Position numbers and translations under genes: made by a program. 64,000 nt of DNA. Source: Psychrobacillus vulpis. GTDB lineage: Bacteria; Bacillota; Bacilli; Bacillales_A; Planococcaceae. Under the pieces are notes generated by a model. The model saw only the letters and a list, made by a program, of their open reading frames with translations. It searched no databases and was not told the origin of the DNA. Below are positions 1-64,000 of the stretch, one piece after another. Each line of letters begins with the position of its first letter. Within the stretch, counting starts at the first letter, position 1. Location of the stretch: NCBI RefSeq assembly GCF_006861825.1, contig NZ_VDGI01000001.1:202172-266171 (forward strand), read 5' to 3'.

Positions 1-934
1 TGCTAATCTTTTGTACAAACCGATGGAAGTTACTCGATGTAATTCCTTCTACTTCTTCTGTAGAGTAGCTTTTTAATAGCTGTTCCACTAAATTTTGTGT
101 TTTGGATGCATCTTCAAGTCCTAAGACAAATTCTCCGATTCCATCAAAGTCTGAACCCAATCCTACCAGATGTTTCCCACCAAGAGAAACAATATGATCT
201 ATATGCTTCACTAAGTCTTGTATCTCTAAAGGTTGTTTAGAATTGTTGATAAACTGTGGATAGTACACCACGTGAATTGGTGAATCTCTTTCGATTAATG
301 CTTTTATTTGATCATCCGTTAAATTTCTTGGCGAATCACATATTGTCCTAGCATTTGAGTGACTTGCCATTAGCCACTTTGCTTTTGGTAACACATCCCA
401 AAACGATTTTTCACTTAAGTGAGATACATCTATAATAATATTTTGTTCGTTTAGTAAAGTTACTACTTCTTCACCAAACGTAGTTAACCCTGTTCCTGAA
501 TTTTCAGATGCACCATCCGCAACTTCATTTGCACCATTCCACGTAAGCCCTACTAATCGAACGCCATGAGACAATAAAAGCTTTAGTTTTAATATGTCTC
601 CTTCAATCATATCCAAGCCTTCTAAAGATAATACTGCCCCAATTTGTCCTTCTTTCAGCGTTTCGAGCTGATCCCATTGATAAATTGCAACTACATTCTC
701 ATGCTTCCCTACAATCTCTGTATGGAAAAATTCAATTTGACGAATGGCTTCCATAAAACGCTTTTCTTTTGGAAAACCTTCCGAAACAAACACTGCAAAT
801 AACTGCAAAGCTATTTCTCCTGCTTCTAATAGCTTTTTATTTGCTTGAAGCAAGGAAGAATCTTCGAAAGAGAGTGGCGTGTCAGCTTTTGCTAATTTAT
901 ATAGTACATCACAATGTAAATCGTATACTTTCAT
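1..934 (-). CDS. Membrane dipeptidase, peptidase family M19 (3' end outside the window)
   Basis: Zinc-dependent dipeptidase of the renal dipeptidase family. I translated it by hand; it starts at ATG 934 behind AGGAGG and runs off the left edge, so the C-terminus is missing (about 311 residues visible). Family metal-site motifs are present: D-L-H-C-D at residues 5-9, the S-L-E-G glutamate, D-V-S-H, and A-S-H-S-N. It follows ddh on the same strand, but a hairpin with a T-run sits directly before its ribosome binding site. No signal peptide is visible, so a cytoplasmic peptide-recycling role is likely. Substrate is not deducible. Confidence 0.9.
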   Translation of the reverse strand, partial: MKVYDLHCDVLYKLAKADTPLSFEDSSLLQANKKLLEAGEIALQLFAVFVSEGFPKEKRFMEAIRQIEFFHTEIVGKHENVVAIYQWDQLETLKEGQIGAVLSLEGLDMIEGDILKLKLLLSHGVRLVGLTWNGANEVADGASENSGTGLTTFGEEVVTLLNEQNIIIDVSHLSEKSFWDVLPKAKWLMASHSNARTICDSPRNLTDDQIKALIERDSPIHVVYYPQFINNSKQPLEIQDLVKHIDHIVSLGGKHLVGLGSDFDGIGEFVLGLEDASKTQNLVEQLLKSYSTEEVEGITSSNFHRFVQKIS

Positions 935-951
935 TTGCTTTTCCTCCTAAA

Positions 952-985
952 AAAACCGGCACTCTATTCAAAGAGATACCGGTTA
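952..985 (-). terminator. Hairpin with T-run between ddh and the dipeptidase
   Basis: Read on the minus strand, AACCGGTATCTCT pairs imperfectly with AGAGTGCCGGTT and is followed by a run of T that ends just before AGGAGG of the dipeptidase. It looks like the ddh terminator. Because it abuts the next gene's ribosome binding site it could also limit readthrough into that gene. Confidence 0.65.
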
Positions 986-990
986 AATTT

Positions 991-1974
991 TTATAATAAT
1001 TCTGCTCGAAGTTGTGCTGCCGACTTTGGCGATAAAAGTCCAAATGGAATATCATAAACTGTTTTCGCTCCACTTTGGCCCAATTGTCCCAATCGATAAG
1101 CAGCTCGTGCAAAAGCAACTAATACACTTGAAGTAAAATTAGGATTACTTTCTAATTTTAATGAAAACTCCATCAGTTGTCGGTCTTGATTACCACTTAC
1201 CCCACTTCTAATAACGAACCCTCCATGAGGCATACCACTATGATTTTTTTCAAGTTCTTCTTCCGAAATAAAATGCACCGTAGTATCATAATCTGCAAAA
1301 TAGTTCGGCATAGTAATGATTTGTTGCTCAACTTCTTTTCGACTTGCACCTTCCTCTAACACAACAAAACATTCTCTCTTATGTTTTTCTCGCGTTGAAA
1401 GTTCAGGCTGTTCCCCGTTTCTTACTCTGTCTACCGCTTCCTGCACAGGAAGTGTATATTGTACTGCATTTTTTACACCAACAATTCGGCGTACAGCATC
1501 TGAATGCCCTTGGCTTAAGCCATCTCCCCAAAATGTGTACGTATTTCCTACAGGCAGCACAACTTCACCCAATAATCTATTTAATGAAAATAAACCTGGA
1601 TCCCATCCAACCGAAATAATGCTTACTTTATCAGACATTTTGGCAGTTTTGTCCACTTTCTCAAAAAATTCAGGAATCAACGCATGCGTGTCAAAACTAT
1701 CAATTGTATGGAACCATTGAGAAATTTCAGGCGTTTGTTCTGGCAAATCTTTAGCAGATCCTCCACATAAAATCATTACATCTATTTTATCTTGAAAATC
1801 TTTAATATCCTCTACTAAATATACGCCAACCGAATCGTTACTAACTTGAATTGTTGAAGGGTTACGTCTCGTAAAAACCGCCACTAGCTCCATATCTGGA
1901 TTTTGCATAACAGCTAGTTCAACTCCACGTCCTAAATTACCGTACCCAACAATACCAATTCGAATTTTACTCAT
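991..1974 (-). CDS. ddh: meso-Diaminopimelate D-dehydrogenase
   Basis: NADPH-dependent enzyme (EC 1.4.1.16) that makes meso-diaminopimelate from tetrahydrodipicolinate in one step, for lysine and peptidoglycan. 327 residues, the family's normal length. The N-terminal Rossmann motif G-I-V-G-Y-G-N-L-G-R-G (residues 7-17) is followed by the FTRRNP segment typical of Ddh. W-D-P-G-L-F-S and the H-S-D-A-V-R-R segment also match the family. The enzyme is uncommon in Bacillus but known in Lysinibacillus and relatives. The acetylase route genes dapH and dapL occur 45 kb away, so this strain appears to have two routes to DAP. Confidence 0.93.
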   Translation of the reverse strand: MSKIRIGIVGYGNLGRGVELAVMQNPDMELVAVFTRRNPSTIQVSNDSVGVYLVEDIKDFQDKIDVMILCGGSAKDLPEQTPEISQWFHTIDSFDTHALIPEFFEKVDKTAKMSDKVSIISVGWDPGLFSLNRLLGEVVLPVGNTYTFWGDGLSQGHSDAVRRIVGVKNAVQYTLPVQEAVDRVRNGEQPELSTREKHKRECFVVLEEGASRKEVEQQIITMPNYFADYDTTVHFISEEELEKNHSGMPHGGFVIRSGVSGNQDRQLMEFSLKLESNPNFTSSVLVAFARAAYRLGQLGQSGAKTVYDIPFGLLSPKSAAQLRAELL

Positions 1975-2046
1975 TTACTTCTTCCTCCATTGTGTTCATC
2001 GTTACTAATTAAAATAACTGTATAACTTATAACAGTCAATGGATAA

Positions 2047-2547
2047 TTATTCAGGAGCTTCGCCTGCAAATCCAAGCCATTCTTCTTTTGATGGTCCATA
2101 CATTCCTGGAACAACTAGACCCGCTTGGCGCATAAGAACAGTCATTTGTCCTCTGTGGTGTATTTGATGTGAAACTAATATTTGTAAAATCGTTGCAACT
2201 GACCATGTTTCTCCGTACATGTCCTTTTTCTCTTGAAGACTTTCATCAGTCCATTGCTCTTTTATCGCTTGAACCATAGCATCACTTGATTTTTTATACT
2301 CATCAGCAATCGTTTTTGCATGTTCTGGAAGCGGTGCATCATGTGATGTAGCTGTAAATTGTAAACCTGTTTGTCCAATCATTTCATGGATTGTAACAAC
2401 TATATGCCAAGCAAGTCGACCTAAAGATCGACCTTCCTCATATACTTTTTGATGTAAAGACTCATCCGTTAATGTATTTAAAATCTTCAGCGTCGAATCA
2501 CTTTCATGTTGCCAATTCGTTAAAAAATCATCTAGTTTTCTAATCAT
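2047..2547 (-). CDS. DinB family protein
   Basis: 166-residue DinB/YfiT-like four-helix-bundle protein. The family binds a metal through three histidines; candidates visible are H48 (A-W-H-I) and the H-Q-I-H-H-R-G-Q segment near residue 130. Members are putative thiol-dependent transferases or hydrolases; the substrate is unknown here. Start ATG 2547 follows GGAGG. One of three DinB-like genes in the window (see 5327-5785 and 33021-33497), each separate from the others. Confidence 0.85.
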   Translation of the reverse strand: MIRKLDDFLTNWQHESDSTLKILNTLTDESLHQKVYEEGRSLGRLAWHIVVTIHEMIGQTGLQFTATSHDAPLPEHAKTIADEYKKSSDAMVQAIKEQWTDESLQEKKDMYGETWSVATILQILVSHQIHHRGQMTVLMRQAGLVVPGMYGPSKEEWLGFAGEAPE

Positions 2548-2690
2548 ATAACACCCTCCAATTTAAGTTTATAAAGTATATTTCGATACAGAATAAGTAG
2601 AATCCTGCTTTCAACCACTTTCTTTCCGAATAGATATTACTGCTCGGTTATGGTAGACTAAAGGACAGACAATAAGAGGACGTGAGCGAA

Positions 2691-3065
2691 TTGATTAAAA
2701 TCGAATTACCAAAACCAACTATTACTATTACTCAACGTGAACAAGTGCTGAAAGAAGGCGAACTAGAAATTCCATCGATTTATGGATTCATCGACTTCCA
2801 CCAAATCCCTCGTGATAAAGGCGGAATTTTTATGTTTTATAACAAAAATGATGAGCTTTTATTCGTAGGAAAAGCACGTAAAATTAGACAACGCATCAAA
2901 AAACACTTCGAGGATAATGTTTCACCGATGATTAAACATCGTGAAGAAGTATACAAAATAAGTGTATGTGTTGTTGAAGAACCAATGGATCGTGAAATCT
3001 ACGAAACGTATGCAATCAATACACTAAAAGCAAAATACAATATCGAAAAAGTATTCTACAAGTAA
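2691..3065 (+). CDS. GIY-YIG nuclease domain protein
   Basis: About 124 residues. A UvrC-like GIY-YIG fold is recognised from G-I-F-M-F-Y, then L-F-V-G-K-A-R-K-I-R-Q-R-I, and the conserved glutamate in D-R-E-I-Y-E-T-Y. Bacillales homologues are often named nucleotide excision repair endonuclease. The frame is open from a GTG at 2682, but AAGAGGA ends at 2680, too close to that codon; TTG 2691 has normal spacing and gives MIKIELPKP, which fits the family. Cytoplasmic, probably DNA-acting; exact role unknown. Confidence 0.85.
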   Translation: MIKIELPKPTITITQREQVLKEGELEIPSIYGFIDFHQIPRDKGGIFMFYNKNDELLFVGKARKIRQRIKKHFEDNVSPMIKHREEVYKISVCVVEEPMDREIYETYAINTLKAKYNIEKVFYK

Positions 3066-3070
3066 CAATA

Positions 3071-3111
3071 ATTCCCATGTCACTACTAGGTGTCATGGGA
3101 ATTTCTTATTT
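3071..3111 (+). terminator. Intrinsic terminator after the GIY-YIG gene
   Basis: ATTCCCATG pairs with CATGGGAAT across a 14-base spacer containing a weaker inner stem, followed by TTCTTATTTT. Confidence 0.75.
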
Positions 3112-3123
3112 TATAGAAATTTT

Positions 3124-3158
3124 CGTCCTGCGCAAAGCTCGTCGCAGAAAATCATTTC
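3124..3158. repeat. Small dispersed hairpin repeat
   Basis: CCTGCGCAAAGCTCGTCGCAG is a GC-rich hairpin (CTGCG/CGCAG) lying between the GIY-YIG gene and the converging reductase gene. A near-identical segment sits inside repeat copy A (about 20330-20352), and a shorter relative appears in the ABC-F leader near 51462-51489. Probably a small REP-like unit. Confidence 0.55.
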
Positions 3159-3190
3159 CAGTTTCAGTATTCATAGATTGTTTGGCAATT

Positions 3191-4183
3191 CTATTCCCCT
3201 TTTTCAAAAATACTTGTACTGTGCTTTGGTTGAACACGTGATTTCGGATCAATAAATGTTTTAATATGACTGATTGCATTCGGCACCTCGCCAAAACCAA
3301 CCGCAATTAGTTTTACTTTCCCACCATGCGTGCATACATCTCCTGCAGCATATATCCCCTCTATATTCGTCTCCATTTTTTCATTTACTACTATGGAGTT
3401 TTTTTCCATATTAAGTCCCCAATCTTTTAGAGGACCAAGCGAGGCGACATTACCGTAGTTAACAATGACATGATCGACTGGAATTCGTTGTTCTGATTTA
3501 TCTTTCCCAACTATAATAACTTCTTGAACATTCTGACCATCACCGATTACTTCTTTTATTCCATATGGTGTTTTTACTTGTACTTTCGATTGTTGTAGCT
3601 GTTGAACCGTCATTTCATGAGCTGTAAATTGCTCTTTTCGATGACAAATGGTTACATTCGAAGCAACATTCTCTAACATTAAGGACCAATCCAGTGCAGA
3701 GTCTCCTCCACCTAAAACAAGTACATTTGAGCCATTGAAATGATTTATATCTTGGACTTTGTAATGAAGGTTTTTCCCTTCATACTCTGCTGCTCCCGGT
3801 ACGTTTAACTTACGAGGTTGGAAAGAACCTATTCCAGAAGTAAGCAAAATAGTTTTTGAATAATGCACTGTTTTATCCGTCGTTAATACAAAATGATCAG
3901 ATAATTTTTCAAACGAAATAACGGATTCTTCTAGGCAAACGGTCGGGTTACTGTATGCAGCTTGCTCTTCCAAATTCGCTACTAAATCTTTAGCTAAGAT
4001 CTTCGGGATGCCACCTATATCATAAATATATTTATCTGGGTAAAGCTCCATTAGCTGACCACCAAGCTGAGGTAAGCTATCTATTATTTTCACTTTTAAA
4101 TCACGTAGTCCAGCGTAAAAAGAAGCAAACAACCCTGTTGGACCACCGCCAATAATGATTACATCATATAAATTATCGTCCAT
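3191..4183 (-). CDS. Ferredoxin/flavodoxin--NADP(+) reductase, thioredoxin-reductase-like (YumC/YcgT type)
   Basis: FAD- and NADP-dependent oxidoreductase (EC 1.18.1.2) passing electrons between NADPH and ferredoxin or flavodoxin. About 330 residues. FAD motif G-G-G-P-T-G near the N-terminus, NADP motif G-G-G-D-S-A-L-D-W-S near residue 160, and the C-terminal Y-A-A-G-D-V-C segment with G-F-G-E-V. It lacks the CxxC of true thioredoxin reductases, as expected for this class. An upstream GTG (4195) is in frame, but ATG 4183 has the better spacing from GTGGGGTG. Confidence 0.92.
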   Translation of the reverse strand: MDDNLYDVIIIGGGPTGLFASFYAGLRDLKVKIIDSLPQLGGQLMELYPDKYIYDIGGIPKILAKDLVANLEEQAAYSNPTVCLEESVISFEKLSDHFVLTTDKTVHYSKTILLTSGIGSFQPRKLNVPGAAEYEGKNLHYKVQDINHFNGSNVLVLGGGDSALDWSLMLENVASNVTICHRKEQFTAHEMTVQQLQQSKVQVKTPYGIKEVIGDGQNVQEVIIVGKDKSEQRIPVDHVIVNYGNVASLGPLKDWGLNMEKNSIVVNEKMETNIEGIYAAGDVCTHGGKVKLIAVGFGEVPNAISHIKTFIDPKSRVQPKHSTSIFEKGE

Positions 4184-4258
4184 ACTTGTTTTCACCCCAC
4201 TGCTAATAAGAAAATGTAAATAATTCTCAACAATACCGTATCATATATTGAACATACC

Positions 4259-4648
4259 TTACAGAAATCGGTTTCGTATTTCTGGAGATGGAATTGTACA
4301 GCTGTCCTTTTTCCCAAACCATTTGTATCTATTTTTAGCGACTAGTTTGTACATAATATCACTTATGTACTTAGGAATTACTATGAATGGATAAAATACC
4401 TTCCACATTCCCTTTAAATTTTTACATATTACAAGCGCAGCATCGGAGGAATCATATACTTTATTATTTTCAATTACTATTACGCCATCCAGTTTTTCTG
4501 GTATTCGATATTTCTTTTTAAGTTCTATCCCAATATCACTTTGCAAAGCTGCAAAACGAAAGTATCCATTTGGATCTCTTGCAATAATGAATTGAACACT
4601 GGAATCGCAAAAGTTACATTCCCCATCGAATAAGACAATAGCAGTCAT
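4259..4648 (-). CDS. Thiol-disulfide oxidoreductase, DCC family (DUF393, YuxK-like)
   Basis: 129 residues. The defining D-x-x-C-x-x-C motif is seen as F-D-G-E-C-N-F-C-D at residues 8-16, and the protein is the usual length. The family is thioredoxin-like and predicted to carry out disulfide exchange in the cytoplasm; partners are unknown. It follows the ferredoxin-NADP reductase in the divergent sense of the map, on the same strand, with a short gap. Confidence 0.88.
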   Translation of the reverse strand: MTAIVLFDGECNFCDSSVQFIIARDPNGYFRFAALQSDIGIELKKKYRIPEKLDGVIVIENNKVYDSSDAALVICKNLKGMWKVFYPFIVIPKYISDIMYKLVAKNRYKWFGKKDSCTIPSPEIRNRFL

Positions 4649-4752
4649 ATGAATTCCTCCTTTTCTTTAGTTTACTATAGTGCATATTGTTTTGCTTAGT
4701 TAACCTGTTTGGTAGATTCAACAACTTTTTACGGTATGATAATAAAAAATCA

Positions 4753-4794
4753 TAAAAAAGATGTCTCAAAAGCCGCATGGACTTAGGAGACATC
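4753..4794 (-). terminator. Intrinsic terminator of the DksA-like gene
   Basis: On the minus strand GATGTCTCC pairs with GAGACATC over an 18-base loop, then TTTTTT. Confidence 0.8.
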
Positions 4795-4802
4795 CCACAT
4801 AT

Positions 4803-5288
4803 TCACTGTTTATCGGACGGTGTGTCAGAAGAACCGACTTCTTCTAAATCATCAAAGCTGTTCTCATAATCACGAATTCTAGGATCTTCATCATCCACTG
4901 GCTGATCGGTGGATGAATTTAAAATAGATTCTTCTACTGGACGAATCGACTCATCGACCTCTTGTTGCGCATGTTCTACACAAGTTGTTGCAGTGGGAAC
5001 CGCCTCCAATCTTTCCATTGGAATTTCCTTCGAACATACTGAACATACTCCGTACGTACCTTCCTTAATTGCCGTTAAAGCTTCTTTTATATCGTTTATC
5101 TCATCTTCTGAGTGTTTTCTTAATGCTAAACGCGTATGTTTGTCTGTTAAGTCCGTTGCATTATCAGCAGGATGATTATCGTAATTAGATAATTCGGTTG
5201 TTTCAAATTCCTCATCGTTTTCCATACTATGTTCAAGCTCGTCTAAACGCTTTTCTAATGTATCTTTTATATCATCGTATTTCGACAT
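4803..5288 (-). CDS. TraR/DksA C4-type zinc-finger-like protein (YteA/YocK type)
   Basis: 161-residue acidic protein with an N-terminal helical region (residues 1-65, rich in E, D and K) and a DksA-like zinc finger. The finger reads C-S-V-C, 17 residues, then C-V-E-H, so the fourth ligand is histidine where the family usually has cysteine. Bacillus homologues are general-stress or sporulation-associated proteins of unclear function, thought to act at RNA polymerase. ATG 5288 is chosen because GGAGG lies just upstream; the frame is open further to 5330 but without a ribosome binding site. Confidence 0.86.
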   Translation of the reverse strand: MSKYDDIKDTLEKRLDELEHSMENDEEFETTELSNYDNHPADNATDLTDKHTRLALRKHSEDEINDIKEALTAIKEGTYGVCSVCSKEIPMERLEAVPTATTCVEHAQQEVDESIRPVEESILNSSTDQPVDDEDPRIRDYENSFDDLEEVGSSDTPSDKQ

Positions 5289-5326
5289 TGAGATTCCTCC
5301 TTCATTAATATAAGGATTCCCATATT

Positions 5327-5785
5327 TCATCGAAATAAAACTATTTGTACATCACGATTTAGGAATAATAAATATTGGTATAACTGTGCACGATGATGAA
5401 CTAAATGGTTCACAATTTGGATAAACCACTCTGCAGAGTTGTACTCACTTCCCCAATATGTTGTAAATTTATTTGTTAATTGTTCTTCTGTCAATGTTTC
5501 AATATGCTGAATCAGTTCACGTATACCTGTAGTAAATTGAACTTTTACATTCTTTATATCTTTTGGCAAAGTCGAATCATAGTATAAAGTCATTTGCTGT
5601 TCCGAATAACCTTTTAGAATATGCAAATCTCCCTGTGGAATTTGTGAAAGGTGTACACAAACTTCCCAAACACTCATTTTATCTGGAATTGGACGATTAT
5701 GCAGGAAGTTTTCATCTATGTGATCCAGTAAACTCTCAATTGTATTCGCAACAAATTGTAGTTGCGCTATTGTTTCTTTAATCAT
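5327..5785 (-). CDS. DinB family protein
   Basis: 152 residues. DinB-like helical bundle with the W-E-V-C-V-H-L segment (residues 44-50) and the C-terminal N-H-L-V-H-H-R-A-Q motif that supplies metal-binding histidines. It lies upstream of the DksA-like gene on the same strand with a 38-base gap, possibly cotranscribed. Start ATG 5785 is preceded by AGGAAAG. Substrate unknown; it is distinct from the other two DinB-like proteins in the window. Confidence 0.83.
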   Translation of the reverse strand: MIKETIAQLQFVANTIESLLDHIDENFLHNRPIPDKMSVWEVCVHLSQIPQGDLHILKGYSEQQMTLYYDSTLPKDIKNVKVQFTTGIRELIQHIETLTEEQLTNKFTTYWGSEYNSAEWFIQIVNHLVHHRAQLYQYLLFLNRDVQIVLFR

Positions 5786-5906
5786 TTTTACTTTCCTTTC
5801 CTTCGCCAGTTTTCATAATAGTACATTACTTTATGTAGCTTTCATATACCTTTTCATTACATTATTTTTTGAAATAGAAATATTATAAATATAAGGAGTG
5901 GTTGTA

Positions 5907-6533
5907 ATGGGAATTCATAAATTTTTTATGAGCATGAACGATTTAGAAAGGATTATACGCTGTCCTGGACGATTTAAATTTGAAGAGCATAATGTGGCTG
6001 CGCATTCTTGGAAGGTTTCTCAGTATGCAATGTTCTTTGCTACTATTGAAGAAAATAATGGTATAATTATTAACTGGAAATCATTATACGAAAAAACTAT
6101 TAACCATGACTTTGCAGAAATTTTTATAGGTGATATTAAAACTCCTGTAAAACATGCTTCACCAGAACTGAAACAAATGCTTACTCATGTGGAAGAAAAA
6201 ATGATGGAAAAATTTATATTAAATGAAATCCCAAAAGAGTTTCAACCAGTCTTTTTTGAACGAATGAAAGAAGGTAAAGATGCAACTGTTGAAGGAAGAT
6301 TACTAGAACTAGCAGACAAGCTGGACCAAGTATATGAAGCTTTTGCAGAGTTGCAACGTGGAAATACAGATGCGGAATTTTTAAAAATGTATGAAACTGC
6401 TTTGAGAAAAATTCTTCAAATACAACTACCTAAAAGTGTTTCTTATTTTAAAGAAGTCATGCTCCAAGATATAATGGCAGAGGAATCTGTTATTGATGTT
6501 AAATCTATTACATTGAAAATTCTTGTAGAATAA
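5907..6533 (+). CDS. HD-domain phosphohydrolase, YfbR (5'-deoxynucleotidase)-like
   Basis: 208 residues. HD-family metal motifs: H-S-W-K-V-S near residue 33, N-H-D-F-A-E near residue 66, and the following G-D-I-K-T-P-V-K that matches E. coli YfbR (G-D-L-P-T-P-V-K). D-K-L-D-Q in the second half is also as in YfbR. YfbR dephosphorylates deoxynucleoside monophosphates; that activity is inferred by family. ATG 5907 sits 8 bases after AAGGAG; the frame extends to GTG 5898 but that would lie on the ribosome binding site. Confidence 0.85.
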   Translation: MGIHKFFMSMNDLERIIRCPGRFKFEEHNVAAHSWKVSQYAMFFATIEENNGIIINWKSLYEKTINHDFAEIFIGDIKTPVKHASPELKQMLTHVEEKMMEKFILNEIPKEFQPVFFERMKEGKDATVEGRLLELADKLDQVYEAFAELQRGNTDAEFLKMYETALRKILQIQLPKSVSYFKEVMLQDIMAEESVIDVKSITLKILVE

Positions 6534-6620
6534 AATAATTTGAGGGAAAAATACGATATATTGTATAATATAGTGTATAATATTATTGAACTATTAAGAT
6601 AATTGAGGGAGGGTTATAAT

Positions 6621-7265
6621 ATGCCTATACCAGTTAATCATGCTAAACCTGTCCGCACGACCGCTAAGCTCCACGCTTTCAATCAATTACAGCAGTGGAT
6701 CATCGATGGTACACTTCAGCCCGAAGAGAAACTAAACGATATAGAGCTTGCACAAGCATTAGGGGTCAGTAGAACTCCTATAAGAGAATCATTGCAACTT
6801 TTAGAATCTCAAGGTTTTGTAACGATGCAGCCTGGAAAAGCAACTCAAGTTACAGCTGTACAAACAGAGGATATCAATAATCTGTTACCTCCATTAGCTG
6901 TATTGCAAGCGCTTTCAGCAGAGCTTGCCATTACAAATATGGATAATGATACTCTACAACTGTTGGAAGAAAAAAACAAGCAATTTGCAGATGCACTCTA
7001 TGCAAAAGAATTCACTACTGCTTTAAAGGTGGACGAAGAATTCCATCAAATTATTGTAGATAGCGCTAATAATCCATACATACTCTCTATGATAGAGATG
7101 CTACAAGCACATGTACGTAGGTTATTCTATTACGAAAAGATAATATTAAGAGAGCATTCCATCGAGCAACATGCTGAGATTATCCGTCTACTTCGAGAAA
7201 AAGATGCTCAAAGATTAGCAGAAACAATGCGTGCAAATTGGATTTACACAATTGAAGAATTTTAA
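6621..7265 (+). CDS. GntR family transcriptional regulator (FadR/FCD type)
   Basis: 214 residues. N-terminal winged helix with E-L-A-Q-A-L-G-V-S-R-T-P-I-R-E-S-L (about residues 43-59), then an all-helical FCD ligand domain whose metal or ligand histidines are candidates in E-F-H-Q and in Q-H-A-E-I near the C-terminus. ATG 6621 follows GAGGGAGG with good spacing; a TTG at 6603 in the same frame lacks one. No metabolic operon lies next to it, so the ligand cannot be guessed. Ends at a strong terminator. Confidence 0.9.
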   Translation: MPIPVNHAKPVRTTAKLHAFNQLQQWIIDGTLQPEEKLNDIELAQALGVSRTPIRESLQLLESQGFVTMQPGKATQVTAVQTEDINNLLPPLAVLQALSAELAITNMDNDTLQLLEEKNKQFADALYAKEFTTALKVDEEFHQIIVDSANNPYILSMIEMLQAHVRRLFYYEKIILREHSIEQHAEIIRLLREKDAQRLAETMRANWIYTIEEF

Positions 7266-7335
7266 GAAAGACGCAAGCGCCCTTTAAGTGCATTTCCCGG
7301 GTGCTTTGACCTCACATATACTTACCGTCTGTTTT

Positions 7336-7380
7336 AGAGGAGCTGGAAGTGATTTCGTCACTTCCAGCTCCTCTATTTTT
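7336..7380 (+). terminator. Very strong intrinsic terminator after the GntR gene
   Basis: A perfect 17-bp stem (AGAGGAGCTGGAAGTGA with its complement) around the loop TTTCG, followed by ATTTTT. The stem is unusually long and perfect. A weaker imperfect inverted repeat (AAGCGCCC / GGGTGCTT) lies just before it at about 7273-7300. Confidence 0.9.
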
Positions 7381-7464
7381 AGTTATATTATGAAGGATGT
7401 TTGTCCATCACCTTCTTGAATCAGAAATGGGAATAGTGCATTTGGTTTGGATAATGAAAATATC

Positions 7465-7500
7465 TAAAAAAGGGCCCACTATGAAGTGGCCCCTTTTCTT
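7465..7500. terminator. Bidirectional terminator between the GntR and brnQ genes
   Basis: AAGGGCCCACT / AGTGGCCCCTT hairpin with A-run on one side and T-run on the other; on the minus strand it directly follows the brnQ stop codon. Confidence 0.8.
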
Positions 7501-8856
7501 TTATACTGTTTTCGTTTGTACTTTTTGAATCTTCGAGATTATGCCAGTAATAACTGTAACAACTAAAACTGGAATTAGCCAGCCTAAACCTACGTCGTAA
7601 AAAGGCAAATAATTTTCGTAAAGTGCTACAATTGGTTTCATCCATTCATAATATTCGATGTCCAGAGAACTACATAATGCTTTAAAACCATCGATAACAC
7701 TAATTAAAAACGTTATGAACATAACACTTACATACACAAGTCTTGCATGGTTAAATAAAGGTGAAAGAAACGTTAACAAGATTAGCACAATTGCTAAAGG
7801 ATACAACAACATCAACACTGGAATAGAATAAGTAATAATGTTCGATAATCCAAAGTTAGCAATAATACAAGTAAACACACTGAAGAAAATTACGAATGTC
7901 TTATAACTAATTTTCGGCATTAATGTGTGGAAGTACTCTCCACATGCTGTAGTTAATCCAATACTTGTAGTTAAACAAGCCAAGAAAATAACAACAGATA
8001 AAAGAACTGCTCCAAAAGATCCGAAATAATGGCCAGATGCACTACTTAATACTGGACCTCCATTTTCAAATAAACCGAAAAGCTCTGTACTTGTCGCTCC
8101 CAAATATGCAATACCGGTATAAATAACTCCTAAAAAGAAAATGGCAATCCCGCCAGACTTTGCGGTTGCAACGATAATTCCTTTTGTTGATGTTACCCCC
8201 ATCTCACGTATTGCAGTAATTACGATAATACCAAATACTAATGAAGCTAATGCATCCATCGTATTGTATCCTTCTAAAAAGCCTGTCATGAATGCGTTGT
8301 CCACATAACTTCCATGTGGTGACTCAAATCCACCCATTGGTTTGATGACAACAAACAATAGTAAAACAAATAACCCAATAATAATTCCTGGAGATAGATA
8401 CTTTCCTACATTATCTACAATTTTAGATGGATTCAGTGAAAATAATAACGTCACTCCAAAGAATATTATTGTAAATATTAATAAACCTATTTGGCCATAG
8501 TCTGGATTAATGAAAGGCAAAACTCCTACTTCGTACGATACAGCACCAGTTCTTGGTAATGCAAAAAATGGTCCAATAGTTAAGTACAATAAAGATGTAA
8601 ATATAACAGCAAATACAGGATGCACTCTACTTGATAAGTCTTGTAAGTTTTTACTACCTGAAAAACCCATTGCAAGTGTACCTAAGAAAGGTAGCCCTAT
8701 CCCAGTTGCTAAAAATCCTAAAACCGCCCACCACACATTTGTTCCTGCGTTCTGTCCTAAACTCGCTGGAAAGATTAAGTTACCAGCTCCAAAAAATAAA
8801 GCAAATAGCATTACTCCAATAACAAGATAATTGGAAAATGATAATTTCTTACTCAT
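7501..8856 (-). CDS. brnQ: Branched-chain amino acid transport system II carrier protein
   Basis: 451-residue LIVCS-family Na+ (or H+)/branched-chain amino acid symporter with about 12 membrane segments. Family signature near the N-terminus: F-A-L-F-F-G-A-G-N-L-I-F-P, followed by L-G-Q-N-A-G and the T-I-G-P-F-F-A-L-P-R-T segment near residue 95. Start ATG 8856 follows GGAGGCAG. Monocistronic, with its own terminator. Upstream it shares an AT-rich intergenic region with a T-box-controlled MFS gene on the other strand. Confidence 0.94.
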   Translation of the reverse strand: MSKKLSFSNYLVIGVMLFALFFGAGNLIFPASLGQNAGTNVWWAVLGFLATGIGLPFLGTLAMGFSGSKNLQDLSSRVHPVFAVIFTSLLYLTIGPFFALPRTGAVSYEVGVLPFINPDYGQIGLLIFTIIFFGVTLLFSLNPSKIVDNVGKYLSPGIIIGLFVLLLFVVIKPMGGFESPHGSYVDNAFMTGFLEGYNTMDALASLVFGIIVITAIREMGVTSTKGIIVATAKSGGIAIFFLGVIYTGIAYLGATSTELFGLFENGGPVLSSASGHYFGSFGAVLLSVVIFLACLTTSIGLTTACGEYFHTLMPKISYKTFVIFFSVFTCIIANFGLSNIITYSIPVLMLLYPLAIVLILLTFLSPLFNHARLVYVSVMFITFLISVIDGFKALCSSLDIEYYEWMKPIVALYENYLPFYDVGLGWLIPVLVVTVITGIISKIQKVQTKTV

Positions 8857-8957
8857 TTATTCTGCCTCCTGTAAATGATACCAAAATCATTTTTTCTTTT
8901 ATGCCGTAATTTCTCTTAGATGAATACTATACAAATGATTTCTACCATTTAATCAGT

Positions 8958-9014
8958 ATGCAATATATCAGAACTGATGATACTATGGATTTCAGTAGAA
9001 TGCAATATATTAGA
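8958..9014. repeat. Direct repeat in the brnQ/T-box intergenic region
   Basis: ATGCAATATATCAGA at 8958-8972 is repeated with one change at 9000-9014, 42 bases (about four helical turns) apart. Could be a regulator binding pair; no known operator was recognised. Confidence 0.45.
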
Positions 9015-9067
9015 CGAAATTAATAGAACATTTATTTTATTATAACAATATACTTTTACATTTAGCA

Positions 9068-9097
9068 TTTACATATTTACGTGGATTATGTTACTAT
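9068..9097 (+). promoter_or_regulatory. Predicted sigma-A promoter of the T-box leader
   Basis: TTTACA at 9068-9073 and TACTAT at 9092-9097 with an 18-base spacer, about ten bases before the first leader helix. Confidence 0.5.
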
Positions 9098-9107
9098 TGG
9101 TAAAATT

Positions 9108-9397
9108 TAAATGCAGTGAAGAGAAGAGTAAATAAAGAAATTCTTTTGCAGAGAGCTCCGGTTGCTGAAAAGGAGTAAGAATTTTTTATTGAAACAAGCC
9201 TCTGAGCAGTACATTGGAACCAGATATGGGGATGGTGTGACGGGAGCTCCCGTTATAGAGCTTAGGTATACGCAAATCTTGTATTCGCCGTACCGAATGA
9301 GATTAATATGGCGACATATTAATAAACTGGGGTGGTACCACGACTTTCTAAATCTCGTCCCCAAGACAACAGTCTTGGGGGTGAGGTTTTTTTATTT
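9108..9397 (+). promoter_or_regulatory. T-box riboswitch leader
   Basis: The conserved T-box core GGGTGGTACCACG is at 9331-9342, preceded by AATAAACTG. Stem I is recognisable: the 5' strand carries AGTA (9127-9130) and the distal GAGAGCTCCGG segment; the 3' strand returns with ATT-GAA (9188-9193), the loop-E partner. By alignment with known leaders, GAA-A-NNN-R gives CAA (9195-9197) as the specifier codon, followed by CTCTGAGCA of the basal helix. The antiterminator (GGGG with TCGTCCCC) competes with a terminator at 9354-9397 ending in seven T. The TGGT in the T-box predicts a tRNA with discriminator base A, which does not fit tRNA-Gln well, so the amino acid is uncertain. Confidence 0.92.
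9354..9397 (+). terminator. T-box terminator hairpin
   Basis: CTCGTCCCCAAGAC and GTCTTGGGGGTGAG pair around AACA, followed by a T-run; the 5' arm overlaps the antiterminator. Confidence 0.88.
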
Positions 9398-9428
9398 GCA
9401 TTTTTTCAAAAGAAAGGAGAACAACCCA

Positions 9429-10664
9429 ATGTTTAAGAAATTGTTATTAGACTGGAAGTACCCTTCCATATTATTGTTAGGAATAGGAATATCTAATTTT
9501 GGTGCATGGATTTATTTAATTGCACTTAATTTGATCATTTTAGACATGACCAACTCACCACTTGCAGTAGCAGGCCTTTATATTGTTAAACCTCTTGCTA
9601 CACTGTTTACAAATATATGGGCTGGAAGCGTAATTGACCGCATAAATAAACGCAATCTAATGGTAGTTCTTGACCTTTTTCGAGCGTTACTCATAGCAGT
9701 TCTACCTTTAGTTTCTAATCTTTGGATCATATATGCAATCGCCTTTGTTATTAATATGGGCAGTTCTATGTTCGAACCAACATCCATGACCTATATAACA
9801 AAATTAATACCAATAGAGCAAAGAAAACGTTTTAATTCTTTACGCGGTTTAATAGACTCTGGGGCTTTTTTAATCGGCCCAGCTATAGCCGGTATTCTTT
9901 TCCTATTAGACACACCAGTAGTAGCAATTTATATGAATGCAATCGCTCTATTTTTCTCAGGCATCATTACACTATTTATGCCTAATCTAGAAAAGGATAC
10001 TTCCATTAACCAATCGGATACTAATTTATCTTTCGATGTTATCAAAAAGGATTGGCGCATTGTTCTGAATTTCAGTTATCGTTACGCTTACATTATGTTC
10101 ATTTATTTTTTGTTTAGTTGCATAATGGTAATGGCAACAGCTTTAGACTCTCAGGAAGCTGCATTTGCTAAATCAGTACTTTATCTATCTGACAGTGAAT
10201 ATGGTTTTCTAGTAAGTATTGCTGGAGCTGGTATTATTGTAGGTGCAATTGTAAACACGGTTTGTATAAATAAGCTAAAAACATCCTTCCTAATTGGATG
10301 CGGCTCATTGTTTGTCTCCATAGGCTATAATGTTTACGCTTTTTCTAGTTCTTTCTCGATTGCTGCTGTAGGATTTTTTATCCTTGCCTTCTCACTTGCT
10401 TTTGCCAATACTGGGTTTCAAACGTTTTACCAAAACAATATTCCAGTAGATGTAATGGGAAGAATCGGAAGTATATACGGACTATTTGAAGCATGTTTAG
10501 TAATTATGACTACTATTATTATTGGGGTTACAGCACAACTCATCTCTATTCAGCCAGTAGTAATTATAGGATCATTACTAATGCTAGCTATTACAATCCT
10601 ATTATTAGTATTTAGTGTTAAACCTTCTCAAAGTAGGTACTATTCGAATGTAAATGAAGTATGA
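9429..10664 (+). CDS. MFS transporter under T-box control
   Basis: 411 residues with about 12 hydrophobic segments, resembling the DHA3/MFS_3 efflux group. Visible family features are the loop 2-3 motif W-A-G-S-V-I-D-R-I-N-K-R near residue 65, and N-M-G-S-S-M-F-E-P near residue 115. ATG 9429 follows AAAGGAG, just downstream of the T-box terminator; the frame is open further upstream only by chance across the leader. Control by uncharged tRNA suggests transport of an amino acid, peptide or an inhibitor of tRNA charging rather than general drug efflux. The substrate is not shown by the sequence. Confidence 0.88.
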   Translation: MFKKLLLDWKYPSILLLGIGISNFGAWIYLIALNLIILDMTNSPLAVAGLYIVKPLATLFTNIWAGSVIDRINKRNLMVVLDLFRALLIAVLPLVSNLWIIYAIAFVINMGSSMFEPTSMTYITKLIPIEQRKRFNSLRGLIDSGAFLIGPAIAGILFLLDTPVVAIYMNAIALFFSGIITLFMPNLEKDTSINQSDTNLSFDVIKKDWRIVLNFSYRYAYIMFIYFLFSCIMVMATALDSQEAAFAKSVLYLSDSEYGFLVSIAGAGIIVGAIVNTVCINKLKTSFLIGCGSLFVSIGYNVYAFSSSFSIAAVGFFILAFSLAFANTGFQTFYQNNIPVDVMGRIGSIYGLFEACLVIMTTIIIGVTAQLISIQPVVIIGSLLMLAITILLLVFSVKPSQSRYYSNVNEV

Positions 10665-10673
10665 ACTCCAGTT

Positions 10674-10701
10674 GGAGGAAAGTGACCGAGTCACTTCCCT
10701 C
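10674..10701. other. Hairpin without T-run, downstream of the MFS gene
   Basis: GAGGAAAGTGAC and GTCACTTCCCTC pair around CGA but no T-run follows. The remaining bases to 10839 show no gene. Confidence 0.5.
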
Positions 10702-10832
10702 TAAACATTAGCGGTAATCCTGGTCCTTCTAAGAAGAATAACCGTAGATTTCCGCTTGTAACGGAATCCTTGAACCAAAGTCCATGATTACTGATTCATG
10801 ACATACCTAGTTTTTATACTTCCTAATTCTTC

Positions 10833-10872
10833 GAAAAAATACAAGGGGCATGACAATGTCACGCCCCTTGTA
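10833..10872 (-). terminator. Terminator of the mrp operon
   Basis: TACAAGGGGC with GCCCCTTGTA and an inner TGACA/TGTCA pairing; on the minus strand it is followed by ATTTTTTCG and lies after mrpG. Confidence 0.85.
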
Positions 10873-10954
10873 TCCATAAAATTCAGTAATATACAACGTG
10901 ATAAAACATTAGGTACAATTCTAATGCAACTATCTCGTGTAAAATGGCACTGCC

Positions 10955-11314
10955 TTATTTGTCTTCAGGAAAAAGCACTTCTTTCAATGCATCATCCGAG
11001 GAGTTGTCCGTCAGCTTTACTTTAGAACGATACGCTGCTCTTGTAATTAGATGACCTGCAACTGGAGCTGTCAAAAACACAAATACAATTCCTAGTAGCA
11101 ATCTAACACTAATAAAACCTTCGTGCACCCAAAAGTATACAAATGCTCCGGAAAGGGATAATAACACTGCTAAAGTTGAACTTTTCGTCGCTGCATGAGA
11201 TCGAGTATATACATCGGGTAGACGAATAATTCCAAACGCACTTATTACACTCATTATACTTCCGAGAAGTATGAGCAATGCAGCTCCTAGTTCAATTATC
11301 TGACTTGTGTTCAA
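10955..11314 (-). CDS. mrpG: Na+/H+ antiporter subunit G
   Basis: Last gene of the mrp operon; small membrane subunit of the hetero-oligomeric Mrp Na+(K+)/H+ antiporter. About 119 residues with three hydrophobic segments. The family pattern G-I-I-R-L-P-D-V-Y-T-R-S-H-A-A-T-K is visible near residue 30. The frame is open to ATG 11335, but AAGGGGGG lies inside that extension, and TTG 11314 at normal spacing gives MNTSQIIELG. It overlaps the end of mrpF by about 23 bases, indicating coupled translation. Confidence 0.92.
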   Translation of the reverse strand: MNTSQIIELGAALLILLGSIMSVISAFGIIRLPDVYTRSHAATKSSTLAVLLSLSGAFVYFWVHEGFISVRLLLGIVFVFLTAPVAGHLITRAAYRSKVKLTDNSSDDALKEVLFPEDK

Positions 11315-11576
11315 CAATAACCCCCCTTTCCACATATTTTGAAATAGCGATTGTACTTATGAAAGCAAGTATTCCTAAAATAAGAATCGCTTCTAGAAAT
11401 GCCTTTGTTTTTAGCACAATAGAGATAACTGCAATTGATGAAATTAAATTTACACCAATCATATCTAAAGCAACTGTTCGATCGGGCATCGACGGTCCTT
11501 TAATAATTCTATATAGAGCGATTGCAATAGAGAAAGCAAATAATGCAAGTGCAGTTAAAAGTATCTTTTCCACCAT
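11292..11576 (-). CDS. mrpF: Na+/H+ antiporter subunit F
   Basis: 94-residue membrane subunit with three hydrophobic segments; family motif Y-R-I-I-K-G-P-S-M-P-D-R-T-V-A-L-D near residues 22-38. Its ATG overlaps the mrpE stop (TAATG). MrpF is required for Mrp function in other Bacilli, where MrpE, MrpF and MrpG associate with the large A and D subunits. Confidence 0.94.
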   Translation of the reverse strand: MVEKILLTALALFAFSIAIALYRIIKGPSMPDRTVALDMIGVNLISSIAVISIVLKTKAFLEAILILGILAFISTIAISKYVERGVIVEHKSDN

Positions 11577-12058
11577 TAGCGAGTCACCTCCATAATTGCT
11601 TTTTCAAATTTCCCTATCGACCTTAGTACATCAGCTTTTGATTTTTCTAAATCCATCGCATGAATGTAAAACATATCTCCTTCTGGGTTCACTTCCATTA
11701 CAACCGATCCTGGAGTTAGGGTTAATAGCATCGCTAAAGTAGTTATTTCCCAATCCCCGCGGAGTTTAGTTTTATATGTAAAAATACCAGGTTTTATTTT
11801 TAACTTAGGGCTTAATATTTGTTTACTGATTAATACACTCGAGGCAGCTAACTCAGATATGAATATAAAAAACAACTTGATAATAGAAATCAATCTTCTT
11901 AAATAAAATTGTGTTCCAAAAAAACGATGCATTAAAAAGATTATCCCGATTCCAACAAGAAACCCTGAGAAAAACGTTGTAATCTTAAGTTCATCCTCAT
12001 CCTGTAACACCATCCAAAGAAAAGCAATAAATAAATTAAGTAAAAATTGTGCTGGCAT
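11576..12058 (-). CDS. mrpE: Na+/H+ antiporter subunit E
   Basis: 160 residues with N-terminal membrane segments and a C-terminal cytoplasmic domain. The family's L-T-P-G-S-V-V-M-E-V-N-P-E-G motif is near residue 115, followed by Y-I-H-A-M-D. Start ATG 12058 behind GAGGTGAC. Lies 18 bases after mrpD and overlaps mrpF by one base. Confidence 0.94.
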   Translation of the reverse strand: MPAQFLLNLFIAFLWMVLQDEDELKITTFFSGFLVGIGIIFLMHRFFGTQFYLRRLISIIKLFFIFISELAASSVLISKQILSPKLKIKPGIFTYKTKLRGDWEITTLAMLLTLTPGSVVMEVNPEGDMFYIHAMDLEKSKADVLRSIGKFEKAIMEVTR

Positions 12059-12076
12059 TTAGCGTCACCTCTTCCA

Positions 12077-13561
12077 TTACTTGTTTCCACTTAAAACTGC
12101 ATCAATATAAATAGAAGGATTGAATAATGTGTTTGCTGCATCACTCACATAACTAGACAACACTTCAGCCTCAAGTCCAAGGGAAATCGTTCCGATACCA
12201 AGCAGTACAATTGGAATAAGTAATCCTTTCTTCAATGGCAATTCATCTTCCGGGCTAATAATCGTTTCACCAAAGATAGAATTTAAGAAAATACGAAGTA
12301 GCGAATATAATACAACGACACTAGAAATAAATGCGAGAGCTACTAAAACGTATGAGCCGTTTTCAATAGCCCCTTGTCCCACTAGTACTTTTCCAACAAA
12401 TCCACTTAGAGGAGGAATTCCTGCAAGGGAACATGTCACAACAAAAAACATCCAACTAAACAACGGATAATTTCGAATAAGTCCACTCATTTGGTCAAAC
12501 TTTGTTACTCCAGTAAGAACAATCATTGTACCAACAAGTAAAAATAACATCGCTTTGGCAATCATGTCATGAATAATATAGTAAATGGAACCTTCCAACG
12601 ATGTTTGTGTTCCAACAGCCAATCCAATCAACATAAAACCAACCGCTATAACAACATTATATGAAGCTATTTGCCTGACATCTTTATACGCAACTGCACC
12701 CATACATCCGACTATTAAAGTGATTCCAGCCATAATCCCTATTAAGTTATGTGTAATCGAAGGTTCATGGTAGAAAATCAATGTAAATGTGCGGAATAAT
12801 GCATATATCCCTACTTTTGTTAAAAGTGCACCGAATAATGCAGCTATCACTGTTGGAGGGGCACTATAGGATCCTGGTAGCCAGAAAAATAATAGCAATC
12901 CAGCTTTTAAACTAAAAACGATTAAAAAGAGAATACTAACGGTTGTCAAAAGTGGTCCTTGACCTGCTTCTGCAACTCTTTCGGAAATATGAGCCATGTT
13001 CAAAGTTCCCACTGTACCATAAAGATAAGCAAGTGCTACTAAGAAGAACCAAGAAGAAAGTATATTGATCACTACGTATTTAATGGATTCTCTTAATTGT
13101 GCCTTTTCACCACCCAACGTCACTAAAACATAGGACGCTAATAACATCACCTCAAAACAAACAAATAAGTTAAATAAATCACCTGTTAAAAAGGATCCAT
13201 TAACTCCAGCTACTAAAAACAAAATAAATGGGTAGAAAAACATTCTTTCATGTCTTTCTCCGATAGAAGAAAATGCATATATTAAGCAGATAGCCGTCAC
13301 AACACTAGCAGTTAGCACTAGTAATGCAGAAAAAGAATCTGCCACAAATAGAATTCCAAAAGGCGGCTTCCAGCCACCAAAATCTAATCGCATAATACCT
13401 TCTGTTTGAATTCTGTTTAAAATATATACACTAATACAAGCAACTCCAATCATCGTCAGCAAACTAATTATTCGCTGTAAACGAATATACGGACGAAGAA
13501 ATACGAGTAAAACCCCTACCATAATAGGGAGGATTAATGGTAAAACAATAATATTATTCAT
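12077..13561 (-). CDS. mrpD: Na+/H+ antiporter subunit D
   Basis: 494-residue proton-translocating subunit homologous to NuoL/M/N of complex I, with about 14 membrane segments. The central region carries the conserved lysine/histidine channel residues, including S-L-K-A-G-L-L-L-F-F-W-L-P-G-S-Y-S-A-P-P near residue 220 and I-H-D-M-I-A-K-A near residue 330. Conserved Glu in C-F-E-V-M-L-L near residue 137. It overlaps the end of mrpC by 8 bases, indicating coupling. Confidence 0.95.
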   Translation of the reverse strand: MNNIIVLPLILPIMVGVLLVFLRPYIRLQRIISLLTMIGVACISVYILNRIQTEGIMRLDFGGWKPPFGILFVADSFSALLVLTASVVTAICLIYAFSSIGERHERMFFYPFILFLVAGVNGSFLTGDLFNLFVCFEVMLLASYVLVTLGGEKAQLRESIKYVVINILSSWFFLVALAYLYGTVGTLNMAHISERVAEAGQGPLLTTVSILFLIVFSLKAGLLLFFWLPGSYSAPPTVIAALFGALLTKVGIYALFRTFTLIFYHEPSITHNLIGIMAGITLIVGCMGAVAYKDVRQIASYNVVIAVGFMLIGLAVGTQTSLEGSIYYIIHDMIAKAMLFLLVGTMIVLTGVTKFDQMSGLIRNYPLFSWMFFVVTCSLAGIPPLSGFVGKVLVGQGAIENGSYVLVALAFISSVVVLYSLLRIFLNSIFGETIISPEDELPLKKGLLIPIVLLGIGTISLGLEAEVLSSYVSDAANTLFNPSIYIDAVLSGNK

Positions 13562-13892
13562 CGTTTGTTCCTCTCAATGCATGAAGATCATCTGAACCAA
13601 GGTCCTGATATGCCCGATACGCTAACACAAGGATAAAAGCAGTTACTGCAAAGCTAATAACAATTGCAGTTAATATCAATGCTTGTGGAAGTGCATCCGT
13701 ATAAGGTGCATCCGCTTCTTTCAATAAAGGAACACTTCCTTTTTTCAAACCACCCATTGTTAAGATTAGTAAATGGACTGCATGAGAAAATACAGCAGTT
13801 CCTAGAATTACCCGTATAATATTTCTTGAGAGGATTAAATACGTTGCAACTGCAGTTAAAATTCCTATTAAAATAATTATCAACGTTTCCAT
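13554..13892 (-). CDS. mrpC: Na+/H+ antiporter subunit C
   Basis: 112-residue NuoK-like subunit with three membrane segments. The second carries L-T-A-I-V-I-S-F-A-V-T-A-F near residue 75 and D-P-x-P-Q-A-L-I-L-type sequence (D-A-L-P-Q-A-L-I-L). Separated from mrpB by three bases. Confidence 0.94.
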   Translation of the reverse strand: METLIIILIGILTAVATYLILSRNIIRVILGTAVFSHAVHLLILTMGGLKKGSVPLLKEADAPYTDALPQALILTAIVISFAVTAFILVLAYRAYQDLGSDDLHALRGTNDE

Positions 13893-13895
13893 ACG

Positions 13896-14327
13896 CTATT
13901 CATCCTCACTTATACTTAAAATAATCGTAACAACTACTCCTACAACAGCTAACGCTACACCCGCTTCAAAAATGGTTACAGTTGTTAGCTCTGTTTTGCC
14001 GAAAATAGGCAAATCAAAATAGGCAAATGTTTGTGAGAGAAATGGTACTCCTAGTAGCAGTGAACCAAATCCTGTGGAAGTCGCAAGCAATACTCCGAAT
14101 GCAGCAACCATTTTAAAATCGAGAGGAAGACTCTTTTGAACAGATTCTATATCACTCGATAAATACAAAAGCACAAATGCCGAAGCTAATACTAGTCCTC
14201 CGATAAATCCGCCACCAGGCGTATTATGACCTGACAAGAATAAATACACTCCAAAGGTCAATATGATAAATACAACTATTTTAGTCACTGTCCGTAATAT
14301 GACATCATTAATTCTCAATATCTGCAT
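13896..14327 (-). CDS. mrpB: Na+/H+ antiporter subunit B
   Basis: 143-residue stand-alone MrpB with four membrane segments. The signature G-H-N-T-P-G-G-G-F-I-G-G-L is at about residues 32-44. It overlaps the end of mrpA by 20 bases, so translation is probably coupled. Confidence 0.95.
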   Translation of the reverse strand: MQILRINDVILRTVTKIVVFIILTFGVYLFLSGHNTPGGGFIGGLVLASAFVLLYLSSDIESVQKSLPLDFKMVAAFGVLLATSTGFGSLLLGVPFLSQTFAYFDLPIFGKTELTTVTIFEAGVALAVVGVVVTIILSISEDE

Positions 14328-16716
14328 CCTCCTTTTTCGCTCGGAGCTTAATCATAGTGAAAATACCTAAGCCAGCTATAAAGAGAACGACTACCTCTAG
14401 CATCGTATCAAATCCTCGAAAGTCTCCTAATATTGCATTTACAATATTAGCTCCACCTGCTAATTCATATGCATTTTCAAAGTATCGAGAAATTGTTTCA
14501 AACTTCTCGTAGTTCAATACCGAAAATGCAACAAGCATGACAACTACCCCGACACCAATTGAAACAATTGCATTTGTAAGTTTTGTTTTGGAAGATGAGG
14601 TTTCTCTCTTCCACTCTGGTAAAAAGTAAAAGCATAAAAGAAATAATGCAGTCGTTACCGATTCCACTACAAGCTGCGTTAAAGCTAAATCAGGTGCCCG
14701 GAAGATAACGAAAAAGATTGCAATAGAATATCCTAATACACCGTTTAGCAACGTTGCTGTAATCCTTGACTTTGCAAAAAGCATCGCTACAGCAGCAACT
14801 GCCATAACCCCAACTAGTATCGCCTCGTACACTCTTATCGAAGCATCCGTAGATATATCAATAGAAAACGCTCCTGAATAAAACAAAAAGCCTCCAACTG
14901 TTACAATAAAAAACACAAATATATAAACTAAATAGTCACGTAAAAAACCAGTCATATACCCTTTAGTAACAATAGTAGAACCTTTTTCTGTGGATGATAG
15001 CATGCTATTGTATAACATATTAAACGTATACTTTTGCGAAAATAATCCATACACAGGCTTCCATTTCTTAAGTTGGTTATATAATAGAGCCCCAATTACA
15101 ATCACACCAATTGTCATCATAAGTTCCGCATTAAACCCATGCCATGCGTAAATAGAAGGTGTTAGCTCTTTTGGATCTCCAAAAGTAGGATAAACACTTG
15201 CCATCGATGGCTGAAGTATATATTTACCTAATAAGTCTGGGAAAAAGAAAATTCCTACTACAAAAGCACACAATATCAAAGGGGAAATAAGCATACCAAC
15301 TGGTGCTTCATGAATAGGCTTGTCTAATTTTTCTGGTTGTGCTGGACCTAAAAAGGTTTTAATAATGAAAATTAAACAATAAACAAACGTAAAAATACTC
15401 GCTATCCATGCAACAATAGGGAAAATAACACCAAAGGTTTGCAATGAAAAAACATCCGCATTACTAATTTGTACCGTAGCTGCAAAAAACATCTCTTTAC
15501 TTAAGAAGCCATTGAACGGTGGAAGTCCCGCCATCGACAAGCCACCGATCACCGCAATAGTAAATGTAAAAGGCATTAACGTAAATAATCCACCAAGTCT
15601 TCTAATATCACGTGTCCCGAGCTCATGATCGACAATTCCAACGACCATAAATAGCGCTCCTTTAAAAGTGGAATGGTTAATCAAATGAAACAGTGCAGCG
15701 AATGTTGCTTGTGTGTAAATAATAGAATCGGCTGAATAACCAATATTTAGTGCGATCGATCCTAAACCAAGTAGACTCATTATTAAGCCAAGCTGACTAA
15801 TTGTAGAGTAGGCTAGTAAAGCTTTCAAATCAGGTTGACGAACTGCGTTAAAGGAACCCCAAAACATCGTCATCATCCCAATGACACTTACCGACCAAAA
15901 CCAAACTTGGTCCCCTCCAAAAACAGGAGTAAAACGAGCGACTAAGTATATCCCCGCCTTTACCATCGTTGCAGAATGCAAATAAGCACTAACGGGAGTT
16001 GGAGCTTCCATTGCATCTGGAAGCCAAATATGAAATGGGAATTGCGCTGATTTTGTAAAAGCACCTAATAATACTAATATCATCGTTGGAAGAAACAACG
16101 TATGATCTGTGAAATCTCTAATACTTAATACAATCTCTCGAACACTAAATGTACCTGTCATCGTATGTAGCATTATAAATCCTACTAGCATAGCTACTCC
16201 ACCACTTACAGTGATGAGCATTGCTTTTTGAGCTCCTTGTCTTGAGGCTTTACGATGATTCCAGAAGGCAATTAATAAGAAAGAAGAAACACTTGTTAGT
16301 TCCCAAAATACATATAAAACCATTAAGTTGTCTGAAAAAACAACCCCAAGCATGGCACCCATAAATAATAATAAGTAACTATAAAAATGTTGAAGAGATT
16401 CTTTTGTAGAAAGATAGAAAATAGAGTATAGAATGACTAAACTACCTACACCAGTTATAAGTAATCCAAATATCATACTTAGACCATCTAAATAAGTAGT
16501 GAAGTTAATATCTAATGAGGGAATCCAATTATATGTATGGAAGAATGTTTTTCCACTTGCTACCGAGGGAATTAGCCTAGCAAGAAGAATAAACAAAGTG
16601 ATAGGTACTAGCATAACAAACCAACCGATATGGACAAATTTGATACGCCTATACAAAAAAGGTACTAGTGCAGCTATTATAAATGGAAAAATGATTGCAA
16701 AATTAACTGAAAACAA
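14308..16716 (-). CDS. mrpA: Na+/H+ antiporter subunit A
   Basis: 802-residue largest Mrp subunit: an NuoL-like N-terminal antiporter module of about 500 residues followed by MbhD/MbhE-like segments at the C-terminus. Visible family features are the helix with W-E-L-T-S-V-S-S-F-L-L (near residue 140), the F-H-I-W-L-P-D-A-M-E-A-P-T-P-V-S-A-Y-L-H-S-A-T segment (about residues 228-250) and the L-A-Y-S-T-I-S-Q-L-G segment. Start is TTG 16716 behind GTAGGAGG. First gene of mrpABCDEFG, which exports Na+ and supports pH homeostasis. Confidence 0.95.
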   Translation of the reverse strand: MFSVNFAIIFPFIIAALVPFLYRRIKFVHIGWFVMLVPITLFILLARLIPSVASGKTFFHTYNWIPSLDINFTTYLDGLSMIFGLLITGVGSLVILYSIFYLSTKESLQHFYSYLLLFMGAMLGVVFSDNLMVLYVFWELTSVSSFLLIAFWNHRKASRQGAQKAMLITVSGGVAMLVGFIMLHTMTGTFSVREIVLSIRDFTDHTLFLPTMILVLLGAFTKSAQFPFHIWLPDAMEAPTPVSAYLHSATMVKAGIYLVARFTPVFGGDQVWFWSVSVIGMMTMFWGSFNAVRQPDLKALLAYSTISQLGLIMSLLGLGSIALNIGYSADSIIYTQATFAALFHLINHSTFKGALFMVVGIVDHELGTRDIRRLGGLFTLMPFTFTIAVIGGLSMAGLPPFNGFLSKEMFFAATVQISNADVFSLQTFGVIFPIVAWIASIFTFVYCLIFIIKTFLGPAQPEKLDKPIHEAPVGMLISPLILCAFVVGIFFFPDLLGKYILQPSMASVYPTFGDPKELTPSIYAWHGFNAELMMTIGVIVIGALLYNQLKKWKPVYGLFSQKYTFNMLYNSMLSSTEKGSTIVTKGYMTGFLRDYLVYIFVFFIVTVGGFLFYSGAFSIDISTDASIRVYEAILVGVMAVAAVAMLFAKSRITATLLNGVLGYSIAIFFVIFRAPDLALTQLVVESVTTALFLLCFYFLPEWKRETSSSKTKLTNAIVSIGVGVVVMLVAFSVLNYEKFETISRYFENAYELAGGANIVNAILGDFRGFDTMLEVVVLFIAGLGIFTMIKLRAKKEDADIEN

Positions 16717-17102
16717 ATGATAGCCTCCTACTTCAAAATAATATGTGGGAATTCCGAGTTAAATAAGATTGATTTCTTTTTTATGAGATGCTTGACTATA
16801 CTAGAATCTAGTTGCATAATAGGAATCCATATGGAGTCCTTATGTACTTCAGGGGAATTTGAGGTGTTTAACATTGCATGAGTAATTGAAAAGTATGAAA
16901 AATGCTTTTCACTATCGAGTGAAATGACGTTATCATCTATACTGTTGGTACTTTTATCGAGTGAATGTGTATGAATATACACTAAAAATTATACACTAAA
17001 AAAGCCTTACTTGCACTTGAAGTGTTTTATCATTAAACAATTCAACAATTATAAACTTAAAAATAAATACAGAATACTAATAAAAAAGAGGTGTAGACTA
17101 CC
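16717..17102. other. Intergenic region between mrpA and the KdpD-like USP gene
   Basis: 386 bases of AT-rich DNA that must hold both divergent promoters. Near 16976-17000 there is a direct repeat (TATACACTAAAAA twice). An open frame on the minus strand (16728-16982) begins at GTG with no ribosome binding site and resembles nothing I know, so I do not call it. Confidence 0.6.
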
Positions 17103-17786
17103 ATGAAGCATGCTAAAGGTCGAATGGACGAGAGTTTACTAGTCTGCGTATATTATGGACCAAACGGTGAACGTCTGATTAGACGAGGACATAAAATGGC
17201 TTCTATGTTAGATTGCCCACTCTATATATTAACCGTAGATCCACTTCCATACGATGCATTCGACGCTGAAAAATCAGGTTATATTGAACAATGGAGAAAT
17301 CTCGCGGAGGAATTAGAGGTAGAGGAATTTATTATCCGCGATAATGAAAGACGTCCTTCCAGTAAGGTTATTAAAGAAGTTGCTCACCAACTTAATATTA
17401 CCCAAATTGTAATTGGACAAACTGCTCAGAGCAGATGGGAAGAAATTACGAAAGGCTCTTTTATGAATGTTTTATTAAGAGAAATTCCTTTTGTAGACTT
17501 CCACGTTGTGTCTGTGGAACGCTCTGTCAAAGATGAGGAAGATGGCATTTTTGAAAAAGGGGTTCGTGCATATTTAGTTGCAGAAGGTGATACGTATAAA
17601 GTATCCTTCACTTGCGCTAAGAATATGTGTCAAGAAGGAATCTTCTTTAAAGAAATTGGTACTGATTTTGATAATGGAATATTTAAATTTATGCATAACA
17701 ATAAGATGCATCAAGTTCATATTCACGAGAACCTAGTAACAGATTCAACACAAGTTCCCGACGGATGTAGTGTAAAAGCACATTAA
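17103..17786 (+). CDS. Stand-alone KdpD-type universal-stress-protein domain protein
   Basis: 227 residues without membrane segments. The first ~145 residues match the USP domain of the KdpD sensor kinase, with the characteristic I-G-Q-T-A-Q-S-R-W-E-E near residue 105 followed by a conserved L-L-R-E-I segment. The last ~75 residues (G-I-F-E-K-G-V-R-A-Y onward) form an extra domain I do not recognise, with C-A-K-N-M-C as a possible metal or redox pair. KdpD USP domains respond to K+ and, in Staphylococcus, bind cyclic di-AMP. Its divergent position next to mrp suggests a link to cation homeostasis; this is inference. Confidence 0.75.
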   Translation: MKHAKGRMDESLLVCVYYGPNGERLIRRGHKMASMLDCPLYILTVDPLPYDAFDAEKSGYIEQWRNLAEELEVEEFIIRDNERRPSSKVIKEVAHQLNITQIVIGQTAQSRWEEITKGSFMNVLLREIPFVDFHVVSVERSVKDEEDGIFEKGVRAYLVAEGDTYKVSFTCAKNMCQEGIFFKEIGTDFDNGIFKFMHNNKMHQVHIHENLVTDSTQVPDGCSVKAH

Positions 17787-17796
17787 AGTTCTAAAA

Positions 17797-17825
17797 AAGA
17801 AGACTCTAAGAGTCTCCTTTTTTTT
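17797..17825 (+). terminator. Intrinsic terminator after the USP gene
   Basis: AGACTC/GAGTCT hairpin with a tight loop, followed by eight T. Confidence 0.75.
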
Positions 17826-17875
17826 ACAGAACAATTTACAATTGGTCCGTGGATTTTGTATATTGTCCTTGGATG

Positions 17876-19093
17876 TTATGGTCTCTGAACTGTGATTTTT
17901 CTATCTTTAGGCAACCAAAGCGCTACTAATCCTATAAGTGGTAACGTTGACACAATAATCATCGTGTCGTATACGCCAACATGATCCATTAAAATACCTA
18001 TTACTACTGCCCCGATTGCTCCCATTCCAAACGCAAGCCCAACAGTCAAACCTGCCATTGTGCCGATTTTACTTGGTACAAGTTCCTGTGCATAAACAAC
18101 AGTTACGGAAAAACTAAGCATGATAAAAAATCCGATGAGAATAAGTGATACGACAACTGCGAATAATGGAACATAGGGTAAAATCAAGCAAAATGGAATT
18201 GGTACAATAATGGATAGTAAGATCACATTTTTTCTACCTAATCGATCTGCCATTGGTCCTCCAAAAAATGTTCCGACTGCACCAAGCGCAAGGAAGATAA
18301 AAATAAATAGCTGTCCTTTTTCGGTTGGAAAATTATAATGCTCCTTTAAATGAAATATATAAAAACTTGTCATATTCGTTACATAAAAGGACCTTGCGAA
18401 AATGATTATAAGTAGTAAAGTTAAGGCAACTCCCACTTGTTTTTTAGTAAGTTCTGGCAAAGAAGAAAGAATCGTTTTTTTCTTTTTAGCTAAGCTTTCT
18501 TGTTCTAGTTGTTTCTTATACCAAATAGAGATTTTCGTTAATAAGAAGATCCCTACCCCAGCTACGATTAAAAAAAGGGCTGCTCCTATTTGACCGAGAG
18601 GTAATAAAATAAATGCACTGATTAGCGGTGCAAGAGCTTGTCCTGAATTTCCCCCAACTTGATAGATAGACTGCGAAAGCCCTCTTTTAGAACCTGCAGC
18701 CATAAACGAAACTCGTGATCCTTCTGGATGAAAAATAGCTGAACCAAACCCTAAAAAGATAACTGATAGAAGAATCATCCAATACTGTGGTGCAAGCGCA
18801 AGTCCTGCCATACCAACAAAAGAGCTCACCATACCTAGTGGAAGAGCATAAGGCATCGGCTTTTTATCACTTATAAAACCAACGACTGGTTGTAAAACAG
18901 AAGCCACTATATTTAATACAAAAGAAATTAAACCTAATTGTGTAAATGTTAGACCCATGTCCCTTTCTAGTACAGGGAACATTGCTGGGATAACTGCTTG
19001 AAGAGAATCATTAAATAAATGACAAAGCCCGATTGCAAACATGATGGGATAAACCGGATTTCCTAATTTATGTGTGGCATTTCCAGTAGACAT
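17876..19093 (-). CDS. MFS transporter, fosmidomycin-resistance (Fsr) type
   Basis: About 405 residues and 12 membrane segments. The N-terminal L-C-H-L-F-N-D-S-L-Q-A-V-I-P-A-M segment is diagnostic of the Fsr group, as is F-G-S-A-I-F-H-P-E-G-S-R. The second-half MFS motif G-G-P-M-A-D-R-L-G-R-K-N is near residue 270. The frame reaches TTG 19135, but a TATAAT box ends about eight bases before that codon, so transcription should start near it; ATG 19093 is the next start. Fsr proteins export fosmidomycin and related compounds; native substrate unknown. Confidence 0.87.
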   Translation of the reverse strand: MSTGNATHKLGNPVYPIMFAIGLCHLFNDSLQAVIPAMFPVLERDMGLTFTQLGLISFVLNIVASVLQPVVGFISDKKPMPYALPLGMVSSFVGMAGLALAPQYWMILLSVIFLGFGSAIFHPEGSRVSFMAAGSKRGLSQSIYQVGGNSGQALAPLISAFILLPLGQIGAALFLIVAGVGIFLLTKISIWYKKQLEQESLAKKKKTILSSLPELTKKQVGVALTLLLIIIFARSFYVTNMTSFYIFHLKEHYNFPTEKGQLFIFIFLALGAVGTFFGGPMADRLGRKNVILLSIIVPIPFCLILPYVPLFAVVVSLILIGFFIMLSFSVTVVYAQELVPSKIGTMAGLTVGLAFGMGAIGAVVIGILMDHVGVYDTMIIVSTLPLIGLVALWLPKDRKITVQRP

Positions 19094-19260
19094 ATTTTTC
19101 GACACATTCTTTCTATACTCGAATAATTTATGCAATAAATTTATTATAACGTAAATTTCGACAATTCAAGTGAAATAATTATCGGCGAAAAAAGGGAATA
19201 GGTACTAATCTTTAGGAAACACTATACGGAAGCCATTTTTAAAAAGGAGTTTGAATATGA

Positions 19261-19968
19261 ATGGATAAGTTTTTCGACATAAACTTTTGGGAAATGATCA
19301 TAAGAACAACCGTTTCTTTTGTAGCATTACTGATCTTAGCACGCATTTTAGGAAAAAAACAGCTCAGTCAACTTACATTCTTCCACTACATTACAGGGAT
19401 TACTATTGGATCTATCGCCGCTGATCTTGCGTCGCAAAAGGAAACTCCTTTTATCGATGGGCTTATTTCGCTAATTTGGTGGACTTTCCTTACATGGCTA
19501 TTAAGCTTCATTGCATTGAAATCAGCAAAAGCACGTGTTCTTATCGACGATGAACCTACTATTGTCATTAAAGATGGAGAGCTATCTGTAAAATCATTAA
19601 AATCCGCTCGTTTACATATGGATGATTTATTAATGATGCTCAGAGAACAGTCTATTTTTTCTATTCAAGATGTTCATTACGCAGTGCTTGAAACAAATGG
19701 CGAGTTAAGTGTTTTCAAAAAGGTGGAACAACAAGAAGCCACGAAGCTTGATGTAAAAGCAACAACTACACTTCCAACTTTTATGCCATCTGAAATTATT
19801 TCAGACGGTAAAATTGTACAAAAAAATTTACTCGAGTTAGATTTAACTGAAGAATGGGTAATGCGAAAACTGCGTAAAAAAGGAATAGAATCCGTTGAAG
19901 ATGTCTTCTATGCACAACTCCAAACAAATGGATCTTTATATATTAGCCTAAGAAAAAACGGGATATAA
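19261..19968 (+). CDS. DUF421 membrane protein (YetF/YrbG type)
   Basis: 235 residues: three N-terminal membrane segments and a cytoplasmic DUF421 domain. Family motifs: R-I-L-G-K-K-Q-L-S-Q-L-T-F (residues 28-40), I-T-I-G-S-I-A-A-D, and the R-L-H-M-D-D-L-L-M-M-L-R segment in the soluble part. In B. subtilis, YetF-type proteins are induced in sporulation or stress and form membrane-bound dimers; molecular role unclear. ATG 19261 is 15 bases after AAGGAG, with another ATG out of frame between. Confidence 0.88.
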   Translation: MDKFFDINFWEMIIRTTVSFVALLILARILGKKQLSQLTFFHYITGITIGSIAADLASQKETPFIDGLISLIWWTFLTWLLSFIALKSAKARVLIDDEPTIVIKDGELSVKSLKSARLHMDDLLMMLREQSIFSIQDVHYAVLETNGELSVFKKVEQQEATKLDVKATTTLPTFMPSEIISDGKIVQKNLLELDLTEEWVMRKLRKKGIESVEDVFYAQLQTNGSLYISLRKNGI

Positions 19969-19997
19969 AAGGACTTCCTTCATTTGGGAAGTCCTTT
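19967..19997 (+). terminator. Terminator of the DUF421 gene, left copy
   Basis: AAAAGGACTTCC and GGAAGTCCTTT around TTCATTTG. The same hairpin with a changed loop recurs at 20511-20541 on the far side of repeat copy A. Confidence 0.8.
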
Positions 19998-20510
19998 CAG
20001 GTTATAGACAAATTCGTTTTACAATGAGAATAGAAATGTATAAGAATCAGCAGGGCCGGCCACTTCGCTTTCCGTGGCAGGCCCTGCCTATTTTTCAAAA
20101 ATTGAAAGTGGAAATGTGTATATCCTGTTATCAGTCAATGTTTCTTGGAATATCTGAAAAAATTCCGGTTTGACTATCCTATTTCATCAAGTAAAAAGGC
20201 TATTGTCCACTTTTCAGTATATTGATGATAAAAATAGCGGAAGGTGGCGACTCCTGTGAAACAGCGAGACAGTCCAAGACCCCGCAGGCAATAAGTAGGA
20301 AGGCTAAGATCGCCGCGTCCTGCTCCTGCGCAAAGCTCATCGCAAAAGAACTTTTGCGGCAACGCCATCATGACCAACATCCTGTTGGCCCGAGACTTGG
20401 CGCGAGCCCGCGGAAAGCGTCCCCCTGGAGCAAGTGCTACAGTAAAAGCACGATAATCACTATGTTCTTAATACTTTTTGACTCATAAAAAGGCATTTGT
20501 CGACAGTCTG
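19998..20510. mobile_element. Repeat element copy A, ~513 bp, with terminal inverted repeats
   Basis: Non-coding element bounded by CAGGTTATAGACAAAT on the left and ATTTGTCGACAGTCTG on the right, which are inverted repeats of each other. It carries the GC-rich hairpin modules common in Planococcaceae intergenic repeats (CGACTCCTG, GCGAGACAGTCCAAGACCCC, GCGGAAAGCG). Copy B at 24454-24962 is similar across its length; A has an extra segment at about 20325-20360 that B lacks. Open frames within it are not conserved between copies. It looks like a MITE or a repeat mobilised in trans. Confidence 0.8.
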
Positions 20511-20541
20511 AAAGGACTTCCTATTTCGGGAAGTCCTTTTT
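20511..20541. terminator. Terminator hairpin, right copy
   Basis: AAAGGACTTCC / GGAAGTCCTTTTT, the same stem as 19967-19997. It now serves the converging alpha/beta hydrolase gene on the minus strand. Confidence 0.75.
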
Positions 20542-20549
20542 CATTAAAT

Positions 20550-21320
20550 TTAGAATGCCTTCATAGCATTGACAAGTGACTTTGGTGCTTCGTACATACT
20601 CATATGCCCGACACCTGGTAAAAGCACTTTTGTTATATTCTCTCCATTTGCAGAAAAAGTATTTTCATTTGGAATTAATTGATCAGCATCTCCAGCTAAT
20701 AAAAGCACAGGTAACGTTGTATTATCTAAAATATCTCGACGATCTTTTCTTTCTTTCATTGCATTTAGAGCATTTTTAGCTCCCTCTGAAGAAGTTTCAT
20801 ATCCTATTTTTTTCACTTCCTTCATGTTCTCTTGCTGGCTTTCTAAATTATCAGGTGAAAACAACTTTGGCACTAGTCCTTCTATAAAAGCTTCGATTCC
20901 TTCACTGTCAATTTTTTGTGTAGAAGTAATCCTTCCTTTTTTAGCCTCTTCCGAATCTGGAAATCCTGTGGAATGGATTAGTGAAAAAGCGCTTAACCGT
21001 TCATGATATGCTTCTGCAAATGCTAATGTAATATATCCTCCTAAAGAATGACCATACATTGTTACTTTCTCTATATTTAACGAATCTAAAAAATCTTTAA
21101 TAAAAGTGGCATACTGTTCGATTGTATTGACATTACCTTGAGCCGCAGATCCTCCATGTCCTGGTAAATCTATTGCGAGGACACGAAACATATTTTTCAA
21201 TTCAGGGATAATGTTGTTCCAATACTCTGAACTACCACAAAATCCATGAATCAGTAAAATTGCCTCCCCTTCTCCTTCGTCTCTGTATGTTACCTTTGAT
21301 TCGTTGATTTGTAAGTGCAT
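20550..21320 (-). CDS. Alpha/beta hydrolase
   Basis: About 256 residues. Catalytic Ser in the nucleophile elbow G-H-S-L-G-G (near residue 90), oxyanion H-G-F-C-G-S near residue 25, acid D in L-L-A-G-D-A-D near residue 208, and His in G-V-G-H-M-S near residue 237. ATG 21320 follows GGAGATGGAAG; an in-frame upstream extension overlaps the preceding gene and lacks a ribosome binding site. It lies 13 bases after the GH3 gene, probably in the same operon. Substrate unknown. Confidence 0.88.
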   Translation of the reverse strand: MHLQINESKVTYRDEGEGEAILLIHGFCGSSEYWNNIIPELKNMFRVLAIDLPGHGGSAAQGNVNTIEQYATFIKDFLDSLNIEKVTMYGHSLGGYITLAFAEAYHERLSAFSLIHSTGFPDSEEAKKGRITSTQKIDSEGIEAFIEGLVPKLFSPDNLESQQENMKEVKKIGYETSSEGAKNALNAMKERKDRRDILDNTTLPVLLLAGDADQLIPNENTFSANGENITKVLLPGVGHMSMYEAPKSLVNAMKAF

Positions 21321-21333
21321 TTCTTCCATCTCC

Positions 21334-22998
21334 TTATTTACGCAATAACTTTTCAATATCTTTATTCAGCTGCTGTAAATCTACTTCATCTACTTTTTCG
21401 TTCGCTAGATTGTATTTTTCTTTCAACGAGAGAATACGATTCACACTTTCGTTAATACTTTCCTCTGAAATTTCACCATCTTTTACTGCTCTTACAATAG
21501 CTTCGATTGTTTTTTTCACGTTTGTATAGTCATGAGCTATTAAAACAATATCGTTTCCTGCCTTCACTGCCTCAACAGCTGCTTGGTCGATTTTATAATT
21601 GCCTAATATTGCATTCATCGTCATATCGTCTGTCATTATTACCCCATCAAACTGCATCTGTTCTCTCAATATACCTGTAATAATTTCATGGGACATAGAA
21701 GATGGAAAGTTCGGGTCAATCTTGGGAAGTAGGATATGAGCAACCATGACGACATCCGCTCCATCTTCCAAAGCATTTTTAAAAGGAATTAATTCTAGTT
21801 TATTTAATTCCTCTAAACTTTTTCTAATTACTGGAAGCTCTTTATGAGAATCTTCTGCCGTATCTCCATGTCCTGGAAAATGCTTCACCACAGAAATTAC
21901 GTTTTGACTCTGAATCCCTTGCATCGTCTGTATGCCTAGTTCACTAACTATGTTAGGATTATTTCCAAAAGAACGATCCCCAATAACCGGATTTTTAGGA
22001 TTACTATTCACATCCAGTACCGGTGCAAAATCAATATTGAAACCAAATGCATTCAGTTGTTCTCCTAAATGAGCACCTATGCTATAAGAATACGAAGGAT
22101 CATTTTGCTTGCCTATTTCTTCGTTTGTAGGAAGCCTACTTAGTCCCGGTAATCGAGTAATTCTCCCCCCCTCCTGATCGACACCTAAAAATAGTGGAAA
22201 TTTTTCTTTATTACTTTCTGATTTAATCACATTCAATAAAGCAACTGTTTGATTAGCTTCTTTCAAATTGTCTTTAAAAAAAATGATTCCCCCTACTTTA
22301 TCTGTTGAAATTAAACGCTTCGTCTCTTCAGATAAATCCGTTCCTTGAATACCAGCAAATATCATTTGTCCAATTTTCTCCTCTAGACTCATCTTAGATA
22401 TTGCTGGATTTTCTTGTACAATACCCGTTTTTACATCCGTGACAACAGATATATGATCGACGGATGGGTTCGGATTATTTTCTGTAGGTTTCGGTAAAAC
22501 CCACTTAAGTTGATATGTAGAGGTAACATTGTAGACAAGAATTATTTGATTTACTTCGTCATCTTGATAGCTGCGTATCTCATCAGCTTTTCCTTTAATC
22601 GTTTTAATATCATTTAAGTAAATTTGCTGGACAGACACTCCGTTAGATCGAATATCAAAAACAGAATTGGTTCGATAACCAATTGCCGTGGATTTAGATA
22701 CATAGTCCTCGTATGTAGCCATTGTAAGTTCACTACTTTTGTCTGGAGTTCCCCATAATTCATGTACTTCCTGAATATTCGTTTCTCCTACAATGAATGG
22801 AACATCCAATGTTTGCCCTTTTTTTGCTAGTTCAAATATGAGCATGACAAGGGATTCCACTTCTGAAGGTTTTTCTAGGTCCATCATAGAATCCTCACTA
22901 TGGATAACTCCCTTCTTCTCTTTATTATTTTCTATAACCATCACAACAACCGCGATTACTAAAAACAATACGAGAATCAGCAATATTTTTTTAATCAC
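21334..22998 (-). CDS. DUF4309 domain fused to a GH3 beta-N-acetylhexosaminidase (NagZ-like)
   Basis: 554 residues from GTG 22998 (behind GGGAGG). One N-terminal membrane anchor (residues 4-24); then a YjgB/DUF4309-like domain (about 48-190, with G-x-P-D-K-S, Y and I-G-Y-R motifs); then a GH3 domain (about 195-530). NagZ-type catalytic features are K-H-F-P-G-H-G-D-T-A-E-D-S-H (Asp-His dyad) and the nucleophile Asp in M-T-D-D-M-T-M-N. NagZ enzymes release N-acetylglucosamine from peptidoglycan fragments; here the anchor places it outside the membrane. The fused DUF4309 domain is not usual for NagZ and may be a recognition module. Confidence 0.87.
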   Translation of the reverse strand: MIKKILLILVLFLVIAVVVMVIENNKEKKGVIHSEDSMMDLEKPSEVESLVMLIFELAKKGQTLDVPFIVGETNIQEVHELWGTPDKSSELTMATYEDYVSKSTAIGYRTNSVFDIRSNGVSVQQIYLNDIKTIKGKADEIRSYQDDEVNQIILVYNVTSTYQLKWVLPKPTENNPNPSVDHISVVTDVKTGIVQENPAISKMSLEEKIGQMIFAGIQGTDLSEETKRLISTDKVGGIIFFKDNLKEANQTVALLNVIKSESNKEKFPLFLGVDQEGGRITRLPGLSRLPTNEEIGKQNDPSYSYSIGAHLGEQLNAFGFNIDFAPVLDVNSNPKNPVIGDRSFGNNPNIVSELGIQTMQGIQSQNVISVVKHFPGHGDTAEDSHKELPVIRKSLEELNKLELIPFKNALEDGADVVMVAHILLPKIDPNFPSSMSHEIITGILREQMQFDGVIMTDDMTMNAILGNYKIDQAAVEAVKAGNDIVLIAHDYTNVKKTIEAIVRAVKDGEISEESINESVNRILSLKEKYNLANEKVDEVDLQQLNKDIEKLLRK

Positions 22999-23076
22999 AC
23001 ATAAACCTCCCAACTAGTGGTATACCCTATTTTCTATTTCCATAATCTTAGCCTTTATTCCTCTATTTTATTTATA

Positions 23077-23120
23077 ATATATTTTTTATACTTGATATAT
23101 TTTTTATATCTAATTATAAT
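23077..23120 (+). promoter_or_regulatory. Promoter and repeated AT motif before hxlR-spxH
   Basis: TTGATA (23092-23097) and TATAAT (23115-23120) with a 17-base spacer: a consensus-grade sigma-A promoter. The 14-mer ATATATTTTTTATA occurs exactly twice, at 23077-23090 and 23095-23108, 18 bases apart, overlapping the promoter. It may be the binding site of the downstream regulator. Confidence 0.7.
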
Positions 23121-23146
23121 GAAATTAGAAACGAGGGATGAATAAG

Positions 23147-23467
23147 ATGAAAATTTGTCCATATTTAGAATCATCATTTCAAATACTAGGAAGACGTTGG
23201 AACGGTTTAATCGTTCATTACTTATTTAGCTGTCCTGATTATACAGCTCACTTTTCAGATATGAAAAAAGATTTAACCGATATTACTTCTCGTGCTTTAT
23301 CTCTCAAACTGACAGAACTTGCAGAGCATGGTTTAGTAGAGAAAAAAATGACGGTAGAATCCTCAGTAAATATTTCGTATCACCTAACTACCGCTGGACA
23401 GGAACTTGCTGAAGCACTTAAGCCTGTACACGCCTGGGCTAAACAACATATTACTTTAGAAAATTAA
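23147..23467 (+). CDS. HxlR family transcriptional regulator
   Basis: About 106 residues, a winged-helix HxlR protein. Typical start M-K-I-C-P-Y-L with an N-terminal Cys often used for redox sensing, then I-L-G-R-R-W-N-G-L-I and the recognition helix region D-I-T-S-R-A-L-S-L-K-L-T-E-L. ATG 23147 is at the right distance from GAGGG; ATG 23138 immediately abuts it. It precedes the SpxH-like gene by 17 bases, so they form a small operon probably responding to oxidative stress. Confidence 0.88.
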   Translation: MKICPYLESSFQILGRRWNGLIVHYLFSCPDYTAHFSDMKKDLTDITSRALSLKLTELAEHGLVEKKMTVESSVNISYHLTTAGQELAEALKPVHAWAKQHITLEN

Positions 23468-23484
23468 AGAAAAGGGGAAAAAAT

Positions 23485-24414
23485 ATGACAAACAAAAATC
23501 CAATGATGTGTGATTTAGAAACGGGCATTTGCGGTCCAGTTGGGGAAGGAAATACAGGAATACAATTAATCGATTTAACAGCACCAAGCAAAAAAATCGA
23601 TATATACTACGTAACCGATCCAATTTGTTCTCATTGCTGGGCATTAGAGCCTACATTGCGTAAATTTATGGAAGAATACGGCCAATATTTCAACATGCAT
23701 ACTTTAATGGGTGGGTTGCTTGAAAAATGGGATGGCTTCACTGATGTTTCCAACGGAATTTCCGACCCTGCAGATGTTGCAGGACATTGGAGAGAAGTAG
23801 GAGAACACTCCCGTATGCCAATCGATGGTTCCTTTTGGTTTGAAGATCCAGTTACATCGTCTTATATTCCATCCCGCGTTTACAAAGTAATTCAACAAAA
23901 AGACGACAGTTTAGCACCTGTGTTCTTACGTAGAGCAAGAGAAGCAGTATTCCCTTTCAATCAAAACATTGGGAGCGATCAAATACTAATCAAAATTATC
24001 AATGAAATTGGCCTCAATGGAGAAGAAATCGTGAAAGAATCGCATCTTCCAGCTGCTCAAGAAAGTCTACAAGAAGATTTTCAAATGGCTGGCAGACTAG
24101 GAGTTCGAGGGTTTCCAACAATTGTTTTCTTAAACGAAGAACAAAAAGGTATAAAAGTTGTTGGTGCTCGTCCATTGGAAAACTATATTGAAGCACTAAA
24201 ACAGATGCTTCCTGAAGAAAACATTCAAGCTAAAAATGCTCCAACATTAAAAACTGTTCTTCAAAAAGATGGGCTGTTATTCTCTCGTGAAATCGAAGAA
24301 TTATATAATTTGGAACAAAAAGATGTGGTAGCCTTTGTTGAGAAAGAATTAACTACAGGGAGCTATGTAGTAGAAGAAATCCTTGGAGAGAAATATATTA
24401 AAATGAATAAATAA
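23485..24414 (+). CDS. DsbA-like ClpXP adaptor, SpxH (YjbH) family
   Basis: 309 residues. A thioredoxin/DsbA-like fold with D-P-I-C-S-H-C-W-A-L-E-P near residues 51-62, the hallmark of SpxH/YjbH, and the helical insertion containing P-S-R-V-Y-K. A cis-proline loop appears as V-R-G-F-P-T-I-V. The N-terminus has another Cys pair (M-C-D-L-E-T-G-I-C). In B. subtilis YjbH delivers the redox regulator Spx to ClpXP. Pairing with an HxlR regulator suggests it is a paralogue with its own control; I cannot say whether it is the only SpxH in the genome. Confidence 0.82.
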   Translation: MTNKNPMMCDLETGICGPVGEGNTGIQLIDLTAPSKKIDIYYVTDPICSHCWALEPTLRKFMEEYGQYFNMHTLMGGLLEKWDGFTDVSNGISDPADVAGHWREVGEHSRMPIDGSFWFEDPVTSSYIPSRVYKVIQQKDDSLAPVFLRRAREAVFPFNQNIGSDQILIKIINEIGLNGEEIVKESHLPAAQESLQEDFQMAGRLGVRGFPTIVFLNEEQKGIKVVGARPLENYIEALKQMLPEENIQAKNAPTLKTVLQKDGLLFSREIEELYNLEQKDVVAFVEKELTTGSYVVEEILGEKYIKMNK

Positions 24415-24419
24415 TGCAC

Positions 24420-24453
24420 AAAGCCCTCAAGTAGCAGTTGCTTGAGGGCTTTT
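24420..24453 (+). terminator. Terminator of the spxH-like gene, left copy
   Basis: AAAGCCCTCAAG and CTTGAGGGCTTTT around TAGCAGTTG. A near copy occurs at 24963-25000 beyond repeat copy B. Confidence 0.85.
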
Positions 24454-24962
24454 CAGACTGTAGACAAATTCGTTTTACAATGAATAGAGATGTATAAGTG
24501 AATCAGCGGGGCCCGCCACTTCGCCCGTGATCTTGGCTTCAACCTCCTCGTCACTGCAAAGACACTGGCCAAATAAAGTTCGGCCAGTGTCTTTGCTGCG
24601 GGGTCTTCAGCTCAAGCTTTTCCCACAGGAGTCTCCGTGGCGGGCCCTGCCTATTTTTCAAAAGTTGAAAGTGAAAAAGCTTTAATTGTCCACTTTTCTG
24701 TTTATTGAAGTTAAAAATAAGCGGAAGGCGACGACTCCTGCGGGACAGCGAGACAGTCCAAGACCCCACAGGCTATAAGTAGTAGGAAGGCTAAGATCGC
24801 CGCGTCCTGCGGCAACGCCTTCATGACCAACATCCTGTTGGCCCGAGGCTTGGCGCGAGCCTGCGGAAAGCGCCCGCCTGGAGCGATTGCTACAGGAAAA
24901 GCACAATAATTACTATGTTCTAATACATTTTGATTCATAAAAATGCATTTGTCGACAAGCTG
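24454..24962. mobile_element. Repeat element copy B, ~509 bp, with terminal inverted repeats
   Basis: Bounded by CAGACTGTAGACAAAT and ATTTGTCGACAAGCTG. Same family as 19998-20510: shared left end (ACAAATTCGTTTTACAATGA), shared GGCCCTGCCTATTTTTCAAAA, and shared right half. B contains an extra perfect hairpin, CAAAGACACTGGCC with its complement, at about 24556-24594, absent from A. No conserved open frame. Confidence 0.8.
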
Positions 24963-25000
24963 CAATGCCTTCAAGTAGCAATTGCTTGAGGGCTTTTTTT
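24963..25000. terminator. Terminator hairpin, right copy
   Basis: GCCTTCAAGTAGCAATTGCTTGAGGGC followed by seven T (stem arms GCCTTCAAG and CTTGAGGGC). It is nearly the same as 24420-24453 and lies at the end of the converging cupin gene. Confidence 0.78.
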
Positions 25001-25499
25001 ATTCCGGTAATATTTCGTACGCCATTTTAGTAATTACTTGTTTGTGTTCTGGGTATTTCTCTAGTAATTCACTTTGAGTGAAAAGTTCAAAGTCATCAAA
25101 ATCAAATCCTGGAGAAACCATACAACCAACGAGCGAAAATGCACCATTGTGAACAACGGACGATCCAAAAATTGAATTTTTGGGAACGATAACTTGAGGG
25201 GATTCTCCTTTTTCAATGTTCAGACCTAGCTTATGCTCATAGTACTCACCTTTTTCATCAATAACATGAATTATTAGTGGACTGCCACCGTGGAAATACC
25301 AAAGTTCATCTGATTTTAATCGATGAAAATGTGATACATCATTTTCACCAAGTAAAAAGTAAATACTTGTAAATAGTTTTCTAGTAGTTCCAAAAGCATC
25401 TATCGATTCTTGTGAAGTGTGAGTGCTTTTAAAATAGCCGCCCTCTGGATGGGGTTCTAACCCCAAATGATTTATGTAATAGCTTGCGTCCCTTTCCAT
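24999..25499 (-). CDS. Cupin-fold protein, DUF985 (YML079W-like)
   Basis: 166 residues. DUF985 signature at the N-terminus: H-L-G-L-E-P-H-P-E-G-G-Y-F. Then S-H-F-H-R-L-K-S-D-E-L-W-Y-F-H-G-G, the cupin metal motif region, and V-G-C-M-V-S-P-G-F-D-F-D-D-F near the C-terminus. Predicted sugar- or small-ligand-binding cupin; enzymatic role unproven. It follows the phosphatase gene with 11 bases between them, so cotranscribed. Confidence 0.88.
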   Translation of the reverse strand: MERDASYYINHLGLEPHPEGGYFKSTHTSQESIDAFGTTRKLFTSIYFLLGENDVSHFHRLKSDELWYFHGGSPLIIHVIDEKGEYYEHKLGLNIEKGESPQVIVPKNSIFGSSVVHNGAFSLVGCMVSPGFDFDDFELFTQSELLEKYPEHKQVITKMAYEILPE

Positions 25500-25510
25500 C
25501 TTCTAGTCTC

Positions 25511-26086
25511 CTATTCTAAATGCTTTGTACAGTTGAAAAGATGACATATTTTTTTTTCATCTTGCAGTTCGATTATTGTAACAGACGTGTTTCCAATATC
25601 TCTTGAAAATTCTTCTTGTGGAATAAGTGCATTGATTAGTCTTCCAATAAATCCTCCATGACTGACTACTAATACTCTTTTTCCAGGGTGGGCATTTTTA
25701 ATCTCTTCCATAAAAGACATTCCTCTAGAAATAATAGCTTCTTCTGGTTCAAATCCTAATTCCAAATCTCTCCAAGCAGTTCCCCATTTAGCTACACGTT
25801 CTTCCTCTGTAGTACCTTCAATAATTCCCCCGCCGATTTCTCCTAGCCTCTTATCTACAAGAAAATCGATGCCTTGTTGTTTTTCAGCAATTATTTCTGC
25901 AGTTCTTTTTGCACGAATTAATGGGCTTGTATAAATAACATCCCATTCTTCTTTTTCTATTCTATTAGCAACTCGCTCTGCCATTTGGATGCCCTCGTCA
26001 TCGAGTGGAACATCTGTATTTCCTTGAGCTCTTCCTTCTTTATTCCAAGCAGTCACACCATGTCTTACAAAGCCTATTGTTGTCAT
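25511..26086 (-). CDS. Histidine phosphatase family protein (phosphoglycerate mutase-like)
   Basis: 191 residues. Catalytic R-H-G-V-T-A-W-N at residues 8-15; Y-T-S-P-L-I-R-A-K-R-T-A-E near residue 52; the catalytic Glu in G-E-I-G-G-G-I-I-E-G; and second His in V-V-S-H-G-G-F-I near residue 142. Family members hydrolyse small phosphate esters; this one is of the cobalamin-phosphatase/PhoE-like size and its substrate is unknown. Start ATG 26086 behind AGGGGG. Confidence 0.9.
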   Translation of the reverse strand: MTTIGFVRHGVTAWNKEGRAQGNTDVPLDDEGIQMAERVANRIEKEEWDVIYTSPLIRAKRTAEIIAEKQQGIDFLVDKRLGEIGGGIIEGTTEEERVAKWGTAWRDLELGFEPEEAIISRGMSFMEEIKNAHPGKRVLVVSHGGFIGRLINALIPQEEFSRDIGNTSVTIIELQDEKKICHLFNCTKHLE

Positions 26087-26243
26087 ATGATTATCCCCCT
26101 TACATTTTGTTATTATTCACTACACCAGCATTTCATCGAGAGCGAACGTAACTGTTGTATGATTTTCCTATTGACATGAAATCCCCATTCATGTTCTTCC
26201 ATTATAAAGAAATAAAATAAAAATGAAAAATTTATTTTCCCAC

Positions 26244-26274
26244 TTGACCTTGACGTTGCGTAAAGGTTTAGACT
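26244..26274 (+). promoter_or_regulatory. MerR-type promoter and operator
   Basis: TTGACC (26244-26249) and TAGACT (26269-26274) separated by 19 bases, with the palindrome CCTTGACG-TTG-CGTAAAGG (26248-26266) between them. The long spacer and central dyad are the hallmark of MerR-family autoregulated promoters. Confidence 0.85.
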
Positions 26275-26296
26275 GAAGTTATTAGGAGGTGATGGT

Positions 26297-27055
26297 GTGG
26301 AATATACGGTGCAAAAGCTTAGTCAACTGGCCGGAATCAGTACACGGACGCTTCGATATTATGATGAAATCGGTTTGCTAAAACCTGCGCGAATCAATTC
26401 ATCTGGCTATCGTATTTATGGTTCATCGGAAGTAGATCGACTGCAACAAATTTTGTTTTATAGGGAACTTGGTGTGAATTTAGATAGTATTAAGGAAATT
26501 ATGACATCGGAGTCATTTGACGGAGCAACTGCATTAAGAGAACATCGAGAAAAATTGCTTGAAAAAAGAGCGCAATTGGATTTATTAATCGAAAATGTTG
26601 ATAAATCCATTCAAATAACAGAGAGGAGAATTACAATGACCGACAAAGAGAAATTTGAAGGTTTTAAACAAAAGCTTGTGGACGAAAATGAGAAAAAGTA
26701 CGGGAAAGAAATTCGAGAAAAATATGGAGAAGATGCTGTAAATAAGTCCAATACCAAAGTAAAAGGTATGACTCAAGCACAACACGAAGAAGTGACAAAC
26801 CTAGCAGAGAGAATTGCAGAGAGTTTAAAAGCAGCGATGGCAGCTGGCGATCCAGCTGGTGAACTTGCACAAAAAACAGCAGACCTACATCGCCAATGGC
26901 TAAGCTATTATTGGGATCAGTATACAAAAGAAGCTCATGCAGGTGTCGCACAAATGTATGTGGATGATGAACGATTTACTGCTTACTACGACAAAATCCA
27001 ACCAGGTGCTGCGGAATTTTTAAGAGATGCGGTTCAGATTTATACAAAAAACTAA
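26297..27055 (+). CDS. MerR family regulator with TipAS antibiotic-recognition domain
   Basis: 252 residues from GTG 26297 behind AGGAGGTGATG. N-terminal MerR domain (S-T-R-T-L-R-Y-Y-D-E-I-G-L-L-K-P, residues 16-31), a coiled-coil linker (about 75-115), then a TipAS domain (about 130-250) with W-L-S-Y-Y-W-D-Q-Y and H-A-G-V-A-Q-M-Y. TipAS domains bind thiopeptides and other drugs and convert the protein to an activator, as in TipA and Mta. Its own promoter has the operator. No efflux gene is adjacent. Confidence 0.92.
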   Translation: MEYTVQKLSQLAGISTRTLRYYDEIGLLKPARINSSGYRIYGSSEVDRLQQILFYRELGVNLDSIKEIMTSESFDGATALREHREKLLEKRAQLDLLIENVDKSIQITERRITMTDKEKFEGFKQKLVDENEKKYGKEIREKYGEDAVNKSNTKVKGMTQAQHEEVTNLAERIAESLKAAMAAGDPAGELAQKTADLHRQWLSYYWDQYTKEAHAGVAQMYVDDERFTAYYDKIQPGAAEFLRDAVQIYTKN

Positions 27056-27080
27056 AAAAGTTTATCTCGACTATAATAAT

Positions 27081-27126
27081 CTTTGGAGTAATTGCTTTTT
27101 AGTAAAGTTATTCCAAAGGTTTTTTC
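27081..27126 (+). terminator. Terminator of the merR-type gene
   Basis: CTTTGGAGTAA and TTATTCCAAAGG around a loop, followed by TTTTTT. Confidence 0.82.
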
Positions 27127-27217
27127 TGTTTATTTAGTCAAAATGAAGTTATGTTAATTTGTATACTTCATCTAAATATACATATACATTAAGAAAAACG
27201 TATTTTTAGGAGGGCTT

Positions 27218-27871
27218 GTGCTGAAAAAAAGAAGTGTTTTATTAAGCGGACTATTAACGGCGTTTGTAATAGTTGGTGGTGGCTATTTCATAAACACAAA
27301 GTTTTCTTTTGAAGCTCAAAAAACAAACGAATTGATATTTAAGAATAATACAATCTATTCAGAAGAAGTACTACAAGCATTAAAGAAAGAAAATTACAAG
27401 GTTGGTGCTCTTGGTCTTAACGCTCTAAGTAAATCCATTTTAATAACGATTAATGATTCAGAACAAAGCATTAATAATGAGCGAGAAAAAATAGAGTTTA
27501 TTGTTTCTGAACTATCAAAAGAAACCATGTATAAGGACTACTCAGTTGAGGTACTAAAAATGGAGTCATTACCAATAGGAAATCAATTCCCTAGTACGTT
27601 AAACGATATATTCCATTTACTTCTTGTAAATTTAAGAGCTGATTTTAATAATATAGATGATATCAGCGTTGCTCATCGCTCCGAAAGAATTATTGTAAAC
27701 ATAAAGGCAAGCATTTTGAGTTCGGACGAGAGTGCTAAAATTATTGCAAAGGACATTGAACAAAAAGTTCTTCAAATCGTAAAATCTAAAGAAGCTCAAT
27801 CCTTGATGAGGATCAAAGAATCTTCTTTAGAAGTTAAAGTATATAGCAGTGACCAAAAGAAAATAAATTAA
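27218..27871 (+). CDS. Membrane-anchored protein of unknown function
   Basis: 217 residues. A lysine-rich N-terminus and one hydrophobic segment (about residues 6-26), then a soluble, mostly charged extracytoplasmic region with no cysteines that I can see as motifs. GTG 27218 lies only four bases after AGGAGG, so the start could be slightly different. Neighbours are separately transcribed. I do not recognise the family. Confidence 0.65.
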   Translation: MLKKRSVLLSGLLTAFVIVGGGYFINTKFSFEAQKTNELIFKNNTIYSEEVLQALKKENYKVGALGLNALSKSILITINDSEQSINNEREKIEFIVSELSKETMYKDYSVEVLKMESLPIGNQFPSTLNDIFHLLLVNLRADFNNIDDISVAHRSERIIVNIKASILSSDESAKIIAKDIEQKVLQIVKSKEAQSLMRIKESSLEVKVYSSDQKKIN

Positions 27872-27884
27872 CTTTGTAAAAATC

Positions 27885-28295
27885 TTATTTTGACGAAAAG
27901 ACTGTTTGGATTATTTCTACATCCTCAGGATATGCAAGTGATAACTCCGATAGCTCCTCTATTGGCTTCCAAGCTATTTCATGAATAAATTCATCTGGAT
28001 CTTGAATTTTTATCTCCCCACTCTCTATTTCTACTAGAAAGTATTCTACATAATAAGAAATTCCGTATTCACTAATGACGCCATTCTTATTTTGTACTTT
28101 ATCTACAATACGAACTGTAAATCCTGTTTCTTCATAAAACTCTCTTATGCAGCATTGTTCAAACGTTTCTCCATCTTCCATTGTTCCTGATGGGACGGTC
28201 CATTTCTTTTCTTCTCCTGGAGCTGCCTGAAGAACCATCAGTACCTCTTTTTTTTCATTCATACAAATGCCTGCTGCACCTTGCCATTTAAACAT
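27885..28295 (-). CDS. NUDIX hydrolase
   Basis: 136 residues. Complete Nudix box G-T-M-E-D-G-E-T-F-E-Q-C-C-I-R-E-F-Y-E-E-T at about residues 36-56, completed by G-F. N-terminal W-Q-G-A-A-G-I-C fits the fold. Hydrolyses a nucleoside diphosphate linked to an unknown moiety. It lies 23 bases after the ATL gene on the same strand. Confidence 0.92.
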   Translation of the reverse strand: MFKWQGAAGICMNEKKEVLMVLQAAPGEEKKWTVPSGTMEDGETFEQCCIREFYEETGFTVRIVDKVQNKNGVISEYGISYYVEYFLVEIESGEIKIQDPDEFIHEIAWKPIEELSELSLAYPEDVEIIQTVFSSK

Positions 28296-28318
28296 GTTTA
28301 CTCCCCTAACTTCTTTTA

Positions 28319-28648
28319 TTAGATTATATCTACATCACTAATTTCAGGTACATACCGAGATTTTTCTAAGTCAACAAGCCCATTAGAACGAAAGAATACT
28401 CCTTCTGCTTCTAGCATTGTTCTTTGAGAATAGGCAGATTCTTCGTCCGAAATAGCTATTTCCCCCTTGATATTCACTATTCGATGCCATGGTAATTTAT
28501 GTTTTGAACTCATTGTGTGAAGTATTCGTACGACTTGCCTTGCCCCTCTTGGACTCCCTGCAACTTTTGCAATTTGCCCATATGTCATGACTTTTCCTGC
28601 AGGAATTGACTTTATTATTTGAATAACTATTTCTGTAAAAGGGTTCAT
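28319..28648 (-). CDS. Alkyltransferase-like (ATL/MGMT-family) protein
   Basis: 109 residues, consisting of the DNA-binding MGMT fold. The active-site motif reads P-W-H-R-I, with Trp replacing the methyl-accepting Cys of P-C-H-R-V. Arginine-finger region G-S-P-R-G-A-R-Q-V. ATL proteins bind O6-alkylguanine and hand the lesion to nucleotide excision repair instead of repairing it themselves. A true alkyltransferase (ogt) is present at 37968-38474. Forms an operon with the Nudix gene. Confidence 0.9.
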   Translation of the reverse strand: MNPFTEIVIQIIKSIPAGKVMTYGQIAKVAGSPRGARQVVRILHTMSSKHKLPWHRIVNIKGEIAISDEESAYSQRTMLEAEGVFFRSNGLVDLEKSRYVPEISDVDII

Positions 28649-28785
28649 TCATGTCATCCTTTCATTAATTTGATTATAACTGATTTAGAATATTTTAATC
28701 AGTACCTTGCATAGAATAATACCATATGATATGTTACTATCAAAGGTACTGTTTAATGAATAGTAGTGAAAGGAGTGTAAAAGAA

Positions 28786-29109
28786 ATGAATATTCAATTT
28801 AAGAAAGGCGTTTTGAATCTATGTGTACTTGTCTTATTGGATAAGCAAGATCGATATGGCTATGAGCTTGTACAAAAAATATCCGACCAGATTTCAATTT
28901 CCGAAGGTTCTGTTTATCCATTGTTAAGACGCTTAACGAAAGAAGGATACTTCACGACATATTTACAAGAGTCAACGGAAGGACCTCCTCGTAAATATTA
29001 CAAGCTCACTGAGCTTGGAAGGACATATTTACATGAGCAGTTGAATGAATGGAAAAGCTTCACAAATGGAGTGAATAATCTAATAGAAGAGGGTGTAAAA
29101 AATGACTGA
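28786..29109 (+). CDS. PadR family transcriptional regulator
   Basis: 107 residues. Winged helix with G-Y-E-L-V-Q-K-I, then [12 protein letters not shown] (recognition helix) and [10 protein letters not shown] wing, the standard PadR-1 pattern. ATG 28786 follows AAAGGAG; the frame extends upstream without a ribosome binding site. It overlaps the next gene by 8 bases, so the two are coupled, as PadR/DUF1700 pairs usually are. Confidence 0.92.
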
Positions 29110-30133
29110 ACAACAATTCTTAAATGAGCTTGAACTTGCTTTAACTGTACTTCCTGCAGATGAACGTAACGATATAATTCAAGATATAAAAGAGTATTTC
29201 ACTATTGGCCGTGAAGATGGAAAAACAGATAGTGACATTGCTGCTTCTCTTGGCTCTCCTAAAGAAATTGCACAGGAATTACTAGAAAATCATGTGCCGG
29301 AGAGAATCCAAACCGACAATAAAGTGATTAAAATACCTAACTCAAGCTTTTCCAACGTAGTCATGAATATCGATTACGGTGCACTATACGTTTACCCATC
29401 TGAAACAGATGAAACAACGGTGGAATTAATAGGAGAGAACGATAAACTTGAGCTTACTACTGATGTTGTTAATGACACTCTTTCCATTCAGTTAAAAACA
29501 AAGAAGTTCAAGTTGTTCAGTTTCTTATTTCTTATTAAAGAGCTAAGAGTAAATGTAGCCCTACCTAAAAAACTATATACTTCAATTATTATGAAAACCG
29601 ATAATGGTCGCATTCGTGCAGAAAAGTTACTTGGCAAAGCTATCAAAGTGAATTCTGATAACGGCAGCATCGGCTTAAAAGAATTTGCAGCCACTATTTT
29701 AGAGGTAGAAACAGATAACGGTCGTATTGAAATTGATAAAGTACAAGTCGATAAGCTTTCAACTCAGACAGATAATGGGCGAATTGAAATACGCAACATC
29801 GATGCTGAACAAATTATATCGGAGACAGATAACGGACGAATTATGATGGAATATGTGAATGGTGATATCATTGCTAAAACTGATAACGGCAGAATATCGC
29901 TTTTAACAACAAGTCTCGATCGATCGATTCAATTAGAAACAGATAACGGTAGCATTCTTGTTGAAACAGAAAATGAACCGACAGACGTATCAATTCATGC
30001 CAAAGTTGACCACGGTAGGATTAATGTGTTTGGTGAAAATAACTCCCGTACAGTTTTTGGAAGTGGGTCCAATACAATTCGTCTTTCCTCTGATAATGGA
30101 AAAATAACAGTTACAAAGAAAAATATTGACTGA
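29102..30133 (+). CDS. DUF1700 + DUF4097 beta-helix protein
   Basis: 343 residues. The N-terminal ~65 residues are a DUF1700-like helical domain (F-L-N-E-L-E-L-A-L ... L-G-S-P-K-E-I-A). The rest is a DUF4097 beta-solenoid in which the motif T-D-N-G-R-I or a variant (S-D-N-G-S-I) recurs about nine times, every 18-20 residues, at roughly 165-340. No clear membrane segment apart from a short hydrophobic patch near 140. Such proteins are cotranscribed with PadR regulators and linked to cell-envelope stress; the function is unknown. Confidence 0.86.
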
Positions 30134-30144
30134 AAACGTAGTAA

Positions 30145-30182
30145 AAAACCGCCTTTTGCATTTGCAAAGGGCAGTTTTATTT
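30145..30182 (+). terminator. Terminator after the DUF4097 gene
   Basis: AAACCGCCTTTTGC pairs with GCAAAGGGCAGTTTT around ATTT, with T-rich sequence after it. Confidence 0.72.
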
Positions 30183-30270
30183 GGATTTATATAATCTACA
30201 CTATGAACAAAACAAGAAAAATTTCACTACATGAAGCTTTGCGCTACGGCAAAAGTACGTTTCTGATCTA

Positions 30271-30633
30271 TTAAAAGCATTGGTAGGATCGGATTTCATT
30301 TCTATTTATAACATGCCGAGTCCAACCAGTTCTTCTCCTCCAACGAAAACCGAAAATGAATTGTCTTCCAACATTCATTGGATAGAACCAAAAACTGTTC
30401 CCATTAATTAACCATATATATGTGTTTGAAAATAAGCAAGAACGAATTCCTCTTGAACCTGATTGCCAAGCTGGTATTGGTGGTGAAAAGCCAGGCGGTG
30501 GAAATCCTGGTCCTGCTGCTGGTGGTGGTCCAAATGGCGGTGGTTCAAAGTAATCCTGTTGTGGCCATCCTGGAAAGCCAAATTGGTCAAAGCTTTCACC
30601 ACTTTGATCATACTGGTTAAAATACAAAGTCAT
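30271..30633 (-). CDS. Small proline-rich protein with conserved aromatic C-terminal domain
   Basis: 120 residues. Residues 20-55 are rich in Pro, Gly and Phe (P-P-P-F-G-P-P-P-A-A-G-P-G-F-P-P-P). The C-terminal half has C-L-F-S-N-T-Y-I-W-L-I-N-G-N-S-F-W-F-Y-P and F-R-W-R-R-R, ending in Y-Q-C-F. I recognise the C-terminal pattern as one shared by small Bacillus proteins of unknown function, sometimes labelled transporter without basis. Start ATG 30633 follows AAGGGGGG. Possibly a spore or surface protein; that is a guess. Confidence 0.7.
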   Translation of the reverse strand: MTLYFNQYDQSGESFDQFGFPGWPQQDYFEPPPFGPPPAAGPGFPPPGFSPPIPAWQSGSRGIRSCLFSNTYIWLINGNSFWFYPMNVGRQFIFGFRWRRRTGWTRHVINRNEIRSYQCF

Positions 30634-30756
30634 ATCCCCCCTTCTACGTAATTTAATATATGAAAGTTACGTAAAAGGGTGTAAACCATCCATTAACAAA
30701 AAGCTCATTCTCAAAAAAGGTGAATTCGTCTACTTCTTCAAAATAGATCTCTAGTA

Positions 30757-30811
30757 AAAAATAAAAAATACTGTTACGAAGCCGATGAGATTACGACTTT
30801 CGAACAGTATT
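30757..30811 (-). terminator. Terminator of the beta-helix protein gene
   Basis: On the minus strand AATACTGTTCGAAA pairs with TTCGTAACAGTATT, followed by TTTTTATTTTT. Confidence 0.85.
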
Positions 30812-30818
30812 ATGTTAC

Positions 30819-31649
30819 TTAATTTGTTGATTGTTCATATATCTCAATACCGTTTAATGAAACGCCACCATTCTCGATTAATACAGCCTTTGATCCAAAT
30901 CCTTTCGAATATATCCCCCCCTTTACGCTTATGGCTTTAATTTCCCCTTGTACGTGAAGGCTATTAACGTTAGGCCCATTCGTAACAATCTTCCCTCCAA
31001 TTTCAACTTTGTCGATCGTACCACCTTCTTTGACACTTAGTCCGTCAGCAGACAGTTGTGTTATCACTCCCTTTACTAAAGATTCTCCTTCACCTCCGTA
31101 AGTTTCAATATCTTCATGGATGATTAAGATTCCTACAGGTCTACTAACTTGAATACCAACAGAAGCATTTGCATGTGTGACAATACGTTGAAACTCCGCA
31201 TGCTTTGCACTTCCTGCATATACATTGAATCCTCTAGCTCCCACTCCATTCGTCTCAATATTACTGAGTATTCGAATGGTCTCAATTTCATTAAAATTTA
31301 CAAAACCAATACCACTAGGACCATGTGAGGTAATTTTATCCTCTGCAATCCATTCGCTCACAATTCCCCAATTATCTAACACCATGTCATTCACACCATA
31401 CGTCGTGACAGGACCTTTATTCACTACCTTCTCCACATAAGCGCCATGAACAACAAAAACTCCACCTGTAATAACATCTGGTGTACCCTGTTTAATCTTC
31501 CCATTAGAGTGAATTTCACCTGTTTCCAACAGATCAACCTCAAGCACACCGCCAACATTTCCAGCCCCACTAATAAATATGCCGCCTCCTCGCACAGGAT
31601 TGTCTTTGCTTCCAACTTTCAAACCAGTAAGGTGAGCTGTAATTGTCAC
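30819..31649 (-). CDS. Beta-helix-like protein of unknown function, 5' end doubtful
   Basis: 276 residues from GTG 31649, rich in Gly, Val, Ile and short repeats of the form I-x-x-x-G-x-I that suggest a right-handed beta-helix. No signal peptide. The frame remains open upstream (W-N-R-Q-T-D-T-E-V reads as natural protein sequence) but contains no ATG, GTG or TTG with a ribosome binding site before the dnaN paralogue ends at 31700. The N-terminus may therefore be truncated or frameshifted (an ATG in another frame begins at about 31681). Otherwise it may be translated from an unusual start. Confidence 0.6.
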   Translation of the reverse strand: MTITAHLTGLKVGSKDNPVRGGGIFISGAGNVGGVLEVDLLETGEIHSNGKIKQGTPDVITGGVFVVHGAYVEKVVNKGPVTTYGVNDMVLDNWGIVSEWIAEDKITSHGPSGIGFVNFNEIETIRILSNIETNGVGARGFNVYAGSAKHAEFQRIVTHANASVGIQVSRPVGILIIHEDIETYGGEGESLVKGVITQLSADGLSVKEGGTIDKVEIGGKIVTNGPNVNSLHVQGEIKAISVKGGIYSKGFGSKAVLIENGGVSLNGIEIYEQSTN

Positions 31650-31699
31650 TTCTGTATCTGTTTGTCGATTCCATAATGTGAAGGCTAGAAGACTATACG

Positions 31700-32836
31700 T
31701 TAATACGTGCGAACAGGTACGATTAGTTGTAAAACCGTGTCATCATGAACAGAATTTAAAATGAATGGTCGCATGGCACCTGTAAACTGAACTATTACGT
31801 CATGTCCATCCAAAGCTCTTAATGCTTCCATCATGTATTTCGCACTAAACGAGATTTTTATCTCTTCCCCTTCTATTGACGTCGATTGAATTTCTTCTTC
31901 CACTTCTCCTATTTCTGGTGAGCTTGATGAGATTTCCACAGTATTTCCTTCTAGGGAAGATAATCGAACAATATTATTACGTTCTTCACGTGCTAGTAAA
32001 GAGGCACGGTCAATTGCTTGAAACAACGCTTTTCCGTTCATTGTAACAATCGTTTTATATTCAGTTGGTATTAACCGAGAGGTGTCTGGATAATTCCCTT
32101 CTAACAAACGAGAGTAAAGCGAAACATCTTCCGTTTTAAATAATACTTGTTGGTTCGTTATCGCTATATTAACAGGTTGTGATGATTCCCCAATGATTTT
32201 GCTTAATTCATTTAAGCTCTTTCCAGGAATAACTACGTTATATTCCCCTTCTAGAGCTTGTTCCAAACTTATTTTGCGACGAGCAAGACGATGACTATCT
32301 GTTGCTACACAAGTGAGCTCCCCATCCTTTACTTGCCAAAGAACTCCTGTTAGTACAGGTCGACTTTCAGATGTTGCCACGGCAAACACTGTTTCTCGAA
32401 CAATTGATTTCACTAAATCAGCTGGAATAACAAACTGTCGATCGTCTAGAACTTCAGGAAGCAATGGATATTCAGAAGCTTCTTGTCCGATTAAATGAAA
32501 TTTTGACTTACCAGATCGAATATGCGTATGATAATTTTCTTTCACTTCTATTTCTACATCACTTGTTGGTAGCTTTCGTATGATTTCATTAAACATCCGC
32601 GCTTGCACAACAATCGACCCTTCTTCAATTACACGAATAACTTGCTCTCCATCTTCTTCTGCTTTGATAATTGTTTGAATCGTTATATCTGAATCACTAC
32701 CAGTCAATTTTAAACCTTCATCTGTAAGTTCTAACTTTATCCCTGTCAAAATAGGAATAGTTGTTTTTGAACTAACTGCTTTCATTACATCATTTAACCC
32801 ATCTAATAACCGGTGACGCATAATTTCAAATTTCAT
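31700..32836 (-). CDS. dnaN: DNA polymerase III beta clamp, second copy (dnaN paralogue)
   Basis: 378 residues, full length for a sliding clamp. Three-domain clamp sequence with T-T-I-P-I-L-T-G-I-K-L near residue 25, T-G-S-D-S-D-I-T-I, S-R-P-V-L-T-G-V, A-T-D-S-H-R-L-A-R-R near residue 172, and the C-terminal R-P-F-I-L-N-S and I-V-P-V-R-T-Y. It is not beside dnaA, recF or gyrB, so it is not the origin-linked gene. Some Bacillales (B. anthracis, B. megaterium) are known to carry a second clamp. It lies 50 bases before the beta-helix gene. Confidence 0.9.
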   Translation of the reverse strand: MKFEIMRHRLLDGLNDVMKAVSSKTTIPILTGIKLELTDEGLKLTGSDSDITIQTIIKAEEDGEQVIRVIEEGSIVVQARMFNEIIRKLPTSDVEIEVKENYHTHIRSGKSKFHLIGQEASEYPLLPEVLDDRQFVIPADLVKSIVRETVFAVATSESRPVLTGVLWQVKDGELTCVATDSHRLARRKISLEQALEGEYNVVIPGKSLNELSKIIGESSQPVNIAITNQQVLFKTEDVSLYSRLLEGNYPDTSRLIPTEYKTIVTMNGKALFQAIDRASLLAREERNNIVRLSSLEGNTVEISSSSPEIGEVEEEIQSTSIEGEEIKISFSAKYMMEALRALDGHDVIVQFTGAMRPFILNSVHDDTVLQLIVPVRTY

Positions 32837-32949
32837 TTTTTTACCCCACTTTTACTTCTATTATTTTTCGTAATTATTCGCAAACCTAATTATTCAATTA
32901 AAATTAATGTAACATTACGAAAATTTATTTGCACTACGTTTTTATTAAA

Positions 32950-32995
32950 CTATAAAAGCCCTATCCCTAAAAAATAGTGATAGAGCTTCTTTTAA
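32950..32995 (-). terminator. Terminator between the DinB gene and the dnaN paralogue
   Basis: On the minus strand AAGCTCTATC pairs with GGATAGGGCTTTT, with a T-rich tail. Moderate quality. Confidence 0.6.
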
Positions 32996-33020
32996 TCGAC
33001 TTTAAGCAGCATTTTCTTTT

Positions 33021-33497
33021 TTATTTTGAAGCTAAATTTCTTCCGATAAGATTTGCTGAAACAGGTTTTTTTCCTAGTTCCCTTGCCCAAACGGACAGTT
33101 GACCAATATGATGAATTTCATGCGCAATAGCATGTCGCATAACCTCACCCCATGTGTCGGTAACAATTCTTCCATCAGGCATAGTATCTTGAAATAGTTG
33201 GTTATCCATACTCTCTTCCCACGCAGACACAAACTGCTCTACTTCTTTTCGAAATTTAGCGTCCAACTCTCTAACTTTTTGCAAGCTTTGGTATTCTTGA
33301 AAGTTCTCCTGAAAATCGGACTTTCCTTGAAGCAGCCTTATCCAGCTCCACTCTACATCAATTATATGAAAAAGTGTGTGCAAAATCCCTCCTACTCCAC
33401 CCGTTCTATCCACGAGAAGGTCTTTCTCTTCAACTTCTTCACACCACCGATACCACTCTTCCCTTACCATCCAGTTATAACGAAATAACATTTGCAA
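33021..33497 (-). CDS. DinB family protein (YisT-like)
   Basis: 158 residues. DinB helical bundle with H-T-L-F-H-I-I-D-V-E-W-S-W near residue 40 and the C-terminal H-A-I-A-H-E-I-H-H-I-G-Q-L motif near residue 128, giving the three metal histidines. Third DinB-like protein of the window. Start ATG/TTG region: ATG 33491 is also possible, six bases downstream; the first start at 33497 is kept since the ribosome binding site (GGGGG) lies upstream of both. Confidence 0.84.
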   Translation of the reverse strand: MQMLFRYNWMVREEWYRWCEEVEEKDLLVDRTGGVGGILHTLFHIIDVEWSWIRLLQGKSDFQENFQEYQSLQKVRELDAKFRKEVEQFVSAWEESMDNQLFQDTMPDGRIVTDTWGEVMRHAIAHEIHHIGQLSVWARELGKKPVSANLIGRNLASK

Positions 33498-33558
33498 GTT
33501 AATCCCCCCGTGTTATTTTACTCTCCGTAACATTCTACCCTTGACCAAAAAATCCTTT

Positions 33559-34308
33559 TTAGTCCGCAGAAACAAAATGATCTTTCTTGAGTAAAGGGAC
33601 TGTTTGATATACATTTAACCGACTACAATGTTTTACATCTGTCTCAAATCCACGTTCTCGTAGTTCTCGACCACTTCCGCAATCCCAAATTAACTCGTTT
33701 ATCTTGTTCTTGGAGTAATGGAAAGCACCAATGCATACTTCTGCCTCTGGTGATTTGTCTCCTTCTAAATTTGACAGAATAGCACCAGCCCCTAAATAAT
33801 CTTCCATTGATGGACGAAGATTGTCTTCGAATTCCAGTCCATGACTCCATTGTTCACCGCATGGAACGACTGTAATATTTGCATTCGTTTGTAACCTTAG
33901 TTTATTGGCAACAACCGCCACTGATGAAGCATTTAGTAAAGAGCCGATCAAAAGAGCAGGAACCTTTGAGGCAATCCAAGTACAAAATGCACCATTAAGG
34001 GAGGACAACACATACTTCTTATTAACATGTTCCTCGTTAAAAGAAACAGGTGATAAAGTTGGCATACTTACTTTAGCTGCCTCTGCTCGTCCTAAAATAT
34101 ATTCAGCGCCAATCGTTTCAGCAAAGTCTTTCCCATCTAAATTAGGTGGATATGGATAAATTATTGCTCCGTAATGTAATGCTGTTACAACAGTTGATGA
34201 GAAGCTCAGGACATCCACAATGATTATGATGTCCCCTCGTTCATCCGCTTCTCTTGCACCACGTTTTCCCCATTCTACACGACAAATGTATGGAGATTGA
34301 TCAAACAT
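33559..34308 (-). CDS. 2-Phosphosulfolactate phosphatase family (ComB-like)
   Basis: 249 residues. Family features: D-V-L-S-F-S-S-T-V-V-T-A-L near residue 32, S-S-L-N-G-A near residue 103 with a following A-L-L-I-G-S-L-L-N-A-S-S-V, and V-P-C-G-E in the core. ComB is the second enzyme of coenzyme M synthesis in archaea; Bacilli use a homologue (YitC) in sulfolactate formation in spores. No ComA homologue is beside it, so the pathway here is unproven. Confidence 0.85.
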   Translation of the reverse strand: MFDQSPYICRVEWGKRGAREADERGDIIIIVDVLSFSSTVVTALHYGAIIYPYPPNLDGKDFAETIGAEYILGRAEAAKVSMPTLSPVSFNEEHVNKKYVLSSLNGAFCTWIASKVPALLIGSLLNASSVAVVANKLRLQTNANITVVPCGEQWSHGLEFEDNLRPSMEDYLGAGAILSNLEGDKSPEAEVCIGAFHYSKNKINELIWDCGSGRELRERGFETDVKHCSRLNVYQTVPLLKKDHFVSAD

Positions 34309-34401
34309 AAGAACACCTCAAATTCTTATATAAAAATTAAGTGCACAAAACTATTAACCTGGAAATCTATTTGAAAATGGGGATGAAATATAGAGAAACT
34401 G

Positions 34402-35250
34402 TTACTTTTCAAATTTCAAATGCACAGAATCTATTAGTTTGTAATAACCAATCTCTTGATAAATTTTATTTGAGGTTGGGTTTAGCATATCTGTGTAGAG
34501 CACGCAAAATTGGAATTCCTTTAAGAGTTCCTTACTTCCTGCTGCTACCATCGTTCGAGCATATCCTTTTTTCCGTTCCTCTTTTGGTGTGAATACGAGT
34601 GAAACAGTCACACCATTTGCTGTTGGTCTTGCTTTTTTCATCATGGATACTATTCGCCCTTCGTTCTCCCAAAGGAAAACTTCATTTGCATCTACTATAG
34701 TTTTCACTCTATTCTTTATTTCCATTGGTGCAGTTTTTGGCAGACCTGTATCCTCTTCAAATTGGCTGTACCATTTTTCAATGAGGAGTGTATCTTCTTC
34801 CGTTGCATAACGCCATGAACCTGGGCTCATGTTTAGTGACTCATCTACTTGATCTAGACGGTAAAGGCCTTGATCCATCGAAATAGAAAAGCTTTGCCCC
34901 GTTTTCTCCTGCCACTTTTCTGCAAAGGAATATGCCCATTCTTTTACACTAATGATAGATTCGATGTTAATAGATTGCTTGATTAACTCGGAAATAGACA
35001 AATCGATACATGCCTCCATTTTATCTTCATTTACAAAGATAATATTGAATGGATGCGGTGGAGTCATTTGGAATAGAGCTAGTAACTCACCGTCTTGTTC
35101 AATTGTAGCCATGAAAGGATTTTCATATTTCCCGTCTTTGATTCCTTGAAGTACTCCTAAAAACAAACTAAATTTATCTTCGTTTTTCTCTAAAAAAGGT
35201 GTTGCTATTAGCGCAAAATCATTTGCATTTTCATAACGTTGAAAATTCAT
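34402..35250 (-). CDS. GNAT family N-acetyltransferase
   Basis: 282 residues: a divergent N-terminal half and a C-terminal GNAT domain with acetyl-CoA motif F-T-P-K-E-E-R-K-K-G-Y-A-R-T-M near residue 225, and Y-T-D-M-L-N-P-T-S-N-K-I-Y near residue 257. ATG 35250 follows AGGAGGGC; the frame upstream lacks a ribosome binding site. Divergent from aroD with about 68 bases between the starts. Substrate unknown. Confidence 0.85.
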   Translation of the reverse strand: MNFQRYENANDFALIATPFLEKNEDKFSLFLGVLQGIKDGKYENPFMATIEQDGELLALFQMTPPHPFNIIFVNEDKMEACIDLSISELIKQSINIESIISVKEWAYSFAEKWQEKTGQSFSISMDQGLYRLDQVDESLNMSPGSWRYATEEDTLLIEKWYSQFEEDTGLPKTAPMEIKNRVKTIVDANEVFLWENEGRIVSMMKKARPTANGVTVSLVFTPKEERKKGYARTMVAAGSKELLKEFQFCVLYTDMLNPTSNKIYQEIGYYKLIDSVHLKFEK

Positions 35251-35318
35251 ATTATTGCCCTCCTCTTTATCTTTGTATGTTACTATAACGTAAAACATAG
35301 TTGGAGGGGAGTCTTTTT

Positions 35319-36071
35319 ATGAAAATTGTTTCTATTCGTAATATTCATGTTGGAGAAGGTATTCCTAAGATTATCGTTCCACTTATGGGAAAAAATACTG
35401 ACCAGCTTCTTTTGGAAATTAAAACAATAAAGAAGGCAAGCCCCGATATCGTTGAGTGGCGAGTAGATGTACTGGATGAAGTTGAAAATATAAACGTCGT
35501 AAAGCAGACACTCTCTATCATTCGAGAAACATTATTCCCTACCCCTCTTTTGTTCACGTTTAGAACTCATCGAGAAGGCGGAAATAAAGTAATCGATGAC
35601 ACTTATTATAAAAAACTTCTTAAAGAGGTTATACAAACAAAGGAAATCGATTTAGTAGATGTGGAGCTATTTTCTCCTAATGTGACCGATATTGTAGATA
35701 CTGCAAAAGCTAATGATGTGTTTGTTATTATGTCAAATCATGATTTTGAAAACACACCTGTGAAAGAAGAAATTATTTGGAGACTAAGAAGGATGCAGGA
35801 ACTTGGAGCGCATATTCCTAAAATTGCGGTAATGCCTAAAATTCCAACTGATGTACTTACCCTACTAGATGCTACATACACGATGAAGTCACTCTATGCA
35901 GACCGACCTATTATTACGATGTCGATGGCTTCTACTGGTGTTATTAGTCGAATAGCTGGCGAATTTTTTGGCTCTGCTGCAACCTTTGGCTCCGGAATCG
36001 AAGCATCTGCTCCAGGACAAATACCTGTAGAAGAGTTAAGAAAGATATTAGAGACTTTACATACAAACTAA
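35319..36071 (+). CDS. aroD: 3-Dehydroquinate dehydratase, type I
   Basis: 250-residue shikimate-pathway enzyme (EC 4.2.1.10). E-W-R-V-D near residue 45, F-T-F-R-T-H-R-E-G-G near residue 78, M-S-N-H-D-F (catalytic His, near 143) and A-V-M-P-K (Schiff-base Lys, near 170), with S-M-A-S-T-G-V-I-S-R and the C-terminal A-S-A-P-G-Q-I-P. ATG 35319 follows GGAGGGGAG. Monocistronic; its terminator appears to have been split by the IS element. Confidence 0.94.
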   Translation: MKIVSIRNIHVGEGIPKIIVPLMGKNTDQLLLEIKTIKKASPDIVEWRVDVLDEVENINVVKQTLSIIRETLFPTPLLFTFRTHREGGNKVIDDTYYKKLLKEVIQTKEIDLVDVELFSPNVTDIVDTAKANDVFVIMSNHDFENTPVKEEIIWRLRRMQELGAHIPKIAVMPKIPTDVLTLLDATYTMKSLYADRPIITMSMASTGVISRIAGEFFGSAATFGSGIEASAPGQIPVEELRKILETLHTN

Positions 36072-36103
36072 AAAACTAAGCTGATAATAAACAGACATTC
36101 AAT

Positions 36104-36121
36104 AAAAAAGTCTCCCAAACA
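36104..36121. terminator. Left arm of a terminator split by the IS element
   Basis: AAAAAAGTCTCCCAAACA pairs, with two mismatches, with TGTTTGAGAGGCTTTTTT at 37407-37424 on the other side of the IS. Without the IS this would be a bidirectional terminator after aroD. A smaller hairpin, AAGGG/CCCTT followed by TTT, remains at 36121-36142. Confidence 0.6.
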
Positions 36122-36164
36122 AGGGCAGTGACTACCCTTTTTGAGACAGGAATAAAACACCATA

Positions 36165-37004
36165 TTATGCAGCCAATTGACGGTATTGAACCGGCGATTG
36201 GCTGTTTAGTTTCGTTTGAATACGGATATTGTTATAATAAGTAATGTATTCTTCGACGATTCGTATCACACGTGCATTCGTTGTACGATAGATTTCGTCG
36301 AGATAGAACGTTTCAGACTTTAGCGTGGAATGAAACGTTTCGATTGGGGAATTATCAGCTGGCGTGCCTTTGCGGGACATGCTCATGGTAATTCCCTTTT
36401 CTTTGACTGCTTTTTGATAAGCATAGGATGTATAAACAGAACCTTGGTCACTATGCAGGATACAACCTTCTGGCAGATTAGGCAATTGATAGAGCGTGTC
36501 CAATACGAAATCGGTGTCTTGTTTGAAACCGATAGTTTGTGCCACAATTTCTCCATTGTAAACATCGAGAATACTAGAAAGATACATCATTGTTTGGCCG
36601 AAAGGCAAGTATGTAATATCTGTGACCAGTTTCTCTAAGGGCTTGGTTGCTGTAAAATCACGTGCCAATATGTTTGGTGCAACGTATGCTGGTTGCCCGG
36701 TACGCTTTCGTCTCTTCACCTTTACCTTACATTGCCAACCATATTGTTGCATGACACGCTGCACAGTCTTCTTACAAACTCCTGGATACAGAGCGGCAAT
36801 CTTTCGATAACCATATCGGAATTTATGCTCTTTGCACAAGTCGCCAATCTGCTGATCTCGAATCTCCTTTTGTGTGGATTGATCCGCATTCTTTCTCCAA
36901 CGATAGTATGATGAACGACCTACGCCTAGATGACGACAGATCTCGCCAATTGGCATAACATCCTTTAATTCTTCGACTAATTGGATTACTACTTTTGGCG
37001 CCAC
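36165..37004 (-). CDS. IS3-family transposase OrfB (integrase core, DDE)
   Basis: 279 residues. N-terminal HTH_21-like region (G-V-G-R-S-S-Y-Y-R-W-R-K) and an rve integrase core with the DDE triad: D in V-T-D-I-T-Y near 123, D in H-S-D-Q-G-S near 190, E in S-P-I-E-T-F-H near 226. It begins at GTG 37004 inside the end of orfA in the -1 frame. The CCAAAAG sequence just before the orfA stop is a likely -1 slippage site that would give an OrfAB fusion. Confidence 0.93.
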   Translation of the reverse strand: MAPKVVIQLVEELKDVMPIGEICRHLGVGRSSYYRWRKNADQSTQKEIRDQQIGDLCKEHKFRYGYRKIAALYPGVCKKTVQRVMQQYGWQCKVKVKRRKRTGQPAYVAPNILARDFTATKPLEKLVTDITYLPFGQTMMYLSSILDVYNGEIVAQTIGFKQDTDFVLDTLYQLPNLPEGCILHSDQGSVYTSYAYQKAVKEKGITMSMSRKGTPADNSPIETFHSTLKSETFYLDEIYRTTNARVIRIVEEYITYYNNIRIQTKLNSQSPVQYRQLAA

Positions 37005-37306
37005 TTCCTTTCCAATTCTTCGTACTTTTTTAAAACGTCAATCTGCTGTTTCAGATACCGATTCTCTGCCTGTAGCTTGGCTGTCTCGCTTTCATATTCC
37101 GGGCCTTTGCCGAAGGCATATTGTTTACCAACTGGTTGTTTAAGACGATGCATTTCCCCATTTCGATACCAACGCATCCATGTTTTCAGTTGTGTATAGT
37201 TTCGAATATTCAATTCTTCCATTACTTCTTTTACTGGTACCTTAGCCAACCGCATTTCAATTGCCTTCATTTTCACTTCTACTGGATAACTAACTCTTGT
37301 CCCCAT
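36989..37306 (-). CDS. IS3-family transposase OrfA (helix-turn-helix, leucine zipper)
   Basis: 105 residues. Starts M-G-T-R-V-S-Y-P-V-E-V-K with an HTH (V-M-E-E-L-N-I-R-N-Y-T-Q-L-K-T-W) and a C-terminal coiled coil (residues 75-105), typical of IS150-group OrfA. ATG 37306 behind GGAGGTG. Overlaps orfB by 16 bases. Confidence 0.92.
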   Translation of the reverse strand: MGTRVSYPVEVKMKAIEMRLAKVPVKEVMEELNIRNYTQLKTWMRWYRNGEMHRLKQPVGKQYAFGKGPEYESETAKLQAENRYLKQQIDVLKKYEELERKWRQK

Positions 37307-37431
37307 AGAAAAAACACCTCCGCATTGATGATTTAGGTATTGTATACCCGTTTTTCAACGAAAGGTGTTTTTATTTGTCTCATTTTTTTAGGTCAGTGCG
37401 CAAGTGTGTTTGAGAGGCTTTTTTGATTGTG

Positions 37432-37515
37432 ATTGTCCAACTTTTCCGGTTGATTGTCCAACTTTATTGCTTGATTGTCCAACTCTTCCGATATATTGTC
37501 CTTTGGACAGTCTCT
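37432..37515. repeat. 21-bp tandem repeat, four units
   Basis: ATTGTCCAAC begins at 37432, 37453 and 37474, and the degenerate ATTGTCCTTT at 37495, an exact 21-base period. It lies between the right flank of the IS and the GNAT gene end. The period is a multiple of three and one frame is open (L-D-C-P-T-L repeats), but no start or ribosome binding site supports a gene. Confidence 0.8.
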
Positions 37516-37519
37516 CCTG

Positions 37520-37981
37520 TTATAATTGCTGCGCTAGTCGGATCATATCCACACAAGCAATTCCGTTTTCTATTATTTCTTCTTCATAATGAATGGTGAA
37601 GAAGTCTTTGTCCACACCAGTAATTCTAAATCCGCATTTTTGATAGAGGGCAAGCTGACCAATGCTTGAATTGCCTGTCCCTACTTCCATTATTAAATAT
37701 CCTTGTTGCTTCGCTTTTTGAACCGCATCCAATACAAGTTTCTTCCCAATTCCTTTTCCGTGATATTGCTCCGCAACAGCTATATTCACGAGTTCTACTG
37801 TGTCAGGTCTAGTAGGTAGTAAGACGTAAACACCGATTGTTTCTCCATTTAGTTCGGCAACGTAGCATTCACCGAACTTTAAATACTGCTTTACGAGTGT
37901 TTCGGAAGGATCTGCTAGTAATAGTAAATCCATTGGATATGCTTCATTTATTATCTTCGTTATCAATTTATACTTCACCAT
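37520..37981 (-). CDS. GNAT family N-acetyltransferase (YvbK-like)
   Basis: 153 residues with acetyl-CoA motif V-A-E-Q-Y-H-G-K-G-I-G-K-K-L near residue 70 and L-A-L-Y-Q-K-C-G-F-R near residue 110. It overlaps the end of ogt by 14 bases, so it is the third gene of the adaA-ogt transcription unit. Substrate unknown. Confidence 0.88.
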   Translation of the reverse strand: MVKYKLITKIINEAYPMDLLLLADPSETLVKQYLKFGECYVAELNGETIGVYVLLPTRPDTVELVNIAVAEQYHGKGIGKKLVLDAVQKAKQQGYLIMEVGTGNSSIGQLALYQKCGFRITGVDKDFFTIHYEEEIIENGIACVDMIRLAQQL

Positions 37982-38474
37982 TTTCTAATGTTAGTAGTTT
38001 TTCTTTCATTTCTAATCCACCACGGTAGCCTGTTAACGCACCGCTTTTTGCTACAACTCTATGACATGGAATCGTAATTAATACAGGATTTGCACCTATT
38101 GCTGTTCCAACAGCACGAATAGCTGTAGGGTTATTAATAAGTTCAGCGATTTGTGAGTATGATTTCTTTTCTCCATAAGAAATTTTCATTAGTGCATCCC
38201 AAATAGTTAGTTGAAAAGCAGTACCTTTTAAATCTACCGGCATCGTGAAATCTCTTCGTAGACCATCTAGATATTCTTTCAATTCATTCATATACGGAGT
38301 TAAAGTTTCTTCATCTTCTGCTAATTCATATTTCGGAAAACGCTTTGTCAACCATACTTCCATTTCTTCGTAAGGTTTATCAGGCGATCCTATATAACAT
38401 ATTCCTTTTTCTGTTGCAGCGATATACAATCTCCATTCGTTATGAATGAAAAGTGTCCAGTATACTTTATTCAT
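37968..38474 (-). CDS. ogt: Methylated-DNA--protein-cysteine S-methyltransferase
   Basis: 168-residue O6-alkylguanine-DNA alkyltransferase (EC 2.1.1.63). Acceptor motif I-P-C-H-R-V-V near residue 133; arginine-finger region I-R-A-V-G-T-A-I-G-A-N-P; C-terminal G-Y-R-G-G-L-E-M-K. It overlaps the end of adaA by 8 bases. This corresponds to adaB of the B. subtilis adaptive response. Confidence 0.93.
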   Translation of the reverse strand: MNKVYWTLFIHNEWRLYIAATEKGICYIGSPDKPYEEMEVWLTKRFPKYELAEDEETLTPYMNELKEYLDGLRRDFTMPVDLKGTAFQLTIWDALMKISYGEKKSYSQIAELINNPTAIRAVGTAIGANPVLITIPCHRVVAKSGALTGYRGGLEMKEKLLTLENGEV

Positions 38475-39033
38475 CTGTTGGAACCTCCTTTTTTTTATAT
38501 TGAATTGGTGTTTTACCTGTTAGCTTTTTAAAAAGTGTAATGAAATATGGGATATTGTGCATTCCAATCGTCGAACCTATATCCGCAAGTGATTTGTTTG
38601 AAGTTATCAGTAATTCTTTCGCTTTTTCAATTCTTATTTGTTGCATATATTCTACGGGAGATAAGCCCAATATTTTTTTAAAGGTTCTCTGTAAATGGTA
38701 CGGACTTCCATGACATATATCAGCAAGATTATCTAGCGTTAAAGGTTGATCATAATGAAGATCTATATACTCTTTGATCTGGGTGACCCATTCTACATCA
38801 GGTAATCGTAATCCGCTTGGTTTACATCGTTTACACGGTCTAAATCCTTCATCTACTGCGTTTTTTGCTTCTAGATAAATTCGGACGTTTTCTTTCTTCG
38901 GCGGCCGTGATTTGCAAGAAGGTCTACAAAATATTCCTGTTGATTTGACAGCATAATAAAACACTTCATCGTAAGCTGGATTATTTTGAACGATTGCCTC
39001 CCACTGCTCATCAGATATTTTCTCATTTTTCAT
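38467..39033 (-). CDS. adaA: Methylphosphotriester-DNA methyltransferase and transcriptional activator AdaA
   Basis: 188 residues. N-terminal Ada zinc domain with F-C-R-P-S-C-K-S-R-P-P and F-R-P-C-K-R-C-K-P (four Cys ligands, one being the methyl acceptor), and a C-terminal AraC-type double HTH (S-P-Y-H-L-Q-R-T-F-K-K and G-F/G-M-H-N-I-P-Y-F-I-T-L-F-K-K). It activates the alkylation-damage genes when methylated. Divergent from alkA with a 119-base region that must hold the Ada operator. Confidence 0.94.
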   Translation of the reverse strand: MKNEKISDEQWEAIVQNNPAYDEVFYYAVKSTGIFCRPSCKSRPPKKENVRIYLEAKNAVDEGFRPCKRCKPSGLRLPDVEWVTQIKEYIDLHYDQPLTLDNLADICHGSPYHLQRTFKKILGLSPVEYMQQIRIEKAKELLITSNKSLADIGSTIGMHNIPYFITLFKKLTGKTPIQYKKKEVPTDE

Positions 39034-39152
39034 GGATTCACCTCCATCTTTAGTATACTTTTATTTAACAAAAAATAGCTGATTTCTGGACGTAATAGCA
39101 AGATAACGAAATTTTTTATGTTTATAATGTAGTAATGAAGGGGTGTAGCAGT

Positions 39153-40067
39153 ATGTTATGGGAAGAAAAAGATGAGCTAATCATATTAAATGTACCAACA
39201 GAATTTAGTTTTACACAGAACCTCCGTTACTTGATGAGATCAACGAATGAATGTATGTTTCATATTTACGATAACAAAGTAAGAAAAGCAATTCCTATCG
39301 ATGAATATACAGCTCTTGTTGAAATTAGGGAACTAGATGATTACTCACTCATCATTGAATTTTTAGGGGATACAAGGCCAAAAAGTAAAGCAACACGCGA
39401 ACGAGTAGTAGCATACATTATTGAATGGTTTGATTTGAAAACAGAACTAAAAGTCTTCTATGAAGTTGCAAAAAATGATGCGTTGCTTAAACAAGCGACT
39501 ATAGAATTTATGGGATTAAGAATTATGGGAATTCCGGATTTGTTTGAAGCAATGGTTTGGGGAATACTTGGCCAACAAATCAATTTAGCATATGCTTATA
39601 CTTTGAAAAGACGTTTAGTTGAAAAGTTTGGGCGATCAGTTAAGTTTGAGGGTCAACAATATTGGGTGTTCCCAACTCCAAGTGATATTGCAAAGCTAGC
39701 ACTAGAAGATTTAGTAGACTTGAAAATGACTGTGAAAAAATGTGAGTACTTAATAGAAGTTGCGAGTCTTATAGATATGGGCTTACTCAACAAAAAAATG
39801 CTATTAGATACAAATGATTTAAAAGAAGCGGAAAAAGTGTTAACAAAAATTCGTGGTATTGGACCTTGGACGGCAAATTATGTTTTAATGCGCTGTTTAA
39901 GATTTCCTTCCGCATTTCCAATAGATGATGTAGGACTACATAATGCCATCAAGCATGTAACAGGTTCCGAGCAAAAGCCTTTAAGAGATGAAATACAAAA
40001 GCTATCTATACCTTGGAAAGGCTGGGAAGCATACGCGACGTTCTATTTATGGAGACTTTTATATTAA
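39153..40067 (+). CDS. alkA: DNA-3-methyladenine glycosylase II, AlkA type
   Basis: 304 residues. HhH-GPD glycosylase: helix-hairpin-helix and active site R-G-I-G-P-W-T-A-N-Y-V-L-M-R followed by F-P-I-D-D-V-G-L with the catalytic Asp (near residue 240), and V-W-G-I-L-G-Q-Q-I-N near 130. ATG 39153 follows GGGGTG; an upstream in-frame ATG (39135) lies on it. Arranged divergently from adaA as in B. subtilis; removes alkylated purines. Confidence 0.92.
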   Translation: MLWEEKDELIILNVPTEFSFTQNLRYLMRSTNECMFHIYDNKVRKAIPIDEYTALVEIRELDDYSLIIEFLGDTRPKSKATRERVVAYIIEWFDLKTELKVFYEVAKNDALLKQATIEFMGLRIMGIPDLFEAMVWGILGQQINLAYAYTLKRRLVEKFGRSVKFEGQQYWVFPTPSDIAKLALEDLVDLKMTVKKCEYLIEVASLIDMGLLNKKMLLDTNDLKEAEKVLTKIRGIGPWTANYVLMRCLRFPSAFPIDDVGLHNAIKHVTGSEQKPLRDEIQKLSIPWKGWEAYATFYLWRLLY

Positions 40068-40084
40068 GAATAGCGAAAGCACCA

Positions 40085-40215
40085 TTTAAATATGTCCATC
40101 TCAGCTGTTTTCCGAAGCTTACTGCGGGCGAAGAATTTAGTCTCCTCGTCGCGCTTACGCTCTCCTGCTGGGCGCTTTCCCGCAGGAGCTAGATCGATTT
40201 GGAGTAAAAAGTTTA
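40085..40215. repeat. Decayed GC-rich intergenic repeat
   Basis: Between alkA and the converging gene lie modules found in the other intergenic repeats (ACTGCGGGCGAAGAATTTAG, CTTTCCCGCAGGAGCTAG). No terminal inverted repeats remain, so I call it a remnant. Confidence 0.55.
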
Positions 40216-40219
40216 TACT

Positions 40220-40260
40220 AAAATCCCTTCCTCTCTTTAAAGAGAAGGAAGGGATTTCTT
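40220..40260. terminator. Bidirectional terminator
   Basis: AAATCCCTTC-CTCTCT and AGAGA-GGAAGGGATTT stem around TTAA, with CTTTTATT on one side and TTTTAG-rich sequence on the other. It serves both alkA and the converging secreted-protein gene. Confidence 0.85.
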
Positions 40261-41691
40261 TTATTGTTGTATCAATAATTCTAAAATATCTTCGGAAACA
40301 TATATATTATTGTTTTTTAATATCGGCTTTTCTGCAAATTGTCTTAGACTTCGGTTGTAGCTATAAGTTTTTTCACCAAGTGTAATCGTCAATGAGCTAT
40401 TTCCTAGTGTTAGTATATTGCTACCTTTTTTCGGATGAGATTTTACATCGTAGCCCAGATATTCAGCCACTTTTTTAAGTGGAATCATCTTAGTTCCATT
40501 TTGCATATAATGATCTTTTTCAATAATATTTTGAACTTCTTTTATTTCTGGTGAAAGGTAGTTAATCGCTACAATTTTATTTGGTGGAGTTTGTGCTGGA
40601 ATACTCATAGTTGTTATTGTATAAAATACAACTAGCTCTTTTCCATGTAAGTCTTCTTTTTCTATTTTCTCGCCTTTTTCATTTACTAAAACTGTTTCTT
40701 TTCCAATGTTTAGCTTTAGTTCTTTATCTAGACTTAGAAATTCATCGTCAAATTTAGCTACTTTAACAGACCCTAACTTTTTCTCGTCATGCAAAATTAC
40801 TAGCTCCGGAGAGATTTGTGCAGGGTAGATCAAAATCATTGGCTTGTTTTTATCATAGTACGCGTCGATTCGTTGCCCTTTTTTAATTGATTCTTTTTGA
40901 GTAGCTTTTGCTGTCCCGCTGTTATATGCAAGCGTGTCTTTATTGATTGTAAATATTGTAGTTTGTGGCTCTTTTTCCTCTGTAACTACTGTTAACGTTA
41001 CTTTTCCATCTTTTTTAGAAACATCTTTGATAATTCCCGAAGATTTCATGTAATTTGATGTGTCTTCTTGTGACATGGAATCGACTGCTACGATTTTACT
41101 TGGAGTCGTTTGAGAAGGGATACTTCTTGTCGTAAACGTGTAGAAAACAACTAATTCTTTTCCATTTAAATCTTGTTGCTTAACTTTTTCTCCCTTTTCA
41201 TTCACTATAATAGTTTCCTTCGAGATGTTGAGCTTTAACTTATTGTCTAAACTAACAAAGTTGTTATCAAACTGACTTACTTTAACATATGCAGGCTTCT
41301 TTTCATCATGCACAATAACTAACTCTGGAGAAATTTGTGCAGGATAAATCATAATCATTGGTTTGTTTTTATCGTAGTACGCATCTATGCGTTGCCCTTT
41401 TTTAAAGGAATCTTTTTGAATTGTATTTGTTGATCCACTGTTCCATAAAAGTGTTTCATCATTGATAGTGAAGATAGTTGTAATTGGTTCTTTTCCTTCT
41501 GATGCTACTGTTAAAGTAACGTTATCATTTTTAACAACGACATCTTTGACAATTCCAGAAGACTTCACGTAATTAGTTGTGTCTTTTTCTTCCATTTTTA
41601 CTTCTTTTCCATTTTGCGCACTTGCATATGACTGATTGAATATAAATCCTGCCATTAGTAATGCTACTGCAAATATACTTAGTTTTTTCAT
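40261..41691 (-). CDS. Secreted protein with two ~167-residue repeats and a copper-amine-oxidase-N-like domain
   Basis: 476 residues. Signal peptide (residues 1-25, A-S-A cleavage region). Two tandem repeats at about 39-205 and 212-378 share Y-V/M-K-S-S-G-I, K-K-G-Q-R-I-D-A-Y-Y-D-K-N-K-P-M-I, and N-E-K-G-E-K. The C-terminal ~75 residues (M-I-P-L-K-K-V-A-E-Y-L-G-Y) match the stalk-type domain called copper amine oxidase N-terminal. No enzyme domain, so a wall or extracellular binding role is likely. Start ATG behind AGGAGCG. Confidence 0.8.
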   Translation of the reverse strand: MKKLSIFAVALLMAGFIFNQSYASAQNGKEVKMEEKDTTNYVKSSGIVKDVVVKNDNVTLTVASEGKEPITTIFTINDETLLWNSGSTNTIQKDSFKKGQRIDAYYDKNKPMIMIYPAQISPELVIVHDEKKPAYVKVSQFDNNFVSLDNKLKLNISKETIIVNEKGEKVKQQDLNGKELVVFYTFTTRSIPSQTTPSKIVAVDSMSQEDTSNYMKSSGIIKDVSKKDGKVTLTVVTEEKEPQTTIFTINKDTLAYNSGTAKATQKESIKKGQRIDAYYDKNKPMILIYPAQISPELVILHDEKKLGSVKVAKFDDEFLSLDKELKLNIGKETVLVNEKGEKIEKEDLHGKELVVFYTITTMSIPAQTPPNKIVAINYLSPEIKEVQNIIEKDHYMQNGTKMIPLKKVAEYLGYDVKSHPKKGSNILTLGNSSLTITLGEKTYSYNRSLRQFAEKPILKNNNIYVSEDILELLIQQ

Positions 41692-41830
41692 CGTATCGCT
41701 CCTTTTTCTTCCTTTTCATAGAATTTGACGCCCAACTTAACAAAACGTTACAAAAAAAATTGAAACATTATCCAAATTCGAACGTATTACTGTAAGGAAA
41801 TATAAAAAAATTTAAGAATGGAGTCTACAT

Positions 41831-42730
41831 ATGACGTTATCTATTAATCAAGTAACAAAAAGATATCAAGACTTTGTAGCCGTTGATAATTTGTCCTTTA
41901 CGATTGAAAAGGGTGAAATATTTGGATTAATCGGGCAGAACGGCGCTGGTAAAACAACTACGTTTCGCATGATTTTAGACCTTCAAGAAACGACAGAAGG
42001 TACTATTATGTGGAATGAAAAACATATTAATTCGATTAATCGAGATATTTTAGGTTATCTACCTGAAGAACGTGGTATTTTCCCAGCGATGACAGTGGAA
42101 AGTCAACTTTATTTCTTTGGAGAATTAAGAGGAAAACTACGCAAGGATCTACATAAAGAAGTAGATTATTGGATTGAGCGTTTTGAATTAGAAGATAAAC
42201 GAAAAGCAAAGGCGGAAACATTGTCTAAAGGGAACCAGCAAAAGGTTCAGCTTATCGCAAGTTTTATTCATCAACCGGAGTTTCTCATTTTAGATGAACC
42301 TTTTAGTGGTCTTGATCCAGTGAATAAGGATTTATTGAAAAATGCTATTCTTGAGCTGAAAGAAAAAGGAACGACAATTTTATTTTCTAGTCATCAAATG
42401 GATAATGTAGAAGAGCTATGTGATCATCTATGCTTGTTGAAACGTGGGGTCTCTTTATTTACTGGTAGTTTATTAGATTTGAAAAAACAATATGGGAAAA
42501 CAAAATTGACGATTCGAACTGATATTTCAAAAGAAAAACTCGAAAAGTTGGACGGTGTTAAGGATATTCAAGTTGGAAAAGACCAATACACACTGACTTT
42601 AGAAGATGAAACGTATGCACAGTCTATTTTTGACTTTGTCTCCGACGGAAAATACATTGAGAAGTTCAGTTTAGACTATTTGACGTTAGATGAAATTTTC
42701 AAAGATAAGGTAGGTGGTACAAATGTCTAA
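41831..42730 (+). CDS. ABC transporter ATP-binding protein, NatA/YhaQ-like
   Basis: 299 residues. Walker A G-Q-N-G-A-G-K-T-T near residue 37, signature L-S-K-G-N-Q-Q-K near residue 133, Walker B F-L-I-L-D-E-P-F-S-G-L near residue 153, then H-loop S-S-H-Q-M. The ~80-residue C-terminal extension is typical of drug- or sodium-exporter subunits. Its stop overlaps the start of the permease gene by 8 bases. Substrate by homology could be Na+ or a peptide antibiotic; not shown. Confidence 0.93.
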   Translation: MTLSINQVTKRYQDFVAVDNLSFTIEKGEIFGLIGQNGAGKTTTFRMILDLQETTEGTIMWNEKHINSINRDILGYLPEERGIFPAMTVESQLYFFGELRGKLRKDLHKEVDYWIERFELEDKRKAKAETLSKGNQQKVQLIASFIHQPEFLILDEPFSGLDPVNKDLLKNAILELKEKGTTILFSSHQMDNVEELCDHLCLLKRGVSLFTGSLLDLKKQYGKTKLTIRTDISKEKLEKLDGVKDIQVGKDQYTLTLEDETYAQSIFDFVSDGKYIEKFSLDYLTLDEIFKDKVGGTNV

Positions 42731-43961
42731 GTTTTGGCTTCTCGTAAAGCAATTATATACTCAAAAAGTAAAAGCGAAATCATTTATATTTTCTATTCTT
42801 CTTTACGTTGTTGTCATTAGTGCTGTAATGTTTTGGTCAGATATTAAGGAAGCATTGTTTAAAGATGAGCCATTACAGGTTGCTTTAGTGAATGAAACAG
42901 ATGCAGATATCGAGTCCTTGTTTAAATCAGACAATGATGTAGAGTTTACATTCCCTACTGAAGAAATTGCCGCAATAGAAAAACAGGTTGTCGACGGTGA
43001 TTACGATGCTGCCATTTTTATAAAAGATCAAGAAAAATCGTTAGCTGCTGAGATTGCTACGTATGAGCCTCTAACGTTTAACGATCAACTTAGCTTATCT
43101 TCTCAATTACAGTACGCAGGTAAGCTTTATGAAGTACAACAGCTCAATTTATCAGCTGAACAAGCAGAAAAAATTCTTCAGTCTGAAACGGTTATTTCGA
43201 TGAAAAATTTAAATGAACAGTCATCTACTGGTAAAAGTGAAGATGAAAAAGCTGCAGGAATCGGTGCTTCTTTCTTAGTCGGATTTTTAATCTATTCATT
43301 TGTAATGACGTTTTTATCGATGATTACTACGGATGTTGCATCTGAAAAAGGATCACGCGTTTTAGAAGTTCTACTTGCTAGTGTGAAGCCATCTACTCAC
43401 TTCCTGGCAAAGTTGACAGGAACATTCTTACTCGCTTTAACTCAAATTGGTACACTATTGCTTGTCCAAGGTCTATTATTTATGTTTATCGACAACGGTT
43501 CTAAATGGGACGTTGTTTTAGATACTATCAATGAATTATCAGTCGGATTTATTGGATACGCAGTGGTATTTTTATTGTTAACGATTGTGCTTTACTTAAT
43601 CATTGGTGCATTACTTGGCTCACTTGTATCTAAAGTAGAAGAATCCAGCCAAGCAATGATGCCTGCTATGATGCTTGGCATTATTGGATTTTACGTTTTA
43701 CTATCTGGAATGTACAGCCCAGACACATTGCTTATCAAAATATTCTCGTTCATTCCATTTACATCAGGAATGGTTATGCCACTCCGAATTGGAGCAACCG
43801 ACATTTCTTCGTTTGCCCCAATGCTATCATTGCTTATATTAATCGGCACTGTAGTACTGTTGTTCTTAATCAGTCTGTCGTTCTACAAACGAAGCGTCCT
43901 AACATACAGCTCAGGTGGCATCATCCAAAAAATCAAAACCGTTCTAAAAGTAACAACTTAA
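42723..43961 (+). CDS. ABC transporter permease, NatB/YhaP-like
   Basis: 413 residues. One N-terminal membrane segment, a large extracytoplasmic loop (about residues 40-180), then five or six C-terminal membrane segments: the ABC2_membrane_3 layout. ATG 42723 sits inside the end of the ATP-binding gene. F-I-P-F-T-S-G-M-V-M-P-L-R near residue 345 is a conserved family segment. Works with the preceding ATPase as an exporter. Confidence 0.9.
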   Translation: MSKFWLLVKQLYTQKVKAKSFIFSILLYVVVISAVMFWSDIKEALFKDEPLQVALVNETDADIESLFKSDNDVEFTFPTEEIAAIEKQVVDGDYDAAIFIKDQEKSLAAEIATYEPLTFNDQLSLSSQLQYAGKLYEVQQLNLSAEQAEKILQSETVISMKNLNEQSSTGKSEDEKAAGIGASFLVGFLIYSFVMTFLSMITTDVASEKGSRVLEVLLASVKPSTHFLAKLTGTFLLALTQIGTLLLVQGLLFMFIDNGSKWDVVLDTINELSVGFIGYAVVFLLLTIVLYLIIGALLGSLVSKVEESSQAMMPAMMLGIIGFYVLLSGMYSPDTLLIKIFSFIPFTSGMVMPLRIGATDISSFAPMLSLLILIGTVVLLFLISLSFYKRSVLTYSSGGIIQKIKTVLKVTT

Positions 43962-44083
43962 TTGGTGCCTGGCACCAAAACATTCATGTTTATTTAAACA
44001 AACGTGAAAGTTCAAACTTTCACGTTTGTTTTATTTTTCGCGTTTGTTTTGGTGCCTGGCACCAGTAATATTTTTGTAATGAT
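43962..44083. repeat. Pair of REP-like palindromes flanking a terminator
   Basis: TTGGTGCCTGGCACCA occurs at 43962 and again at 44049, the second followed by GTAATATTTTTGTAATGATG. A third copy (TGGTGCCAGGCACCA) is at 51337. Between the two is a perfect 15-bp stem, AAACAAACGTGAAAG with its complement (43996-44031), followed by TATTTTTC, the terminator of the ABC operon. Confidence 0.85.
43996..44039 (+). terminator. Terminator of the NatAB-like operon
   Basis: Perfect 15-bp stem around TTCAAA, followed by a T-rich tail. Confidence 0.88.
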
Positions 44084-44153
44084 GCTTAGCACTTAGGAAC
44101 TATTTTGGGTGGTTTTTGCATAGAATAGTGGATGAAAGAAGGGATGCGAATAG

Positions 44154-45998
44154 ATGTGTGGAATTACTGGATGGGTTCATTTTAAAAAGGATTTACGTAA
44201 CGAGTTACCAGCCGTAAAAAAAATGACGGAAACTTTAAAAAAACGTGGCCCGGACGATAATAATATTTGGTCAGCAGCCCATACGTTACTTGGTCATAGA
44301 CGATTAACTGTAGTAGACCCAATTGGTGGGAAGCAACCAATGGTGAAAAATTATCAATCAAACCAATATACACTTTCATATAACGGTGAGCTGTATAATA
44401 CAGAAGAACTTCGGAAGGAACTGCTGAAACTTGGACATACTTTCTCTGGTCATTCTGATACAGAAGTTTTATTAACCTCTTATATCGAATGGAAAGAAAA
44501 ATGTATAGATTATTTTAACGGTATTTTTGCATTTGCTATTTGGGATGAGCATGAACAAAAACTATTTGTTGCACGGGATCGCCTTGGAGTTAAACCACTT
44601 TTTTACACTGAGCGAAATGAAGGATTTCTTTTTGCATCAGAATTAAAAGCACTCTTAGCTCATCCTGATGTGCCACCTAAAATTAATCGAGAAGGCTTAG
44701 CAGAAATAATCGGTTTAGGCCCATCTCGAACTCCTGGATCTGGAGTCTATCAAGAAGTAAAAGAATTACGTCCTGCTCATGCACTAACCTTTTCACGAAA
44801 TGGCCTTCGGATTTGGCGTTATTGGAATGTAGAAAGTGCTCAACATACAGATTCTTTAGATGAAACTGCTGAAAGAGTACGTTATCTACTAACGGATGCT
44901 GTAGAAAGACAACTGGTTTCAGACGTTCCCTTGTGTACATTCCTTTCAGGTGGCATTGATTCTAGTGCAATCACTGCGATTGCTTCCAAAGCCTATACTC
45001 GTGACTCTAAAGGCCCCCTCCACACTTACTCTATTGACTATGAAAATAATGAAAAGCACTTCCAAGGCAATTTTTTTCAGCCTAGTAATGACCGGCCATG
45101 GATTCAAAAGGTCTCGAACGAACTGAACAGTATTCATCATTATTCCATAATTAGTCAGAGCCAACTAGTTGATTATTTAACAGAAGCTGTTCACGTTCGA
45201 GATCTCCCCGGGATGGCGGATATTGACTCTTCCCTTCTTTGGTTCTGCAAAGAAATAAAACAAAATTTCACTGTCGGTTTATCTGGAGAATGCGCTGATG
45301 AAATATTTGGTGGCTATCCTTGGTTTCATCAAGTAGCTAATTCCGAAAATGGGTTCCCATGGATACGTTCAAAAGACGAGAGAAATTCACTACTTAATGA
45401 TAGCTGGCAGAAAAAACTACACATAGATGATTACGTTATAAATGCATATGAAACAACCGTTGCAGAGACGCCCCACTTAGATGGAGAAACTGCGTTGGAT
45501 GCTAAACGTCGAGAACTATTTTATTTGAATATGACCTGGTTTATGACAACGTTATTGGATCGAAAAGACCGGATGAGTATGGGAGCAAGCTTAGAAGTTC
45601 GAGTTCCTTTTGCAGATCATCGCCTAGTGGAATACGCATGGAATATTCCATGGGATTATAAAATGGTAGGCAACCAAGAAAAAGGTATTTTACGAAAAGC
45701 ACTCAAAGACCTGCTTCCTATTGATGTGCTCTATCGAAAAAAGAGTCCATATCCAAAAACACATAATCCTGTTTATTCGGAGCAAGTTCAAACCATGTTA
45801 AAAGAACAGTTACACGATAAAAATTCAATACTTCACGAGCTTTTCCAAGCTAAACGACTCTCTGATTTGATTGAATCGAATGGCGATGCTTTTAAAGTTC
45901 CTTGGTTTGGCCAATTAATGTCAGGACCGCAACTACTAGCATATTTAGCACAGATGCATATTTGGTTTAAAGATTACAATGTGCAGCTTGTAGATTAA
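44154..45998 (+). CDS. asnB: Asparagine synthase (glutamine-hydrolysing)
   Basis: 614 residues (EC 6.3.5.4). N-terminal class II glutaminase with nucleophile Cys2 (M-C-G-I-T-G-W), R-G-P-D-D near 34 and S-Y-N-G-E-L-Y-N near 77. The synthetase half has the ATP-pyrophosphatase P-loop S-G-G-I-D-S near residue 265 and S-G-E-C-A-D-E-I-F-G-G near 379. Bacilli carry several paralogues (AsnB, AsnH, AsnO); the name is by class, not by orthology. Start ATG behind AGAAGGGATG. Confidence 0.92.
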   Translation: MCGITGWVHFKKDLRNELPAVKKMTETLKKRGPDDNNIWSAAHTLLGHRRLTVVDPIGGKQPMVKNYQSNQYTLSYNGELYNTEELRKELLKLGHTFSGHSDTEVLLTSYIEWKEKCIDYFNGIFAFAIWDEHEQKLFVARDRLGVKPLFYTERNEGFLFASELKALLAHPDVPPKINREGLAEIIGLGPSRTPGSGVYQEVKELRPAHALTFSRNGLRIWRYWNVESAQHTDSLDETAERVRYLLTDAVERQLVSDVPLCTFLSGGIDSSAITAIASKAYTRDSKGPLHTYSIDYENNEKHFQGNFFQPSNDRPWIQKVSNELNSIHHYSIISQSQLVDYLTEAVHVRDLPGMADIDSSLLWFCKEIKQNFTVGLSGECADEIFGGYPWFHQVANSENGFPWIRSKDERNSLLNDSWQKKLHIDDYVINAYETTVAETPHLDGETALDAKRRELFYLNMTWFMTTLLDRKDRMSMGASLEVRVPFADHRLVEYAWNIPWDYKMVGNQEKGILRKALKDLLPIDVLYRKKSPYPKTHNPVYSEQVQTMLKEQLHDKNSILHELFQAKRLSDLIESNGDAFKVPWFGQLMSGPQLLAYLAQMHIWFKDYNVQLVD

Positions 45999-46002
45999 CA
46001 CC

Positions 46003-46043
46003 AAAAAGAACCTGTCCGAATTTACGGTGCAGGTTCCTTTTTT
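46003..46043. terminator. Bidirectional terminator between asnB and dapL
   Basis: AAAGAACCTG and CAGGTTCCTTT around an 18-base loop, with T-run to the right and A-run to the left. Confidence 0.8.
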
Positions 46044-47169
46044 ATTCATTTCCTATTTTACGAAAATATGATTCTATAAATGGAACAACATAATCAATAA
46101 TAGCTTCATTTGGATTCAACTTGGCATGGTGCAATCCGAACGGAGAGTCTACCCCTGCCCAAAACAACATTCCCGGTATTTCTTGTAGAAAATATCCGAA
46201 ATCTTCGCCAGTCATAGCAGCATCACATAATATGGCGTTAGTATTCACATCTTGTTCAGCAAATGATAAGAATTCATTTGTGAGTGCAGAATCATTTTTA
46301 ACTTGATAGTATGAAGAGCCGTAATTAATTTGAACTTCACAATCAAATGCTATTTTAGTTGCCTTACAAAAAGACTCAATCTTTTCTTTTATGGTAGACA
46401 TCATTTCTGCATTCATCGTTCGAATAGTTCCTTCTAACCGAGCTTGTCCAGAAATAATATTTTGAACAGTACCAGATGTCATTTTTCCAATAGTAACAAC
46501 TGCCGATTCCATCGGATTTACCGACCTACTAACAATTGTTTGTAATTGCAATAAAAGAGTAGCTGCTGCAACAGACATATCTCTTGCTTGATGCGGAAAA
46601 GCGGCATGACCTTCCTTCCCAACTAAGTCTATAAACAGCTCGGATGTATTAGCAAATAACAAACCTGGTCGGGTAGCTATAGTTCCTACTGGATATTCTG
46701 GTGCAATATGAAATGCGTATATTTGATTTGGAATAAGATCTGGTCGCTCTTTTTTCATCCATTCTCTCATCGGTAAAGCACCACCTGGACTTTCCTCAGC
46801 TGGTTGAAAAATAATAACGACATCATCATTAATCGGATTTTCTACTAGACATTTTAATAAACCTAATGCCACTGTCATATGAATATCATGTCCACAAGCA
46901 TGCATTTTCCCACCGTGAACAGACTGACAAGCGAGACCTGTTGACTCTGCTATAGGTAATCCATCTATATCTGTTCTCCAGCCAATAGTTTGTTTAGGTT
47001 GTGTACCTTGTACCTTCACAATAATACCCGTTCTCCAAGTAGTAATAGATAGTCTATCTTGAGGAAGTGCATCAATTTGCTCCAACAAATAAGCATTCGT
47101 TTTCACTTCTTCAAAACCTAACTCCGGTATACGATGCAGATCTCTCCGAATTTCTAATAGGGATTTCAT
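46042..47169 (-). CDS. dapL: N-acetyldiaminopimelate deacetylase
   Basis: 375-residue M20D metallohydrolase (EC 3.5.1.47; YkuR in B. subtilis), last step before LL-DAP in the acetylase branch. Metal site residues: M-H-A-C-G-H-D near residue 89 and P-A-E-E-S-P-G-G near 127; G-H-A-A-F-P in the dimer domain near 190; G-E-D-F-G-Y-F near 325 and the terminal H-H-A. It lies 11 bases after dapH on the same strand. M20D amidohydrolases can act on other N-acyl compounds, but pairing with dapH makes this assignment firm. Confidence 0.92.
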   Translation of the reverse strand: MKSLLEIRRDLHRIPELGFEEVKTNAYLLEQIDALPQDRLSITTWRTGIIVKVQGTQPKQTIGWRTDIDGLPIAESTGLACQSVHGGKMHACGHDIHMTVALGLLKCLVENPINDDVVIIFQPAEESPGGALPMREWMKKERPDLIPNQIYAFHIAPEYPVGTIATRPGLLFANTSELFIDLVGKEGHAAFPHQARDMSVAAATLLLQLQTIVSRSVNPMESAVVTIGKMTSGTVQNIISGQARLEGTIRTMNAEMMSTIKEKIESFCKATKIAFDCEVQINYGSSYYQVKNDSALTNEFLSFAEQDVNTNAILCDAAMTGEDFGYFLQEIPGMLFWAGVDSPFGLHHAKLNPNEAIIDYVVPFIESYFRKIGNE

Positions 47170-47180
47170 ATAGCACCTTC

Positions 47181-47894
47181 TTATAATTGACGTAGTTCTT
47201 GCATAATTTCCGTTTTAGATCTAGTCTGATCATCAATTTCTTTAATAATTTTTGCCGGTGTTCCAGCAACTACTGTATATGGGGGAACATCCTTCGTTAC
47301 TACTGCTCCAGCAGCAACAACAGCTCCTTTACCTACTTTACATCCTTCTAAAACAACTGCGTTCGCACCAATCAGTACATCATCTTCAATAATAACTGGC
47401 ATTGCAGACGGTGGTTCAATAACACCTGCTAGGACAGCTCCAGCTCCGATATGACAGTTCTTACCTACCGTAGCACGACCTCCAAGAATCGCCCCCATGT
47501 CAATCATCGAACCTTCACCAATAACAGCACCTATATTAATGACAGCACCTAACATAATAATACTATTATCGCCAATACTCACTTGATCCCGAATAACAGC
47601 TCCTGGTTCGATACGTGCATTAATTCCCTTCGTATCTAATAGTGGAATCGCTGAATTTCGACTTTCATTCTCTACTACTATATCCTCGATTACATCCTTG
47701 TTTTCATTTAGGACTGGTTCAATTTCAGACCATTCTCCGAATAAAACAAGTGAATTTCCTTCTCCAAATACTTTTGTATTTTCTCCAAAATAAAGGCTCT
47801 CAATTCCTTTTCCTTTTATGTACACCTTTACTTGTGTTGTTTTTTTTGCATGTTGAATATAAGAAATAATTTCATACGCGTCTAATTGTTTCAC
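47181..47894 (-). CDS. dapH: Tetrahydrodipicolinate N-acetyltransferase
   Basis: 237-residue left-handed beta-helix acetyltransferase (EC 2.3.1.89; YkuQ in B. subtilis). N-terminal DapH_N domain ([10 protein letters not shown]) and hexapeptide repeats from about residue 90 to 210, with P-G-A-V-I-R-D and [11 protein letters not shown]. Start GTG 47894 behind AGGGGG. With dapL it forms an operon for lysine and DAP. The ddh gene at 991 provides an alternative one-step route. Confidence 0.94.
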
Positions 47895-48311
47895 AATCCA
47901 TACCCCCTAAAAAATATGTGCTAATTGTACAGTAATTTTTATAAAAAATCACGAATTTATATACATTTTTTGATATTTAATTGAAAAAAAAGTTATTTCA
48001 GGCTGAGGATAAGAATTATATTTATAATACCCATATCTGAAATACAAATACTTTAAAGTATTAACTGCTTATACAAACTCTACTGTTTCCCATTCCAAGC
48101 TACAATTTTATCTTTTGCAAATATCGACAACATTTGTCGAATTATCAGAAAATACAGAAAAAAGGTTGTAAATTAAGTTAGGAAAAGTATAATAATGTTA
48201 ATCTTCTATTTGATATGACATTAACTCCAATGTTTTACATTTCATTTGATAATGAAAGCGCTATCACATCAATTAGGAGGTAAGAAAATAACAGTTTTTG
48301 GGGGGAGAAAG
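47895..48311. other. Intergenic region between dapH and the TAXI gene
   Basis: 417 bases. I see no lysine riboswitch or T-box before dapH. A short perfect palindrome CGACAA-CAT-TTGTCG lies at 48125-48139. A candidate promoter for the rightward gene is TTGTAA (48166-48171) and TATAAT (48188-48193), spacer 16. The ribosome binding site GGGGGGAG is at 48300-48307. An in-frame extension from 48246 has no support. Confidence 0.6.
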
Positions 48312-49310
48312 TTGAGGAAAAATCTGTTCAGGTTTACGACTGTACTTCTTAGTATACTGTTTTTATTGACCGCATGTAGTGGAGACAAGACCAATATTGC
48401 GATAGGACCTCCTGCGAGCGAGACAAATTCGGTTTCCAAAATTATCTTGGGGGCATATGGGCTTGAGGACGGCGACTATAACGAATATCAAGAAGGTTTT
48501 GGGGACGCTGCTGATGGTGTACAGGATGGTAACATCGACATTTCAATTGGAATTTTAGGACTTCCTGCTGCAAGTATTGAAAGTTTGCAAGCATCTGTTG
48601 GTGACGTTGTAATGATTAGTCTCTCTGACGATGCAATTGCAAAGATTGAAGAAAGCAGTGGGTATAGAAGGCACACAATTCCTAAGGACACATACGATTT
48701 TCTAGAGTCGGATATTGAAACGGTTACGGCATATGCCATCCTTATGGGTAATACCGATACAATCGATGAAGAACTAGGTTATGAGCTGGCAAAAATAATG
48801 ATTGAAAAGGCTAATGAAAACACCCATGCTCAAGCTAAACAAATGATTTTAGAAAATGCTTTGCGAGGTGCGGAAGGTCTTCCAATCCATCCGGGAGCTA
48901 AACGTTATTATGAGGAACAAGGTTTGACAGTGAATAATCTTGTTGCTGAGATAACCGCAAAGGATAGTAGCCGGAAGAGTGAATTTATTCTTGGTACGGG
49001 CAGTCAGGGTGGTACTTACTATCCACTCGGGGGTGAAATGGCAAGCATTTGGAACAAATATTTAGATGGCGTTAACGTTACGAACACGGAAACTGGAGCA
49101 TCTGTGGAAAACTTATCAAGCATTCGTGACGGTCATATGGATTTAGGAATGACAGTACATGTCCCAGCATTACAAGCAGTAAATGGAGAGGCTTCCTTTG
49201 AAGGAAATGAAGTTCCAAATGCGGCATTTATTGGACATATTTATCCTGAAGTTATTCAAATTGTTACTCGTGAAAAAAGTGGTATTAAAAGCTTAGATGA
49301 TTTGAAATAA
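48312..49310 (+). CDS. TRAP transporter TAXI-family solute-binding lipoprotein with swapped halves (circularly permuted)
   Basis: 332 residues from TTG 48312 behind GGGGGGAG. A lipoprotein signal peptide ends in L-L-T-A-C (Cys22). The normal TAXI order is N-half (G-T-G-x-x-G-T-Y-Y-P-L-G-G ... S-x-x-D-L-K-G-K-K) then C-half (V-A-I-G-P-P-x-S ... H-P-G-A-x-x-Y-Y). Here residues ~28-210 are the C-half (I-A-I-G-P-P-A-S-E to H-P-G-A-K-R-Y-Y-E-E-Q-G), then a linker (~211-224), then residues 225-332 are the N-half, which stops at S-L-D-D-L-K. Nearly every part of one TAXI domain is present once, in permuted order. The TRAP permease follows 45 bases downstream. Confidence 0.85.
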   Translation: MRKNLFRFTTVLLSILFLLTACSGDKTNIAIGPPASETNSVSKIILGAYGLEDGDYNEYQEGFGDAADGVQDGNIDISIGILGLPAASIESLQASVGDVVMISLSDDAIAKIEESSGYRRHTIPKDTYDFLESDIETVTAYAILMGNTDTIDEELGYELAKIMIEKANENTHAQAKQMILENALRGAEGLPIHPGAKRYYEEQGLTVNNLVAEITAKDSSRKSEFILGTGSQGGTYYPLGGEMASIWNKYLDGVNVTNTETGASVENLSSIRDGHMDLGMTVHVPALQAVNGEASFEGNEVPNAAFIGHIYPEVIQIVTREKSGIKSLDDLK

Positions 49311-49355
49311 AACTTCAAAGAACAAAAAACTCTATATTGAATGAGAGGTGGGCAA

Positions 49356-51332
49356 ATGCGTGATCAGCAAACAGTTGATGCACAAGAGATTTTAGAAAAA
49401 TACGATAAAGAAAACCAATTTCGTACTAATATTGGTAAATGGGCATGGGTTGTAACATTATTAGGGGTTTCTCTCACTGTATTTCATTTATATACCGCGT
49501 ATTTCGGTACGCTTCCTACTCAAAAGCAAGGTGCCGTTCATTTAGGAACTGCACTTGGGGTTATCTTTCTTTTGTATCCTTTTAAAAAAGGTATGCAAAA
49601 AGTACAGAAAACAGTGCCATGGTATGATATTTTACTTGCCTTTACTGCAATGTATGTAACATATCATAAAATCATTTTCTTTGATTCAATTCTGCAAAGT
49701 CGAATTTCTGGTTATGCTATTCCTGATGTCATCATTTCAGTTCTAGGTATACTTCTCGTGCTTGAAGCTACTAGGAGAACTGTTGGCTTACCAATTGTTA
49801 TCGTGGCGGTAGTAGCAATGCTTTATGCAATTTTCGGAAATTTTGTACCTACACAAATCCTTTCACATCCTGGCTTTTCAGTTGATAGAACAGCGACAAC
49901 TCTTTGGTATAAAGAGAGTGGCGTGTTCGGAACTCCGGTTCAAATCTCAGCGAAATTTATTTTCCTATTTCTATTTTTTGGGGTAATGCTCGTACAAACA
50001 AATATTGGAAAGTTCTTCAATGACCTCGCATTTGCATTAACTGGTCGCTATACAGGTGGAACAGCAAAAACGGCAGTAGTAGCAAGTGCTTTACAAGGAA
50101 CTGTCTCTGGTAGCTCTGTTGGTAATACAGTTGCAACTGGATCCTTTACGATTCCGATGATGAAGAAAGCTGGGTTCAAACCTGAATTTGCAGGGGCAAC
50201 AGAAGCAGCCGCATCAACCGGAGGGCAAATTATGCCACCTATGATGGGGGCCGCTGCTTTTATCATGATGGAGTATTTGGGAGTTTCATATGGGGTAATT
50301 ATGTTAGCGGCTGTTATTCCAGCCATCCTCTATTTCACAGGTATTTTCATAGGAACGCATTTTGAGGCAAAAAGGTTAAAAATATTTGGTTTACCTAAAT
50401 CTCAATTACCATCCTTTAGAAAACTTTTAAAGAGAAATTGGTTTATGCTTCTTCCATTATTCGTTATCATTTCAACGATAATGTATGGTTTTACCCCGCA
50501 GCGTGCGGCCCTTTTTGGGATCATCTCTGCATTTTTAGTTAGCCTTATCCGAAAAGAAACAAGAATGTCGTTAAAAAAGACGGTAAACGTTCTAGAGCAA
50601 GGTACGAGAGTAGCACTCCCAGTCATAGCTGCTGTAGCTACTGCTGGGGTCATTGCAGGCGTCGTAAGTATGACGGGACTTGGTTCAAAATTTGCTGCAG
50701 GAGTTATTGCATTATCAAACGGTTATCTAATTCTTGCGCTCATTTTCACTATGATTGCATGCCTTGTTTTAGGAATGGGATTACCTACAACGGCAAACTA
50801 TGTCGTGACAGCAACCATTGCTGCTCCAGTACTTATCAATGAATTCGGAGTAGCTCCAATAGCTGCCCATATGTTCGTCTTCTATTTCGGAATCGCTGCT
50901 GATATTACTCCGCCAGTATGCTTAGCTGCATATGCTGGTGCTGGAATTGCAGGAGCCAATCCATTTAAAACTGGAATGAATGCAGTAAAGTTAGCTATTG
51001 CAGCATTTATAGTTCCTTATATTTTTATATACAACCCAATTTTAGTCATGGTAGATGTTGAACCATTTATGTTAGTGTTCTCAGTAGTTGCTGCTCTAAT
51101 CGGTATGATTGCTGTTAGCAGCTCCATGATTGGATACTTTATACGAAATTCGAGAATTTGGGAAAGGTTTGTCTTATTTGGAGCAGGTATTATGCTCATT
51201 GTACCTGAAATCGTAAGCACCTTGATCGGAGCTGTTCTGATTGTAGCAATTTGGTTTATCCAAAAACAACGTACAGAAGATGAAGATGAATATGAATTGG
51301 AAAGTTCATCTACAAGCCAAGTTTTATCTTAA
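49356..51332 (+). CDS. TRAP transporter fused permease (DctQ-DctM type, TAXI-associated)
   Basis: 658 residues, about 16-18 membrane segments: a DctQ-like N-terminal part (to ~190) fused to a DctM large subunit. Family motifs: G-T-V-S-G-S-S-V-G-N-T-V-A-T-G near residue 250, E-A-A-A-S-T-G-G-Q-I-M-P-P near 283, and the C-terminal counterpart G-M-G-L-P-T-T-A-N-Y near 472 with D-I-T-P-P-V. ATG 49356 follows AGAGGTGGG. It appears intact, which makes the unusual binding protein upstream more interesting. Substrate unknown (many TAXI systems carry organic or amino acids). Confidence 0.92.
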   Translation: MRDQQTVDAQEILEKYDKENQFRTNIGKWAWVVTLLGVSLTVFHLYTAYFGTLPTQKQGAVHLGTALGVIFLLYPFKKGMQKVQKTVPWYDILLAFTAMYVTYHKIIFFDSILQSRISGYAIPDVIISVLGILLVLEATRRTVGLPIVIVAVVAMLYAIFGNFVPTQILSHPGFSVDRTATTLWYKESGVFGTPVQISAKFIFLFLFFGVMLVQTNIGKFFNDLAFALTGRYTGGTAKTAVVASALQGTVSGSSVGNTVATGSFTIPMMKKAGFKPEFAGATEAAASTGGQIMPPMMGAAAFIMMEYLGVSYGVIMLAAVIPAILYFTGIFIGTHFEAKRLKIFGLPKSQLPSFRKLLKRNWFMLLPLFVIISTIMYGFTPQRAALFGIISAFLVSLIRKETRMSLKKTVNVLEQGTRVALPVIAAVATAGVIAGVVSMTGLGSKFAAGVIALSNGYLILALIFTMIACLVLGMGLPTTANYVVTATIAAPVLINEFGVAPIAAHMFVFYFGIAADITPPVCLAAYAGAGIAGANPFKTGMNAVKLAIAAFIVPYIFIYNPILVMVDVEPFMLVFSVVAALIGMIAVSSSMIGYFIRNSRIWERFVLFGAGIMLIVPEIVSTLIGAVLIVAIWFIQKQRTEDEDEYELESSSTSQVLS

Positions 51333-51336
51333 ATCA

Positions 51337-51370
51337 TGGTGCCAGGCACCAGTAACATATTTGTAACAAT
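51337..51370. repeat. REP-like palindrome, third copy
   Basis: TGGTGCCAGGCACCA at 51337-51351, then GTAACATATTTGTAACAATT. The tail resembles that of the copy at 44049-44083 (GTAATATTTTTGTAATGATG). It lies between the permease stop and the promoter of the ABC-F leader. Confidence 0.75.
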
Positions 51371-51421
51371 TGAGTGTAGTAGTATGTTATAATTGTGTTA
51401 ACAATTTTGAAGGGACGATGG

Positions 51422-51514
51422 GTGGACAATGGAAATATAATCTTATTTCTTAGCAAACAATTTTCTGCGACGAATATCCGCAGAAGAAAATATTTTTTGC
51501 AAAATCGGAAATAG
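51422..51514 (+). CDS. Possible regulatory leader peptide of the ABC-F gene
   Basis: 30 codons, beginning M-D-N-G-N-I-I-L-F-L and containing F-S-A-T-N-I-R-R-R-K-Y near the middle. GTG 51422 is 7 bases after GAAGGG. A shorter overlapping frame (ATG 51418, 11 codons) shares the same site with worse spacing. A drug-stalled ribosome here would free the downstream RNA to avoid the terminator. The hairpin in this region resembles a dispersed repeat, so the peptide could be incidental. Confidence 0.45.
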   Translation: MDNGNIILFLSKQFSATNIRRRKYFLQNRK

Positions 51515-51610
51515 GATTAGTCTGCCCATTTTTCAATTCAAAACGCATTATTCTCTACAATATAGCTATTTTGTAGTGGTTTTTTGCGTATTCAATTAAT
51601 GGTCAGCAAT

Positions 51611-51640
51611 CCTTCCGATTCATGTCGGAGGGTTTTTTTT
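51611..51640 (+). terminator. Attenuator terminator before the ABC-F gene
   Basis: CCTTCCGA / TCGGAGGG around TTCATG, then eight T. GGAGGG can alternatively pair with CCCTCC at 51643-51648, and that in turn with GGAG of the ribosome binding site. Confidence 0.88.
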
Positions 51641-51664
51641 ATCCCTCCAAAAGGAGATGATTGT

Positions 51665-53320
51665 ATGACATTACATGGGAAATTAGTAGATATGTCTATC
51701 ATATTTGGTGATAAGGTTATTTTAAAGAATATAAAAGCTGATATAGTAGCCGGTGCCATTATTGGAATTGTAGGAGGTAATGGAGAAGGAAAGTCCTCCC
51801 TACTTTCTGTACTAGCTAGTGAGACTATACCTTCAAGTGGACAAATTGAATGGTTCGGAAGTACACCAGCTATCAGTTATTTTAAGCAAGAGGACGATCA
51901 ATTTAGTAATAATGACCTTGTAGGTGATGAAGAAGTATATTTTAGTAAATGGTCTGTACCACGAGAACGTGATTACACCGATCTGAGCGGTGGTGAAAAA
52001 ATGAAGAGAAGGCTTTCTTACGTATTTGCTGAAAAATCACAGCTTTTATTGTTGGATGAACCGACTAATCATCTAGATCAAGAAAGCTTGTCATTTCTAA
52101 AAAAACAGATACATTCTTATCCTGGAACGATTATTTTAGTATCTCATGATCGTTATTTCTTAGATGAAGTAGCTACTTGGGTTTGGGAAGTCGAGAATAA
52201 TAAATTAACAGTATATCCGGGAAACTACTCTGCATATCGGAAAAAGAAAGAAGAATCCCAGCTAACTCAGCAAAGACTTTATGATGCACAGCAATCTAAA
52301 ATCCAACAAGTAGAGAAACAAATATCAGAGCTTCGTAATTGGTCGTCCAAAGCACACGCAGAGTCTACAAAACAAGAATTCAATAAAGAATATTATCGTG
52401 TTAAGTCCAAGAAAATGGACGTTCAAATCCGCTCCAAAAAGAAACGATTAGAACTTGAACTTTCCAAGAATACAATAGATAAACCCGAAGAGGAAAGAGA
52501 AGTATCTTTTTCAATCGAAGGGAGCAAGAAAAAAGGTAAACGAGTAATTGAAGCGAAAAACATGTGCAAAAGCTTTGGAGATCATCTACTATTCAAAAAT
52601 GCGTCCTTTACTATGCAATCTCAAGAACGTATTGGAATTTTAGGCTCAAACGGAAGTGGCAAGTCGACATTTTTCCGCATGTTGTTAGGTGAGGAAACCG
52701 TTCAAGGTGAGCTATGGAAGTCAGAAGCTATGAATATCGGCTATTTACGTCAAACTGTATTCGACTTACCTGAGGAAAAAACACCTTTTGATTTTTTTGG
52801 TCCGACTGACTATGACACACGTGGACAAATTCAAACTCTTATGATGAATTTAGGATTCTCAAAAGATCATTGGTCTCGCCCCATTCACACGATGAGTATG
52901 GGAGAACGGGTAAAATTAAAATTAATGGAGTTTATGTTGGATCAAAAGGATGTTTTACTTTTAGATGAACCAACAAACCATTTGGATCTTCCTTCTAGGG
53001 AACAATTGGAGAAAACACTCTCCACTTATCCTGGAACCATTTTATTAGTCACACATGACCGTTACTTTTTAGAAAAGCTAACGAATAAACTTCTCGTTTT
53101 TGAAAATAAAACGATTCGAAAATTAGAAATGAGCTACAATGAATGGATGCATAAAAACGATGAATCACTACTTGAAAAAGATTTATTGAAATTAGAAACA
53201 GAACGACAAGCGGTCCTAGGAGAACTAAGCTATTTGCAGAAAAATCATCCTAAATACGGAGAATTGGACCAACAGTTTATAATGCTGACAAAGCAGATTA
53301 ATGAGTTAAAGAAAAAATAA
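51665..53320 (+). CDS. ABC-F ribosomal protection protein (VmlR/Vga/Lsa-like)
   Basis: 551 residues from ATG 51665 behind AAAAGGAG. Two ATPase domains, no membrane segments: Walker A G-G-N-G-E-G-K-S-S and G-S-N-G-S-G-K-S-T, signatures L-S-G-G-E-K-M and M-S-M-G-E-R-V, Walker B L-L-L-D-E-P-T-N-H-L-D twice. The inter-domain linker (about 195-300) is long, charged and helical, as in VmlR, where it reaches the peptidyl-transferase centre. Length is that of VmlR. Likely gives resistance to lincosamide, streptogramin A or pleuromutilin drugs. The attenuator supports an antibiotic-resistance rather than a translation-factor role. Confidence 0.87.
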   Translation: MTLHGKLVDMSIIFGDKVILKNIKADIVAGAIIGIVGGNGEGKSSLLSVLASETIPSSGQIEWFGSTPAISYFKQEDDQFSNNDLVGDEEVYFSKWSVPRERDYTDLSGGEKMKRRLSYVFAEKSQLLLLDEPTNHLDQESLSFLKKQIHSYPGTIILVSHDRYFLDEVATWVWEVENNKLTVYPGNYSAYRKKKEESQLTQQRLYDAQQSKIQQVEKQISELRNWSSKAHAESTKQEFNKEYYRVKSKKMDVQIRSKKKRLELELSKNTIDKPEEEREVSFSIEGSKKKGKRVIEAKNMCKSFGDHLLFKNASFTMQSQERIGILGSNGSGKSTFFRMLLGEETVQGELWKSEAMNIGYLRQTVFDLPEEKTPFDFFGPTDYDTRGQIQTLMMNLGFSKDHWSRPIHTMSMGERVKLKLMEFMLDQKDVLLLDEPTNHLDLPSREQLEKTLSTYPGTILLVTHDRYFLEKLTNKLLVFENKTIRKLEMSYNEWMHKNDESLLEKDLLKLETERQAVLGELSYLQKNHPKYGELDQQFIMLTKQINELKKK

Positions 53321-53328
53321 CAATGGAA

Positions 53329-53922
53329 GAAGCTGTCCAATAAGTAAGAAAATCGTTGAAACGGCTCCCTTTCCGCGGGAGCATCTCCTTTTTCAACGAT
53401 TTTCTAGAAAGGAAAAAGTAGAGTGTGGGAATTATTGAAGCTCCCCCTCTATTTTTTATTTTTATACAGATATCTATTGTTTGGAGAAGCATGTGCGTGA
53501 CTCCTGCGGAAAAACGGGCTGCCAAGATCCCGCAGTGAGGTACGAGGGCACTGAAAAAGTGTTATTCTAATAAATTTTCTATCAAATAGTCCTAGGAGAA
53601 TTTTGCGCTTTGGCATTCGCTTTCCGCGGGCGAGCTACGAGCCTCCTCCTTCGCTCTGCTTCGTGCGGGGTCTCGTCTGTCTCGCTTTCCCGCAGGAGTC
53701 TCATGCGTCGCGCTAAATTCTCTTAAATAAATACAGCAAATTGTTCCTACAAAAATACTAATTCGAGTTTTTCAGTGCTCTCGAGGTACGAGCGAGAAGC
53801 ATGACAGTTCGTCCGTGGAAAGCGAGCGCATGCTTCGGAAAAAAACAGGATGGCTGACATAGGATGGGGCTATCCTAAAAATCATATTTCAATGATTTTT
53901 AGGACAGCCCCTTCTTTTTCTG
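53329..53922. repeat. Outer GC-rich repeat element, interrupted
   Basis: About 590 bases between the ABC-F gene and the nitroreductase region. The left end (AGCTGTCC, then AAAATCGTTGAAA) and the right end (TTTCAATGATTTTTAGGACAG) are imperfect inverted repeats. A stem AGAAAATCGTTGAAA / TTTCAACGATTTTCT frames 53347-53406, and the right end is a terminator-like hairpin (53867-53911) followed by TTCTTTTTC. It contains the common modules GACTCCTGCGG and GTGGAAAGCGAGCGCATGC, split by the inner element. Confidence 0.65.
53547..53782. mobile_element. Inner MITE-like element with 10-bp target duplication
   Basis: About 236 bases, flanked by exact direct repeats GAGGTACGAG (53537-53546 and 53783-53792). 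Ends are inverted repeats GCACTGAAAAA and TTTTTCAGTGC. The interior has a large GC-rich hairpin (CTTTCCGCGGGCGAGC ... CTTTCCCGCAGGAGTC) and no gene. It has inserted into the outer repeat. Confidence 0.78.
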
Positions 53923-54154
53923 TGTTGTATCCACTCAATTTTCGTCTCGTTTTGTCAATTTCCCGGGAAATATAGGAATGAAAGGTTATCTGAGATTTTA
54001 CTTTCATTACGTTTTCGACATATGGACTACTAGGAGTGCATTTTTCTTTTAGTACACATATATCCCATTCATCATGCTCCCATCAATTGTATACATATCC
54101 TTTTCTAAGGAATCGTATACAGTCCAAAGCTTTACTAAGAGGTACTTGTATATA
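53923..54154. other. Intergenic sequence before the nitroreductase end
   Basis: About 230 bases without a gene, repeat or clear terminator that I can recognise. Confidence 0.5.
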
Positions 54155-54748
54155 TTAAATAAATTGAACAATTTTACTTAGCGGTAAACGTGATGACCCA
54201 TATGCTGGTGCAGCTGCTTTGCCAATAGCAATGAGTGCAATCGGGAAAATATGTTCAGGTAATTCGAATCTCTCAGCAAATTTAACTTTGTCAAATCCGC
54301 CCATTGTTACAGTATCGTATCCCTTTTCTTTTGCAACTAACATCAATTGCATAGCAATAAGCCCAGCATCAAAAGTTGCGATATTTTTTCTCGTTTCCAA
54401 TGAAGCGAAAGGATAAGTACGATTTGTATTGTTAATCATCATATCCTTCGTAGCCTCATCCATATAGCCTTCTGCTACATTTTGAGTGTAGATTTGTTCA
54501 ACATTTTTATACATTTCAGCATTACCTAATACTGCAATAATTGCAGATGAGGTTTCTGCTTGTTCTTGATTGTTTGCTATTTCACGAAGTTCTACTTTTG
54601 TTTTTTCATCTTGAATGACAAGGAATTTCCATGCTTGAAGATTACTAGATGATGGTGCAGTTGTAGCCTCTTTAATAATATCTTCTAAATCTTTCTGTGA
54701 AATTTTAAAGTTAGGATCGTACACTCTAACTGATTTTCTAGCATGCAT
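54155..54748 (-). CDS. Nitroreductase family protein, original start possibly lost
   Basis: 197 residues from ATG 54748. FMN-binding nitroreductase: H-A-R-K-S-V-R-V-Y at the N-terminus, T-A-P-S-S-S-N-L-Q-A-W-K near residue 31, and G-K-A-A-A-P-A-Y-G near the end. The strong ribosome binding site AAGGAGG is 36 bases further upstream, before ATG 54784, which is in frame but followed directly by TAG. Twelve in-frame codons separate that ATG from ATG 54748, which lacks its own ribosome binding site. Either a nonsense mutation at codon 2 or a start-stop element. Divergent HxlR regulator with paired operators. Confidence 0.85.
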   Translation of the reverse strand: MHARKSVRVYDPNFKISQKDLEDIIKEATTAPSSSNLQAWKFLVIQDEKTKVELREIANNQEQAETSSAIIAVLGNAEMYKNVEQIYTQNVAEGYMDEATKDMMINNTNRTYPFASLETRKNIATFDAGLIAMQLMLVAKEKGYDTVTMGGFDKVKFAERFELPEHIFPIALIAIGKAAAPAYGSSRLPLSKIVQFI

Positions 54749-54800
54749 AATAGTATATAAATTTGAATCTTTTTCTGTCTACATATTATTTCCTCCTTAA

Positions 54801-54849
54801 ACTTACTATAAGTAAGTTTTTTTACAAGAAAAAGCTTACCATTAGTAAG
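54801..54849. promoter_or_regulatory. Two palindromic operators, probably for the HxlR regulator
   Basis: ACTTACTATAAGTAAGT (54801-54817) is a perfect palindrome; CTTACCATTAGTAAG (54835-54849) is a second, with arms CTTAC/GTAAG. Centres are about 33 bases apart. The TTACT/AGTAA half-sites resemble YodB/CatR boxes of B. subtilis. They lie between the divergent nitroreductase and HxlR genes. Confidence 0.78.
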
Positions 54850-54921
54850 TTTATTCGTCAAATAAAAAAATTCTTTATGCTACAATAAAAGAAAACTAAT
54901 GAATTAATGGAGGTTTTTTTA

Positions 54922-55266
54922 TTGGATAAAACGAGTAATGACAATACATGTAGCCAATATTGTAGTAATTATCATCAAGCAATTGAATTCATAGGAAAAC
55001 GTTGGATGGGAATGATCATTTACACACTATTATCTGGCTCTAAACGATATAATGAAATTCTAACGAACATTCCGGGAATATCTGACCGATTGCTTACAGA
55101 AAGATTAAATGATCTAGTTGATGCAAAACTGGTCAATAAAAAGTTTATTGATTCCTCTACAAAAAAAGTAGAATATGAGCTAACTGAAAGCGGGATTGCC
55201 TTCAAAGAAGTGATTGTTTCTTTGCAGAAATGGATTGAGATTTGTGAATTAGAAAAGCAATCATAA
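54922..55266 (+). CDS. HxlR family transcriptional regulator (YodB/CatR-like)
   Basis: About 114 residues from TTG 54922, eight bases after GGAGG. Winged helix with I-G-K-R-W-M-G-M-I-I and D-R-L-L-T-E-R-L-N-D-L. Two N-terminal Cys (N-T-C-S-Q-Y-C) sit where YodB and HypR carry the redox-sensing Cys. The divergent nitroreductase and the YodB-like operators suggest a quinone/electrophile-responsive repressor. The frame extends to ATG 54907 but that lies on the ribosome binding site. Confidence 0.88.
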   Translation: MDKTSNDNTCSQYCSNYHQAIEFIGKRWMGMIIYTLLSGSKRYNEILTNIPGISDRLLTERLNDLVDAKLVNKKFIDSSTKKVEYELTESGIAFKEVIVSLQKWIEICELEKQS

Positions 55267-55316
55267 AAGGATGCAGTTACATTCATGTAATTCAGAATTA
55301 ATTTCCTTCAAACATG

Positions 55317-55350
55317 TAATGACTACCCTCGATAGGTAGTCATTTTTCTA
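55317..55350 (+). terminator. Terminator of the hxlR gene
   Basis: AATGACTACC / GGTAGTCATT around CTCGATA, then TTTC. Confidence 0.8.
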
Positions 55351-55429
55351 TTTCAGTTGCTCTTATATTTACATTTATCTTAATCAAACATATAATATAA
55401 TAAATCCAATAAGAAAAGTAGGTTTTAAA

Positions 55430-55852
55430 ATGAAAACAATTCCAAAACCTCTAGTCATGGCAAATCAATGGACTATTGTTTTGTCTGTAATCATTGCTCT
55501 TATTTCGCAATCAGCGTGGATCTTATTCATTCCACTTTTCGCTAATCTGTTAAGCTTATTAACTGGATTTCACCCTGTTTTAGTTATAGTAAAACGCTTC
55601 TTATCAAAACCAGCAAATCAATATATACAAGAAGATTACGCTCAATTAAGATTTAACCAATGGCTGGCTGTTAGTTTCCTTTTCATTGCAAGTATCAGTT
55701 ATTTATTTAATTGGGCAATATTATTTAATTTAGCTACAGTGATGGTTGGCCTAGCTGCACTCATCGCAATTCTAGGATTTTGTATTGGTTGCTTCGTACG
55801 CTTCCAGTATCAGCAATGGAATTATCGAAGAAAAAATTCAGCGACACAATAA
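55430..55852 (+). CDS. DUF4395 membrane protein
   Basis: 140 residues with four hydrophobic segments. N-terminal K-P-L-V-M-A-N-Q-W and C-terminal G-F-C-I-G-C-F-V-R-F match DUF4395, whose paired cysteines are sometimes linked to thiosulfate or thiol chemistry. Start ATG 55430 behind AGTAGG. Monocistronic with its own terminator. Confidence 0.85.
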   Translation: MKTIPKPLVMANQWTIVLSVIIALISQSAWILFIPLFANLLSLLTGFHPVLVIVKRFLSKPANQYIQEDYAQLRFNQWLAVSFLFIASISYLFNWAILFNLATVMVGLAALIAILGFCIGCFVRFQYQQWNYRRKNSATQ

Positions 55853-55854
55853 TA

Positions 55855-55892
55855 AAACAGCCTTTCCACAATTGGAAAGGCTGTTTATTCTA
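55855..55892. terminator. Bidirectional terminator between DUF4395 and rpmG
   Basis: AAACAGCCTTTCC / GGAAAGGCTGTTT around ACAATT. Confidence 0.85.
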
Positions 55893-55906
55893 TTCATCAA
55901 GAATGA

Positions 55907-56056
55907 TTATTTAGTTTCTCGGTGAAGTGTTACTTTTTTCAAACGTGGACAGTACTTTTTCAGTTCAATACGCTCTGGATTATTTCGTTTATTTTTTTTC
56001 GTTATATAATTTCTGTCCCCTGTTTCTGTGCACGCTAACGTAATATTAACTCTCAT
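55907..56056 (-). CDS. rpmG: Ribosomal protein L33, zinc-independent type
   Basis: 49 residues, found by hand translation; [17 protein letters not shown] at the N-terminus and L-H-R-E-T-K at the C-terminus are unmistakable L33. The two CxxC pairs of the zinc form are each reduced to one Cys (C-T-E-T and C-P-R-L), as in B. subtilis RpmGB. A zinc-binding paralogue would be expected elsewhere. Start ATG 56056 behind GAGGCGG. Monocistronic. Confidence 0.95.
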
Positions 56057-56126
56057 ACCTATACCGCCTCTCATAAATCGTAATTGTTACGCTTTAAATG
56101 ATAAACAATTACTAAAATGATGTCAA

Positions 56127-56525
56127 CTACTCATAGTTGAAATTAATTTTTAATATACTTGTGCTTTCTTCATCTAGTTTCGCTAGAGAACTCTCATCTC
56201 TATTAATAATAGTCGCCGTTCCATTTCCTTCAAACCATATGAAGTATTCAACTAATCGTTCCGGCATATTCTCTTCAACTTCCATAAACAATACTGCTTT
56301 TACATCTTCTTTTCTCGACATCTCTACTTTTACATTTTGTTCCCATTCAATCTGTTCAAATACCTGGCTTAATTCATTAAGAATATGTTGATCCGAGATA
56401 ATCATTTCATCCTTATTTTCTTTTAAAACATCGACTCTAGTTAGTTTGCTCACAGACTCGTTTTCCGTGCAGCCAATTAAAAATAAAACAAAAACACTTA
56501 AGAGTGGCACCAACCATTTTTTCAT
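56127..56525 (-). CDS. Small lipoprotein of unknown function
   Basis: 132 residues with a lipoprotein signal: F-L-I-G-C lipobox at Cys19. The mature part is acidic with no recognised domain. Start ATG behind GGGAGGG. It lies 14 bases after the DUF5412 gene in a three-gene unit of small envelope proteins (56127-57371). Confidence 0.75.
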   Translation of the reverse strand: MKKWLVPLLSVFVLFLIGCTENESVSKLTRVDVLKENKDEMIISDQHILNELSQVFEQIEWEQNVKVEMSRKEDVKAVLFMEVEENMPERLVEYFIWFEGNGTATIINRDESSLAKLDEESTSILKINFNYE

Positions 56526-56539
56526 GATAAACCCCTCCC

Positions 56540-56917
56540 TTAATTGTGCCGATAATCATATTTATCCCTAGGGACATCTAATTCATGACCATTAATTACA
56601 ACGGTGGCATTGTCTAACCAAGATATATCCGCCGACTCTTCACGATAATTCCAGTAAATATTTTTCTTCTTTTTCTTTTCTTCATTAAATACTAGTTCAC
56701 CACGGATTGCATAGTTCGTTGTAGCCCCTCCATCTGAGATATATGCTTTCAACGTATACTTCCCGTCTGGGGAGGATTCTTCAGTCAAAAATTCACCTGT
56801 AGGCAACCTATTCATATCAAAGAACGCCCAATAAACAACAAAACTTAATAGCCCACCGACCAGTAAAATGGGGAATGTTATTACTATAATCGTTTTCTTT
56901 GTTTTTCTCGTTATCAA
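56540..56917 (-). CDS. DUF5412 membrane-anchored protein
   Basis: About 125 residues from TTG 56917 behind AGAGGAG. One N-terminal membrane segment (about 9-30), then a soluble domain with S-P-D-G-K-Y-T-L-K-A-Y and G-G-A-T-T-N-Y-A-I-R-G-E, the DUF5412 signature. The frame runs upstream to 56938 within the previous gene, but this start has the right spacing. Overlaps or abuts the end of the preceding gene. Function unknown. Confidence 0.8.
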   Translation of the reverse strand: MITRKTKKTIIVITFPILLVGGLLSFVVYWAFFDMNRLPTGEFLTEESSPDGKYTLKAYISDGGATTNYAIRGELVFNEEKKKKKNIYWNYREESADISWLDNATVVINGHELDVPRDKYDYRHN

Positions 56918-56918
56918 T

Positions 56919-57371
56919 TCAGCGTCTCCTCTTACCAATAAAGTAAATACCTAAAGCTGCAATAATCATAAATATAAAAGCCCATAAAATAATAGTAGGA
57001 AAACTTGTTTTCAGCATGTCTTTGATATTCCCGGCATATTCTCCATCTCTAGTTGCTTTTATGTAATAACCATTTTCATCTTCAACAGCAATTGCTGCAT
57101 CTGTACTGACCCCAACGATGGAATAATACTTAGTCCCTTTCGGATAAACATTTGAGAAGTTGCCAGAATAGGTTCCTTCTATATCGGAATACTTCGTCAC
57201 ATGGCCGATTTCTTTCTCGACTTCATTTACCTTTTCATCCGTAATAACATACACATATCCATCCCAAACGACAAATGCATATGCCCAAGACGCAAGCGAT
57301 TTACTTGGAAATAAAATCGACGAACAGAGCATTAAGACAACTGCATAAGTAAATAAATGCTTCGTCTTCAA
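56919..57371 (-). CDS. Secreted, C-terminally anchored protein of unknown function
   Basis: 150 residues: signal peptide (1-28, S-L-A-S-W), a ~90-residue extracytoplasmic domain, and a C-terminal membrane segment (about 125-144) followed by K-R-R-R. First gene of the small-envelope-protein unit with the DUF5412 protein and the lipoprotein. I do not recognise the domain. Confidence 0.75.
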   Translation of the reverse strand: MKTKHLFTYAVVLMLCSSILFPSKSLASWAYAFVVWDGYVYVITDEKVNEVEKEIGHVTKYSDIEGTYSGNFSNVYPKGTKYYSIVGVSTDAAIAVEDENGYYIKATRDGEYAGNIKDMLKTSFPTIILWAFIFMIIAALGIYFIGKRRR

Positions 57372-57505
57372 TTAATAATCACTCCTTTAAAGGTATTGGA
57401 CGTTCTACCCATATTTCCGTTCCACTTTTTACTTATATTGGATTCAATTATATTCCAACTAAATCATCTGTTTTTCCAACTTAGCACTATTTCCATATCC
57501 TTAAA

Positions 57506-57562
57506 AAGAGAAAAGGTTGCCTCCAAGTAGCAAAACTACTCGTGAGACAACCTTTTTTCTCT
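57506..57562. terminator. Terminator of yebC-type gene
   Basis: AAAAGGTTGCCTC and GAGACAACCTTTT with inner AGTAG/CTACT pairing; A-rich on one side, T-run on the other. On the minus strand it follows the YebC gene. Confidence 0.82.
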
Positions 57563-57563
57563 A

Positions 57564-58283
57564 TTATTCTCCTAAATCTACATTGTGGTAGACTTGTTGA
57601 ACATCTTCTAAATCTTCCAAAGCATCAATCATCTTTTCAAATTGTGCTTGTGCATCTGCATCTAATGCGATGTCATTTTGAGCAAGCATTGTAAGCTCGG
57701 CTACTGTGAAATCTGTAACACCAGCAGCTCTCAATGCTTCTTGTACAGCATGGAATTGATCTGGTTCTGCATAAATAATAACAGAATCATCTTCGTCTAA
57801 AATATCACGAGCATCTACGTCTGCTTCCATCAGTAGTTCTAGCACTTCATCAGCGCTTTTTCCTTCGACTCCAATAACAGCAGTTGCATCGAACATGTAA
57901 GCAACAGAACCACTGACACCCATGTTACCGCCATTTTTACCAAACGCAGCGCGTACATCAGATGCCGTACGATTTACATTGTTTGTTAACGCATCTACGA
58001 TTACCATAGAACCGCTTGGACCGAAACCTTCATAGCGAAGCTCATCATAGCTTTCTTCTGATCCGCCTTTTGCCTTTTCAATTGCTTTATCAATAATATG
58101 CCTTGGAACGCTGTATGTTTTTGCACGTTCTAATACTACTTTCAATGCTTGGTTCGAAACAGGATCTGGCTCGCCTTGTCTTGCAGCTACATATATTTCA
58201 CGTCCAAACTTTGCATAAATACGGCTAGTATTTGCATCTTTGGAAGCTTTCTTTTCCTTAATATTATTCCACTTACGACCCAT
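57564..58283 (-). CDS. YebC/PmpR family protein (TACO1 family, YeeN-like)
   Basis: 239 residues. Begins [16 protein letters not shown], followed by I-Y-A-K-F-G-R-E-I and [13 protein letters not shown] near residue 85, all hallmarks of the YebC fold. The shorter W-N-N-I-K start places it in the YeeN group rather than the canonical ~245-residue YebC. Members were annotated as transcription regulators; recent work on YebC indicates a ribosome-associated role at proline stretches. Start ATG 58283 behind AAAGAGAG. Confidence 0.92.
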
Positions 58284-58392
58284 AAAGTCACACTCTCTTT
58301 CGATTCATTTTCTACTTTGAATTTATACTGTAGTATTATACATTAATTTCATATTAAGTAGCAAAAATAAATACATTAACTTCCATCGTACA

Positions 58393-58821
58393 TTAATTGT
58401 CTGGATATAAATTTTGTAAAAATGTTATCGACTGTGTTATCAATTCTTTTAATACATCTACATCTATATCGTCCACTTTATTAATGTACACACATGCTTT
58501 TCCAGAAGTATGCTTCCCGAATCTATCTAGTATTGCTTCTCGAACCGTATCGCCTGTTGCAAAATACAAACTAATTTTTGCTTTGCGAGGAGAGAATCCT
58601 ACTAATGGAGCATCTCCTTCATGACCCGTCGCATACTTGTAGTGATATGAACCAAAACCTATAATACTTGGTCCCCACATTTTCGCTTCAAAACCTGATG
58701 TCTGTTCGAATATCTCCAAGAGTTTATAGGCATCTTCCTTCTTTTTCGGGCTATCTACTCTTTCAATGAACTCCACTACATCATGATTCGTTTCTTTCGT
58801 CTTTTGTTCGTATTTAGCCAA
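58393..58821 (-). CDS. DUF1801 protein
   Basis: 142 residues. DUF1801 motifs: E-M/K-M-W-G-P-S-I-I-G-F-G-S-Y-H-Y-K-Y near residue 45, and P-R-K-A-K-I-S-L-Y. TTG 58821 is eight bases after AAGGAGG and begins M-A-K-Y-E-Q-K-T; an upstream in-frame TTG lies on the ribosome binding site. Function of the family is unknown (YdhG-like fold). Monocistronic. Confidence 0.85.
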   Translation of the reverse strand: MAKYEQKTKETNHDVVEFIERVDSPKKKEDAYKLLEIFEQTSGFEAKMWGPSIIGFGSYHYKYATGHEGDAPLVGFSPRKAKISLYFATGDTVREAILDRFGKHTSGKACVYINKVDDIDVDVLKELITQSITFLQNLYPDN

Positions 58822-58894
58822 CTGTACTTCCTCCTTCAAAAAATAGTTTTTCTGCTTCTTCTAATATTCTAGCAGTGTTTTGTAAATCCTCTTA

Positions 58895-58938
58895 TATAAA
58901 AACGAGCCTTTCTCGATTCATCGAAAAATAGCTCGTCC
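58895..58938 (-). terminator. Terminator of the first UPF0316 gene
   Basis: On the minus strand GGACGAGC pairs with GCTCGTTTTT, with an inner TCGA pairing, followed by a T-run. Confidence 0.75.
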
Positions 58939-58943
58939 TAATT

Positions 58944-59456
58944 CTATTTAGGTGGTTTCACTAAGAAACCTCCGTTAAATCTAGTTGGCTCATACGAAAT
59001 GATAAAAGCTTTAGGCGATAAAGACAAAATGTAGTCTCTAAGTTTTAATTCATTTTTTCGTTTAGCCAATACTTTCATACAAAGTCTTTTTCCATCTTTT
59101 CCATCCGCTACCCACGACGTTACACCGTAGCCCTTCGAACGAACTTGAATCGGAAGTTCTATTTCTAGGGAGTCAACAATTACATCAAATACTACGTAAC
59201 CAAGTGCTAAGCGATTTTCAATAATGCTTCCACAATATACTCCGAGACCCCAACCAATACAATAAGCAACAATATTTAACGGTTCGTCCAGATTATCTAA
59301 TACCATAGTTAACCCCATCAAATAGACAAACACTTCTGCCATTGATAAAAATGATGCTACTACTCTGTATCCTTTGATAACTAATATTAAACGTAGTGTA
59401 GTAAGTGTCATATATGCGACATTAATAACAATAATAAGTAAAATGATAGAATTCAT
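58944..59456 (-). CDS. UPF0316 membrane protein (DUF2179/DUF5698), copy 1
   Basis: 170 residues. Three N-terminal membrane segments (L-L-I-I-V-I-N..., V-V-A-S-F-L..., L-N-I-V-A-Y-C...), then a DUF2179 domain with G-Y-G-V-T-S-W and D-G-K-D-G-K-R near residues 114-130. ATG 59456 follows GAAAGGTGGAAG. The paralogue at 59703-60215 is about 85-90% identical in protein, so this is a tandem duplication. The central part of the two genes is far more similar in DNA than the ends. Function unknown. Confidence 0.88.
   Translation of the reverse strand: MNSIILLIIVINVAYMTLTTLRLILVIKGYRVVASFLSMAEVFVYLMGLTMVLDNLDEPLNIVAYCIGWGLGVYCGSIIENRLALGYVVFDVIVDSLEIELPIQVRSKGYGVTSWVADGKDGKRLCMKVLAKRKNELKLRDYILSLSPKAFIISYEPTRFNGGFLVKPPK
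59227..59366. repeat. Near-identical tract shared by the two UPF0316 genes (copy 1 side)
   Basis: 140 bases differing from 59986-60125 at only four positions, whereas the flanking coding sequence differs at roughly one base in six. Consistent with gene conversion. Confidence 0.75.
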
Positions 59457-59702
59457 ATTCACTTCCACCTTTCTTTCGAAATCCCGTGGCTTCTTTCAAG
59501 TATCCAAATCATTATACAGTATTTTATTTGAAATGGTATTAAGTTGCTTTTTCTTTTGGATATAAAAATTGTGTGTTCTTATGCAAATGAAAAAACTTAA
59601 TTGTATTCACTTTTTGCCCACACAAAAACACCTCCGAATTAAGCATCCGTCTACGGTATACTATTTCCGAGGGGGAAATTGTTTTTAGCATATAACTCTT
59701 CT

Positions 59703-60215
59703 CTATTCCACTAATTTCACAAAGAACCCACCATTGAATCTAGTGGGTTCATATGAAATAATAAATGCTTTTGGAGATAGAGATACAATATAATTCCTTA
59801 ACTTCTGCTCATTTTTACGTTTAGCCAATACTTTCATACAAAGCCTCTTACCGTCTTTTCCATCTGCAGTCCAAGATGTTACGCCATACCCTTTTGCACG
59901 AACTTGACTAGGTAGCTCAATTTCTAATGAATCTACAATCACTTCAAATACAACATAACCAAGTGCTAATCGACTTTCAATAATACTTCCACAATATACT
60001 CCGAGACCCCAACCAATGCAATAAGCAACAATATTTAACGGTCTGTCCAGATTATCTAATACCATAGTCAACCCCATCAAATAGACAAACACTTCTGCCA
60101 TTGATAAAAATGATGCTACTACTCTATAACCTTTAATAACTAATATTAAACGTAATGTTGTGAGTGTCATATATGTTACATTGATAATAATTATGAGCAA
60201 AATGATTGAATCCAC
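59703..60215 (-). CDS. UPF0316 membrane protein (DUF2179/DUF5698), copy 2
   Basis: 170 residues, tandem paralogue of 58944-59456 with the same layout. Starts at GTG 60215 (M-D-S-I-I-L-L) preceded by GGAAAAG. The C-terminal half differs from copy 1 at scattered positions, mostly synonymous. Between the two genes (59457-59702) I find only non-coding sequence. Confidence 0.88.
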   Translation of the reverse strand: MDSIILLIIIINVTYMTLTTLRLILVIKGYRVVASFLSMAEVFVYLMGLTMVLDNLDRPLNIVAYCIGWGLGVYCGSIIESRLALGYVVFEVIVDSLEIELPSQVRAKGYGVTSWTADGKDGKRLCMKVLAKRKNEQKLRNYIVSLSPKAFIISYEPTRFNGGFFVKLVE

Positions 60216-60247
60216 ATTCTTTTCCAGCTTTCTCTATTAATAATGAA

Positions 60248-62293
60248 TTAAACAAAATCACGTTCCACTTCAAAGGTTTTCAGTTCATCGTATACAACTT
60301 CTTCTCCCTCAAAAGCTTTTAAATGATTCGTAATGTAAAACCTAGTTTCATCGGATTTCATAGTACTAGTTGATTCTAGTCTTGTTTGCCATTCTTTTCT
60401 TCCAACCGTTAATTTCCAATCACATTGCACATAAGCAGATAAAGGGTCCCCCTCTATAATTTTATAAACATTATGATTTTCACTGCCATATTCGAGTCCA
60501 TTATAAGGAAGGCGTCGGCAGCCCTCATCAGAAAAATCATCTAAAATCCACTCATTTGTAATGGTATTATGTCTTATTTCTCTAGTTCGCCCTGCTTCTC
60601 TTAAAATCTCTCTATCCATTACTTCCGCTGTTTCAGGCTGTTCAAATGGTCGAATGTCTTGAACTTCACCTAATTTTGTGTAAACAGGCAGTAATATTTT
60701 AGAGTCTTTATCTTTAATGATTTGAATGATCGCTTCCTCTGCTGACGGCCATGCATGTGGCCAATACGTCGGAGAAACAGATACTTGAAGCTTGTGCCCA
60801 CTAGGTACTTTATAGCCTATTGCATCTAACTCAATTGAAACTATAAATTCTTGATTTACCGGAACATCCTCAGGGAACTCGTCACTATTGCGATGAGTTA
60901 AATTTAATTGACCCCATGTAATTAGTTTGGATGTACCTTCTGGTGACAAGTCACTTAGTCGAATTGCTATATTTGCTTGTTTTTTATCACATAAAAGCTT
61001 CAATTGCACTTTGGGAAATCCTAAGATAGCGAATTCATCTGTTAACTCTTCACTAGTAAATGTAGTGGAAAGTCCATTTTCTATGTTTTGATCGGATGCC
61101 ATATCTCCTTCTTGCCCAAATGGACAAAACACCCCTGCATATAACCCATGCTGTTGATGAGACTTCAGTTGTTCTATACTATTATTTGGCTGCTCTATTA
61201 ACGTTTGGCCACCAAAATAATAGGTTATGTTTTCTACACTTTGTGTTGGCCAACTATTTTCTACAATCCACTCTCCTGGACGGGTATAGTAATCTGTTTT
61301 GGGAGGAACTGCATCTTGAATATATGCTCGGAAAATTGGCTCATCCATAATTCCATTATCTTCATCCTTTAACCATCGATCCCACCAACGAATACATTCT
61401 TGCAAAAAGCCAATTTGTGGCCCAGGAACTGCAACCTCTGGATATTCGTGTGCCCAAGGACCAATAAGCCCTTTTTTTGGCCCCTTCAAATTCTTCATTA
61501 ATCGAAAGATGGCATTAGTATATCCGTCTGCCCAACCTCCTACGGCATATACAGGGATTTTTATGTCATCATAATTCTCACATACAGAACCGTGTTTCCA
61601 AAATTCATCTCTTCGTTGATGACGCATCCATTCCTCAACAAATGGAGGAGTTTTCTTTAAACGATCTAACCAATTTTCTCTCCATTTTTCTCCAACATGC
61701 ATAGGATCAGCCGGGCGTGCATTATATACAAGCATCGTGGAAGCCCACCACAACATATCAGATGCGAGTAACGCACCACCTTTGTAATGCACGTCATCAG
61801 CATAACGATCATCCGTAGAGCATAACGTAATAATTGTTTTTAAGGCTGGATGCTGCCTAGCTGCCACTTGAAGACCGTTAAAACCACCCCAAGACTTTCC
61901 GATCATTCCAACAGAACCAGTTGACCATTCCTGTTTCGTTATCCAATCTAAAATTTCTAGTGCGTCGTCTTGCTCTAACTTTAAATATTCATCGTATAGA
62001 ATTCCTTCTGAATCTCCGCACCCCCGAATATCTACCCGCACACAAGCATATCCATGACCTGCAAAATAAGGATGTCGAATCGAATCACGCAAAGCTGTAA
62101 ATTCATTTTTACGATATGGAATATATTCTAAAATGACCGGAACCGGATTATTATAAGCTTCTTTTGGAATCCATAGTTTTGCAGATAATCTTGTACCATC
62201 TGACATTGGAATCCAAATATGATCTGTTACCTCCACTTCAAACGGAAAATCACTCTTAATAGATCTTGTACTTTCTCGAACATTAAAAACCAT
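60248..62293 (-). CDS. CocE/NonD family hydrolase (peptidase S15-like)
   Basis: 681 residues. Alpha/beta hydrolase with nucleophile G-K-S-W-G-G near residue 133, R-V-D-I-R-G-C-G-D-S-E-G near residue 86, acid and His in G-G-W-A-D-G-Y-T and G-P-W-A-H-E-Y-P near 265-290, and a C-terminal X-Pro dipeptidyl-peptidase-like jelly roll (about 430-680). Family members hydrolyse esters or acyl-peptides; the specificity is unknown. Its ATG overlaps the BCCT stop (TAATG), so expression is coupled with the transporter. Confidence 0.9.
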   Translation of the reverse strand: MVFNVRESTRSIKSDFPFEVEVTDHIWIPMSDGTRLSAKLWIPKEAYNNPVPVILEYIPYRKNEFTALRDSIRHPYFAGHGYACVRVDIRGCGDSEGILYDEYLKLEQDDALEILDWITKQEWSTGSVGMIGKSWGGFNGLQVAARQHPALKTIITLCSTDDRYADDVHYKGGALLASDMLWWASTMLVYNARPADPMHVGEKWRENWLDRLKKTPPFVEEWMRHQRRDEFWKHGSVCENYDDIKIPVYAVGGWADGYTNAIFRLMKNLKGPKKGLIGPWAHEYPEVAVPGPQIGFLQECIRWWDRWLKDEDNGIMDEPIFRAYIQDAVPPKTDYYTRPGEWIVENSWPTQSVENITYYFGGQTLIEQPNNSIEQLKSHQQHGLYAGVFCPFGQEGDMASDQNIENGLSTTFTSEELTDEFAILGFPKVQLKLLCDKKQANIAIRLSDLSPEGTSKLITWGQLNLTHRNSDEFPEDVPVNQEFIVSIELDAIGYKVPSGHKLQVSVSPTYWPHAWPSAEEAIIQIIKDKDSKILLPVYTKLGEVQDIRPFEQPETAEVMDREILREAGRTREIRHNTITNEWILDDFSDEGCRRLPYNGLEYGSENHNVYKIIEGDPLSAYVQCDWKLTVGRKEWQTRLESTSTMKSDETRFYITNHLKAFEGEEVVYDELKTFEVERDFV

Positions 62294-63837
62294 TACTTAT
62301 CTCCCTCTTTCAACGGTTTTAAAATATCACCCGGATAATCTTGTTTTAACCATCGTATTAGTGATGTCGCAAGTAATAAGTAAATAATAATTACAGGTAC
62401 GGATACAATAACTGCTGATGTTTGAATAACTTTTAAACCACCAATTAGCAATAAAGAAATTGCTAAAGCTGCTAAAATTGCACCCCAAAGCATACGGTGC
62501 CAACGCGCAGGCTCTTGATTTCCAACCAATTTCTTTGTTGCAATAGCAGATAATATATATGTCGCAGAATCTAGCGATGTTGCTAAGAAGATAAATCCTA
62601 AGACGATAAAGAATGGCATTACAAGCTTACTAAGCGGTAATGTTTTTAGAACTGCAACAATTGCAGCTGGACCCCCTTCATTATTTAAAACATCTGCAAC
62701 ATTTAACGTATCAGTTAATTGTAGATTTAATGTGTAACCTCCAAAAATTCCAAAATAAATCCAGCTTCCTAATGAACCCCAAAGTAAAATATGTGTAATT
62801 AACTCTCGAATCGTGCGGCCTCTCGAAATTCGAGCAACGAACAATCCCATAAATGGTGCAGTTGCTGCAAACCAAGCCCAGTAAAACACCGTCCATCCTT
62901 GAGGAAATCCACCTTTGTTTATCGGATCCGTTGAAAAACTCATCATTGCAAAATTTTGAAGCATAATTCCAAAACTGTTTGTAAAGTTTGATAGGATAAA
63001 TAATGTTGGTCCGGCAATTAATACAAAAATTGCAAGTCCTAAAGCCATGTATACATTCCAATCACTTAGTTTACGAATACCTTTATATAGACCCATATAA
63101 GCACTAGCACAATAAATAATTGTCCATATTACAATGATAATAATACTTAGCATCATAGATTGCTGAACACCAAATACTTCACCAATTACAGCTGAAATCA
63201 TCGGAACCCCTAAACCTAGTGAAGTACCAAGACCTCCTACTAGGCTCCAAATAACTAAAATATCAATAATCTGACCAACAATCCCATCCGCATGTTTTCC
63301 CAATATTCCCCTGCAAGCAGTACTGATTTTTAAAGAATGATTCTTTTTCACGAAAAATGAATAAGCAATTGTCACGGTTGGCATTGCATATAAACACCAT
63401 GCAGATATTCCCCAATGGAACATTCCGTATGCAACAGCCCATCCTGCCGCTTCATTTGAGTTAGGCTCAATTCCAAAAGGTGGTCCCATATAGTAGTAAA
63501 TTGGTTCCATCATAGACCAAAACATAATACTAGTTCCCATACCTGCACAGAAGAGCATTGCTCCCCAACTAAAAGTAGAAAATTCAGGTTTTTCATCACC
63601 TAATCTTACGTTTCCATACTTACTAAAAACTAACCACATTAACAGGACAAATAAACCAAATGTTAAAAATTGAAATGCCCAGTCTAACTTATAAGTAATA
63701 TCTGTCATTAATGTGTTTAAAATTGGTTCGGCAGAATCCTGAAATATTACTAACAACAACGTTGCCGCAACTATGACAACTAAAGAAGACCAAAATACAA
63801 GTGGATCAATTTTAACTTTTCCCATTCCCTTTTCCAT
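62293..63837 (-). CDS. BCCT family transporter (carnitine/betaine/choline)
   Basis: 514 residues, 12 membrane segments. BCCT signature: F-C-A-G-M-G-T-S-I-M-F-W-S-M-M-E-P-I-Y-Y near residue 100, F-H-W-G-I-S-A-W near 150, and the W-T-V-F-Y-W-A-W-F box near 320 followed by F-V-A-R-I-S-R-G-R-T. Y-Y-Y-M-G-P-P-F-G-I-E-P-N-S resembles the carnitine (CaiT-like) branch. ATG 63837 follows GAAGGGGTAA; a longer frame to 63873 has no ribosome binding site. Operon with the CocE-type hydrolase. Confidence 0.92.
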   Translation of the reverse strand: MEKGMGKVKIDPLVFWSSLVVIVAATLLLVIFQDSAEPILNTLMTDITYKLDWAFQFLTFGLFVLLMWLVFSKYGNVRLGDEKPEFSTFSWGAMLFCAGMGTSIMFWSMMEPIYYYMGPPFGIEPNSNEAAGWAVAYGMFHWGISAWCLYAMPTVTIAYSFFVKKNHSLKISTACRGILGKHADGIVGQIIDILVIWSLVGGLGTSLGLGVPMISAVIGEVFGVQQSMMLSIIIIVIWTIIYCASAYMGLYKGIRKLSDWNVYMALGLAIFVLIAGPTLFILSNFTNSFGIMLQNFAMMSFSTDPINKGGFPQGWTVFYWAWFAATAPFMGLFVARISRGRTIRELITHILLWGSLGSWIYFGIFGGYTLNLQLTDTLNVADVLNNEGGPAAIVAVLKTLPLSKLVMPFFIVLGFIFLATSLDSATYILSAIATKKLVGNQEPARWHRMLWGAILAALAISLLLIGGLKVIQTSAVIVSVPVIIIYLLLATSLIRWLKQDYPGDILKPLKEGDK

Positions 63838-64000
63838 ATAAATTACCCCTTCATTTATGGTATAATTAACCACGATTATTTTATAATCATGATTATTTTT
63901 ATTACTCGATTATTTTAACATGGTACAATAGTATGTAGCAATATATTTTCAGAAAATTTATTTTACTAGATAGACAGGTGTGATTTGTTGAATGAATAAG
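63838..64000. promoter_or_regulatory. Upstream region of the BCCT operon
   Basis: AT-rich with inverted repeats (GATTATTTTATAATC and AATCATGATT, about 63874-63898) that could be an operator. At the right edge, AGGTGTGA followed by TTG/ATG near 63988-63994 on the plus strand may start a divergent gene cut off by the window; too short to judge. Confidence 0.4.

Follow-up and report, generated by a model that had tools for sequence, protein, structure and literature searches.

The best-studied relatives of the protein described here are the TAXI solute-binding proteins VcGluP (VC0430; 8s4j) and TtGluBP (1us4/1us5). According to the work on VcGluP, the ligands known to date for TAXI proteins are glutamate, glutamine and 2-oxoglutarate (PMC11574862). 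In VcGluP itself, domain 1 is built from residues 29-115 and 268-328, domain 2 from residues 132-254, and two hinge strands (116-131 and 255-267) join them; the protein was placed in Cluster F rather than in Type I/Cluster B, and was predicted to be unanchored, with a Sec/SPI signal (PMC11574862). A circular permutation has been reported for another kind of binding protein, TpMglB-2 (Tp0684) of Treponema pallidum, a glucose-binding lipoprotein for which a 'Type Ic' class was proposed and whose authors raise adaptation to tethering (PMC4990184). With its other fold and transporter type, TpMglB-2 was the only other natural permuted solute-binding protein found in the literature that we searched. 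The word stem 'permut' is absent from two recent TAXI papers, one of them the paper on the TAXI-GltS protein BP0403 (PMC12344293). A search of titles and the beginnings of abstracts returned no description of a permuted TAXI protein, and an earlier mention is possible, for example in Roden et al. 2023 (Biol. Chem. 404:715), which reportedly concerns membrane-anchored TAXI proteins.

Chain order, hinge and lipid anchor

The open reading frame at 48312-49310 on the plus strand of the window (the whole 64-kb stretch of DNA that was analysed) encodes 332 amino acids, begins with a TTG codon preceded by a G-rich Shine-Dalgarno-like stretch and ends at SLDDLK. Its product scored 210.8 bits against PF16868 of Pfam (cut-off 27) and 222.1 bits against TIGR02122 of NCBIfam (cut-off 84.35), each time in two stretches. 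A lipoprotein signal is followed by PF16868 positions 112-289, a short linker and PF16868 positions 1-111; on the DNA the profile matches run from 48390 to 48923 (112-289) and then from 48990 to 49310 (1-111, into the stop codon). A phmmer search of solved TAXI structures gave the same swapped pair, with residues 213-332 aligned to residues 8-130 of 1us4 and residues 29-205 to residues 134-312, both halves being homologous to solved TAXI proteins over nearly their whole length. The protein thus scores above the curated family cut-offs, it carries an N-terminal secretion and lipid-anchoring signal by a lipobox-like pattern of our own making, and its gene is linked to a fused TRAP permease, while its chain departs from the usual lobe 1 - lobe 2 - lobe 1 order (profile 1 to 289). 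Judged from its sequence, it is a TAXI protein by homology and not by chain order.

The first-pass annotation of this DNA had proposed this reading frame with its start and stop, the exchanged blocks, and a permuted TAXI protein that is complete and has a lipoprotein signal of its own; the profile and phmmer searches agree with it on all of these points. The features are collected in Table 1. Block B holds most of lobe 2, the second hinge crossing and the end of lobe 1, and block A holds lobe 1 and the first hinge crossing before it ends with SLDDLK inside lobe 2.

Table 1. Features of the permuted TAXI locus (positions in the window)
Feature	Position	Strand	Evidence or remark
cre-like site TGAAAGCGCTATCA	48253..48266	+	about 45 bp upstream of the start codon; sole perfect match in the window
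Lipoprotein signal peptide (predicted)	48312..48374	+	TTG start; lipobox LTAC; lipobox-like pattern in 82/82 permuted proteins
Cys22, likely lipidated, with very short tether ahead of the first strand	48375..48392	+	Cys-to-[IV]A[IV]GP spacing
Block B, residues 28-205, conventional C-terminal part	48393..48926	+	profile and phmmer matches
Linker uniting the native C- and N-termini	48927..48974	+	13-17 residues in 82/82; modelled confidently
Block A, residues 222-332, conventional N-terminal part	48975..49307	+	profile and phmmer matches; model
TRAP transporter fused permease (TIGR02123, DctM), binding-protein partner	49341..51332	+	profile match

The break at SLDDLK corresponds to about residue 144 of VcGluP (position 116 of the 8s4j chain plus 28) and the start of block B to about residue 148, so both ends fall in domain 2, past the hinge. 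The first-pass annotation had the break at the right place and described it as the hinge; the position stands and the label does not, as the cut lies just beyond the hinge strand. Because the cut is past the hinge in lobe 2, both hinge crossings should be kept and the lobes exchange places in the chain. Aligned to VcGluP, the permuted chain passes from domain 2 through one hinge strand to domain 1 and through the other back to domain 2, with no hinge strand cut. We also considered a cut within the hinge that would lose one crossing and rejected it, since the cut maps past the hinge strand and the structural model has two long strands where the crossings are expected.

That model, made with AlphaFold2 from 39 of 79 permuted proteins (the window and the scan of named genomes described below), reached a pLDDT of 91.2 and a pTM of 0.85. 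In the mature chain two long strands (114-126 and 283-299) lie where the crossings are expected, the last helix is short and the linker was modelled with high confidence. In an order-bound Foldseek search the best match was a TAXI-type protein over 208 columns with a TM of 0.50, a result that is expected of a permutation and proves none. Behind it came HisG enzymes and binding proteins for phosphate, phosphonate, nickel and other ligands, aligned over at least 300 columns at 6.8-13.2 Å; they may be read as lobes exchanged, a reading that proves nothing. A control model of a normal-order TAXI protein built from three sequences was poor (pLDDT 55.3).

Equivalents of VcGluP S40 (in 38/39), Y45, S75, E125 and G203 are kept in the permuted proteins. 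The positions of Q93, H123 and Y200 are occupied by V, Y and G, in permuted and near normal-order proteins alike. Across the 13 mapped ligand sites the majority residue differs between the two groups only at G156 and M201, and the residue sets overlap. At the G156 site the near normal proteins have G in 7/10 (T or A in the other 3) against E, T or A in 39/39 permuted proteins; at the M201 site L is mostly found in the former and I in the latter.

All 82 permuted proteins have a lipobox-like cysteine near the first strand. The distance from this cysteine to the [IV]A[IV]GP motif is 6-18 residues (median 7), six residues separating LTAC from IAIGPPASE in the window protein, as against 23-40 residues to the GTGS-type motif in the 13 of 19 normal-order proteins where it could be measured; the two motifs lie at slightly different strand depths, which alters the contrast by a few residues only. 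The lipobox pattern was found in all 29 gammaproteobacterial permuted proteins, whereas 12 of 14 other TAXI-like loci in four gammaproteobacterial genomes (14 fetched out of 21 among the matches listed) were without it. Of the remaining two, one has a lipobox pattern in a signal that also holds an ordinary cleavage site and the other is without its start. The anchor is thus kept where the sampled kin lack one. In four loci of Oceanisphaera, Oceanimonas and Zobellella (L129-L131 and L133) the lipobox cysteine is followed directly by Asp, and these lipoproteins would presumably stay at the inner membrane.

Distribution, selection and origin

The first-pass annotation had suggested looking for the same order in related genomes, and the order was found there. 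Among 61 close genomes, 10 (own included) carry it in a near-full-length single alignment: eight belong to the genus, one to a second genus of the family (72% identity) and one to another family (65%). A genome of a further family (G040) has the usual order at 56-59% identity. Within the order, 36 of 261 genomes (own included) and 3 of 19 genera are carriers. A scan of the genomes of named species, with seven aligned permuted proteins as query and two short peptide patterns as seeds, gave 81 relatives, of which 80 loci were kept, and block B precedes block A in one reading frame in 78 of 80. Recurrence on this scale excludes chance. The carrier counts are lower bounds, because the scan was seeded in this way and confined to 80 loci. 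The two exceptions are L135, a decayed fragment, and L136, a distant protein in which only block B was found. The former, at L135:4900-5250 in Marinobacter sp. ELB17, is a permuted gene split over reading frames and the sole Marinobacter among these loci.

Among the carriers are Psychrobacillus, Sporosarcina, Siminovitchia, Oceanobacillus, Bhargavaea, Virgibacillus, Lentibacillus, Paucisalibacillus and Ornithinibacillus and, among Gammaproteobacteria of families that include Halomonadaceae and Aeromonadaceae, Halomonas, Vreelandella, Billgrantia, Bisbaumannia, Oceanisphaera, Oceanimonas, Zobellella and one Pseudomonas. Oceanobacillus damuensis PT-20 has two permuted operons in one genome (L075 and L079). 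The spread is patchy, since among 321 genomes drawn evenly from the class to which Oceanimonas belongs the centre genome alone had the permease at the set limit, and a phylum draw had it in 1 of 249 genomes, namely the window's own. The first reading would have been overturned if the permuted order were the usual one of the family; the usual order is the other one. In 299 genomes of the class every row had that other order among the matches listed, which did not include the known permuted rows, so that further permutation events in the family may exist. Phage or plasmid spread was considered and set aside, as IMG/VR gave no relative with single-protein patterns that reach close relatives only, and there was no plasmid hit at E 1e-30; more distant copies on mobile elements may exist.

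For a tree, the halves were put in the usual order in 47 of the 82 permuted proteins and aligned with 19 normal ones. All 47 permuted rows fall on one branch (100/99), with one order change, and the 15 rows from Gammaproteobacteria (100/99) lie within a group that has Bacillaceae among its members (95/96). The outgroup is not clean, and the nearest normal proteins are grouped weakly (89/51). The permeases, taken as an independent marker, sort in the same manner. Of 30 permease loci, the 7 with at least 65% identity have a permuted partner and the 21 below it a normal-order one, including the ten nearest (54-62% identity); in the other 2, only one TAXI half lies inside the flank. From one clade with nested Gammaproteobacteria we infer, on these sequences, a single permutation in Bacilli and a later horizontal transfer to Gammaproteobacteria. 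The route may have been the one proposed in the first-pass annotation, a tandem duplication that then lost its outer halves.

Gene pairs, compared over both halves and the linker, gave dN/dS values of 0.012-0.067 in 13 of 14 cases; the last was not calculable (dS saturated), and several further dS values among the 14 exceed 1. In 12 of the 14 pairs the dN of the linker is higher than that of both halves. Purifying selection thus acts on both halves. The linker length in Table 1 is that between matched blocks, one alanine of the linker is invariant in 39/39 aligned rows, and the protein ends 0-3 residues past block A in 82/82. The permuted TAXI protein is a real, old, selected and widespread variant. 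An assembly error or pseudogene is ruled out by the independent genomes with the permuted order and by the dN/dS values. The choice that the first reading had left between a functional protein and a recent rearrangement with loss of function is settled, by the clade, dN/dS, the linker and the operon, towards an old gene under selection.

Operon, neighbours and candidate ligand

The downstream permease, noted as intact from the start, scored 734.2 bits against TIGR02123 (cut-off 320.65), and an orthologue lies downstream in 77 of 78 permuted loci. In Virgibacillus sp. MSJ-26 the permuted gene (L087:4370-5368) has no adjacent permease and is followed by a reading frame of 996 amino acids. We asked whether the permease had been rebuilt along with the permutation and rejected the idea: only 2 columns strictly tell the permuted clade (81 permeases) apart from the nearest normal ones (10), and the lengths are alike.

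The cre-like site upstream of the gene (Table 1) was sought with a presumed cre consensus; one perfect match was observed in 64 kb against 0.09 expected, and at least one occurred in 8 of 100 shuffles. Outside Gammaproteobacteria, 18 of 51 loci have a perfect site and 32 of 51 a site with at most one mismatch (L141 and L142 left out), the latter being met in 0-2.5% of simple shuffles; a perfect site was found in 0 of 29 gammaproteobacterial loci. These sites suggest that in many Bacilli the system serves carbon-source uptake under catabolite control.

Neighbouring genes vary across Bacilli. Psychrobacillus-type loci have asparagine synthase, M20 amidohydrolase and DapH genes nearby; in the window a divergent M20 amidohydrolase and DapH (diaminopimelate pathway) occupy 46042-47894, and this arrangement is kept in 6/6 such loci. 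In Siminovitchia fordii, S. thermophila and Bacillus norwichensis (L069, L071, L076) a second, normal-order TAXI operon stands upstream, with TAXI, DUF1850 and a fused permease about 42% identical (Pfam on the L069 genes). A sigma-54 activator and a CT_C_D carboxyltransferase-domain protein lie downstream in L069, L070, L072 and L076 (Pfam on L069 only), the latter a possible link to 5-oxoproline use.

In Gammaproteobacteria, at least one of HglS (2-oxoadipate dioxygenase/decarboxylase), 2-aminoadipate transaminase and YdiJ (D-2-hydroxyglutarate dehydrogenase) is encoded in the fetched flank of 25 of 29 loci, in several arrangements, and a LysR-type gene cluster lies near 27 of the 29. All 11 cluster members scanned (4 of 17 HglS, 5 of 14 transaminase, 2 of 5 YdiJ) passed their equivalog cut-offs; a YdiJ piece in L104, cut by the end of the locus, scored 653.5, under the cut-off of 1350. 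Four genomes have one or two HglS genes each, one of which lies 0.4-3.1 kb from the permuted gene, and among the matches listed for these genomes no other TAXI gene is within 100 kb of an HglS gene. 2-Aminoadipate has one methylene more than glutamate. The substrate of HglS in lysine catabolism is 2-oxoadipate (PMC7286885). None of the three enzymes is encoded in the 49 Bacilli loci, and HglS was found in 0 of 21 genomes (the window's own and 20 relatives); 2-aminoadipate was therefore rejected as the ligand in the window's own genome and the idea is limited to Gammaproteobacteria. The ligand of the permuted proteins is probably a glutamate-like amino or keto acid, and for the gammaproteobacterial branch a testable candidate is gained.

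Explanations and comparison with known systems

We consider it highly likely that the gene encodes a working lipid-anchored TAXI binding protein, permuted once in an ancestor of some of the Bacilli, that feeds the TRAP fused permease encoded next to it downstream. The ordinary chain of lobe 1, hinge, lobe 2, hinge, lobe 1 would have become lobe 2, hinge, lobe 1, hinge, lobe 2 by a cut between the hinge and the first core strand of lobe 2, with the old ends joined by the short linker. As the hinge strands and the ligand cleft would both be kept, the Venus-flytrap motion should be unchanged, and the protein would still bind its ligand and dock onto the permease. What would have moved is the leash: the anchor, which in the ordinary protein is on lobe 1 and has 23-40 residues of slack, would sit on lobe 2 with a slack of mostly 6-9, and may thereby affect delivery.

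If the blocks had been shuffled in this genome only, through assembly error, recent rearrangement or pseudogene formation, the product would be dead. One sequence could not exclude this, and Marinobacter sp. ELB17 does carry a decayed copy (L135), but the permuted order in the named loci and in 36 genomes of the order, strong purifying selection and a single old clade leave that explanation next to no chance. It is also very improbable that the family began with the permuted order and that the usual TAXI order is derived from it. Tree counts alone cannot separate gain from loss; yet six solved TAXI sequences were matched in both halves, with the usual order in the four for which alignments are listed, and the matches listed for the 299 genomes of the class as well as the nearest sisters (L144-L153) are in normal order. 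A functional protein that acts mainly as a membrane-anchored sensor or scavenger, no longer chiefly in transport, deserves a little more weight and is still unlikely: delivery from so short a leash on lobe 2 would be unusual and L087 is without an adjacent permease, whereas an orthologous permease follows nearly every permuted gene in two phyla, the seemingly horizontally acquired gammaproteobacterial loci included, and catabolic genes or a cre-like site lie nearby in many loci.

The gammaproteobacterial ligand is less certain than the transport role. Our best guess, which we hold with modest confidence, is 2-aminoadipate. A real possibility, clearly short of even chances, is that these proteins take 2-oxoadipate, glutamate or 5-oxoproline and that the neighbouring enzymes are there by coincidence or handle a related compound. 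The known TAXI ligands speak for it (PMC11574862), as do the CT_C_D-domain protein near the operon in four loci (one of which was tested by Pfam) and the missing aminoadipate genes in all 49 Bacilli loci. The HglS, transaminase and YdiJ equivalog matches above cut-off, found in the full-length representatives tested and in several arrangements, speak against it, and so do the replaced Q93, H123 and Y200, by which the pocket differs from a known glutamate pocket. Going further, we can only tentatively picture a TAXI-TRAP subfamily of two phyla in which the leash, shifted from one lobe to the pseudo-symmetric position on the other and made very short, gives membrane-held delivery and which, passed with its permease to Gram-negatives, stays anchored there and serves 2-aminoadipate; as a whole this falls somewhat below an even chance.

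Like the permuted protein, VcGluP and TtGluBP are homologous in both halves, share several ligand residues with it and have a fused TRAP permease adjacent; the permuted protein differs from them in its swapped blocks, its anchor on lobe 2 and its short leash. The normal-order Bacilli proteins L144-L153 (for example that of G040) are closer: their halves are 49-64% and their permeases 54-62% identical to those of the window, and they have the same majority residue at 11 of the 13 mapped ligand sites, but they keep the usual order, with 26-40 residues between the cysteine and the first-strand motif. A single permutation event that can be placed on a tree, unpermuted sisters with nearly the same pocket and permease, and occurrence in two phyla make this a clean natural experiment, in which one can ask whether ligand handover to a TRAP permease depends on where the leash sits and how long it is. 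The case also shows why software that presumes a single chain order gives such proteins too low a score.

BP0403 is likewise a lipoprotein TAXI of unusual architecture, but there extra domains stand ahead of a standard TAXI domain and the partner is GltS (PMC12344293). The likeness to TpMglB-2 is of another kind. Both are natural circular permutations of a tethered binding protein, and TpMglB-2 keeps ligand binding (PMC4990184). The Type I fold related to MglB that marks Type Ic is not that of the window protein, whose sequence belongs to TAXI. TpMglB-2 has that fold, serves an ABC transporter, is cut at another site and gains a fourth hinge crossing (PMC4990184), whereas in the permuted TAXI protein the number of hinge crossings should be unchanged.
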